From: a virus
Length of the DNA: 28,793 bases
IMG/VR virus record: IMGVR_UViG_3300032093_011498
Span: 1-28,793 of that record
Reading direction: 5' to 3' (one strand)
In this document: piece after piece, positions 1-28,793 of the stretch
Layout of the letters: each line of letters starts with the position of its first letter
Position numbering within the stretch: the first letter of the stretch is position 1
The notes under the pieces: generated by a model
What the model was told of the DNA's origin: nothing
Databases searched by the model: none
The model's input: only the letters and a program-made list of their open reading frames with translations
Translations under genes and position numbers: made by a program

Positions 1-156
1 CACGGCAATGACTCTAACATATGCTATACCAGCACTGATGGACATATCAAAAGGAACAGGTCCATTGAAATTAAAACTATCAGGAACGGTATATTGAACC
101 TCAAATTCCCTCAGGTTTTTTATTCGACTCATTATGTTATCAAATTCTTTATTCAT
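1..156 (-). CDS. Hypothetical protein, N-terminal part (cut by window edge)
   Basis: Open frame of 52 codons from an ATG at 156 running off the left edge without a stop. It begins MNKEFDNIMSRIKNL and continues with a stretch rich in Phe, Pro and Val. It starts 5 nt after the stop of the upstream D-Ala-D-Ala peptidase gene, so it probably belongs to the same transcript. No family is recognised. In T4 the gene after 59 is gene 32 (ssDNA-binding protein); these residues do not look like the gp32 N-terminus. Confidence 0.6.
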   Translation of the reverse strand, partial: MNKEFDNIMSRIKNLREFEVQYTVPDSFNFNGPVPFDMSISAGIAYVRVIAV

Positions 157-161
157 GGTAT

Positions 162-947
162 TCAATGAGATTCGCCATCTATAATATTATTATACATGAT
201 TTCTTTAACTGTGTCAACTCTTTCTTTGGAGTTTTTAGCTCCTAATATTACTATGGCATGTTTACGATTGTTTTGTTCTACCATAATTGCTACACAATAT
301 CCAGCAGGATTAGTAAATCCTGTTTTACTGACAATCACATTATCAAACTGAAAAAGAACTCGTCTATTGGTATTGTTTAATACAATTTTTCTGACTTTCT
401 TTTTATATTTTGTTTCAATCAATGTGTGTTTTTTTACACTTATATTTTTTATCATATTATAGTTTGAAGCCTCTATAACCATATTCGCCACTTCATTTGC
501 GGTACTAACATTATTACGACTTAATCCTGAAGGATCATCAAATTTAGTATTCGGCATGTTTAACATCATTGCACGTATATTCATATCTCTTATAAACTTT
601 TCTCGACCACCAGGATAGTCTGATGCTAATGTTTCTGCCGCTGCGTTATCACTACGAATTAGCATAGCTTCAAACAATTCACCTCTAGTATAACTCTTGG
701 GTGGCAAACTAGATTTTACTTTTCTGACCAATTTCAATTGTCTTTTCATATCTGTGTTATAGTCTAAAGCAACCATAGCTGTCATAAGTTTCGTAACACT
801 CGCAATTGGTCTAGTATTATCAACATTCTCTCCAATTTTAGTTTTTTTCTCAGAAATATCAAAGTGAATTACTGAAGGATCTTCTCGCTTCGCATGAGAA
901 AAGGTACAAATGGTCAATGCAATTATTGTTATTATTGTTCTAAGCAT
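162..947 (-). CDS. D-alanyl-D-alanine carboxypeptidase/endopeptidase (peptidase S11)
   Basis: Penicillin-binding-protein type serine peptidase, expected to cut D-Ala-D-Ala or peptide cross-links of peptidoglycan in the periplasm. All three active-site motifs are present in order: SVTK at residues 50-53 (catalytic Ser50, Lys53), SDN at 99-101 and KTG at 208-210. A signal peptide covers about residues 1-19 (MLRTIITIIALTICTFSHA). The 261 residues fit a catalytic domain without the C-terminal anchor domain, as in PBP7/PbpG. It overlaps the end of gene 59 by 8 nt. Such enzymes are unusual in phages; it could remodel the wall or aid lysis next to the SleB-like hydrolase at 2665. Family certain, role inferred. 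Confidence 0.92.
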   Translation of the reverse strand: MLRTIITIIALTICTFSHAKREDPSVIHFDISEKKTKIGENVDNTRPIASVTKLMTAMVALDYNTDMKRQLKLVRKVKSSLPPKSYTRGELFEAMLIRSDNAAAETLASDYPGGREKFIRDMNIRAMMLNMPNTKFDDPSGLSRNNVSTANEVANMVIEASNYNMIKNISVKKHTLIETKYKKKVRKIVLNNTNRRVLFQFDNVIVSKTGFTNPAGYCVAIMVEQNNRKHAIVILGAKNSKERVDTVKEIMYNNIIDGESH

Positions 948-1539
948 TTAATATTTTCCTTAATATTATCTTATTTTTTGTTTGATCTTTATTCAAGAAA
1001 TCATTGTATTTCAAAACTTTCATTCTGTAAGATGGCCATATAATAGTATCTTCTATTTTTTCTTTCCACATAGGAAAAAAGTTTAATATAGAATTTAAAG
1101 TGCAGAGAGTTTCTATCTCAATCTCTTTTCTCATACACGATGTGAGTAATTTAGGATGAGAACCTTCATCAACTAATAACAAATCATTAGGATTTTCAAT
1201 ATTAGAAAATAATTTGACACAATCATTCTCGAAAACATATGAGAACGACTGTATCACCTTTTTTCTTTTCATATGCTGTATATCAGCATCATCATTTAAC
1301 AAATCTCCAATCCAAAGTTTTTCATTGTTGACTAGATTAGAAACAATAAAAAAGACTAGGTCATCTTTTAAATTAAACTTTTTTGAAAGTTTAGTAAAGT
1401 GCCATTTGTCTTTTCTATTTTCAAAAGAACTCAAACTAACATTTGTTTTGCCATTATATTTAAAGTAATCATATGACTCCTGAGTAAAATGTAGTTTGAG
1501 AGCATTATATATTCCAAAAGCCTCATAACCAGTTATCAT
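940..1539 (-). CDS. 59: Loader of replicative helicase (gp59-like)
   Basis: Homologue of T4 gp59, which loads the gp41 helicase onto gp32-coated forked DNA during replication and recombination. The 199 residues (T4 gp59 has 217) share the T4 pattern along the N-terminal half: YFKYN near 25-29, RKDKWHFTKLSKKF at 42-55, and FFIVSNLV...WIGDL at 63-80. The C-terminal half keeps the aromatic/basic composition but is less similar. It overlaps upstream gene 33 by 4 nt; the gene 33-59 order is the same as in T4, which strongly supports both calls. Confidence 0.9.
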   Translation of the reverse strand: MITGYEAFGIYNALKLHFTQESYDYFKYNGKTNVSLSSFENRKDKWHFTKLSKKFNLKDDLVFFIVSNLVNNEKLWIGDLLNDDADIQHMKRKKVIQSFSYVFENDCVKLFSNIENPNDLLLVDEGSHPKLLTSCMRKEIEIETLCTLNSILNFFPMWKEKIEDTIIWPSYRMKVLKYNDFLNKDQTKNKIILRKILNA

Positions 1540-1769
1540 ATTGGCAATCGATTACCTTTCACCTTCAATAAATTATTATTCATAGCTTCACTCTCAATCT
1601 TAGCTTTTAAATTTTGATTGATGAGTGAAGCGGCAACCTCAATTTCAAGACCAGTTTGCTTACAATGTTCTACTATAGCTTCAATGTAATTGTAATCCGT
1701 ATTTGCAACTAGTGATTCTATAGTTTTAGCAAATTTAAGCATTTCATCTTTGGTCGGCATAAATTTCAT
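1536..1769 (-). CDS. 33: Late transcription co-activator (gp33-like)
   Basis: Small homologue of T4 gp33, which links the sliding clamp (gp45) to RNA polymerase carrying the late sigma factor. At 77 residues it is shorter than T4 gp33 (112), but the C-terminal half keeps the T4 signature: YNYIEAIVEHC near 27-36 and KIESEAMNNNLLK at 57-69 (T4 has a matching KIQSEAIDENLL). The ATG at 1769 is only a few bases from an AAGG ribosome site; the fourth codon (ATG at 1760) has better spacing and may be the true start. Position directly before gene 59 matches T4. Confidence 0.85.
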   Translation of the reverse strand: MKFMPTKDEMLKFAKTIESLVANTDYNYIEAIVEHCKQTGLEIEVAASLINQNLKAKIESEAMNNNLLKVKGNRLPI

Positions 1770-1772
1770 ACC

Positions 1773-2126
1773 TTACAAAGATTTTGTAAGTGGACATCCG
1801 GGTTGATAACAATCATGTCTAGCCATAATATCTAATGCAAAACCGCAAATACGACATTTTTCTGGTTGCGACATAAGTTTGTTCTCATCTTTACTCCATG
1901 ACGATAGAGATTCAACTATGAAATCCATACTACTTGGACTTTTGTAAATATCTTCAGTAGATTCAATATGATCGTTCACTATATCAACCTCGCCATCAAT
2001 ATGGAAAGTACATCCTTTCAAAAAATAACCAAAGTTTTGTAGAACTTCATCTAATGACTCTGCATAGAATTCTGTAGAATTTTTCCAGTTAGAGTAATCA
2101 TCTTCACATGTAAATGTATATTTCAT
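1773..2126 (-). CDS. Conserved phage protein with C-terminal zinc-binding cysteines
   Basis: 117 residues of unknown function. The N-terminal half (MKYTFTCEDDYSNWKNSTEF) is acidic and aromatic and resembles uncharacterised proteins of marine T4-like phages. The C-terminus holds a likely zinc site: Cys91-x2-Cys94, then His104, Cys106 and Cys111. It is inserted between dsbA and gene 33, which are adjacent in T4, and overlaps dsbA by 4 nt. A transcription or DNA-binding role would suit these neighbours, but that is guesswork. Confidence 0.75.
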   Translation of the reverse strand: MKYTFTCEDDYSNWKNSTEFYAESLDEVLQNFGYFLKGCTFHIDGEVDIVNDHIESTEDIYKSPSSMDFIVESLSSWSKDENKLMSQPEKCRICGFALDIMARHDCYQPGCPLTKSL

Positions 2127-2395
2127 TTTACGACCGTTTCATAAAGAGTTTCAAATTGTTCATGTACTGCAACTTCCTCATCATAATTTTGTTTATGATA
2201 AACTTTAACCATCTTGGCTACAAGTTTTTTAGGTAATTGAAGATCCTTTGCAATGTTAGTTGTTGCTTCTTTAATGTAATCTTTTTCTCCTTCCATACGT
2301 GTCAAAGAATTAGAACATTCTTTTAAAACACCTAGAAGTTTCTCGCGGTCAGCAGGATTACTAAGCGTATTTACTGATAGTTGTTGCACAGCCAT
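2123..2395 (-). CDS. dsbA: dsDNA-binding protein DsbA (T4-like)
   Basis: Homologue of T4 DsbA, a small protein that binds double-stranded DNA near late promoters. Length (90 residues) matches T4 (89). Shared pattern in the second half: a Y-I-K-E motif near 40-43, then KKLVAKMVKVYHKQNYD at about 56-72 against T4 GKMFNRLLALYHKDNRD, then FETLYETV near the end against VELYDTVF. It lies just upstream of gene 33 and gene 59 on the same transcript, as in T4 with one extra gene in between. Confidence 0.88.
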   Translation of the reverse strand: MAVQQLSVNTLSNPADREKLLGVLKECSNSLTRMEGEKDYIKEATTNIAKDLQLPKKLVAKMVKVYHKQNYDEEVAVHEQFETLYETVVK

Positions 2396-2412
2396 AACAA
2401 AAATCTCCTATT

Positions 2413-2649
2413 TTATTTGTAACGTGTACCAGATGCTGCATGTGTGACGCAGATAATGTCATCACCCCTTGCATAGGAACAACGAACAGAAAGTGGATCG
2501 ATTCCTTTTGAAATTGCATTTTCAATATTCGATGCCATCAATTTACGTTCATTCAATCCGTAAATACAAATAGCAATAATAGCTGAAATTACTATAACAG
2601 TTATAGAAAAGATTACAGCATAACTTTTGTTGTTTGATTCGTTACTCAT
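2413..2649 (-). CDS. Small single-span membrane protein
   Basis: A 78-residue protein with one hydrophobic segment (about residues 10-31, rich in Ile and Val) followed by a short soluble C-terminus with two cysteines (RCSYARGDDIICVTH). The ATG at 2649 is chosen over an in-frame ATG 12 nt upstream because a GGAG ribosome-binding site overlaps that upstream ATG and sits about 6 nt before 2649. It lies between the SleB-like hydrolase and dsbA. Similar small membrane proteins occur in marine T4-like phages; function unknown. Confidence 0.75.
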   Translation of the reverse strand: MSNESNNKSYAVIFSITVIVISAIIAICIYGLNERKLMASNIENAISKGIDPLSVRCSYARGDDIICVTHAASGTRYK

Positions 2650-2664
2650 TAAGTTCTCCATAGT

Positions 2665-3228
2665 TTAAGCGTTCCATTTCGTTTTGTTGTAAAAAATATG
2701 TCTACCAATGTAAGCTGTTCTTTTCATGTTAGGCCATCCAGGTGAAACATAATCCGCATGGTAAAAAAGAGCTCCTTTAGTTGGGTCTTTCATTTTATCG
2801 TGATTCAAATAAAAGTTTAAAGACAATTCAACAATCTCATTATACAATGAATTGTTACGTGTTGTCAAGCCCTGATTCTTTAAAATCGCCAATGGTTTGT
2901 CCTCACAATACCATGAAAACTGGCAAACAACATACCTATCAAATTGTGTTTTCTGTTTCACTACTTCACAATATGAATTAGGAAAACGTCCACTTTTCAT
3001 TCTGTTCAAAGTGACAAATGCTACTGCAATTTGTCCCTCAGTGGGCTCTCTAGCGGATTCGAAATAAATGTTTTGCGCTAAACACTCAACTTCTTTTCTG
3101 GCATCTTTACTTAAATCACTAAGTTTGACATCCAACTTAGTGGGTATTGGTATTTGCGAAAAAGCAAATGCAAAGAAACTTAAAAATATAGCAAATAAAA
3201 TACTAGTTAATACGGTTAAAAAACGCAT
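2665..3228 (-). CDS. Cell wall hydrolase, SleB/CwlJ family
   Basis: Probable peptidoglycan hydrolase (Hydrolase_2/SleB fold). A signal peptide or anchor covers about residues 1-24. The catalytic domain starts near residue 46 with CLAQNIYFESAREP (the conserved Glu of the YFE motif) and GQIAVAFVTLNRM, then the CQFSWYCED block near 102-110 and LFYHADYVSPGW near 144-155; these match the family order. In phages it probably acts in lysis or wall remodelling from the periplasm. A good AAGGAG ribosome site precedes the ATG. Family assignment is firm; lysis role inferred. Confidence 0.9.
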   Translation of the reverse strand: MRFLTVLTSILFAIFLSFFAFAFSQIPIPTKLDVKLSDLSKDARKEVECLAQNIYFESAREPTEGQIAVAFVTLNRMKSGRFPNSYCEVVKQKTQFDRYVVCQFSWYCEDKPLAILKNQGLTTRNNSLYNEIVELSLNFYLNHDKMKDPTKGALFYHADYVSPGWPNMKRTAYIGRHIFYNKTKWNA

Positions 3229-3248
3229 ATTTTCTCCTTGTTAGTTAG

Positions 3249-3268
3249 AGAGATGCCGAAGCATCTCT
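3249..3268 (-). other. UUCG-tetraloop hairpin between two genes
   Basis: On the minus strand AGAGATGC-TTCG-GCATCTCT forms an 8-bp stem with the very stable UUCG loop, in the 47-nt gap after the 3276 gene and before the SleB-like gene. No T-run follows, so it looks more like an mRNA-stability or processing hairpin than a full terminator. Confidence 0.7.
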
Positions 3269-3275
3269 GTTCCCG

Positions 3276-3548
3276 TCAGGCAGACTTTTTGCTCTGTGTC
3301 TTTTCTGCTGTGATGTTAGAAACGAATCCATTCAAAGACTGTGCTTTGTTGATGATATCGTTTTCTGTGGGATAAGTTGGAAAGGCTGGATGTTCAGGTA
3401 TTGCTTGTCCGTTTAACTTAGCGGACTCTACCTTTACTTGCCATTCATTGATTAGGCGATCTTTGCTAGAGTGATATTCTTCCAACAAAAGGTCTTTCGC
3501 CATTTTAAGAAGTTCAAGACGAATCTCGAACGGTGTAAGATTACTCAT
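3276..3548 (-). CDS. Conserved phage protein, coiled-coil-like
   Basis: 90 residues, mostly helical (MSNLTPFEIRLELLKMAKDLLLEEY...), with a Pro-rich middle (PEHPAFPTYPTENDI) and a Lys/Ser tail. It resembles short uncharacterised proteins of marine T4-like phages. GGAGCAATT precedes the ATG as ribosome-binding site. It is bracketed by two UUCG-type hairpins (3249-3268 after it, 3571-3590 before it), suggesting a separately processed message. Function unknown. Confidence 0.75.
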   Translation of the reverse strand: MSNLTPFEIRLELLKMAKDLLLEEYHSSKDRLINEWQVKVESAKLNGQAIPEHPAFPTYPTENDIINKAQSLNGFVSNITAEKTQSKKSA

Positions 3549-3570
3549 AATTGCTCCTGTGTGTTGTGTG

Positions 3571-3590
3571 TATATCGGCGAACCGATATA
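3571..3590 (-). other. UUCG-tetraloop hairpin in 5' leader
   Basis: On the minus strand TATATCGG-TTCG-CCGATATA: 8-bp perfect stem with a UUCG loop, about 23 nt before the start of the 3276-3548 gene. It is the second such hairpin within 350 nt. No T-run follows. Probable mRNA stability or processing element. The rest of the 3549-3670 gap has no gene that can be supported. Confidence 0.65.
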
Positions 3591-3670
3591 TGTATTTAGT
3601 GTTTTTATTACTTAATGCGGTGGTTTTTTGGAACAAGTCCGGGTGATGCCACCAAACCCACAAGACTTAT

Positions 3671-3742
3671 TTAGCGATTAGCAATGTACATTGTGATTTC
3701 AAATCCAAAACGCATATCTTGTGCAGTAGGTTTAGTCCACAT
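3671..3742 (-). CDS. pqqA: PqqA-like coenzyme PQQ precursor peptide (23 aa)
   Basis: A 23-codon gene. The peptide starts MWTKP, continues [11 protein letters not shown] and ends IANR. This is the classic PqqA pattern (bacterial PqqA: MWTKP..., GFEVTMY..., ANR), with the Glu (residue 15) and Tyr (residue 19) that become fused into pyrroloquinoline quinone, spaced E-x3-Y as in the family. A strong GGAGAA ribosome-binding site lies about 6 nt before the ATG. Upstream on the transcript is a short hairpin and then the tmRNA terminator. None of the PQQ-building enzymes (PqqB-E) is in the window, so the peptide would have to be used by host enzymes. The start, stop, ribosome site and motif are all seen directly; function in the phage is inferred. 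Confidence 0.88.
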
Positions 3743-3760
3743 AATTTTCTCCTTAGTTAT

Positions 3761-3778
3761 AGACAGGTGTTTCTGTCT
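3761..3778 (-). other. Small hairpin in the pqqA leader
   Basis: AGACAG and CTGTCT pair around a 6-nt loop, about 20 nt before the pqqA ATG. Just upstream, TATAGATA (3783-3790) differs by one base from the T4 late promoter box TATAAATA. Either could set pqqA expression; neither is certain. Confidence 0.4.
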
Positions 3779-3835
3779 GTATTATCTATAGAAACAAGCA
3801 TAAAAAATTTCTACTGATATTCATTAAATAAATCT

Positions 3836-3876
3836 AAAAAAATATGCAAGGTGATTGGGTGATAAGGACACCTTGC
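3836..3876 (-). terminator. Intrinsic terminator at the end of the tmRNA
   Basis: On the minus strand GCAAGGTG (3876-3869) pairs with CACCTTGC (3853-3846), followed by ATA and seven T. This is a typical Rho-independent terminator placed just after the tmRNA coding piece and before pqqA. Part of the hairpin may also belong to the tmRNA fold. Confidence 0.75.
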
Positions 3877-4012
3877 GAAACCTCATCTAGCATGTTTAAG
3901 CTGCTAGAGCGTAACTTTCATCGTTTGCAGTTACTATTTTTGCTTGATTTACAGTCATCGCCTACTGTGTTGCCTTCTCCGCTATCTCACCCTGTCGAAA
4001 CCGGTCGAGCCC
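3846..4012 (-). ncRNA. ssrA: tmRNA, coding (5') piece of a two-piece permuted tmRNA
   Basis: Starts at 4012 with the acceptor strand GGGCTCG followed by ACCGGTTTCGACAGGG, the most conserved tmRNA 5' sequence. The proteolysis tag is read from 3928: Ala-Asn-Asp-Glu-Ser-Tyr-Ala-Leu-Ala-Ala then TAA at 3898-3896, preceded by the usual AAAAATAGTAACT region; an ACT codon before it may be the resume codon. CTAGCA and TGCTAG around the stop codon form helix P5. The acceptor strand pairs over 7 bp with the 3' strand CGGGTCC of the piece at 4123, including the G3-U pair that specifies alanine charging. The pieces are in reversed order in the gene, the sign of a permuted tmRNA processed into two RNAs. 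Confidence 0.92.
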
Positions 4013-4122
4013 ATCAGAAGAACTTTCTTCAATAAATTCGTGGAACCACCGCCAATATAGACTATGATTCCACAAATTTAAAGGAGGAAATCTATCGTTC
4101 CATTGATCCATAAAAATCCTTT

Positions 4123-4190
4123 TGGTGGACCCGGGGGGAATCGAACCCCCGTCCAAGATGCCTTCACCTTGAAGGGATTACAACAATTCT
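4123..4190 (-). ncRNA. ssrA: tmRNA, acceptor (3') piece of the permuted tmRNA
   Basis: Encodes the T arm GGGGG-TTCGATT-CCCCC, the acceptor strand CGGGTCC, discriminator A and CCA (4125-4123). It has no tRNA 5' half upstream, so it is not an ordinary tRNA. GGCATCTT before the T arm can pair with GAGATAGC of the coding piece (one bulged A) and CCCTTC with GAAGG, giving helix P2 between the two pieces. The intervening segment that must be cut out is 4013-4122 (110 nt) and holds no supported gene. The 5' limit of this piece (about 4190) is an estimate. Confidence 0.88.
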
Positions 4191-4227
4191 GTACATCATA
4201 TCATAATATATATGACTTGTCAAGCTT

Positions 4228-4563
4228 TTATCGGCCGTAAGGTCTTATTTGTTGACCAATACCAATTATACATAAGATGTTTTCTGTATGTTTCTCTACC
4301 AATGACCAGGTGCCTGTATTTGGATTAACAAACATGATCGTTGGATAAGAATTAACACTTTCACCATTTTCATCATTTGTTCTTCGATGTGAGATCATAT
4401 GCATCATTGGTTTTTCACCATATTCATCTAATGAAGAATATACTACTTCAGCCCTCACACAAACCATTTTGCTTTGTAACAAAGTGAAGTCTTGTTCCTC
4501 ACTTGTATCGTTACCAACTGCCAGAACTGGAAATAGTAGCAATGGTAGAAGAATCTTTTTCAT
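4228..4563 (-). CDS. Exported hypothetical protein
   Basis: 111 residues starting MKKILLPLLLFPVLAVGND, a clear signal peptide. The start at 4563 is chosen because the longer reading frame would lose the signal peptide; this start lies inside the end of the exonuclease gene (52-nt overlap). The mature part has paired features LLQSKMVCVRAEVVYSS and TMFVNPNTG-like blocks but no motif I recognise. Probably periplasmic. Similar short exported proteins exist in marine T4-like phages; function unknown. Confidence 0.65.
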   Translation of the reverse strand: MKKILLPLLLFPVLAVGNDTSEEQDFTLLQSKMVCVRAEVVYSSLDEYGEKPMMHMISHRRTNDENGESVNSYPTIMFVNPNTGTWSLVEKHTENILCIIGIGQQIRPYGR

Positions 4564-5230
4564 TTGTCCAATACCTTTCAATATAAGATTGGAGTTCTTC
4601 CATGTATTTAGACTTTTCTCTGATGAAAATCTGAGGTGTACCTTCTTCATTAGCTATTGCCACCACGATTTGTTCTATAGGTATATTGGTTCTTTCTTCG
4701 AACATAACAGCATAAGCCGTACATTGCACAAAATAATTCTGTATCCATTCTTCTTTCTTTTCTTTTCTGGAATTCTTATAATCTATTATTGATACTTTAT
4801 TATTCCAAGAAGCCACACAATCGGTTCTTCCAGCTAACTTCAAGACATCACTATACAGAGGTAATTCTAAACCAAAAACATCTCCAATGTTTCGATCTAT
4901 ATGCGGTCTTAATTGCATGAAGAAATCCTTTATATCAGGCATCATCATGCGAATTTTAAAATCGCTTAGTTCATTTAGTAAATACTTCTCACAAACTTCG
5001 TGTAATTTAGTGCCTCTATCTGATGACTTTTTAGTTATTTTGTTGGCTTCTTTCTCACCAATTCTTTGACGCCATTCTTCTAAGTGTGTTTTATCTGTAG
5101 AATGAGATAAAACGGTGGTAATTGAAGGGTAGAAATTACCTCCTGGTGTTTTATATACTCTACCCTTCTCTGTAGTTGTGGATTCTAATTCATAATCTAA
5201 TCCATCTATTTTCACATGATTGAAATTCAT
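4511..5230 (-). CDS. PD-(D/E)XK exonuclease (RecB/Cas4-like)
   Basis: 239 residues with the motifs of the RecB-type nuclease fold in order: GTKLHE (73-78), acidic residue before the central strand (LELPLY near 121), AGRTD (133-137), the core IIDYKNS (148-154, Asp150 and Lys152) and QCTAYA (169-174). Such phage enzymes are related to the mitochondrial exonuclease MGME1 and degrade or process DNA ends during replication or recombination. It starts 6 nt after the 5237-5407 gene. Fold confident, exact role inferred. Confidence 0.85.
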   Translation of the reverse strand: MNFNHVKIDGLDYELESTTTEKGRVYKTPGGNFYPSITTVLSHSTDKTHLEEWRQRIGEKEANKITKKSSDRGTKLHEVCEKYLLNELSDFKIRMMMPDIKDFFMQLRPHIDRNIGDVFGLELPLYSDVLKLAGRTDCVASWNNKVSIIDYKNSRKEKKEEWIQNYFVQCTAYAVMFEERTNIPIEQIVVAIANEEGTPQIFIREKSKYMEELQSYIERYWTNEKDSSTIATISSSGSW

Positions 5231-5236
5231 TAAACT

Positions 5237-5407
5237 TTATGTTAGTACAAACTTTCCTGTGTTAGTATTGTTGTTTATTAATTGTGTTTCCCGTTTATCA
5301 GAAAACCATCTATCAAGATCATCAAGTAACTCCCTTCTTCCTAAATTACCTCTTATGTGTTGTCTCAGAATAGGAATTTTAGTGCGAGTGTCCTTTCTTT
5401 TTGCCAT
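5237..5407 (-). CDS. Small basic conserved protein
   Basis: 56 residues (MAKRKDTRTKIPILRQHIRG...) with basic N-terminus and the acidic/aromatic stretch LLDDLDRWFSDKRE. The ATG at 5407 is preceded by AAAGGAGA at good spacing, so the 16 codons upstream in frame are not counted. Function unknown; position just before the exonuclease suggests co-expression. Confidence 0.65.
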   Translation of the reverse strand: MAKRKDTRTKIPILRQHIRGNLGRRELLDDLDRWFSDKRETQLINNNTNTGKFVLT

Positions 5408-5456
5408 AGTCTCTCCTTTACAAAAGAAAGTTAGCATAATATAGAACCTTCTCAAA

Positions 5457-5753
5457 TTATTTGTTTTTCCATTTTTCTACAATCTGATCTGTTTTAACTT
5501 GTTTAATTGACCTTCTACCATGTTGTCTACCAACTTTACTATTTGGATGTGCTTCTGCTACTTTAGATAAAACTTCTTTCCAAGTATCATCAGTTTTGGA
5601 ATGAATATCGCCGACCATACTGGCTATGCCAAATGTGGTCAGCACCTGTCGAATGTGAGGATTTTTTTGTAGGAGTTCTTCTTTAGATGATATACTTAAG
5701 AAATCATCAAATTCTTCTCCAGTTTCAATATTTTGAAATCTATACGTGGGCAT
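5457..5753 (-). CDS. Conserved phage protein (MPTY family)
   Basis: 98 residues beginning MPTYRFQNIETGEEFDDFLSI. The opening resembles FmdB-type zinc ribbon proteins (MPTYxY...G..F), but no CxxC pairs follow, so zinc binding is doubtful. C-terminal half is basic (KVGRQHGRRSIKQVKT). Start at 5753 is chosen because it opens with the conserved MPTY and overlaps the upstream gene by 14 nt. Common in marine T4-like phages without known function. Confidence 0.7.
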   Translation of the reverse strand: MPTYRFQNIETGEEFDDFLSISSKEELLQKNPHIRQVLTTFGIASMVGDIHSKTDDTWKEVLSKVAEAHPNSKVGRQHGRRSIKQVKTDQIVEKWKNK

Positions 5754-6303
5754 TATTATCAATCGCATCGATATACCAAATGGGAGGTTGTCGCTTAGTC
5801 CATTTAGCAAAATGGTTTTTCTTTTCCAAATAGTATTTATGATAAGAAGCCAAAGAATTGCCGGCAATCTTACATTCATCTGGCATAGCGGGTGTTGGAT
5901 CAGTAAAATTACCTTCAGGTATATTATTTGGTAAAGCAACCAAAGCATTTTTCATTCTAGTTTCTACTGAATGAATTTTTCCATAACGATATGTATATTC
6001 TGCACACAAATAGTCCCACATTTGATATAACCAAGTGTAGTTACTGTCACTTTGTCTAACCCAGACACCTGATGGATGAGAAACATGAGAAGCTTTCATC
6101 ATTACAACTTCACGTTTATCATCTAATCGCCAGCGTTTTATTTTACGATTGTTCGCAGTCAAATCATAATATTCTTGACCATCTAAAACACGGTGTGCAG
6201 TTGACATGAGTTGTGAATACTCAATAATCATTTTTACCACATGTTTATCGAGGTGCATTTCTGCACACTCTTTAGGATTTTTGCTGAGATAAAAGATGTT
6301 CAT
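5740..6303 (-). CDS. Conserved phage protein (DKHVVKM family)
   Basis: 187 residues. Opens MNIFYLSKNPKECAEMHLDKHVVKMIIEY..LMSTAH, a motif shared by a widespread but uncharacterised phage family. The conserved Cys, His, Asp and Lys in this block look like an active site, and homologues are sometimes labelled as DNA-repair enzymes without proof. It overlaps 6272-6520 upstream by 32 nt and 5457-5753 downstream. Function unknown. Confidence 0.75.
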   Translation of the reverse strand: MNIFYLSKNPKECAEMHLDKHVVKMIIEYSQLMSTAHRVLDGQEYYDLTANNRKIKRWRLDDKREVVMMKASHVSHPSGVWVRQSDSNYTWLYQMWDYLCAEYTYRYGKIHSVETRMKNALVALPNNIPEGNFTDPTPAMPDECKIAGNSLASYHKYYLEKKNHFAKWTKRQPPIWYIDAIDNNAHV

Positions 6304-6520
6304 TTTGCTTTCTCAATTCATAGTGTTCACGGGTAAAAGTTTCAAAAAGTTCGAAACATTTTTCACCACGCATCTGAATTATATGTTTTAAACCTGTCAA
6401 TGTATTAGCAATATCATCGATTGAAGGATTTTTCTCCATTACATTTTCATAAAGAAGTTGAATATCTTCATCAGTTCCCCATAAACGAATAATAGCTTGT
6501 TCTAAGTCAAATTGTGTCAT
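6272..6520 (-). CDS. Hypothetical helical protein
   Basis: 82 residues, rich in Glu, Lys and Leu (MTQFDLEQAIIRLWGTDEDIQ...). The C-terminus (FETFTREHYELRKQNEHLLSQQ) looks like a coiled coil. Its ATG overlaps the stop of the preceding small membrane gene as TAATG, implying translational coupling. Not recognised beyond similarity to other phage proteins of this size. Confidence 0.7.
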   Translation of the reverse strand: MTQFDLEQAIIRLWGTDEDIQLLYENVMEKNPSIDDIANTLTGLKHIIQMRGEKCFELFETFTREHYELRKQNEHLLSQQKS

Positions 6521-6699
6521 TACCAGCTCCCATCACTAATATAAATGGTTATGTGTAAAAATAAAAATGCAATAATATATGTGTAATCATCCCAAGGGTC
6601 CATTTGTTTGTAAAACTTGGGAAAATAGTGCCAATGAAGTGGATTTAAAGGTACACTTACAGTGGCACCACTATGCTGTATATATTTTAAAATCTTCAT
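6520..6699 (-). CDS. Small membrane protein (59 aa)
   Basis: 59 residues, MKILKYIQHSGATVSV ... DPWDDYTYIIAFLFLHITIYISDGSW. The last third (about 40-54) is one hydrophobic span. It is coupled at both ends: its ATG overlaps the TGA of the lipoprotein gene (ATGA) and its TAA overlaps the next ATG (TAATG). That perfect fit between two genes makes it a real gene despite its size. Function unknown. Confidence 0.7.
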   Translation of the reverse strand: MKILKYIQHSGATVSVPLNPLHWHYFPKFYKQMDPWDDYTYIIAFLFLHITIYISDGSW

Positions 6700-7280
6700 T
6701 GTTGTTTCATATTTTCAATCGATTCTTCAAGTTCTTTGAATGCTCTAGAAGCTTCAATTTTAGCTGATAGTTTTTTATTCTTTTTGATTTCGGAAACTAA
6801 CAGTCGATTAGACTGATCGGCATTATATTTAAGTTTTACAAATGCACGATATCCATCTTTCTCATGTACAACTTTAAAATGAGTTCTTTGTACACCAATT
6901 AGATTAACTTTAGAAACAATCATTTTAGTTGTACGATTAATTTCTTGTATAGTTGATGAATCGACTTCACCGATTTCTGTAACATAGTCTTTGAACATCG
7001 CATCAACATGTGATGAAAACTGTGAGGCTAATTCACGTTTAGCTGACAACATTGATTTATCAACCGCGAATTGAAAGTTCTGAGAGTATTCAGAAGCGAT
7101 AGCATAAAGAGCTGTATCATCTTTTGATGGCTTCTCATTATACCAATCTGGATATCTAACCTCTGATTGTTGACTGCCTCCACCAAACTCAGGCGCTTTA
7201 AACTCCATACCAGTTTGGTATTTAATAGAACTACAGGCAGTCATCGATAACACTAGTGGAATAAGAATATACTTTTTCAT
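6696..7280 (-). CDS. LPP20-like outer-membrane lipoprotein
   Basis: 194 residues with a lipoprotein signal peptide (MKKYILIPLVLSMTAC, lipobox LSMTAC, lipidated Cys16). The body has PDWYNEKPSKDD and ALYAIASEYSQNFQFAVDKSMLSAKRELA, the pattern of the LPP20 family (PxWy..., YavG.., A...A..A...La). LPP20-type proteins include FlgP of flagellated bacteria. C-terminus is a charged coiled coil. It follows the exported protein 7282-8115 by one nucleotide, so the two probably act together at the host envelope. Confidence 0.78.
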   Translation of the reverse strand: MKKYILIPLVLSMTACSSIKYQTGMEFKAPEFGGGSQQSEVRYPDWYNEKPSKDDTALYAIASEYSQNFQFAVDKSMLSAKRELASQFSSHVDAMFKDYVTEIGEVDSSTIQEINRTTKMIVSKVNLIGVQRTHFKVVHEKDGYRAFVKLKYNADQSNRLLVSEIKKNKKLSAKIEASRAFKELEESIENMKQQ

Positions 7281-7281
7281 A

Positions 7282-8115
7282 TTAGTTTCCTGATTTAGAA
7301 ATAGAACGAACTACTGAAGGTGGTACATCGCTAGAAATTATAACTTGTTTTGAACTTTTAAAATTTACTTCTTCACTTTTTTTACTTACTGTAACATATC
7401 GATAAATGGTTTTTTTGAATTTTGAATCCAAAGAATTCACCATATTTGAAAATTCGAAATAATTTAAAGTTTTTTTATCAATAAGTTTTTCTTTAGAAAA
7501 GATAAAAACTAAAAGTTCTTTAGACTGAAAAGAATTTCTAGGTAATTTTAATTTAATTTTTTCATTTTCATTTTTAAGTTTTATCTCATTGTTTAATCTA
7601 CTTAATGGCAATTCATATACTTTTTCATATAAGTCGTTTCTAAAATTGTAAATAGAAACATGTCCTTTAGTATTAGAAACAAATGAGAAATCTAATTCTT
7701 CATTTTCAAAATAATCGAATTTTCCCGAAATATTAAACTTTGTTCTATTGTCATTCCTTTCAACTACAGTATCGATGATAACTCTGCAAACTTTTTTACC
7801 AAAATCTTGATAAACTTTAACATCTTTATTCGAAATATGTTTTATTTTACCAAACATTTGTGTATAAGTTTCAACATCAATCGAACACTTCGTTTCACTT
7901 ACACAATTCTCTTTTGTAAATGATTCGATTTCTTCACCAAAAACCCGTTGTAAAGCATCTTGTTTAGATTTTTGAAAGGCATATTCACAAGCAGTATTTT
8001 CTGCTGTTTCTGGACCAAAGTAAAATTCTCCTACTCCAGTAGCTACATTTGCATAACATAATGAAGGGAAAATTAACGAAAAAAGTAATTTTTTTTTCAT
8101 AAAACTTGGGGGCAC
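7282..8115 (-). CDS. Exported protein, FlgT/LPP20-like N-terminus
   Basis: 277 residues (272 if started at the ATG at 8100). Signal peptide MKKKLLFSLIFPSLCYA. The domain after it (ATGVGEFYFGPETAEN, then ACEYAFQKSKQDALQRVFGE) looks like the N-terminal domain of FlgT and related LPP20-fold proteins, in which a secreted domain begins with a G-x-A/G strand followed by an Ala-rich helix. The rest is Lys/Asn/Phe rich and unlike anything I recognise. A GGGAGAT sequence is well placed for the GTG at 8115, less so for the ATG at 8100, so the start is uncertain. Confidence 0.65.
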   Translation of the reverse strand: MPPSFMKKKLLFSLIFPSLCYANVATGVGEFYFGPETAENTACEYAFQKSKQDALQRVFGEEIESFTKENCVSETKCSIDVETYTQMFGKIKHISNKDVKVYQDFGKKVCRVIIDTVVERNDNRTKFNISGKFDYFENEELDFSFVSNTKGHVSIYNFRNDLYEKVYELPLSRLNNEIKLKNENEKIKLKLPRNSFQSKELLVFIFSKEKLIDKKTLNYFEFSNMVNSLDSKFKKTIYRYVTVSKKSEEVNFKSSKQVIISSDVPPSVVRSISKSGN

Positions 8116-8183
8116 GGCGAGTATCTCCCGATAGTCTGTTGTTGTTTAAAAGTAAGCACGCCTGCCACTTCCCCATAACTTAA

Positions 8184-8723
8184 TTAGTCGATAATACTAT
8201 CACGAATTTCATTAACGAGATCATTCACTTCAGGATCAAATGAATCATTCATAATTTCTTCAACTACTGGTACATCGAACTGAGTTTGAACTGGTTTAGA
8301 GTTCAAATCTTTTAGTTTAGTAACAGGTTTAGCAGTTTTAACTTTAGGTGTTTTTGCTTTCACCACTTTTGTTTTCGCAACAGGTTTAGCTGCGGCTTTT
8401 GCACCACCACGGGTGATTTTTTGTGCTTGACCAGGTACGAAATTTGCGGCGGTTACGCCAGCAGATTTCATATATTGTTTCACTTCACTTACGTTGGTGA
8501 TTTGATAAGCCGTCACTTTGCGGCCATCTTTAATAGCCTTCACAACACCGTTAGCAAAGGTTTTGATATGCCAAATGTATGTCGAAAGACGATACATGTG
8601 AATTTCTTTACCTAGTGTTGCCTCGATTTCATCAATCGTTACAGGCTTACCGCTAATCATCACGGTGAGCAATTTCTCGAAAGGTTTTAGTTTAACAGCT
8701 TTCACAGGTTTAGTTTTTGCCAT
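8184..8723 (-). CDS. Putative DNA-binding protein with Lys/Ala/Pro-rich tail
   Basis: 179 residues in three parts. Residues about 12-90 look like a compact helix-rich domain (FEKLLTVMISGKPVTIDEIEATLG...HMYRLSTYIWHIKTF), reminiscent of a winged helix. Residues about 95-140 are a low-complexity linker rich in Lys, Ala, Pro and Val like a histone H1 tail. The end (about 150-179) is acidic. Such a mix suggests nucleic-acid binding. It is transcribed from its own sigma70-like promoter (8758-8786) and seems highly expressed. No named family. Confidence 0.65.
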   Translation of the reverse strand: MAKTKPVKAVKLKPFEKLLTVMISGKPVTIDEIEATLGKEIHMYRLSTYIWHIKTFANGVVKAIKDGRKVTAYQITNVSEVKQYMKSAGVTAANFVPGQAQKITRGGAKAAAKPVAKTKVVKAKTPKVKTAKPVTKLKDLNSKPVQTQFDVPVVEEIMNDSFDPEVNDLVNEIRDSIID

Positions 8724-8757
8724 GATAAAATACTCCTATTTCATTAAATGAGATTAT

Positions 8758-8786
8758 AGTATACCACAAGTCGCACATTTTGGCAA
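8758..8786 (-). promoter_or_regulatory. Sigma70-like promoter for the 8184-8723 gene
   Basis: TTGCCA (8786-8781), 17-nt spacer, TATACT (8763-8758), immediately overlapping TATAAT. About 35 nt upstream of the ATG at 8723. An early-type phage promoter read by unmodified host polymerase. Confidence 0.7.
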
Positions 8787-8808
8787 GCGATATGTGGATG
8801 TTTGCCGA

Positions 8809-9207
8809 TCAAGAAACATAATCCTCAGAACAGAATTCGGCAAAGTCTGTCCAAGACCCATTAAAAAGTACGTTATTTTCTTTTGAATACCCCGAATAAA
8901 CAATAACTTTATCCTCAAAAACATGGTACTCATATTCTTGCCAAGAGTCTTGGTCTAGATCGGTGGAAAATAAATAAAATCCTCCTGCAGCTTCTTTAAA
9001 GGCTGCCACCATTTGTGCAGCAAGACAACCCATACCATTAAAAAGTTTTTCGTTTGATCCTAAAGGAATTCCATTTACGAGTTTACCATCGAAAAGAAAT
9101 TCAGCAAGTTCTTGCCCATGACCTGAAGGGTAACCATCAAATTGACGATACATGCAAACTACTGGAGTTTTTCCGTCATAAACAAAAGTAAGCGAACGAG
9201 TACCCAT
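8809..9207 (-). CDS. Conserved hypothetical protein (MGTRSLT family)
   Basis: 132 residues with the block MGTRSLTFVYDG followed by CMYRQFDGYPSGHGQELAEFL, a very conserved signature found in phages and some bacteria and archaea. Function unknown. It begins one nucleotide into the stop of the 9207-9368 gene, so translation is coupled. The C-terminal half is acidic and aromatic. Confidence 0.8.
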   Translation of the reverse strand: MGTRSLTFVYDGKTPVVCMYRQFDGYPSGHGQELAEFLFDGKLVNGIPLGSNEKLFNGMGCLAAQMVAAFKEAAGGFYLFSTDLDQDSWQEYEYHVFEDKVIVYSGYSKENNVLFNGSWTDFAEFCSEDYVS

Positions 9208-9368
9208 TAGTTATATCCTCTTTCATAGTTTTGAACATCGAGCATGTCAGCTTCAAGCACAGCATCTTGATAATTATTTGCTCCGAGCTGAATCACTTCA
9301 CCTTCAGAATAACAAGCAACATAACATTCTGAAACGGAATCATATTCCACACTAAGTAGAAAATTCAT
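9207..9368 (-). CDS. Small acidic hypothetical protein
   Basis: 53 residues, MNFLLSVEYDSVSECYVACY then LGANNYQDAVLEADML. The start at 9368 is preferred because it follows the previous stop directly; the longer frame would run through the 9370-9591 gene. Unknown function; lies in an operon of four short genes that starts at the promoter near 10373. Confidence 0.6.
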   Translation of the reverse strand: MNFLLSVEYDSVSECYVACYSEGEVIQLGANNYQDAVLEADMLDVQNYERGYN

Positions 9369-9369
9369 T

Positions 9370-9591
9370 TTAGTATTCCTCTCCATAATAACCATAATCT
9401 TCATCAGTGCCAAATCCAGCAGATGCCATGGCAGAATCAAAATCGCCGTCCATGGAATCATCAAACTGTTTCATCATTTCTTCATAAATGAGTTCAACAT
9501 CACCAACAGGAACATTATACTTTTCAGCAATTTGTGCCCAAGTCAATTCTCCAAAAGAAAGTTCTTCTTCAATCATAATGACGATATTCAT
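9370..9591 (-). CDS. Small acidic conserved protein
   Basis: 73 residues. Contains LTWAQIAEKYNVPVGDVELIYEEM (about 16-39), which looks like a helix-turn-helix-like segment, and an acidic Gly/Tyr tail (DEDYGYYGEEY). Translation may begin at Met1 or at Met6 (MIEEELSF). Related short proteins are common in T4-like marine phages. Function unknown. Confidence 0.65.
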   Translation of the reverse strand: MNIVIMIEEELSFGELTWAQIAEKYNVPVGDVELIYEEMMKQFDDSMDGDFDSAMASAGFGTDEDYGYYGEEY

Positions 9592-9592
9592 A

Positions 9593-10342
9593 TTAAGCAG
9601 CTTTCAACATAAAAGTAGGATATTTTACAAAGCCGGTCGTATCTTTTTTCGCTTTACCTTTTGCGTACAAACCGACCACAACACCTTTCGGATCAATAAA
9701 GCGCAAATCACTGTCATCGCCATTATATACGGGGCGACCCATATATTCATCAGGCATCGATTCTGTTTTTTTCAACCCGAACACCACAGCTACATTATAA
9801 CCTTGCTCGATAGCTTTTGCTACATCAGCATCATTACCATCAGCAGCAGAAAATGTCAAGTGATAATTTTCAATATTTTGAATTTTACGACCAAGAATCT
9901 TGGTGTAATCATAAAATTGGACTTCAGGAAAAGCCGCAAAGATATTGCGATACAGTTTGCCTGCACGGACTACCTCATATTTTTCCCACGCGAGGTCGCT
10001 AGTACCATTCAAGCGGAATACAGGAATCAAATTAAGTTTAGCCGATTGTTTAATGGCTTTTTCAATATCTTTTACTAACCACTCAAAGAAGCCGTTACGC
10101 TCTTCGAAAAAGAATTGGGTTTTGCGAATTCGAGCTTGTTGAATAACATTAGTCGTTTCGCCTTTTTTGAACATACCGCCTCGACCAGCTGTATTCAAGC
10201 AAGCAGCAGTACACCCAGCGGTACGCTTAGGACATGTTTCAAAACCAGAAACATTTGCTGGTGCTAAATGAAGAATATAGGTATTATAACCTTGTTTCAT
10301 TCCTTTTAACACTTTTGGGTTACCAGTAGAAAGAAGTTTCAT
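9593..10342 (-). CDS. gp88-family phage protein
   Basis: 249 residues of a family named after mycobacteriophage gp88. Signature: a Cys cluster CPKRTAGCTAACLNTAGRGG (about 37-56), then GETTNVIQQARIRKT, FRLNGTSDLAWE (about 110-121) and DYTKI. The three cysteines spaced CX6CX3C and the (beta-alpha) repeats suggest a metal- or Fe-S-binding barrel fold, but activity is unknown. First gene of an early-type operon, about 30 nt after a sigma70-like promoter. The sequence is somewhat richer in GC than its neighbours. Confidence 0.75.
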   Translation of the reverse strand: MKLLSTGNPKVLKGMKQGYNTYILHLAPANVSGFETCPKRTAGCTAACLNTAGRGGMFKKGETTNVIQQARIRKTQFFFEERNGFFEWLVKDIEKAIKQSAKLNLIPVFRLNGTSDLAWEKYEVVRAGKLYRNIFAAFPEVQFYDYTKILGRKIQNIENYHLTFSAADGNDADVAKAIEQGYNVAVVFGLKKTESMPDEYMGRPVYNGDDSDLRFIDPKGVVVGLYAKGKAKKDTTGFVKYPTFMLKAA

Positions 10343-10372
10343 AATTTATATCTCACTCAATCAACAAGACCA

Positions 10373-10400
10373 ATTATACAGGAGCCACGGAGGAAGGCAA
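10373..10400 (-). promoter_or_regulatory. Sigma70-like promoter for the 9593-10342 operon
   Basis: TTGCCT (10400-10395), 16-nt spacer, TATAAT (10378-10373), about 30 nt before the ATG at 10342. Around the -10 box the sequence CCTGTATAAT is shared with the promoter at 11337-11364. Confidence 0.75.
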
Positions 10401-10432
10401 GCATTATTTTTGTTATCAAAATAGAAATATTG

Positions 10433-10786
10433 TCATCTTCGCATCGTCGCCTGATCTTTAGCTTCTTCGTCCGTGAACACAGGAACCGCGTTGGACTTGT
10501 GGAGGGTGCCAATTCCCTTCATCGCTGTACCAGTGTACTGGGTCACCTTGTCCTTGCGATTCCAGTTCGCCAGGCCGCCTCCAGAATCGACCGATTTTAT
10601 ATCGTAAGGGTTACGACCTTCTGGAATTGTCAATTTTGGAAACCTTGTCGATTTGACAATTTTCTTTTTGACAACTACTGGTTTTGCATGTTTATTAACT
10701 ATTTTGTTCCAAGAATCTTGAAGCTCACGCTCTTTTGCGGTGAGCTTTTTCTTTTTCTTGGATTTTTGATAAGTGTAAATTATCAT
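10433..10786 (-). CDS. Conserved hypothetical protein, basic N-terminus
   Basis: 117 residues. A Lys-rich N-terminus (SKKKKKLTAKERELQDSW) is followed by a well-conserved C-terminal half (IPEGRNPYDIKSVDSGGG, then TGTAMKGIGTLHKSNAVPV and DQATMRR) seen in many tailed phages. The function is not known to me; the basic start suggests nucleic-acid contact. Its GC content in the second half is higher than surrounding genes. Overlaps the 10786-10977 stop by one base. Confidence 0.75.
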   Translation of the reverse strand: MIIYTYQKSKKKKKLTAKERELQDSWNKIVNKHAKPVVVKKKIVKSTRFPKLTIPEGRNPYDIKSVDSGGGLANWNRKDKVTQYTGTAMKGIGTLHKSNAVPVFTDEEAKDQATMRR

Positions 10787-10977
10787 TAGCAGACAGGATC
10801 TTGCACTTCAATTTCAGAAATTAATTTATCTTGAATCGCAAAATTTAAATAATCGGATAAACGATTTGCATTTTCAGAATCAGAAATAAGTTCAGCCAGT
10901 AGTTTTAATTGCGCTGGTGTCATTTTCGAAATATTATCGGCAGCAGCGACAACGATAAAAGTATTCAAATTTCCCAT
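10786..10977 (-). CDS. Small hypothetical protein
   Basis: 63 residues from the ATG at 10977, which overlaps the stop of the previous gene (TAATG). Begins MGNLNTFIVVAAADNISKMT, then a helical stretch (PAQLKLLAELISDSENANRL) and ends in two acidic/Cys residues. No family recognised. Confidence 0.6.
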   Translation of the reverse strand: MGNLNTFIVVAAADNISKMTPAQLKLLAELISDSENANRLSDYLNFAIQDKLISEIEVQDPVC

Positions 10978-11303
10978 TACACAGCTCCAGTCCAACGAAC
11001 ACGGTCAAAGGTTTTTTCAATCACATTGCCTCGAGCAAAATTACGAGCAGGAGCATTCCACGAAGCAGCCATCAAAATGTCGCCTTTTTTAAATTTAGCG
11101 TCATCTTTCAAGCAAATGAAAGAATGTACAGAACAACCGCCTTTTCTATCTTTAAAAACTTTGATATATTTTGAACCGGCGCTATATGTTAAACCATCAC
11201 AAAAATCCTGGTACATTTCTTCCTGAATAGTATTACCAGGCGTCACCATAGTCAAATAGTCAGCTTTGATAGCTTCCAGATATGCATCTAAATTCGTTAT
11301 CAT
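10977..11303 (-). CDS. Hypothetical protein
   Basis: 108 residues from the ATG at 11303 (a GTG 21 nt upstream is possible, but the AAGG ribosome site fits the ATG). Contains GSKYIKVFKDRKGGCSVHSFI, then FKKGDILMAASWNAPARNFARGNV, a pattern found in small phage proteins of unknown role (a single beta-barrel-like domain). First gene after a perfect -35/-10 promoter. Confidence 0.65.
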   Translation of the reverse strand: MITNLDAYLEAIKADYLTMVTPGNTIQEEMYQDFCDGLTYSAGSKYIKVFKDRKGGCSVHSFICLKDDAKFKKGDILMAASWNAPARNFARGNVIEKTFDRVRWTGAV

Positions 11304-11336
11304 TTTCTTAACCTTATCAATCACTCAACAGGATCA

Positions 11337-11364
11337 ATTATACAGGAATAGGTAATAATGTCAA
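11337..11364 (-). promoter_or_regulatory. Sigma70 consensus promoter
   Basis: TTGACA (11364-11359), 16-nt spacer, TATAAT (11342-11337). Both boxes are perfect. Drives the 10977-11303 gene and those after it. The -35 box overlaps the last codons of the SWIM gene. Confidence 0.8.
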
Positions 11365-11786
11365 GCGGTTTGTTGTTGTTTTTCTGCAACAGCCTTAACA
11401 TGTGAACAAGTTCTACGATACCCGAACCCTGTACAGTTGCAATTATAGAAACTTCCTGGAATGTTATAAGAAACGTAATATTCTTTACCTTTTGATAAGA
11501 CTTTGAAATTACGTATATTTGCAGATTTGACAAGTTGCGGTTTTTGCAACTTGTTTTCTTTTTGATAATCTTTTGGTATCAAATTGGAAAGTTCTTTATT
11601 GACAACTTCGATAAACTTTCGATAACGCTTATCAAAATCCCAACCATTTTTCAATTTGACAATATCACCAGTTTCGCCATTTGCAAAAGCGATAACTTTA
11701 TTTTTCGGACTTATCAAATATATATGATTGCAAACTTGATAATTGCAATCTGACCAGTCCGTTATTTCTTTGAGAATTTTAAACAT
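11361..11786 (-). CDS. SWIM zinc-finger protein
   Basis: 141 residues. The C-terminal 30 residues form a SWIM finger: Cys-x-Cys (NCNCTGF) then Cys-x-His (RRTCSHVKAV), the CxCx(n)CxH pattern that binds zinc in DNA- or protein-binding proteins. The N-terminal part (about 1-90) is unknown. The only ATG lies 7 nt after the -10 box of its promoter, so the message seems leaderless or nearly so. Phage homologues of this size exist; role unknown. Confidence 0.75.
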   Translation of the reverse strand: MFKILKEITDWSDCNYQVCNHIYLISPKNKVIAFANGETGDIVKLKNGWDFDKRYRKFIEVVNKELSNLIPKDYQKENKLQKPQLVKSANIRNFKVLSKGKEYYVSYNIPGSFYNCNCTGFGYRRTCSHVKAVAEKQQQTA

Positions 11787-11792
11787 GCTTGG

Positions 11793-11821
11793 ATTGTGTC
11801 ACAAATCCTAGCATTTGTCAA
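11793..11821 (-). promoter_or_regulatory. Sigma70-like promoter, leaderless transcript
   Basis: TTGACA (11821-11816), 17-nt spacer, CACAAT (11798-11793). The ATG of the SWIM gene is at 11786, about where transcription should start. A 16-nt hairpin (11827-11842) sits 5 nt upstream of the -35 box, as at the promoter near 26354. Confidence 0.65.
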
Positions 11822-11826
11822 TAGGT

Positions 11827-11842
11827 GTTGTATTTTTACAAC
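11827..11842 (-). repeat. 16-nt hairpin upstream of a promoter (copy 1)
   Basis: GTTGTA and TACAAC around a 4-nt A/T loop. The same 16-nt design recurs at 18571-18586 (GTTGT/ACAAC) and 26387-26402. Here and at 26387 it lies exactly 5 nt before a TTGACA box. Confidence 0.55.
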
Positions 11843-11843
11843 A

Positions 11844-12008
11844 TTAACCCTTTAACAACTGTTGTCCAGATTCTCTTTCCGATTCTTCGAATTCGGCTAA
11901 TTTTAATCTATTCAATTGATCTTGAAGAATTTTTTTGTCGCCTTGAAAATTAGCGATTGTTACTTCAAGTTCTTTTATTTGTTTTTCTAAGATTTCTTTA
12001 TAAGACAT
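11844..12008 (-). CDS. Small coiled-coil protein (54 aa)
   Basis: 54 residues, MSYKEILEKQIKELEVTIAN followed by QDQLNRLKLAEFEES: heptads of Leu, Ile and Leu over nearly the whole length, so a coiled coil that probably forms a dimer. It overlaps the end of the 11998-12150 gene by 11 nt in another frame. No ribosome site is clear, so translation is likely coupled. Function unknown. Confidence 0.6.
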   Translation of the reverse strand: MSYKEILEKQIKELEVTIANFQGDKKILQDQLNRLKLAEFEESERESGQQLLKG

Positions 12009-12150
12009 AACTATCCTTATCTTCTTTCATTAAACGATAAAAACTTTTATCATGGTGTCTACTTTTTTCCTGTTTAGCTTTCTCACGATCTTGATTTTTT
12101 CTAAACTTAGTTTTTTGAGTTTTTTGATATTTTTGACCACCGTGAATCAT
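11998..12150 (-). CDS. Small very basic protein (50 aa)
   Basis: 50 residues, MIHGGQKYQKTQKTKFRKNQ then DREKAKQEKSRHHDKSFYRL; about one third is Lys, Arg or His. GGAGG lies 11 nt before the ATG. It follows the clpP stop by 16 nt and is read on the same strand. Possible nucleic-acid or ribosome contact; no family recognised. Confidence 0.6.
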   Translation of the reverse strand: MIHGGQKYQKTQKTKFRKNQDREKAKQEKSRHHDKSFYRLMKEDKDSYVL

Positions 12151-12166
12151 CTTGTTTTTTTCCTCC

Positions 12167-12730
12167 TTAAAAAACATTGTCTGCTATGCCAAGTTCTAAA
12201 AGTTCCTCTGTCGTAAACCAAACATCACTTGGCGGAATAAGTTTAGTCTTAATTGTACGAGTGTCTAGTCCTGTACAACTCTTTAACAGAGATAACATTC
12301 TTTGATTTACTAAATCATTTTCTTTTGCAGCTGATTTTAGATCGTGATATTTTCCATCAAACCCGTTTGAGAATTGATGGCACATAACAGATGAAGATTT
12401 ACTAATATACCTCTCACCTTTATGTCCTGCTGCAAAAATTAAAAATGCTGATGAACAAACTGATCCTAGGCCGACCGTCTTTATTTTTTTCTTAGACTTT
12501 TTCATAATTTCAATTAGTGCAAAAGCATCCTCTAAACTTCCACCATTTGAATTTATATAAAGTATTAAGTCGTTATTTCCTGGTATTAAATTTTCGTACA
12601 TGATCCATTTGATCGTTTCTAATGTATTGTGTTCGTCAATATTACCATTTAAAAAATGTACATGATTCTTTAATAAGACTAAACCAATCTCATCTGAAGT
12701 AGTTGAAAAGTCAAGATTTTTTTCTGCCAT
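12167..12730 (-). CDS. clpP: ClpP-type serine protease
   Basis: 187 residues of the ClpP peptidase fold. Substrate-binding strand INSNGGSLEDA (59-69); nucleophile in GSVCSS, where Ser93 lines up with the ClpP catalytic Ser; His118 in CHQFSNG; and an Asp in PSDVWF (Asp169). The nucleophile context differs from the cellular AASM. It has no ATPase domain and would need a host ClpX/ClpA, or act as a small separate peptidase (T4-like cyanophages also carry clpP-like genes). It overlaps the galE-like gene by 20 nt. The same genome encodes a tmRNA whose tag ends LAA, the signal read by ClpXP. Confidence 0.88.
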   Translation of the reverse strand: MAEKNLDFSTTSDEIGLVLLKNHVHFLNGNIDEHNTLETIKWIMYENLIPGNNDLILYINSNGGSLEDAFALIEIMKKSKKKIKTVGLGSVCSSAFLIFAAGHKGERYISKSSSVMCHQFSNGFDGKYHDLKSAAKENDLVNQRMLSLLKSCTGLDTRTIKTKLIPPSDVWFTTEELLELGIADNVF

Positions 12731-13670
12731 TTTTTTCCCAATTATATGCAGTTTTCACGATAGATGAAATGTCATGTTTAGGATCATAGTTTAATATTTT
12801 TTTAGCTAAATTGATATTTGAGACTAATTTTGGTGGGTCACCCGCACGGCGCGGATGATATTCTTTGAATACTTTTTGATTTGTATTTTTTTCAACTGCA
12901 TCTATAACTTCCAATACTGAGTAACCTGTTCCTGTACCTAAATTTAGTACATGAGATTTTTTTTCGGATAACAAATATTTTGCTGCGTCAACATGCACCT
13001 TCGCAACGTCAGATACATGTACATAATCCCTCACGCAAGTACCATCTTCAGTTTCATAATCCGAACCATATATTTCAAAACTATTTAGATTTTGTAGAAT
13101 TTTAGGAATCAGATGAGTTTCTGGTTCGTGATTCTCACCTATATCTCCTTCTTCATCAGCACCAGCTAAATTGAAGTATCGAAAAATTATGTAATTAAAC
13201 CTGGATTGTTTTATAGCCAATTCTGATGCATATTTACTACCAGCATAAGGATTGTTTAAAGGATTTAACTCATCTTCTTCAATTAGTGGATCATCTTTTG
13301 ATTGATACAATCCGGCAGTTGAAGAATAAATGATATTTTCACATCCATATTTTTTCATCAAAAGTAATAGTGTACAAGTTCCACCAGTATTTGTATGGTA
13401 GTAATAAGTTGGTTTATTTACCGATTCACCTACTTCTATTTCACCAGCGAAGTGAAACACTATGTCAAAATTGTTTTTTTTCCAAAAAAAATGATTCATC
13501 TTTTCATAGTCACAAATATCAACTTGTGCAAAATGATCATAATACTTATGATTAGGTTCTTTTAAATCAAGTATCGTAACATTCCAGTTCTCATGTTTCA
13601 ACATTTTACAAACGTGAGAACCTAGATATCCTGAACCTCCTGTAACAAGTACTTTAGGTCTAGAAAACAT
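12711..13670 (-). CDS. UDP-glucose 4-epimerase-type NAD-dependent sugar epimerase
   Basis: 319 residues of the extended short-chain dehydrogenase family. NAD-binding GGSGYLG at 11-17, catalytic Ser117 (IIYSSTAGLY), Tyr142-x3-Lys146 in PYAGSKYASE, and GTGTGYSVLEV near 240, all typical of GalE. It would interconvert UDP-glucose/UDP-galactose or a close UDP sugar in the cytoplasm. The start at 13670 is used because it opens 13 residues before the glycine motif and just after the preceding stop. Part of a sugar cluster with the glycosyltransferase and the cytidylyltransferase-cupin gene. Confidence 0.88.
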   Translation of the reverse strand: MFSRPKVLVTGGSGYLGSHVCKMLKHENWNVTILDLKEPNHKYYDHFAQVDICDYEKMNHFFWKKNNFDIVFHFAGEIEVGESVNKPTYYYHTNTGGTCTLLLLMKKYGCENIIYSSTAGLYQSKDDPLIEEDELNPLNNPYAGSKYASELAIKQSRFNYIIFRYFNLAGADEEGDIGENHEPETHLIPKILQNLNSFEIYGSDYETEDGTCVRDYVHVSDVAKVHVDAAKYLLSEKKSHVLNLGTGTGYSVLEVIDAVEKNTNQKVFKEYHPRRAGDPPKLVSNINLAKKILNYDPKHDISSIVKTAYNWEKNGRKKS

Positions 13671-13671
13671 A

Positions 13672-14424
13672 TTACGCAACGATTCGAATGCCAGGTCCAA
13701 TTTCATCAATAGTTTTAGTTCTATAAAGCCAAGGATAGTTTTTATTATACTTTTCCTCAGTAACTTTGTTTCCTTTTTCAAAGAATTCTAAGTTTACTGA
13801 ATTCTCATTACCATCAAGTCTATAACACAACGAATACTGGTTTGAACATTCAAATTTAGGAAAATTTCTTTTTAGATGGGTGAAAAATTGCCTATCGGCA
13901 CCCCACTGGCCATACCAGGCGTGGCCAATAGCAACAGCAACGTCACGCCTAACAGCAAAACTTGAGGTATCAATATGAAATACTTCATCATTAAAATAAA
14001 CAGGCCATTTGCCAAGCGATTCACAATTGTCCTCACAGAGATATTCTCCTTCTTTGTTGTAAATTTTTCTTAACGAATAAGCCCACTGGTTTCCTTCTTG
14101 AAGTACCTTAACCAATTCCTCAATGTGATTAGGCTCAATCCAATTATCTTCATCGAGGTAACATATAACATCAGCATTGACAAGAAAACTACATGCAGCA
14201 TATACACGATGCCCATACCAACCTTTTCCCACATTTTCTTCAAGGCGGACTGTTTTGACCTTTGTCGCACCCTCAAGTTGATGCCAAATTTTATTACCAT
14301 ACTCTTTTTCACCATCAAGAAAAATATAATGTGTCAAATTTTCATATGTTTGTTCATCAACAGATTGAATACATTGACTTAATGTTTCAGATCCAATCGT
14401 TGGAGTTACAACAGCTACCTTCAT
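13672..14424 (-). CDS. Family 2-like glycosyltransferase (GT-A fold)
   Basis: 250 residues. Begins MKVAVVTPTIGSETLSQCIQSV, the usual nucleotide-sugar-binding strand of GT2 enzymes, followed by a DEDN motif (91-94) in place of DxD for metal and sugar binding. The second half has acceptor-side residues (AWYGQWGADRQFFTHL). Substrate cannot be read from the sequence. It lies 1 nt before the epimerase gene and right after the cytidylyltransferase-cupin gene, so it may use the sugar they make to modify DNA, capsid or host surface. Confidence 0.85.
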   Translation of the reverse strand: MKVAVVTPTIGSETLSQCIQSVDEQTYENLTHYIFLDGEKEYGNKIWHQLEGATKVKTVRLEENVGKGWYGHRVYAACSFLVNADVICYLDEDNWIEPNHIEELVKVLQEGNQWAYSLRKIYNKEGEYLCEDNCESLGKWPVYFNDEVFHIDTSSFAVRRDVAVAIGHAWYGQWGADRQFFTHLKRNFPKFECSNQYSLCYRLDGNENSVNLEFFEKGNKVTEEKYNKNYPWLYRTKTIDEIGPGIRIVA

Positions 14425-15186
14425 TTATTTCCTCTCAATATCTTCTTCATTGCACTCCTCACCATATTGTATTTCAACTATTCTACACGGAGTTTCATAC
14501 GGATTACAAAGTTGATGCCACTCACCCAATGGCACAAAATATGTATCGTGTTTAAATAAAATTTTTGTAGGCATGTCATATCCACCAGGCAACATACTTT
14601 TAACGTCACATTGCCCTTCAGTAACGACCCAATATTCCCGTCGTTTTTTATGTCTTTGCATACTTAACTTCTGTCCAGGATTTACAGTTAGTTCTTTAAC
14701 TTTAGTTCCAGGAACTTCATGTAAAACTCTATAGTAACCCCAAGGTCTTTCTGTTTTGGGTGATTTCCATTCGTTTAGAATCCAACTACTTGAATTTTTC
14801 TTGTCCTCACCACCAACACCAAAAACAAAAGAAACATCAGATACCTTCATCTCAGGTATATTTTCTTTTGTTCTATCACCACCATTAGCAAATATAATTT
14901 CATATTTACCAAAAGTCCAATAATAATCTTTTATTCGTTCCAGTAACTCACATGCAGTATCATCAGAGTCATCAAACTCCCAAACAGCATCAACCCATTT
15001 AATAGATTCTAAGACTTTTTTTCTTTCTTGTAGAGGCATGAATTCTTTGCCTTTTTTGCGGCGAAGCCAATCATCAGAATTCACACCAACAATTAGCATG
15101 TCACCCAAAGCAGAAGCCTTCTTTAAGAGTTCAATATGTCCAGAGTGAACGGGATCAAAACCACCAGACACTACAACAATTTTCAT
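14425..15186 (-). CDS. Cytidylyltransferase-cupin fusion (nucleotidyltransferase + mannose-6-phosphate isomerase type II-like cupin)
   Basis: 253 residues in two domains. Residues 1-140: nucleotidyltransferase with GGFDPVHSGH (HxGH at 14-17) and NGGDR (101-105), as in glycerol-phosphate or heptose-type cytidylyl/adenylyl transferases. Residues 147-253: cupin opening RPWGYYRVL, then SMQRHKKRREYWVV (175-188) and GEWHQL, like the C-terminal domain of type II mannose-6-phosphate isomerase/GDP-mannose pyrophosphorylase. The fusion is compact with no spacer. It probably activates a sugar or polyol phosphate for the two following genes. Domains clear, substrate unknown. Confidence 0.85.
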   Translation of the reverse strand: MKIVVVSGGFDPVHSGHIELLKKASALGDMLIVGVNSDDWLRRKKGKEFMPLQERKKVLESIKWVDAVWEFDDSDDTACELLERIKDYYWTFGKYEIIFANGGDRTKENIPEMKVSDVSFVFGVGGEDKKNSSSWILNEWKSPKTERPWGYYRVLHEVPGTKVKELTVNPGQKLSMQRHKKRREYWVVTEGQCDVKSMLPGGYDMPTKILFKHDTYFVPLGEWHQLCNPYETPCRIVEIQYGEECNEEDIERK

Positions 15187-15615
15187 TTACGCCTCAAAAG
15201 GTAAATCTGGATAAACTTCTTTGATGAATTTTTTGGTTAAAAATTTGATCTTTAAATCTTTTTTCAACATTCGCACATAAAGATCCGCTTCATCTTTGTG
15301 TAAAGTTTCTAAGAGAATTAATAGTAGTTCAGTTTGTTTTTTTGGTTTTAGTCCATTAGCCCTTTTGGGATGACCAACAATAAATCTGTAGGTTCTTTCT
15401 AACTCAGAATCAAGATATGCATTATTTAATCCGGCTGGATCCAATGAAGGTTTGTATTCAGGTATTTCTACATCAAATACAATATTTGGATTAAAAACAT
15501 AATTAAAAAATTCTTTAAACGTTGGATGTTCAAATCTTTTTAATACATCAATTTTTTCTTTTTTTGTTGGAGCCTTCTCAAACATATCAAGAATCTCCGA
15601 ATAAAGATATTCCAT
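15187..15615 (-). CDS. Conserved phage protein (DUF6433-like)
   Basis: 142 residues with the block NPNIVFDVEIPEYKPSLDPAG and then the helical LLLILLETLHKDEADLYVRML and KFIKEVYPDLPFE. It resembles a domain found alone in T4-like phages and at the N-terminus of some phage DNA ligases. Read after rnh and before the sugar cluster. DUF number from memory; function unknown. Confidence 0.65.
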   Translation of the reverse strand: MEYLYSEILDMFEKAPTKKEKIDVLKRFEHPTFKEFFNYVFNPNIVFDVEIPEYKPSLDPAGLNNAYLDSELERTYRFIVGHPKRANGLKPKKQTELLLILLETLHKDEADLYVRMLKKDLKIKFLTKKFIKEVYPDLPFEA

Positions 15616-15623
15616 TTTAGTCC

Positions 15624-16484
15624 TTAAAATTCGTCAATCACTTCAATCAGGTTTTTAAGACGATTGGAGATCATGTAGTTCATAAATTCATTTTTACTTT
15701 TCGGTTTCACACTATCATATCTATCTAAAATTTTCTCAACAAGACTTTCTGGTATTTTAGTTAAATCGATTAACATTTCATTACGATTATAGTTGCGGAA
15801 CATTTCTTCATTACAAAAATCTTTCGCTTCTTGGTTCAACCAATTTATAATTTTTGCTTCTGTTATTGGTTTTTGCCTGCCGCCTGTAGTGAATACATCA
15901 TCTTTAGAAAGAATATTCGGAATACCATCACCCTTATCACCACGAATAATTAGTTGTTTGAGTTGAAGAAGTGGTAAAGGTTCTTTAATGTATTTTTTAA
16001 GAATTGGAGAATACTGTTCAACATTTGGAAATCTTTGCAGTTGAGCAAAGTCTTTATCCGAAGAAAGTATCATGACGTTTTGTGTTGAAGAATGTTTCAT
16101 CGTCAAAACAGCAATAATATCATCCGCCTCACAAGTATCAACATCGATAACTTTATAAGGCGAATGATCTTTTAATTCCTGTTTAATTTTACCTAGAACT
16201 TCAAAAATAGAAGTCCAGTCATGACCCGAGGCATCTCGACTTTTCTTCCTTGAAGCTTTATATTCTGGAAATATATCACGGCGCCAGTAGTTTTTATTAT
16301 CACAAGCAATAATAACTTCTGGTCCGTATTTTTCTTTAAACTTTTTTACATAGGTACGAATCACATTTAGAATCATGTGTCGTACCAAATCTTCTTCAAC
16401 AGGTTTTTTAGAAGAACCGATTTGTTCCATTAGTGACGAAATTGCCACTTGATTGTAATCAAAGATAATCATTTTGTTTTTCAA
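15624..16484 (-). CDS. rnh: RNase H / 5' flap nuclease (T4 Rnh-like)
   Basis: 286 residues, homologue of T4 RNase H, which removes Okazaki primers. Acidic metal ligands of the FEN family are in place: Asp9 (MIIFDYNQVAISSL), Asp62 in ACDNKNYWRRD, the CEADD run (118-122), and Asp143/Asp145 in SSDKDFAQL, followed by PNVEQYSPI and a GDKGDGI helix-hairpin-like motif. It matches T4 Rnh closely in motif order and in the C-terminal NEF end. It lies away from dsbA-33-59, to which it is adjacent in T4. Confidence 0.92.
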   Translation of the reverse strand: MKNKMIIFDYNQVAISSLMEQIGSSKKPVEEDLVRHMILNVIRTYVKKFKEKYGPEVIIACDNKNYWRRDIFPEYKASRKKSRDASGHDWTSIFEVLGKIKQELKDHSPYKVIDVDTCEADDIIAVLTMKHSSTQNVMILSSDKDFAQLQRFPNVEQYSPILKKYIKEPLPLLQLKQLIIRGDKGDGIPNILSKDDVFTTGGRQKPITEAKIINWLNQEAKDFCNEEMFRNYNRNEMLIDLTKIPESLVEKILDRYDSVKPKSKNEFMNYMISNRLKNLIEVIDEF

Positions 16485-16500
16485 TTAGTTTGTGAAGTAT

Positions 16501-17391
16501 TTAGTCAATCTCCACATACTTTAGTTTAAAAGTATCGGCACGTTCTTCGTAACCATCGTACCCTCTAGGATTACATACAACTCTTGTCGTACCAATCATA
16601 TAGTCAAAATCCTCATGGGTATGTCCATGAGTCCATAATTTGATCTGCCTACGATCTAGAATAAAGTTATCCAGATTAGTACTGTATGCGCCATTCATTA
16701 TAACTTCTTTTTTATAACGTGGATGTGTACTTGCCTTACTTGGTGCATGATGTCCAACAACTACAAACTGATGATTTGGATATAAACCAAGAGCAAGATC
16801 AAGTCCTTTTAAAAATTCTTTATGGTCGATCACAGTATCTTCTGGAGTAAACTGAGCAGTTTTTTCTTTAAAAATAAAACTTTCTTTATTATTTTCATCG
16901 AAAACTGGCACACGATATTGAACCATCTTTGAAGAATTATCTACTCCTCTATAGTCATTCATACAGTAAGCCATTTCTCGCATTGTTCTTGGATCTTCAT
17001 TATTCATATCAGTCCATAATGTACCACCATAAAAAAAGACACCGTTGATATTGATCCAATCTTTATCTAGAAAATAAAAATTTTTCAAATCACCAAATGT
17101 TCCTTTAATAAGTTTATCACTTTCGGCAAAATCACCGTGATAGTGTTCATGATTTCCCATGATATAAATTACAAAAGGAAATCTTTCGCAACAACGATTG
17201 ATAAAATTTATATATCTTTCAGCACGTAAAGACAATGTTTCTGTCACTTTAACAATCGGTGATCCTGCACCTTTTAAATCTTCTGCAACGAGAATATCTC
17301 CACCAAGAATCAAAACGTCAGCACCTTCATCATTGTGAAGGTCTAAGTCTCCAAATTCTAGGTGAAGATCACTGCAAACTGCAATTTTCAT
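16501..17391 (-). CDS. Calcineurin-like metallophosphoesterase
   Basis: 296 residues with all five blocks of the two-metal phosphoesterase fold: DLH (8-10), GGD (30-32), GNHEHYH (about 78-84), GHHAPS and THGHTH near the C-terminus. Substrate is not predictable: such phage enzymes may act on nucleotides, RNA ends or proteins. It follows the 17388-18467 gene with a 4-nt overlap. A second, unrelated phosphoesterase of the same fold is at 26502. Confidence 0.9.
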   Translation of the reverse strand: MKIAVCSDLHLEFGDLDLHNDEGADVLILGGDILVAEDLKGAGSPIVKVTETLSLRAERYINFINRCCERFPFVIYIMGNHEHYHGDFAESDKLIKGTFGDLKNFYFLDKDWININGVFFYGGTLWTDMNNEDPRTMREMAYCMNDYRGVDNSSKMVQYRVPVFDENNKESFIFKEKTAQFTPEDTVIDHKEFLKGLDLALGLYPNHQFVVVGHHAPSKASTHPRYKKEVIMNGAYSTNLDNFILDRRQIKLWTHGHTHEDFDYMIGTTRVVCNPRGYDGYEERADTFKLKYVEID

Positions 17392-18467
17392 TTTACTATC
17401 CTTAGTAGTATCGTATCTTCATTTAATCTTCCACTCAGAGGTGCTGCAACAGCTTTAATTCCATCAATTGCATTTCTCAAATAAACTTTTCCACCTTTAA
17501 GTATCTCGGGTAAAGTAACTTCAGGTTTACGCAGTTTTTTCTGAATCGATTTATCTTCACTGTAATTCTGAAGCGAACTTCCTTTGATACTTAGGCCACC
17601 TGCATCACTGGCGTGATAAACGCCAAGTTTTCTAGTTTTGGTATTGTAGACCCAAAGTTGCATAGTTCCTATTATACTCTTAATATCGATGGAAGTCAAG
17701 TTTAATTCTTTAAACTCTTGGCAAATTTTAACTTTTGCCGTAAGTTGTTCTGCTGTTTTTACCTTACGTTTCCTTGGTTTTCTAGATTTTACAGCTTCAC
17801 CCGAAATCTTATTTGCATCCAAAATAACTTGATCACAGAAAGCAATAAGTTTTTTCAAATCAGTTTTTTTGAAATTTGAATAACCTTCTTTTATTTCTGG
17901 ATCAGTAGTACTTATAACCAAATCGTATTCACCACGAACCTTCTTAAATCTATCTATGACATGTTTTGTATGCACACTTTTTATTTCCATCGTATGCATT
18001 ATACTGTAAGGTGATACATTTTCAGTAAATCTGGAATCAATTAAAATGTCAATCATTCCTTCCAATTCACCAACACACTCACTTGCTTTTTCTTTGATTC
18101 TATCTTGGATGTTAGGTGTATTAACTTTATTTGTTTTATCTTCAACAACTTTTTTTGTCGAAACTTTCTTTTTAACATCTTCAACTTCAGAATCAAACCA
18201 CTCTTGATCTTTTTGAGATAAAATTCCACCATTAGAAACTATTCTACACACGAAACCAAAAGTTGGTGGTTTCGTTTTAGTTATATCGGAAATATTCATC
18301 TTAAATTTTTTCTTAAAATAGTCAGAAGCGTATTTCTGAGAATCTTTCGAATCTTTATTTTGTGAATACCAGGATAAAGCTTTAGAAAGATCAATTTGTG
18401 TCAATTCTGTTGAAAATTTCGGTTCTGCGCCTGCAAACTTTTGATTAGCATCGAGCATACGTGCCAT
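17388..18467 (-). CDS. Conserved phage protein, unknown function
   Basis: 359 residues, Lys-rich. Residues 1-90 (MARMLDANQKFAGAEPKF...), then a variable Lys/Val/Thr linker, a helical domain near 125-235 and a C-terminal domain with MQLWVYNTKTRKLGVYHASDAGG and GGKVYLRNAIDGIKAVAAPL. Proteins of this layout occur in T4-like marine phages; function unknown. The start at 18467 is preceded by TTGGAGATTTAAA. Transcribed from the strong promoter at 18513-18541. Confidence 0.75.
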   Translation of the reverse strand: MARMLDANQKFAGAEPKFSTELTQIDLSKALSWYSQNKDSKDSQKYASDYFKKKFKMNISDITKTKPPTFGFVCRIVSNGGILSQKDQEWFDSEVEDVKKKVSTKKVVEDKTNKVNTPNIQDRIKEKASECVGELEGMIDILIDSRFTENVSPYSIMHTMEIKSVHTKHVIDRFKKVRGEYDLVISTTDPEIKEGYSNFKKTDLKKLIAFCDQVILDANKISGEAVKSRKPRKRKVKTAEQLTAKVKICQEFKELNLTSIDIKSIIGTMQLWVYNTKTRKLGVYHASDAGGLSIKGSSLQNYSEDKSIQKKLRKPEVTLPEILKGGKVYLRNAIDGIKAVAAPLSGRLNEDTILLRIVK

Positions 18468-18485
18468 TTTAAATCTCCAATAAAA

Positions 18486-18548
18486 AACCCGCCTGAATTT
18501 TAGACTTACACTATTATATAGCATTTCAGTCTAAATGTCAAGCGGGTT
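18486..18548 (-). terminator. Terminator hairpin with a promoter in its loop
   Basis: Two 21-nt arms (18548-18528 and 18506-18486) pair with only three mismatches around a 21-nt loop. On the minus strand the second arm ends GCGGGTTTTTTATT, an intrinsic terminator for transcripts arriving from upstream (the 18588-19364 gene). The -10 box of a promoter lies in the loop and the -35 box in the first arm. New transcripts lack the first arm, so they should escape the terminator. Confidence 0.75.
18513..18541 (-). promoter_or_regulatory. Sigma70 consensus promoter for 17388-18467
   Basis: TTGACA (18541-18536), 17-nt spacer, TATAAT (18518-18513): consensus at every position and ideal spacing. Embedded in the hairpin described at 18486-18548. 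Confidence 0.85.
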
Positions 18549-18570
18549 ATGTTATCAAAATATTAATACT

Positions 18571-18586
18571 GTTGTTTTTTTACAAC
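18571..18586 (-). repeat. 16-nt hairpin (copy 2)
   Basis: GTTGT and ACAAC around a 6-nt loop, right after the stop of the 18588-19364 gene and about 30 nt before the promoter at 18541. Same design as the hairpins at 11827 and 26387. Confidence 0.45.
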
Positions 18587-18587
18587 A

Positions 18588-19364
18588 CTAGTTTTCGCAA
18601 TCTATCCACTTTAAATTATTGTAATGTTGATAAGGCCAAGTGCCTTTCGGTATTAAACATTTACCCAATTCTGGTTGATGTTCTACTCTAACTTGAACTA
18701 TTGCCCAAACTAACCAAATAAAATATAAAATAGCTAAACTGCTCATACTCCAACACATAATTTTATATTGCAATCTTTTTTTGCGGCGAGCTTTTATTTT
18801 CGATTTTTCTGCATTTTTTCTCATTTCAGCAGCAATAACAATACTTTGTTCTTTGCCAACTTTTCTCATCATTTCTTCAACATCAAGATACAACGGACCT
18901 AACTCTGGTGGACTTTGATAGACCATAATTTCACGCAATTCTGCACTCATGTGTTCCAGTTGTTTTTTAAGTAGTACACGCATCAAAGCCCGTTTACCTA
19001 AACTATCTTCACCGTGATATACTTCAGTTCGACTGCGGCGTTCTTCTTCCTCAAACACAGCTAAACATTTGTAATAGTTGTCGAAATACACACCTAAGTG
19101 TTGTCCTATTTGTGTATAGATATCGGTTGTCTCACCACCCTTTTTGTTTAATTCAATTATTCGATTTTTCTCCGTGACGAACTGATTACGTTCAGCCACG
19201 GTTGGAGGATGATCTTTAAATTTACTATTGAATTGGTCGTCAAGATCCTTGAGAACATCTTTAATGTCCCCAGCAGCTCCTTGAATGTCCTTGTAAAGTT
19301 TACAACCTTCTTTTACAAGTTTAACCGCACCGTTTGCTAAAGCAAAAAGTGTTAGTGGATCCAT
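18588..19364 (-). CDS. Predicted membrane-anchored coiled-coil protein
   Basis: 258 residues. N-terminal helix region with Ala/Gly (MDPLTLFALANGAVKLVKEG), a charged helical middle (about 50-190, with ARRKKR at about 192-197) and one transmembrane segment near 203-226 (MCWSMSSLAILYFIWLVWAIVQV). The C-terminus (32 residues) has two cysteines. Similar proteins occur in T4-like cyanophages and pelagiphages; role unknown, perhaps a virion or inner-membrane protein. Confidence 0.7.
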   Translation of the reverse strand: MDPLTLFALANGAVKLVKEGCKLYKDIQGAAGDIKDVLKDLDDQFNSKFKDHPPTVAERNQFVTEKNRIIELNKKGGETTDIYTQIGQHLGVYFDNYYKCLAVFEEEERRSRTEVYHGEDSLGKRALMRVLLKKQLEHMSAELREIMVYQSPPELGPLYLDVEEMMRKVGKEQSIVIAAEMRKNAEKSKIKARRKKRLQYKIMCWSMSSLAILYFIWLVWAIVQVRVEHQPELGKCLIPKGTWPYQHYNNLKWIDCEN

Positions 19365-19370
19365 TTTAGA

Positions 19371-19586
19371 CTATTTTCTTTTTTTACTTTCTACCGCATC
19401 TTTTAACATATCTTTAAAAAGTTTGACGGTATTTTGTTTATTTTTCTCTGCAAACATTTTCACTACGATTAACTTATCATCGTAACTTTTCGCATTATCT
19501 AAAAATTCTTCCGGTACTGCAAGTTTTTTCTTTTTTGGTTTAAATTTACTTAAGTCAGGTTTTATATCTTCCGAACTATCGGACAT
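19371..19586 (-). CDS. Small basic hypothetical protein
   Basis: 71 residues, about one third Lys or Arg (KPKKKKLAVPEEFLDNAKSY, ending ESKKRK). AAGGG precedes the ATG. It lies 6 nt before the membrane-anchored gene, likely co-expressed. No family recognised. Confidence 0.65.
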   Translation of the reverse strand: MSDSSEDIKPDLSKFKPKKKKLAVPEEFLDNAKSYDDKLIVVKMFAEKNKQNTVKLFKDMLKDAVESKKRK

Positions 19587-19747
19587 TTTGGTTACCCTTG
19601 ATTGTTGTCATATCAAACAACGCAAGTAAAACAAAGAATTATGAGAACGGCACAACCTAAGTTGCGGTCAAGACACTTGATAATATACACCAAGTTTGAG
19701 GTGGATCATTATTACTATTTAGTATTAATAATAGTAGTTTGGAATGT

Positions 19748-19774
19748 AAGTGGGAACTAACGTAGTTCCCACTG
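19748..19774. terminator. Strong hairpin downstream of ahpD, possible terminator
   Basis: AGTGGGAACTA and TAGTTCCCACT form an 11-bp stem with a 3-nt loop. It lies just after the ahpD stop on the minus strand (no T-run that way; GTTTTAATT follows on the plus strand). It probably ends or stabilises the ahpC-ahpD message. The 19587-19747 gap holds only AT-rich sequence with inverted TTATTA-type repeats. Confidence 0.5.
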
Positions 19775-19776
19775 TT

Positions 19777-20295
19777 TTAATTGGCTAAAACGCTTGCGAC
19801 ACTTTTCATTACTGCGGCGATACGACCAATATCTCTGAGTTGTTCGACCGTATAACCTTCTTTCTTTAAAGTCTCATAATGAGCTTTTACACAGAAATGA
19901 CATTTACCAACAATACTTGCAGCTAAACTGTAAGCCTCAAATCTTGCTTTAGTTGTGCCACCGTGATTTGCGATAGCATTCATACGTAGTTGCGCTGGAA
20001 GTCCAGAAAGATTTGGATCATCAGCCATTTCAACATAGGGATACCAAACGTTATTTTGCGCCATAATTGCACCAGCAGTAAGTGCAGCATCAGCTTCTTT
20101 GCGATCCGATATTTGCAAATGAAGCCATGTCCAAAATTTCGAATTACCTGTTGCAAACGCTGCTGCAAGTGCTACTGCCTCTGCTTCTTCTACTGGTAAT
20201 GTGCTACGCTTAATTACTGCATCAATATTAAGTTTTGTATCCTTAGCATAATCAGGAATACTTACTTCTTTTAACGAATCTACCCACGTTGTCAT
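19777..20295 (-). CDS. ahpD: Alkylhydroperoxidase AhpD
   Basis: 172 residues, close in length to bacterial AhpD. Core motif: Glu120, Cys132-x2-Cys135-x3-His139 (GKCHFCVKAHYE), the AhpD proton-relay and disulfide site. AhpD reduces AhpC with electrons from a lipoyl protein, and has weak peroxidase activity itself. Its ATG overlaps the SGNH gene stop (ATGA), and ahpC is two genes upstream, so it is the third gene of one operon. N-terminal helices (WVDSLKEVSIPDYAKD) fit the AhpD fold. Confident call. Confidence 0.92.
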   Translation of the reverse strand: MTTWVDSLKEVSIPDYAKDTKLNIDAVIKRSTLPVEEAEAVALAAAFATGNSKFWTWLHLQISDRKEADAALTAGAIMAQNNVWYPYVEMADDPNLSGLPAQLRMNAIANHGGTTKARFEAYSLAASIVGKCHFCVKAHYETLKKEGYTVEQLRDIGRIAAVMKSVASVLAN

Positions 20296-20696
20296 TTTGT
20301 TTGATCTCCTAAAATTTTATATCCTTTATATGTTGGATGTACACCGTCAGAACTAATATTGGTTTCAGGTCTTGTTATCACCGTATCACCAAATTCTGCT
20401 GCAACCAACTTTACAGATTCAACTTGTTTTGGCTTTAGTTTTTGACTAGGTAACAACCAGAATACTCTTTCAGCTTGAGCATTTGTACGAAGTGAACGAA
20501 TATTACCTTCTGTATTGATTCCCAAATCATTTGCACCGAGACTGATGATTAAAGTTTTAGTGGGTTTTAATTTGTGTAAGTGTTTTTTATTCCAATCACT
20601 AGAATTAATTCCACTTTTCACAATAGCTTGACATTCAGGCCTAACTTGACTCACACCAACCGCAATACTATCTCCAACGATTAAACATTCCAACAT
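20292..20696 (-). CDS. SGNH/GDSL-type hydrolase
   Basis: 134 residues. Block I GDS (nucleophile Ser10 in VGDSIAVGVSQ), block III GxND (LGANDLG) and block V DGVHP (Asp117, His120), so a complete Ser-Asp-His triad. Shorter than most family members, as in phage versions. It could remove acyl or acetyl groups from sugars or lipids. The ATG at 20696 follows GGAGG at 6 nt; a TTG in frame is ignored. Placed between ahpC and ahpD, possibly by chance. Confidence 0.82.
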   Translation of the reverse strand: MLECLIVGDSIAVGVSQVRPECQAIVKSGINSSDWNKKHLHKLKPTKTLIISLGANDLGINTEGNIRSLRTNAQAERVFWLLPSQKLKPKQVESVKLVAAEFGDTVITRPETNISSDGVHPTYKGYKILGDQTK

Positions 20697-20710
20697 ATTT
20701 TCCTCCAATA

Positions 20711-21247
20711 TTAAAGTGTTTCGCCACCGATTGTGCGATTACAAGCACAAAGTTCTCCAGTTTGAAGAGCATCAAGAACACGAAGTGTTTCTTCAGGTGA
20801 ACGGCCTACATTGAGGTTGTTAACCGTAACGTGTTGTATAACATTATCAGGGTCGATAATAAAAGTAGCACGAAGAGCTGCGCCCGCTGGTTCATAGAAA
20901 ACTCCTAATTGTGTGATAAGTGATTTTTCCCAATCCCTACTTGTGTCAGCAAATTGAATATGTTTGATCTTTTTCAAATCTTCATGTGAAGCTTGCCAAC
21001 CAAGTTTACAGAATTCATTATCTGTTGAACCTGTCAATAGAACTGCATCACGATCCGCAAAGTCTTGGAACAATTTGTCATACGCAACAATTTCTGTTGG
21101 ACATACGAATGTGAAATCTTTTGGATAGTAAACAATTACTTTCCACTTACCATCAAAAGATTTTTCGGTAATATCAAAAAATTTATCACTACCAGGATTA
21201 ATACCAGTTACTACAAATGGTTCGATTACATCGCCTACTGTTTTCAT
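20711..21247 (-). CDS. ahpC: Peroxiredoxin AhpC (2-Cys)
   Basis: 178 residues. Peroxidatic Cys49 in DFTFVCPTE and C-terminal resolving cysteines in TGELCACN (Cys167, Cys169). The LQTxELCACN ending is the type found in mycobacterial-style AhpC, the kind that is reduced by AhpD rather than AhpF. It reduces H2O2 and organic peroxides in the cytoplasm. GGAGGAAATAA precedes the ATG. Upstream is a strong terminator-like hairpin (21259-21296) that could regulate it. Confidence 0.93.
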   Translation of the reverse strand: MKTVGDVIEPFVVTGINPGSDKFFDITEKSFDGKWKVIVYYPKDFTFVCPTEIVAYDKLFQDFADRDAVLLTGSTDNEFCKLGWQASHEDLKKIKHIQFADTSRDWEKSLITQLGVFYEPAGAALRATFIIDPDNVIQHVTVNNLNVGRSPEETLRVLDALQTGELCACNRTIGGETL

Positions 21248-21258
21248 TTATTTCCTCC

Positions 21259-21296
21259 AAAAAAAAAAGACTAAGTACCACTACAGTACTTAGTCA
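21259..21296 (-). terminator. Terminator-like hairpin just before ahpC
   Basis: On the minus strand GACTAAGTAC and GTACTTAGTC form a 10-bp perfect stem with a 7-nt loop, followed by ten T, ending only about 3 nt before the ahpC ribosome site. It should stop transcripts coming from the tRNA-Leu/YkuK region, or serve as an attenuator in an ahpC leader. A TATAAT at 21314-21309 lies just upstream but lacks a clear -35 box. Confidence 0.75.
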
Positions 21297-21365
21297 TAGT
21301 TTACATCAATTATACTAAAAAGTCTAATGATATTTTTCTATCGTAATAATAGATAGAATAAAACT

Positions 21366-21453
21366 TGGTGCCTCGAGCCGGAATCGAACCGGCACGCCCT
21401 CGCGAGCGGCAGATTTTAAGTCTGCTGTGTATACCTGTTTCACCACCGAGGCA
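21366..21453 (-). tRNA. tRNA-Leu (UAA)
   Basis: 88 nt with encoded CCA. Acceptor TGCCTCG/CGAGGCA, T arm GCCGG-TTCGATT-CCGGC, long variable arm typical of leucine, anticodon TAA in the loop CTTAAAA. Discriminator A. Lies between the ahpC leader and the YkuK-like gene. Confidence 0.95.
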
Positions 21454-21459
21454 TTAAAA

Positions 21460-21930
21460 CTAAGCTGCTCTTAAACTTTTGAATCTGTCAGCAGCGTATG
21501 ATGCCGCAAATGCATTTGGTTTAATTAAAGGTATTACATTACAAGTACCACGAATATAACCAATTGCTTCTTGCATCACACAGTTACTTCCGTGATGTTC
21601 ATCAGGATTAATATCTAAATGAACTTCAACATGTCTATCTTCAAGCACATCCGCAAGTTTAATGTAAAGTTCGGATACTTTATAAACTTCATTCATCAAA
21701 CGATATCTAGGACGATTTTTCTTTTGATCGTAATCTCTTTCTCTCTGAACTTCACCAAAAAGTTTGCATCCGTTGTTTCCATTTATATGGACTACCACAG
21801 CAAGAATGTAATCGGCGTACCAGACACCATCAACTTTAAATCGCTCAGAATCACAACCAATATAAATTTTGGTTTCGGGTGATTGATTGTTGATGTAATC
21901 TTTTACTTTATTTAAATCAAGTTTACGCAC
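21460..21930 (-). CDS. YkuK/DUF458-type RNase H-fold protein
   Basis: 156 residues with an RNase H-like core: YIGCDSERF (Asp27) on strand one, DYILAVVVHINGN, then VHLDINPDEHHGSN (conserved acidic and His residues) and the final Ala-rich helix (AASYAADRFKS). This matches the YkuK family. Start is GTG at 21930 with AAGGAG before it; the nearby ATG leads to an early stop. Its enzymatic activity is unproven. It sits between two tRNA genes. Confidence 0.8.
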   Translation of the reverse strand: MRKLDLNKVKDYINNQSPETKIYIGCDSERFKVDGVWYADYILAVVVHINGNNGCKLFGEVQRERDYDQKKNRPRYRLMNEVYKVSELYIKLADVLEDRHVEVHLDINPDEHHGSNCVMQEAIGYIRGTCNVIPLIKPNAFAASYAADRFKSLRAA

Positions 21931-21950
21931 GACACATTCTCCTTATTGTT

Positions 21951-22042
21951 TGGTGCCTCCGGCGGGAGTCGAACCCACATTGGCCAATTATCTGTTGCAC
22001 ACGGGATATAAATCCGCTGTTTTACCGTTAAACTACAGAGGC
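21951..22042 (-). tRNA. Atypical tRNA with long variable arm, anticodon probably UAU
   Basis: 92 nt with CCA. Acceptor GCCTCTG/CGGAGGC (7 bp with one G-U), D arm GTTT/AAAC, T arm GTGGG-TTCGACT-CCCGC, discriminator A. The best anticodon stem is GCGGA/CCCGT (last pair A-C) around TTTATAT, which puts UAU (Ile) at the anticodon. Yet the variable region is about 22 nt, a class II feature not seen in isoleucine tRNAs. Identity therefore uncertain. Confidence 0.7.
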
Positions 22043-22050
22043 GTTTTATA

Positions 22051-22079
22051 ATTATACAGCATCTACATTTCTTTTGCAA
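22051..22079 (-). promoter_or_regulatory. Sigma70-like promoter for the tRNA at 21951
   Basis: TTGCAA (22079-22074), 17-nt spacer, TATAAT (22056-22051), about 9 nt before the tRNA 5' end. It would also transcribe the YkuK-like gene and tRNA-Leu. Confidence 0.7.
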
Positions 22080-22107
22080 GATTTTTTAATTACTTTAACC
22101 GACATAA

Positions 22108-22115
22108 TATAAATA
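22108..22115 (+). promoter_or_regulatory. T4-type late promoter for the radical SAM gene
   Basis: TATAAATA, the exact late-promoter box, ends 5 nt before the ATG at 22121. Initiation would be at or next to the ATG, so the mRNA seems leaderless; no ribosome site is visible. Confidence 0.6.
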
Positions 22116-22120
22116 ACGCA

Positions 22121-23605
22121 ATGAATCATTGCATATTATTTTCTATAACATCTAACCTAAGAAGTCGTCCAAGCGGTGTTCACCGAATAGCACACCATCT
22201 TCGAACTCAAGGATGGAATGCCGAAGTTATCGACTTTTTCTATGGATGGACTCTTGAAGAACTAAAAGAACTTGTCCGATCAAGAGTAACCAAGAACACC
22301 CGTTTTTTTGGATTTTCATGGTTATTTTTCAGCAACGAAATAAAAAATACCATAAATCCTTTTTGTGAGTGGGTAAAAATTAATTACCCGGATATAATAT
22401 TCATCAGTGGTGGACAGACAGAACAAATTTCAAATGATATTATCCATTATCACATTGCTGGTTACGGAGAATATGCGTTAAACACATTACTATCTTATTT
22501 GTTCAGTAATGGTAAAAAACCTAGATTTTCTTTTCAAACACGAAGTAAAACAAAACTCATAAACGCTATACATAGTTATCCTGCTTTTCCCATGCAAGAT
22601 CCCATGATCAAATATGAATCTCGGGATTTTATTGTACCTGGAGAATGGGGTAGAATAGAATTTAGTAGAGGCTGCAAATTTAGCTGTAAATATTGTAATT
22701 TTCCTGTTTTAGGCGTAAAGGGTGATTACACCCGTACAGCAGAAAGCGCTAGAGAACAATTACTACATGCTTATGATAATTGGGGTATTGAAGATTATCT
22801 AGTTTCTGACGAAACATTTAATGATTATACCGAAAAAATTACAAAGTTTGCTAATGTTGTCGAAACACTTCCTTGGAAACCTTATTTTGCGGGGTTCATT
22901 AGAGGTGATTTATTGGTAAGCAGACCAGCAGACAGACATGAGTTACTTAGAATGGGTTTTTTTTCACACTATTATGGTATTGAAACTTTCAATCAAAAAT
23001 CCGCACAATTTGTTGGTAAAGGTATGAAAGTTGAAAAAATACAATCGGGTTTAATAGATGTAAAAAATTTTTTCAAATCCAATACACCAAAAAATTATTA
23101 TGCTGGATCAATGGCGTTTATTTCTGGACTTCCTTATGAAACACTGGAAAGTTTAGAAAGCACTCATCAGTGGATTCGTAGTAATTGGTTGGATCAAATA
23201 GTTATTGCAAGTCCTTTAGAAATAAACAAAAACTTTACTTTTAGATACTCAGACATTGATGAAAACTTCTCATCTTATGGTTATAGAGAAATGAAAATTA
23301 ATGATATTGAACTCGACATAACAAAAATTAATGACTTTTATGGTAATGGTGGCCACGTAATATGGGAAAATGACAATATGAACTTTATTCAGGCATTAGA
23401 TTGGGCAGAAAAAATTCGTTCCCTTAAAATTATAGCTGGACACGATTATCAACGATTAAGTATGGGTGATATATGTAATATACTTTGTGATGAGAATGGT
23501 GATCCTTTACCGAGGGATAAAAAATTATCCGTCACAAGAGGAAATTCACGCAATCATTGGAATCTTTTCTTAGAAAAGTATAAGAAAAAGAAACTTAGTA
23601 TTTAA
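22121..23605 (+). CDS. Radical SAM protein with B12-binding-like N-terminus
   Basis: 494 residues. N-terminal 1-150 has a Rossmann-like pattern (GVHRIAHHLRTQGWNAEVIDFF, then ISGGQTEQI), like cobalamin-binding domains of class B radical SAM enzymes but without a clear DxHxxG. The radical SAM core follows with Cys185-x3-Cys189-x2-Cys192 (GCKFSCKYCNFP) and a GLPYET motif near 325. The substrate is unknown. It is the only supported plus-strand gene in the window, driven by its own late promoter, and its stop overlaps that of the convergent sulfotransferase. It is unlike PqqE in domain layout. Confidence 0.88.
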   Translation: MNHCILFSITSNLRSRPSGVHRIAHHLRTQGWNAEVIDFFYGWTLEELKELVRSRVTKNTRFFGFSWLFFSNEIKNTINPFCEWVKINYPDIIFISGGQTEQISNDIIHYHIAGYGEYALNTLLSYLFSNGKKPRFSFQTRSKTKLINAIHSYPAFPMQDPMIKYESRDFIVPGEWGRIEFSRGCKFSCKYCNFPVLGVKGDYTRTAESAREQLLHAYDNWGIEDYLVSDETFNDYTEKITKFANVVETLPWKPYFAGFIRGDLLVSRPADRHELLRMGFFSHYYGIETFNQKSAQFVGKGMKVEKIQSGLIDVKNFFKSNTPKNYYAGSMAFISGLPYETLESLESTHQWIRSNWLDQIVIASPLEINKNFTFRYSDIDENFSSYGYREMKINDIELDITKINDFYGNGGHVIWENDNMNFIQALDWAEKIRSLKIIAGHDYQRLSMGDICNILCDENGDPLPRDKKLSVTRGNSRNHWNLFLEKYKKKKLSI

Positions 23606-24270
23606 AATTCATACTTATGTTTTTTTATGATATCAAAATTTGATATCTCAACCATTTTCATTAACTCATCAGTATAATAATCTTTATAATTTTTTTTTGA
23701 TACAGTCACATTCAAAGGCGGTTCTTTAAAGATAGAACTTTCTATTTCGGTCGTTAGTTCACCACATCTATCTAACATATAAATCAATTCTTTTCTTATA
23801 TTTTCTTGTTTACCAATATATGTGGCATATTTCGTAAAAACATTATAATAGTTTTGAAAGACTGAAACCTCATTCGTTAACCATTGATAAGGCATATATT
23901 TGTTCACATCATTAACAGTTTCTTTATTCAACATAACAAATAATCTACTGTAGTTGTACATTTTGTTTTTGAATTCATAAGTAGGATTATTCATCAAATG
24001 AATCCATTCAGAAAAATCTTTATGTGTAATCTTTTCGTATAAAAATCCTTCTGTTCCCATTATATCAGAACCATTTTTATTAAATTCATACTGACTAACA
24101 TACCAGTCCCACGGATTTCTAGTAAAAACAAAAACCTCTTTGTTTTCAGGTTTTGTAAACAATATTCCATGTTTACGTTGATTCAGTGTAAGTGGTTCAA
24201 GAATTTTTTTAATCCAAGTACCTGCTGTTTTTGGTATGTGTAAAAATATAGCGTTTTTTGTTACATACAT
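23602..24270 (-). CDS. Sulfotransferase family protein
   Basis: 222 residues. PAPS-binding 5'-phosphosulfate loop HIPKTAGT (11-18) and 3'-phosphate loop FTRNPWDWYVSQYE (about 49-62), the two hallmarks of the Golgi-type/bacterial sulfotransferase family. It would move sulfate from PAPS to a sugar or lipid acceptor. Its ATG is only 13 nt after the CCA of tRNA-Arg and no ribosome site is seen, so the mRNA may start by tRNA processing. It converges with the radical SAM gene, sharing stop-codon bases. Confidence 0.87.
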   Translation of the reverse strand: MYVTKNAIFLHIPKTAGTWIKKILEPLTLNQRKHGILFTKPENKEVFVFTRNPWDWYVSQYEFNKNGSDIMGTEGFLYEKITHKDFSEWIHLMNNPTYEFKNKMYNYSRLFVMLNKETVNDVNKYMPYQWLTNEVSVFQNYYNVFTKYATYIGKQENIRKELIYMLDRCGELTTEIESSIFKEPPLNVTVSKKNYKDYYTDELMKMVEISNFDIIKKHKYEF

Positions 24271-24283
24271 AAATTTTTATATT

Positions 24284-24358
24284 TGGTCCGGCTGCAGGGA
24301 ATCGAACCCCGATTTAAAGATTAGAAGTCTCTTGTATTATCCGTTATACGACAGCCAG
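24284..24358 (-). tRNA. tRNA-Arg (UCU)
   Basis: 75 nt with CCA. Acceptor CTGGCTG/CAGCCGG, T arm CGGGG-TTCGATT-CCCTG, anticodon loop CTTCTAA gives UCU. Discriminator A. Last tRNA of the long array on the transcript, directly before the sulfotransferase gene. Confidence 0.92.
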
Positions 24359-24362
24359 AAAT

Positions 24363-24438
24363 TGGAGCGGATAGCCAGGCTCGAACTGGCGACATTTTGC
24401 TTGGCAAGCAAACATTCTACCAACTGAATTATATCCGC
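24363..24438 (-). tRNA. tRNA-Gly (GCC)
   Basis: 76 nt with CCA. Acceptor GCGGATA/TATCCGC, discriminator T, anticodon stem TTTGC/GCAAA with loop TTGCCAA giving GCC, T arm GCCAG-TTCGAGC-CTGGC. Confidence 0.95.
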
Positions 24439-24652
24439 ATGAATAAGTGTTAAGCTACTAGTCCTCACTAGCCCTCAACTGAGCTGTTACTCTGTCCATC
24501 ACATTTACTTCTGGTCAAACAAGGCGTGATACCCACCTACGATTTTTCTGGCACCCATGTAATTGAGTTCTGAGGCAGATCGTATGCGCCTTGGCGTTAT
24601 GGTTAAGCCAACAGACCCCCTATCAATAACGGGTAGGGACCCCGAGGTTTTT
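24439..24652 (-). ncRNA. Structured RNA spacer 1 between two tRNA-Gly genes
   Basis: 214 nt, clearly richer in GC than the phage average, without an open frame. Nested helices on the minus strand: CAAGGCG (24593-24587) with CGCCTTG (24526-24520), and inside it TACGAT (24584-24579) with ATCGTA (24543-24538). Near the 3' end a hairpin CTAGT-GAGG-ACTAG. A 19-nt motif at 24479-24497 recurs in spacer 2 with 17 of 19 identical. Likely a functional RNA, but of no class I can name. Confidence 0.55.
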
Positions 24653-24726
24653 TGGAGCGGGATATCAGAATCGAACTGATAACAACAGATTGGAAATCTG
24701 TAGTTTTACCATTAAACTAATCCCGC
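24653..24726 (-). tRNA. tRNA-Gly (UCC)
   Basis: 74 nt with CCA. Acceptor GCGGGAT/ATCCCGC, discriminator T, anticodon loop TTTCCAA gives UCC, T arm ATCAG-TTCGATT-CTGAT. Its first ten bases overlap the end of the small gene at 24717. Confidence 0.95.
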
Positions 24727-24884
24727 TTTGTTTCTTGTTTATCTTCAAAAGCATCCAATACACAATCTTCAGTACTCAATTCATCCTGATATTCATTCTT
24801 AAAAATTTTATCCCAATTATCAGAAAACTTATCTTGTGGAACCGAAAATGGTCTTGGTCTACTTCCTTTGCCGCCGTCATTCAT
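24717..24884 (-). CDS. Small conserved phage protein (GGKGSRPRPF)
   Basis: 55 residues, MNDGGKGSRPRPFSVPQDKF then SDNWDKIFKN and an acidic C-terminus. The GGKGSxPRPFSV block followed by W-x-x-IF is shared by many short phage proteins. AAGGAAG precedes the ATG. Its TAG stop lies inside the acceptor strand of the downstream tRNA-Gly, so maturation of the tRNA would cut the end of its mRNA. Function unknown. Confidence 0.8.
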   Translation of the reverse strand: MNDGGKGSRPRPFSVPQDKFSDNWDKIFKNEYQDELSTEDCVLDAFEDKQETKRD

Positions 24885-24900
24885 TTTACTTCCTTGTTAT

Positions 24901-24974
24901 TGGTGCCCTTTGACAGAATCGAACTGCCAATAGATGATTACAAATCAACTGTTATACCATTTAACTAAAAGGGC
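24901..24974 (-). tRNA. tRNA-Thr (UGU)
   Basis: 74 nt with CCA. Acceptor GCCCTTT/AAAGGGC, anticodon loop TTTGTAA gives UGU, T arm GGCAG-TTCGATT-CTGTC, discriminator A. Confidence 0.93.
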
Positions 24975-24993
24975 TATTATACACTACTTATGC

Positions 24994-25068
24994 TGGTAGT
25001 AGTGGCAAGATTCGAACTTGCACCTAACACCGTATGAAGGTGGCGCACTACCATTATGCTACACTACC
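24994..25068 (-). tRNA. tRNA with CAU anticodon (elongator Met or Ile2)
   Basis: 75 nt with CCA. Acceptor GGTAGTG/CACTACT starting with a G-U pair, D arm GCAT/GTGC, anticodon loop TTCATAC gives CAU, T arm GCAAG-TTCGAAT-CTTGC, discriminator A. A CAU anticodon is read as Met unless modified to lysidine (Ile AUA). The next tRNA is the more initiator-like of the two. Confidence 0.88.
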
Positions 25069-25070
25069 AT

Positions 25071-25148
25071 TGGTTGCGGGTGTGGGATTCGAACCACACG
25101 ATTTCTTGCTTATGAGACAAGCGAGGACGACCTCTCCTCTAACCCGCA
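25071..25148 (-). tRNA. tRNA-Met (CAU), initiator-like
   Basis: 78 nt with CCA. Acceptor TGCGGGT/ACCCGCA, D arm GAGG/CCTC, anticodon stem CTTGT/GCAAG with loop CTCATAA, anticodon CAU. The T arm has one extra base: GTG(T)GG against CCCAC, or an 8-nt loop. This could be a natural bulge or a damaged gene. Confidence 0.82.
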
Positions 25149-25195
25149 ATTGAAAAGGTGGGAGATTTTACTCTCCTCGCCTCACACGCGAAACT

Positions 25196-25279
25196 TGGTG
25201 GGTAGCCACGGAATCGAACCGCGTATGCCGAAGCGCCTGATTTACAGTCAGGTGTAGTCACCAATGCTACTCGCTACCC
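25196..25279 (-). tRNA. tRNA-Tyr (GUA)
   Basis: 84 nt with CCA. Acceptor GGGTAGC/GCTACCC, anticodon loop CTGTAAA gives GUA, long variable arm, T arm CGCGG-TTCGATT-CCGTG, discriminator A. Its 5' end abuts the closing helix of structured spacer 2. Confidence 0.95.
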
Positions 25280-25591
25280 ATATTAGAATTGTAGTCTGCA
25301 CTATTTGCTGTGCTCAACGGAATTACCGGCCGGATGTACCGTTTGTATGCATAGTTACTCAGGCATGATCAAGCCCATGGCTTACAGACTACAAATCTAA
25401 TATTGCTTAGGCCACGTTTTTCCACGGTCGCCCCCAAGCTGAGTTGTTACCCTGTCCGAACACTAATCAGCGGTTTGCTACGTAGTGTCCACGCTGCTAT
25501 GTTGTCTGCTTACGTATGCGCTAACGGTGCCATAGCCACCGAACAATTTTCGTAGTTACACGCTACTTTCAGGAAAGTAGTAACCGGATTC
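25280..25591 (-). ncRNA. Structured RNA spacer 2 between tRNA-Asn and tRNA-Tyr
   Basis: 312 nt without an open frame, richer in GC than the genome. A 19-bp helix (25403-25385 with 25298-25280, 18 of 19 paired) closes an 86-nt domain and ends exactly at the tRNA-Tyr 5' end. A likely H-type pseudoknot upstream: CAGCG (25496-25492) with CGCTG (25472-25468), interleaved with GGACACTA (25490-25483) and TAGTGTTC (25465-25458). The 19-nt motif at 25439-25457 is shared with spacer 1. Likely a functional structured RNA of unknown class. Confidence 0.6.
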
Positions 25592-25670
25592 TGGCTCCGC
25601 ATTTGAGGATCGAACTCAACTAACCAGTGGTTAACAGCCACGCCCATGCACCAAGCTCGGGTTCTGCGGA
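25592..25670 (-). tRNA. tRNA-Asn (GUU)
   Basis: 79 nt with CCA. Acceptor TCCGCAG/ATGCGGA (last pair G-A), anticodon loop CTGTTAA gives GUU, T arm TTGAG-TTCGATC-CTCAA, discriminator G. The D loop is about 2 nt longer than usual. Confidence 0.92.
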
Positions 25671-25677
25671 ATAGATT

Positions 25678-26013
25678 TTAATCTACATTTAACTTTTCTG
25701 CATGTACTTCACGATGACAATTCGCACAAAGCAAAGAACATTTATCTATTTCATTTTTTATTTTTTCCCAGGAATAAGTATTGCCTGTTTTAGAAATACC
25801 GAATTCTTTTTCATTAGGATCAAGGTGATGAAACTCTAATGCCTCAACACACTTGTCATATCCACATTTTTCACATTTACCACCTTTGTATTCTATCGCT
25901 TGTAATTTTAAATTTCTTCTTTTCTTCTTAGTATGAAATTTGTTTTTACATTTTATGCCACAAAATACCGTTTCAGTTTCATTAGTACAAAGATGCCATT
26001 TACATTTATTCAT
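25678..26013 (-). CDS. HNH endonuclease
   Basis: 111 residues. Zinc cysteines CEKCG (47-51), catalytic FHHLDP (62-67) and the second zinc pair with His in LLCANCHREVH (about 93-103): a complete small HNH nuclease, like free-standing homing endonucleases of T4-like phages. A separate N-terminal cysteine pair (CKWHLC, CGIKC) may bind a second zinc. It lies between tRNA-Asn and tRNA-Asp and has its own late promoter, suggesting a later insertion into the array. Confidence 0.88.
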   Translation of the reverse strand: MNKCKWHLCTNETETVFCGIKCKNKFHTKKKRRNLKLQAIEYKGGKCEKCGYDKCVEALEFHHLDPNEKEFGISKTGNTYSWEKIKNEIDKCSLLCANCHREVHAEKLNVD

Positions 26014-26037
26014 AAGATTATCCTTTACAGTTAATCT

Positions 26038-26045
26038 TATTTATA
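26038..26045 (-). promoter_or_regulatory. T4-type late promoter for the HNH gene
   Basis: TATAAATA on the minus strand, 24 nt before the ATG at 26013; AAAGGA ribosome site follows. Exact match to the T4 late box. Confidence 0.65.
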
Positions 26046-26056
26046 AATCTTAAACT

Positions 26057-26133
26057 TGGCGACACTTAGGGAACTCGAATCCCTGACCTCCGCCGTGACA
26101 GGGCGGCGTTCTAACCAACTGAACTAAAGTGCC
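26057..26133 (-). tRNA. tRNA-Asp (GUC)
   Basis: 77 nt with CCA. Acceptor GGCACTT/AAGTGTC, discriminator G (as expected for Asp), anticodon stem CCGCC/GGCGG with loop CTGTCAC giving GUC. Its 5' end directly follows the closing helix of spacer 3. Confidence 0.95.
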
Positions 26134-26235
26134 ATATTGAAACACACTATGCAGAAGTCTCTAATCTCACCCCGACAGGAGTATAACACACGACCTCGGT
26201 GCTCCAGTGTGTCCAGAATATAATGTGCTTCAATA
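26134..26235 (-). ncRNA. Structured RNA spacer 3 between tRNA-Glu and tRNA-Asp
   Basis: 102 nt that fill the gap from the CCA of tRNA-Glu to base 1 of tRNA-Asp. The ends pair: ATATTGAA (26236-26229) with TTCAATAT (26141-26134), continued by CACA with TGTG after one bulge. Inside, ACACAC and GTGTGT are interleaved with GC-rich segments (CACCGAGG and CGGGGTG), suggesting a second pseudoknot. GC-rich, no open frame. Confidence 0.55.
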
Positions 26236-26310
26236 TGGTACACCCAACCGGAATCGAACCGGTGTTACTGCCGTGAAAGGGCAATGTCCTGACCGCTAGA
26301 CGATGGGTGC
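26236..26310 (-). tRNA. tRNA-Glu (UUC)
   Basis: 75 nt with CCA. Acceptor GCACCCA/TGGGTGT, anticodon loop CTTTCAC gives UUC, T arm ACCGG-TTCGATT-CCGGT, discriminator A. First tRNA after the promoter at 26354. Confidence 0.94.
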
Positions 26311-26353
26311 AAAAATTATCAAATTGTTAATGAACTCTTACTCTAGAAAATCT

Positions 26354-26381
26354 ATTATACACTAACCACAGTATTTGTCAA
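26354..26381 (-). promoter_or_regulatory. Sigma70 consensus promoter inside the tRNA array
   Basis: TTGACA (26381-26376), 16-nt spacer, TATAAT (26359-26354). About 44 nt before tRNA-Glu. Preceded 5 nt upstream by the 16-nt hairpin at 26387. Confidence 0.8.
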
Positions 26382-26386
26382 GTGGT

Positions 26387-26402
26387 GTTGTAAAAATACA
26401 AC
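26387..26402 (-). repeat. 16-nt hairpin upstream of a promoter (copy 3)
   Basis: GTTGTA and TACAAC around a 4-nt loop, 5 nt from TTGACA, as at 11827. Followed on its far side by TTATCAA-C-TTGATAA (26405-26419), a near-perfect palindrome. Confidence 0.55.
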
Positions 26403-26422
26403 ATTATCAACTTGATAATAAA

Positions 26423-26500
26423 TGGAGGTAAGGGTGGGATTTGAACCCACGGTTTTACAGTTTTGCAGACTGCTGCTTTGGACCACTCAGCCACCTTACC
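26423..26500 (-). tRNA. tRNA-Cys (GCA)
   Basis: 78 nt with CCA. Acceptor GGTAAGG/CCTTACC, discriminator T (the cysteine identity base), anticodon loop CTGCAAA gives GCA, T arm GTGGG-TTCAAAT-CCCAC. Confidence 0.93.
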
Positions 26501-26501
26501 A

Positions 26502-27119
26502 TTAATCTACAGTGGGACCATTTCCATTTTTAAATCCAATAGTCCCACCTTGTTCTTTAATTTTCTTAATCGCATCCTCAAAAAGAATTGGACGATAATC
26601 GGTGTGTTCAACACAAGCGCACCAATATCTCGGATCAAGAACTTTTTTCTGTGTAGTAAAAGGTCTTTCATCGTAAGGACCCCATTCTTGGACACTAATC
26701 GTTTTCATCACTCTGTTGTAATGAAGATGTCCATGAATATTTGTTCCAAAACGCCCAAGACTTTCTTCATGTACAGGAATATGACTAAGAATCATTCCAT
26801 TCATTACATGGTAACCACGAACATCACGAAAATGTTTAGTGTAATCTTCAAGTTTAAAAATATCGTGGTTGCCTTTAATCAACACTTTATCTCCGTTCAA
26901 CCTTTCAAGGATTTGGAGAGACTTGCGATTGATTACAACATCACCAAGATGGTAAACTTTATCATTAGGTCGAACTGTTTCGTTCCAACGTTTTACCATT
27001 TCTTCATCCATTTCTTCTGGATTATCCCATGGCCTAAGTTTCGTACCATCGTCACGCAGGAATCTACATACGCCAGCATGACCAAAATGTGTATCACTAA
27101 CTAGAAATACTGCTGGCAT
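26502..27119 (-). CDS. Calcineurin-like metallophosphoesterase
   Basis: 205 residues. Metal-binding blocks in order: SDTHFGH (8-14), HLGDV (57-61), KGNHD, LSHIPVH and NIHGHLHYN. This small form is common in phages and bacteria as an uncharacterised phosphodiesterase or phosphatase. Ends one nucleotide before tRNA-Cys, so mRNA and tRNA are on one transcript. It is distinct from the larger enzyme at 16501. Confidence 0.9.
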   Translation of the reverse strand: MPAVFLVSDTHFGHAGVCRFLRDDGTKLRPWDNPEEMDEEMVKRWNETVRPNDKVYHLGDVVINRKSLQILERLNGDKVLIKGNHDIFKLEDYTKHFRDVRGYHVMNGMILSHIPVHEESLGRFGTNIHGHLHYNRVMKTISVQEWGPYDERPFTTQKKVLDPRYWCACVEHTDYRPILFEDAIKKIKEQGGTIGFKNGNGPTVD

Positions 27120-27128
27120 AATGCCCCC

Positions 27129-27377
27129 TTATTCGAATGGAATTTCTTTTGAAGGATTTTCCAAAATACTTTCTACCACAAATACATCAAACAATTGATC
27201 ATCTTCTGGATGTTTTATTTCTTCCAAAAAAGTATGATTAAACTTTGTTCGCCAATGTACAAATACTTGTTTATCAGCATTCCATCGTGCTTCACTTGCA
27301 TTACGACAACTGCCTGCATAATAAGCGCCATGAATTAAATTCTGTTTTGCAATTTTAGCTTCGTATGACTCGTACAT
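27129..27377 (-). CDS. Hypothetical protein
   Basis: 82 residues, MYESYEAKIAKQNLIHGAYY then AGSCRNASEARWNADKQVFV and an acidic C-terminus. ATG at 27377 follows AAAGGAAAAATT; frames further upstream run through tRNA-Ser and are ignored. The leader is nearly identical to that of the 27428-27592 gene. Resembles short unnamed phage proteins with a conserved C-R-N-A-x-x-A-x-W-N stretch. Function unknown. Confidence 0.7.
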   Translation of the reverse strand: MYESYEAKIAKQNLIHGAYYAGSCRNASEARWNADKQVFVHWRTKFNHTFLEEIKHPEDDQLFDVFVVESILENPSKEIPFE

Positions 27378-27392
27378 AATTTTTCCTTTAAA

Positions 27393-27482
27393 TGGCGGTG
27401 AGTATTGGATTCGAACCAATGGAAGGTTTAACCCTTCGACGGTTTAGCAAACCGCTGCCTTAAGCCACTCAGCCAACTCACC
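27393..27482 (-). tRNA. tRNA-Ser (GCU)
   Basis: 90 nt with CCA and the long serine variable arm. Acceptor GGTGAGT/ACTCACC, discriminator G, anticodon loop TTGCTAA gives GCU, T arm ATTGG-TTCGAAT-CCAAT. A short reading frame (27428-27592) runs into it from upstream. Confidence 0.95.
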
Positions 27483-27592
27483 ATTGTATCACAAAAATTA
27501 GCAAACATGAGGCAACTAAACATGAGTAATGCAATTCCAATACCTAATACAAACCAATAAAAAAATATTTGTAGTACTATATTGAGTATCAT
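27428..27592 (-). CDS. Small membrane peptide running into tRNA-Ser
   Basis: 54 residues: about 32 very hydrophobic ones (MILNIVLQIFFYWFVLGIGI, then ALLMFSCLMFANF), then about 18 residues encoded by the tRNA-Ser gene itself (...VSWLSGLRQRFAKPSKG). AAAGGAAAAAAC is a good ribosome site for the ATG at 27592. It is either a real peptide whose stop was lost when the tRNA was inserted, or a chance frame. The membrane span and ribosome site favour a real peptide. Confidence 0.5.
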   Translation of the reverse strand: MILNIVLQIFFYWFVLGIGIALLMFSCLMFANFCDTMVSWLSGLRQRFAKPSKG

Positions 27593-27607
27593 GTTTTTTC
27601 CTTTAAA

Positions 27608-27695
27608 TGGCGGAAGCGGTGAGATTCGAACTCACGGACCTTTTACAGTCGTCGGTTTTCAAGACCGATACCTTAAACCACTCAGACACACTTCC
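27608..27695 (-). tRNA. tRNA-Ser (UGA)
   Basis: 88 nt with CCA, long variable arm. Acceptor GGAAGTG/CGCTTCC region, discriminator G, anticodon loop CTTGAAA gives UGA, T arm GTGAG-TTCGAAT-CTCAC. The 18 bases after its CCA match those after tRNA-Ser (GCU), suggesting duplication of a tRNA-plus-leader unit. Confidence 0.94.
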
Positions 27696-27703
27696 ATAAA
27701 TTT

Positions 27704-27779
27704 TGGCCGGTCCTGAGAGAATCGAACTCCCACCTGCGGGTCCGTAGCCCGCCGTAATCATCCATTTTACTAAAGACCG
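27704..27779 (-). tRNA. tRNA-Arg (ACG)
   Basis: 76 nt with CCA. Acceptor CGGTCTT/AGGACCG, discriminator G, anticodon stem GCGGG/CCCGC with loop CTACGGA giving ACG (inosine-modified to read CGN). Confidence 0.93.
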
Positions 27780-27782
27780 ATA

Positions 27783-27977
27783 TTAAATTGTTTTGTCGAT
27801 GTTACTTCCTTTAGTGACAATATCTATAACACCATTTACATCATACACAGTGGTCGGATAATATCTACGCTCAACGACAACTACATCATTACCGTTTGGA
27901 TAATCATAATTAATTCTTTTTTCTATAGTTCGTAGATTTTCTTGCCATCCCAAATATGTAATAGAATTTATTTGCAT
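27783..27977 (-). CDS. Hypothetical protein
   Basis: 64 residues, MQINSITYLGWQENLRTIEK then RINYDYPNGNDVVVVERRYY and a short acidic/Lys tail. AAGGAGTAATC precedes the ATG. It sits between tRNA-Leu and tRNA-Arg on the same strand. No family recognised; appears to be mainly beta-strands. Confidence 0.65.
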   Translation of the reverse strand: MQINSITYLGWQENLRTIEKRINYDYPNGNDVVVVERRYYPTTVYDVNGVIDIVTKGSNIDKTI

Positions 27978-27990
27978 GATTACTCCTTAA

Positions 27991-28067
27991 TGGTGCCCCA
28001 GAGGAGAGTCGAACTCCTAAAATTTGGCTTCTAAGACCAACACGTATACCAGTTCCGTCACCGGGGC
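27991..28067 (-). tRNA. tRNA with UAG anticodon (Leu), short variable arm
   Basis: 77 nt with CCA. Acceptor GCCCCGG/CTGGGGC, anticodon stem TTGGT/GCCAA with loop CTTAGAA giving UAG (reads CUN, Leu), T arm AGGAG-TTCGACT-CTCCT, discriminator A. The variable region is only 5 nt, whereas the Leu (UAA) tRNA at 21366 has the normal long arm. Confidence 0.88.
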
Positions 28068-28073
28068 AAATTT

Positions 28074-28148
28074 TGGTTCCGGTTGGTGGGAACGATCCAC
28101 CGACCCTCGCCTTATCAAGACGATGCTCTACCACTGAGCTAAACCGGA
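28074..28148 (-). tRNA. tRNA-Ile (GAU)
   Basis: 75 nt with CCA. Acceptor TCCGGTT/AACCGGA, anticodon loop TTGATAA gives GAU, discriminator A. The T loop reads ATCGTTC, unlike the usual TTCGANY. Confidence 0.9.
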
Positions 28149-28150
28149 GT

Positions 28151-28226
28151 TGGTGCAACCTCCAGGAATCGAACCTGATTCAACGGCTCTTCAGGCCGCC
28201 GCTATGACCACATCAGCTAAAGTTGC
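28151..28226 (-). tRNA. tRNA-Phe (GAA)
   Basis: 76 nt with CCA. Acceptor GCAACTT/AGGTTGC, anticodon loop CTGAAGA gives GAA, T arm ATCAG-TTCGATT-CCTGG region, discriminator A. Confidence 0.92.
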
Positions 28227-28227
28227 A

Positions 28228-28301
28228 TGGTGCTCTCAACAAGAATCGAACTTGTAATGCATCCTTACCAAGGATGAGTTATGCCACTTAACTATGAGAG
28301 C
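28228..28301 (-). tRNA. tRNA-Thr (GGU)
   Basis: 74 nt with CCA. Acceptor GCTCTCA/TGAGAGC, anticodon stem CATCC/GGATG with loop TTGGTAA giving GGU, T arm ACAAG-TTCGATT-CTTGT, discriminator A. Confidence 0.94.
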
Positions 28302-28312
28302 TGCATAACATT

Positions 28313-28388
28313 TGGTGGAGGATAGCAGATTCGAACTGCTTACTCATGCTTGCAAAGCACATGTGTTCCCAATTAGCACCAATCCCCC
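28313..28388 (-). tRNA. tRNA-Ala (UGC)
   Basis: 76 nt with CCA. Acceptor GGGGGAT/ATCCTCC with the G3-U70 pair that marks alanine tRNAs, anticodon loop TTTGCAA gives UGC, T arm AGCAG-TTCGAAT-CTGCT, discriminator A. Confidence 0.95.
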
Positions 28389-28389
28389 A

Positions 28390-28554
28390 TTAAACATAAA
28401 ACTTTGTTTGATCCTGTTTCTTTTGATTAATCAAACGATTTCTCTCACACCACGGACAACCACCGTGATGTTCACAACTTTTTGAAACATATTGCGGACG
28501 ACCATCTCTAACTTTTTTTGAAGTTTTTCTTTCTTTACGAAAAGTCCTAGACAT
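28390..28554 (-). CDS. Small basic Cys-containing conserved phage protein
   Basis: 54 residues: MSRTFRKERKTSKKVRDGRP, then a cysteine motif CEHHGGCPWC and a Lys/Gln tail. The order MSRTFR...VRDGRP...C...C.WC...NR is shared with short proteins of many T4-like phages; three Cys plus two His may bind zinc. GGAGA lies 6 nt before the ATG. Its stop is one base from tRNA-Ala. Confidence 0.8.
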   Translation of the reverse strand: MSRTFRKERKTSKKVRDGRPQYVSKSCEHHGGCPWCERNRLINQKKQDQTKFYV

Positions 28555-28570
28555 ATCATTCTCCTAAATT

Positions 28571-28644
28571 TGGTCTCGGTAGAAGGAATCGAACCTCCGC
28601 CGCATGGTCCCAAACCACGCATGATACCATTTCACCATACCGAG
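28571..28644 (-). tRNA. tRNA-Pro (UGG)
   Basis: 74 nt with CCA. Acceptor CTCGGTA/TACCGAG, anticodon loop TTTGGGA gives UGG, T arm GGAGG-TTCGATT-CCTTC, discriminator A. Confidence 0.94.
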
Positions 28645-28649
28645 TTATT

Positions 28650-28724
28650 TGGTGCATCGTGATGGTTTCGAACCACCGACAACTTGCTTGTAAGGCAAGG
28701 ACTCTACCACTGAGCTAACGATGC
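28650..28724 (-). tRNA. tRNA-Val (UAC)
   Basis: 75 nt with CCA. Acceptor GCATCGT/ACGATGC, anticodon stem CTTGC/GCAAG with loop CTTACAA giving UAC, T arm GGTGG-TTCGAAA-CCATC, discriminator A. Confidence 0.95.
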
Positions 28725-28725
28725 A

Positions 28726-28793
28726 TGGGGTAACCTATGAGGATCGAACTCATACTGCCAGGTCCACAATCTGGCGTGCAGACCACTACACTA
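28726..28793 (-). tRNA. tRNA-His (GUG), 5' end cut by window edge
   Basis: 3' 68 nt with CCA and discriminator C (the histidine base). Anticodon stem CCAGA/CCTGG region with loop TTGTGGA gives GUG; T arm ATGAG-TTCGATC-CTCAT. The acceptor 5' strand lies beyond the window, so the array continues to the right. Confidence 0.9.

Follow-up and report, generated by a model that had tools for sequence, protein, structure and literature searches.

A gene that its sequence identifies as pqqA, encoding the precursor peptide of PQQ, lies on the minus strand of a 28.8-kb virus record (the window, by which we mean the whole stretch of DNA that was analysed), in the company of phage proteins that include exonucleases, an endolysin and a ClpP-like protease. 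In our judgement it is most likely an auxiliary metabolic gene, one that would raise the dose of PqqA offered to host PqqB-E during infection. With confidence only a little above even, we further propose that PqqA is near-universal, repeatedly acquired and systematically unannotated in Methylophilales phages, carried as a self-contained promoter-hairpin-gene-terminator cassette, because precursor dose limits PQQ in the host. A phage PqqA with the same interpretation was already known from one Lake Baikal population (PMC7678222); what is new is the recurrent, hidden pqqA across unrelated cultured and environmental methylotroph phages, together with the evidence for selection, the context of host copies and the stand-alone architecture.

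The pqqA locus in the window

Read from the sequence, the gene runs on the minus strand from an ATG at 3742 to a TAA at 3673-3671 (23 codons), and no gene was found on the plus strand of 3671-3742 when the reading frames were checked. A sequence-only reading had placed a 23-codon PqqA gene at these coordinates without giving a strand; the coordinates stand, and the strand is minus. The profile search which that reading proposed supports its identification, with both PqqA models passed at about twice their cut-offs (PF08042 of Pfam, E 5.6e-10, 39.4 bits against a cut-off of 21.1; the NCBIfam equivalog model TIGR02107, 39.5 bits against 20). The short peptide of 23 residues has its own start and a W..P leader, and the E-x3-Y pair singled out by the earlier reading, the source of PQQ, is present in the translation as Glu15 and Tyr19. 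Since none of 300 shuffled versions of the window contained the motif M.{0,2}W..P.{5,6}R.G.E.T.Y, the gene is not a product of chance. No PHROGs family matched the peptide, so phage annotation pipelines based on PHROGs would miss it, and its profile found no match in the PDB. From these data we conclude that the window gene is a genuine PqqA.

The best relative, L077 (8.9 kb), is 84% identical in DNA to the window over the region and shares its upstream tmRNA, its downstream gene and an unchanged ribosome site, and in a second relative, L085, tmRNA and pqqA stand together beside the same neighbouring gene. pqqA is thus found at the same place in related phages, a comparison that the sequence-only reading had also suggested. 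The features of the window locus are:

3671-3742, minus strand: pqqA, 23-residue PQQ precursor peptide, stop included; crosslinked pair Glu15 and Tyr19 (from profiles and comparison with L077)
3749-3754, minus strand: Shine-Dalgarno sequence AAGGAG, 6 nt before the ATG (from sequence reading; same in L077)
3761-3778, minus strand: 5' hairpin AGACAG-AAACAC-CTGTCT, directly ahead of the ribosome site
3781-3786, minus strand: possible -10 box GATAAT, 2 bases before the hairpin (from sequence reading)
3805-4237, minus strand: permuted two-piece tmRNA with tag ANDESYALAA (ARAGORN 3805-4215, Rfam 3825-4237)
4195-4223, minus strand: strong sigma-70-type promoter TTGACA-17-TATGAT with TG before the -10 (11/12 matches)
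3619-3661, minus strand: conserved stretch after pqqA (GTGGGTTTGGTGGCATCACCCGGA...CCACC) with pairing potential, nearly unchanged in L077

The AAGGAG bears out the strong ribosome site claimed by the earlier reading. In the hairpin ahead of it, L077 has the stem TTGACAG/CTGTCAA, so that pairing is kept despite changed letters, a compensatory difference from the window. The candidate -10 box has no clear -35 box and was not among the matches of our promoter scan. The permuted tmRNA lies immediately upstream of pqqA on the same strand; the strong promoter upstream of the tmRNA possibly reads through into pqqA and may drive its transcription. No classic terminator was found after the window pqqA. 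The conserved stretch at 3619-3661 had no Rfam match and is a candidate hairpin or pseudoknot (GGGT/ACCC and GGTGG/CCACC), and L085 has a different hairpin in its place. Between pqqA and the next gene there is also a 13-pair hairpin with a short loop (3566-3595), kept in L077 with the same TTCG loop (minus strand).

The window contains 23 tRNA or tmRNA genes. A permuted two-piece tmRNA and pqqA occur on one contig in 4 phages and adjoin directly in 3 (tmRNA at 3805-4237, minus strand, in the window, 4042-4426 in L077, 2811-3143 in L085 and 13937-14332 in L041), and the tags vary among these relatives (ANDESYALAA, ANDESYRIAA, ANDEQFALAA and a longer one in L041).

Across phages, 66 of 161 pqqA copies had a terminator in the 80 nt that follow the stop codon, vs 42 of 406 control ORFs on the same contigs, and a hairpin preceded the ribosome site of 70 of 161 copies vs 89 of 383 control ORFs. 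By these counts phage pqqA often looks like an independent transcription unit.

Among the window proteins scanned there was no PqqB-E, in keeping with the earlier statement that no PQQ enzymes are nearby; the window therefore has PqqA alone and not a pqq operon. PqqE likewise passed its cut-off in 0 of 24 phage records other than the window, and no methanol dehydrogenase was found among the scanned window proteins. The only radical SAM protein in the window is encoded by its only large plus-strand gene (22121-23605); as a protein of the B12-binding type that scores far below every PQQ or RiPP cut-off, it was rejected as a PqqE. Elsewhere on the minus strand, genes for AhpD-like and AhpC-like peroxidases lie near each other (19777-20295 and 20711-21247), the second with 67% identity to betaproteobacterial proteins.

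Selection and distribution among phages

We then compared the gene across phages. Window and L077 differ at 8 bases of pqqA, and all 8 differences are silent third positions, leaving the peptide identical. When IMG/VR was scanned for DNA encoding the core GFE[x]TMY, a pattern that requires the reactive Glu and Tyr, there were at least 120 matches; among the matches listed, 120 of 120 were short genes, complete and with the start M(x)0-2W..P, and 113 of 120 had an AGGA- or GGAG-type ribosome site. Because this core pattern had demanded Glu and Tyr, a second scan was made with an N-terminal pattern, and of the at least 119 copies it returned, Glu15 and Tyr19 were kept in 119 of 119 among the matches listed. 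Among the listed matches, pN/pS was 0.08 over codons 12-23 (the tail) and 0.25 over codons 1-12 (the head), each half being measured on copies retrieved by the pattern from the opposite end; as the contigs are related to one another and not independent, these values are descriptive, with a clear direction. The substitution pattern indicates that pqqA is under strong purifying selection, the ratio falling below 1 as the sequence-only reading had anticipated. All 24 of 24 representative phage variants matched TIGR02107 and no other NCBIfam model, and in 15 of 15 phage records tested pqqA passed the TIGR02107 cut-off in exactly one copy.

A megablast of the window against phage records gave no match. 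When 50,697 phage records were searched by tblastn with three different PqqA queries, the same set was returned each time: Melnitz (four isolates), Venkman, P19250A, MEP301, MEP401 and MEP402, and, beyond these named methylophages, one Manatee Spring podovirus together with two records from a bacterial assembly that bears a wrong label. The latter two ('Acinetobacter phage MD-2021a', CAKLQF020000010.1 and CAKLQH020000055.1) were set aside as bacterial chromosome, since pqqA in CAKLQF020000010.1 precedes pqqB, C, D and a radical SAM gene, with ppk ahead of pqqA. Every cultured Methylophilales phage encountered among the 50,697 records thus carries pqqA; this count of isolates may be incomplete, as MEP431-434, named in the taxonomy, are absent from the collection, which leaves room for a Methylophilales phage without the gene. 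The named carriers all infect Methylophilales and belong to several unrelated groups (a Kyanoviridae myovirus, Zobellviridae, the P19250A-Venkman siphovirus group and MEP301), and separate groups of these pqqA-carrying phages have been described (PMC10580990). IMG/VR contigs grouped by shared genes formed three large sets, with Melnitz and MEP402 apart (among the matches listed).

The position of the gene differs among phages. Its neighbours are tmRNA or tRNA genes in the window, L077, L085, L004 and Melnitz; in Venkman and MEP301 it lies antisense next to genes for recombination, and in MEP402 it precedes a late operon, a variety that fits repeated acquisition. In the deposited annotation pqqA is missing from all cultured isolates checked: in Melnitz a hypothetical protein is annotated across it on the opposite strand, and in the other isolates its place is blank. 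The remark of the earlier reading that such tiny genes are usually missed holds for every one of them.

The host and its PQQ pathway

A family of candidate host genomes (n = 187) was reached via PqqA matches. As hps, the gene for the RuMP enzyme hexulose-phosphate synthase, was over cut-off in 59 of 60 genomes of the family, its members are RuMP methylotrophs, and we take the family to be Methylophilaceae. pqqA was present in 185 of 187 genomes, all but about 14 of them with 2-12 copies, and several of the host-family PqqA peptides were identical to common phage variants. Several genomes (G362, G490, G520, G590 and others) have 8-12 copies each, many of them far from pqqE. PqqE was over cut-off in 168 of 187; a host lacking the PQQ pathway, the weak point that the sequence-only reading had named for itself, is therefore not what the likely host family presents.

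For the phage of the window itself the evidence is mixed, and we infer a Methylophilaceae-like host. Its GC content (34.9%) matches that of loci in streamlined methylotroph-family genomes (34.6-34.9%), its tmRNA scored up to 64 bits in that family vs at most 49 bits in the alternative family, and its tag ANDESYALAA resembles the family's ANDETYALAA. The methylotroph-family tmRNAs found by ARAGORN are one-piece, mostly with ANDETYALAA, and that of the window is two-piece; the closest single PqqA to the window peptide (82%) comes from a different Burkholderiales family with small genomes, in which some members have pqqA; and assignment via the phage peroxiredoxin returned general Burkholderiales relatives. 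On either assignment, by these matches, the candidate host belongs to the Burkholderiales and has its own PqqA; the check for PqqE covered the methylotroph family only.

Proposed role and alternatives

The features by which an auxiliary metabolic gene is recognized are present here: a phage context, peptides identical to those of hosts, purifying selection and occurrence in cultured isolates. PqqA is consumed in PQQ synthesis, PqqD binding its leader and PqqE joining its Glu and Tyr (PMC10906245). In the role that we propose, the phage would supply the substrate peptide alone: host PqqD would bind the N-terminal leader of phage PqqA, host PqqE would join Glu15 to Tyr19, and host proteases with PqqB and PqqC would complete PQQ, which would charge a PQQ-dependent methanol dehydrogenase (XoxF/MxaF) and so sustain methanol oxidation and energy supply during infection. 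To the several pqqA copies of its host the phage would add one more, as a compact, well-translated unit. Expression during infection, processing by host enzymes, a rise in PQQ and a benefit to the phage are all inferred. The sequence-only reading had given methanol or glucose dehydrogenase as examples of the beneficiary; since pqqA-carrying phages infect methylotrophs, we keep the former and drop the latter. A 72-kb contig, L053 (IMGVR_UViG_3300025120_009955), carries both pqqA and a full-length PQQ-dependent methanol dehydrogenase (34049-35731, 608 bits).

Because one PqqA is consumed per PQQ, the dose of peptide can limit flux, and the multiple pqqA copies of hosts point the same way. For Methylovorus MP688, a strain with five copies of pqqA, the supply of PqqA is reported to set the rate of PQQ formation (Ge 2015, as cited in PMC11317620). 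In Acetobacter, pqqAB raised PQQ by 29% vs eightfold for pqqABCDE (PMC7936290), and where enzymes rather than PqqA are limiting in this way, extra PqqA would have little effect. In an older study one pqqA copy proved dispensable in Methylorubrum extorquens AM1, a result that does not extend to the orphan copies of that strain. As OM43 cultures receive PQQ in their medium, infections of the isolates may not depend on phage pqqA.

Some other role for the peptide, in metal or lanthanide handling, in signalling or as a substrate that a phage radical SAM enzyme turns into a different product, seems unlikely to us. The orphan pqqA copies of Methylorubrum respond to the form of lanthanide, and they have been suggested to take part in the uptake of lanthanides (PMC11317620); the window does, moreover, encode the B12-type radical SAM protein at 22121-23605. 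That gene, however, is 18 kb off and on the opposite strand, with a score remote from any PQQ or RiPP family, the representative phage copies all fall in the TIGR02107 equivalog family, and some phage peptides do not differ from host PqqA at all. Slightly less probable again is a decoy, by which phage PqqA would flood PqqD and PqqE, lower PQQ and halt methanol oxidation, so as to redirect metabolism or block competing phages. Such a decoy would be served by the conservation of the leader half that PqqD binds (PMC10906245) and by the absence of PqqE from the 24 phage records, yet it would have no need of the reactive pair, which is invariant among the listed copies found with a pattern that does not require it; constraint is stronger in the carboxyl half of the peptide, and L053 encodes a methanol dehydrogenase. 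That pqqA is a neutral passenger, captured by chance from hosts whose numerous and scattered copies make capture easy and then left unused, we regard as very improbable and largely refuted by the substitution pattern, with only silent differences in L077, pN/pS well below 1 among the matches listed, a conserved ribosome site and recurrence in several unrelated phage lineages with one type of host.

Additional PqqA for host PqqB-E remains our preferred role, and it has a precedent. In 2020, PqqA was reported in the Lake Baikal virus population VP_266, assigned to Methylophilaceae, and a role in providing PQQ for methanol dehydrogenase was proposed (PMC7678222). VP_266 resembles the window in its PqqA, its GC content of about 35% and the role proposed, and its host was assigned as a methylotroph. 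It differs in being a single metagenomic population that also carries methanol dehydrogenase and peptide deformylase genes, whereas in the window, unlike VP_266 as described, pqqA adjoins a permuted tmRNA and the scanned proteins include no methanol dehydrogenase. Melnitz, Venkman, P19250A, MEP301 and MEP401/402 are like the window in having one full-length pqqA per tested record and no PqqE, but their PqqA is 65-77% identical to the window peptide and has other genome positions and neighbours. The chromosomal orphan pqqA of the Methylophilaceae type belongs to the same family, in multiple scattered copies of which some encode common phage variants; unlike the phage gene, it is chromosomal and has a functioning pqq pathway elsewhere in its genome.

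The Methylophilales rank among the chief users of C1 compounds, methanol included, in lakes and coastal seas, and the hidden pqqA that their unrelated phages have in common suggests that PQQ supply is a widespread bottleneck, one that viruses would relieve. With psbA, cyanophages carry their own copy of a host component that is turned over, and so maintain energy metabolism during infection; unlike the psbA product, PqqA is a peptide substrate consumed for a cofactor and not a protein subunit. OM43 strain H5P1 with Melnitz or Venkman offers a small system in which a viral push on methanol oxidation could be tested, and pqqA could serve as a sequence marker for recognizing methylotroph phages in metagenomes. 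The minimum-length limits of gene callers cause real auxiliary genes to be missed, and in the open-licence literature the papers on cultured OM43 phages do not mention pqqA as a phage gene. The same literature holds one explicit report of a phage PqqA (PMC7678222), though others may exist, and a 2026 sediment paper lists viral pqqA, with no analysis, among phosphate genes (PMC13188868).

Follow-up and report, generated by a model that had tools for sequence, protein, structure and literature searches.

The stretch of DNA analysed here, referred to as the window, comprises the 28,793 nucleotides (nt) of IMG/VR virus record IMGVR_UViG_3300032093_011498 and contains a gene for a circularly permuted, two-piece tmRNA. 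Our reading of the locus, to which we assign a probability of about 0.82, is that a T4-like phage carries its own permuted tmRNA of the beta type and that a small phage protein is encoded in the spacer between the two tmRNA pieces.

The permuted tmRNA gene and its phage neighborhood

A first inspection of the letters alone had proposed a permuted tmRNA with the tag ANDESYALAA at this minus-strand locus, in which the CCA-bearing acceptor piece precedes the coding piece. ARAGORN agreed, calling a permuted tmRNA (tmRNA*) at 4215-3805 on the minus strand with the same tag. The covariance models concurred as well: over the full length of each model, Rfam beta_tmRNA (RF01850, positions 1-331) matched the window with 150.0 bits (E value of 2 × 10−46) and tmRNA_permuted (RF04321, positions 1-213) with 143.9 bits (E value of 1.1 × 10−28). 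These scores lie far above the respective cut-offs of 84 and 47, and chance can therefore be excluded for the tmRNA. Among the alpha, beta, and cyano tmRNA models, RF01850 was the best match. Both ARAGORN and Rfam placed the acceptor piece, T arm included, ahead of the coding piece.

A sigma-70-like promoter (TTGACA-17-TATGAT with an extended −10 element, 11/12 consensus matches) is predicted at positions 4195 to 4223 on the minus strand, just upstream of the acceptor piece. This tRNA-like 3′ piece (about 4123 to 4185, minus strand), delimited by ARAGORN, Rfam, and the acceptor pairing, comprises the 5′ side of P2, the T arm GGGGG-TTCGATT-CCCCC, the acceptor 3′ strand CGGGTCC, and the discriminator A, and it is closed by an encoded CCA at 4125-4123. 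The intervening segment (IVS, or spacer) of 110 nt follows at 4013 to 4122, and then the coding, mRNA-like piece at 3846 to 4012, which was identified by ARAGORN and Rfam. The coding piece opens with the acceptor 5′ strand GGGCTCG, ACCGGTTTCGACAGGG, and the 3′ side of P2 (GGCAAC), continues with the ARAGORN-called tag reading frame (3896 to 3928, minus strand), which encodes ANDESYALAA with its hydrophobic C terminus and ends in a TAA stop codon, and finishes with a hairpin, GCAAGGTG..CACCTTGC, followed by a T-run. The two ends originally predicted, 4012 and 4123, coincide exactly in the sequence with the start of the coding piece and the end of the CCA, and the T arm, P2 pairing, and tag with stop noted at that time are all intact. 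The predicted 7-bp acceptor helix was likewise recovered, since GGGCTCG and CGGGTCC form 7/7 pairs between the pieces, G3-U70 included.

The same complete pairing between the pieces was present in 205 of 207 phage loci, a count in which the coding-side heptamer was picked by pairing and the re-paired control (mean of 5.4/7) was not re-optimised, so that the comparison favours pairing. Across these loci, the acceptor stems vary widely with both sides in step (GGGCCTG/CAGGTCC, GGGGATG/CATCTCC, GGGCCAG/CTGGTCC, and GGGCTAG/CTAGTCC), while G3-U70 and the encoded CCA are kept.

As had been proposed, the tmRNA is phage encoded: it sits among phage genes, and it occupies the same place in related phages. 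Its neighbors are T4-like phage genes, including a T4 RNase H-type exonuclease. A PD-(D/E)XK exonuclease (PHROG 298; 4511 to 5230, minus strand) is the conserved upstream neighbor of permuted tmRNAs in related phages, and a T4 gp59-like DNA helicase loader (PHROG 269; 940 to 1539, minus strand) lies downstream in the same orientation, an arrangement shared with the Methylophilales phage Melnitz. At the protein level, the closest isolates are cyanophages, Pelagibacter phage HTVC008M, and Melnitz, all with less than 50 % identity. A permuted tmRNA was found in all 22 exonuclease relatives from IMG/VR that have at least 63 % identity and a locus extending past the gene (19 called by ARAGORN; L229, L240, and L241 called by Rfam). 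A megablast search of the first 24 kb of the window against phage records gave no match, and a distant blast search with the tmRNA returned only Pseudomonas Samunavirus-type phages and Xanthomonas phage XacN1, over the T-arm region. The window also contains a ClpP-like serine protease gene (12167-12730), which might be connected with tmRNA-tagged proteins. More than 20 tRNA genes form a minus-strand array at 21366-28793, within which a radical SAM gene lies on the plus strand (22121-23605).

Open reading frames in the spacers of phage permuted tmRNAs

The original prediction had overlooked an open reading frame (ORF) in the spacer. Using searches blind to the presence of ORFs, we gathered permuted tmRNAs from IMG/VR, grouped their spacers into 101 clusters, and scored as a spacer ORF any frame of at least 19 codons with a Shine-Dalgarno sequence and an ATG near the spacer start. 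Such ORFs were present in 18/101 phage spacer clusters, compared with a mean of 0.76 and a maximum of 5 in 500 dinucleotide shuffles in which the last 9 nt of the spacer were kept; this clustered count supersedes an unclustered one of 23/131 spacers. The stop codon fell inside the spacer in 14/101 clusters (shuffles: mean of 0.23, maximum of 2), and in 10 of these 14 the ORF stops exactly 1 nt short of the coding piece. The reverse complements of the phage spacer clusters yielded no Shine-Dalgarno-ATG ORF, and none was found in the 27 bacterial spacers of at least 30 nt. A directed search revealed further spacer ORFs, which stand outside the count of 18/101.

Sequence comparison within several spacer ORF families points to purifying selection at the codon level. 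The pN/pS ratio was 0.03 to 0.19 in a family of 24-amino-acid membrane peptides, 0.25, 0.32, and 0.33 in the families of 50, 61, and 41 amino acids, respectively, and 0.09 to 0.65 in the MFENWHW read-through family, whose stop lies in the coding piece as in the window and whose closest pair gave 0.09; the 37-amino-acid ORFs of L367 and L382, a single pair, gave 0.73, and selection is thus not evident in all families. When one hand-picked pair per family was pooled, substitutions at codon positions 1, 2, and 3 numbered 69, 51, and 117. Many of the small spacer proteins look membrane spanning by eye.

One recognizable protein was found in the 268-nt spacer of locus L381, which holds a complete 84-amino-acid thioredoxin with a WCGPC motif (PF00085, 75 bits, E value of 4 × 10−21), and around which Rfam still joins the two pieces as one permuted tmRNA (L381:28-539, minus strand). 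The spacer ORF of L082 encodes a PGDYG-family protein, and further spacer ORFs were without a family match. Collectively, the enrichment of spacer ORFs, the selection acting on several of their families, and the nested thioredoxin indicate that the permuted tmRNA genes of phages frequently have a protein gene nested inside them. For two of the nested families, homologues also occur directly upstream of the acceptor piece on the same strand, at 75 to 98 nt from the CCA (L597, L625, L140, L034, and L367 for one family; L132 and L170 for the other), and genes beside the tmRNA therefore appear to enter and leave the spacer.

A search of titles and abstracts in the open-licence literature found no description of ORFs in tmRNA spacers, and a small protein gene in the spacer of a permuted phage tmRNA thus looks new. 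Permuted tmRNAs are treated as noncoding except for the tag, with the spacer as a discarded segment. If many phages place a protein gene there, one transcript would be both a messenger and the precursor of a ribosome-rescue RNA, which raises testable questions as to whether translation or RNA cutting comes first, and unannotated small phage proteins would be hidden inside RNA genes. Nested genes would also suggest why phages keep long spacers and the sampled beta hosts short ones.

The window ORF, the origin of the tmRNA, and its proposed working

The spacer ORF of the window (3962 to 4111, minus strand) encodes 49 amino acids, MDQWNDRFPPLNLWNHSLYWRWFHEFIEESSSDGLDRFRQGEIAEKATQ; it starts in the IVS and runs to a TAG stop that lies within the coding piece, 51 nt from the 5′ end of that piece. 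The IVS begins with AAAGGATTTTTATG directly after the CCA, and the Shine-Dalgarno sequence AAAGGA lies at 4122-4117 on the minus strand. We first noticed this ORF by looking at the sequence and tested it afterward. It is probably protein coding, with a sole sequence variant known. The alternative, that the tmRNA is real and permuted while the window ORF is a chance open frame and nested genes belong only to other phages, appears unlikely, though several observations agree with it. Homologue searches returned only identical copies or matches to the RNA-constrained C-terminal end, so one variant is all there is to compare; in relatives such as L224 to L228, whose exonucleases share 91 % identity with that of the window, the spacer is shorter and unrelated and lacks the ORF; and its stop falls in the coding piece, which places it in a minority class of 4/18 ORF-bearing spacer clusters. 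Against chance, however, stand the frequency of a Shine-Dalgarno-ATG ORF of this length among dinucleotide shuffles of the window IVS (0.0003) and the codon score, which matches that of the window's own genes in the ORF frame only (0.178 versus 0.181; the two remaining frames score −0.23 and −0.71). Moreover, the border CCACCA-AAAGGATTTTTATG is shared with other phages, in which it precedes the conserved MFEEWHW/MFENWHW ORFs. The window ORF had no significant match among phage records; PHROG 26025, tried as a homologue, gave an E value of 0.051 and is not evidence.

The original prediction had further proposed capture from a host with a two-piece tmRNA and a tag of beta/gamma type. The beta part of the latter was borne out by a tag comparison, in which ANDESYALAA was also found on permuted tmRNAs of two sampled betaproteobacterial-order genomes, G195 and G315; in a check of these two genomes for RuMP methylotrophy, HxlA did not exceed the cut-off. 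This shared tag and the best score of the beta model would fit a direct, recent capture from a betaproteobacterial host, yet we consider that account improbable. In a tree built from 156 columns of 102 tmRNAs, with weak support for its deep branches, the window tmRNA falls among phage tmRNAs and beside no sampled bacterium; host sampling is thin. Phage permuted tmRNAs also differ from those of the sampled beta hosts, with a median spacer of 75 nt versus 28 nt and an encoded CCA at 192/207 versus 20/94 loci. Exonuclease and tmRNA, moreover, tell different histories: L225 has 91 % exonuclease identity to the window, but its RNA pieces match at only 37/60 and 90/121 positions, whereas L232, with 74 % exonuclease identity, matches at 51/60 and, in the coding part, 110/119 positions. 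Alpha-type tmRNAs lie near the exonuclease in L229 (80 % exonuclease identity), L244, and L246; at this site, relatives have either alleles of the alpha type or diverged ones of the beta type. These comparisons indicate that tmRNA alleles move independently of the neighboring exonuclease gene, a pattern suggestive of phages exchanging them at a constant genomic position. Because the nearest sampled relatives are phages and alleles are swapped at the site, which the Melnitz locus shares, direct host capture is not established; an ultimate bacterial origin of the window tmRNA is likely. That the gene is a nonfunctional remnant, or an inhibitor of the host tmRNA rather than a working tmRNA, is very improbable. 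Phages do carry a tRNA-like-only form, such as the TLD-only RNA of mycobacteriophage DS6A (PMC4131195, PMC11915505), but in the window both pieces, the acceptor pairing, P2, G3-U70, the CCA, the tag with its stop, and the promoter are intact, and the gene is conserved across many phages.

We return to the reading of a working permuted tmRNA of the beta type, carried by a T4-like phage of the cyanophage/Melnitz type. Permuted tmRNAs are generally made as one precursor that is cut by tRNA-processing enzymes into two pairing pieces (PMC11915505). In the window, a single transcript from the promoter at 4223-4195 would be cut to give the 3′ end of the acceptor piece at 4123 and the 5′ end of the coding piece at 4012, and the IVS would be removed on maturation; by analogy with tRNA processing, RNase P would be the enzyme that generates this 5′ end. 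The acceptor stem and P2 would hold the pieces together by base pairing, and the resulting two-piece tmRNA would be charged with alanine, carried by SmpB, and rescue stalled ribosomes, adding ANDESYALAA to the rescued proteins and directing them to Clp-type proteolysis. The same precursor would serve as mRNA for the small phage protein. Processing, aminoacylation, ribosome rescue, and ORF translation are inferred steps. The SmpB would presumably be that of the host, since smpB was not detected in 15 of 16 phage records with a permuted tmRNA, most of which are possibly incomplete; the remaining record has the gene.

In loci whose ORF stops within the spacer, excision would leave the ORF whole; in those whose stop lies beyond the spacer, as in the window, cutting would leave a nonstop message. 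Spacer gene and tmRNA might even be coupled, such that cutting strips read-through ORFs of their stop and the resulting nonstop messages are rescued and tagged in cis by the tmRNA of their own transcript, though we hold this to be doubtful. It is equally doubtful that the level of the small protein would, as such coupling implies, report on or control ribosome rescue in an arfA-like loop in cis.

Several other loci deserve mention. In a 105-kb phage record (L644; G005, IMG/VR 3300047281_000098), positions 290-715 and 2870-3247 hold an SmpB gene (PF01668, 148 bits) and a permuted tmRNA with the tag ANDESYALAA, about 2.2 kb apart, a phage-borne tmRNA together with its protein partner. Unusually long tags of 22 to 33 amino acids, e.g., ANADTFDFSAMSFTGNTVRGAANESRFALAA, occur on many permuted tmRNAs of phages and recur across contigs (L352, L368, L374, L376, L411, L443, and others). 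On one contig of the Pseudomonas indica NBRC 103045 assembly (L291/G019), a beta-type permuted tmRNA with the tag ANDERFAVAA lies about 24 kb from a standard tmRNA (ANDDNYEGYALAA). The permuted tmRNA of a beta-order bacterial genome (L477, G268) has an odd 28-amino-acid tag, GNQPSNLQVMQQFDVPTPANGDQYLNVA, and is perhaps of mobile-element origin. Finally, the permuted ARAGORN calls at L263, L331, and L343 (two of them from Cupriavidus) span about 500 nt and have aberrant tags, probably through a miscalled tag frame.

Comparison with known two-piece and phage tmRNAs

The view that phage tmRNAs are known but few, held in the original prediction, is outdated: 402 phages with a tmRNA had been counted by 2021, and two-piece forms made up 53 of the 133 unique structures among phage tmRNAs (PMC9004378), while a 2025 database lists 79 unique phage tmRNAs (PMC11915505). 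A phage-encoded permuted tmRNA as such is thus already described and not new. The closest described case is Melnitz, a phage with a two-piece tmRNA (Buchholz et al. 2022, PMC9004378). Melnitz, too, is T4-like (Kyanoviridae), and its permuted tmRNA occupies the position seen in the window, with the common gene order of PD-(D/E)XK nuclease, small ORF(s), tmRNA, and helicase loader. However, the Melnitz tmRNA is of the alpha type, with the tag ANDNYVPVDYALAA and an adjoining glutamine riboswitch, whereas that of the window is of the beta type with ANDESYALAA. The Melnitz spacer also has a Shine-Dalgarno-ATG ORF, of 54 codons, which is unannotated in its record. Permuted tmRNAs are themselves unannotated in the records of Xanthomonas phage XacN1 (L496, 2978-3398), where a GOLLD RNA follows about 1 kb farther downstream, and of the Samunavirus Pseudomonas phage FBPa45 (L497, 2976-3396).

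The betaproteobacterial permuted tmRNA (RF01850; merged model RF04321, PMC11915505) resembles that of the window in piece order, acceptor pairing, P2, T arm, and tag type. It differs in the spacer, which measures 110 nt and holds a small ORF in the window but 5 to 42 nt, with no Shine-Dalgarno-ATG ORF, in the sampled beta hosts. The tmRNAs of Bxz1-like mycobacteriophages and Bacillus phage G are phage carried like that of the window, but they are one-piece RNAs of standard gene order and not permuted. Both are listed among the tmRNA-carrying phages (PMC4131195). The nearest parallel to a protein ORF inside an interrupted tmRNA gene is the tmRNA that bears a group I intron with a homing endonuclease ORF (PMC11915505); in that gene, a self-splicing intron within the T-loop region harbors the ORF, whereas the ORF of the window lies between the permuted pieces, with no intron.
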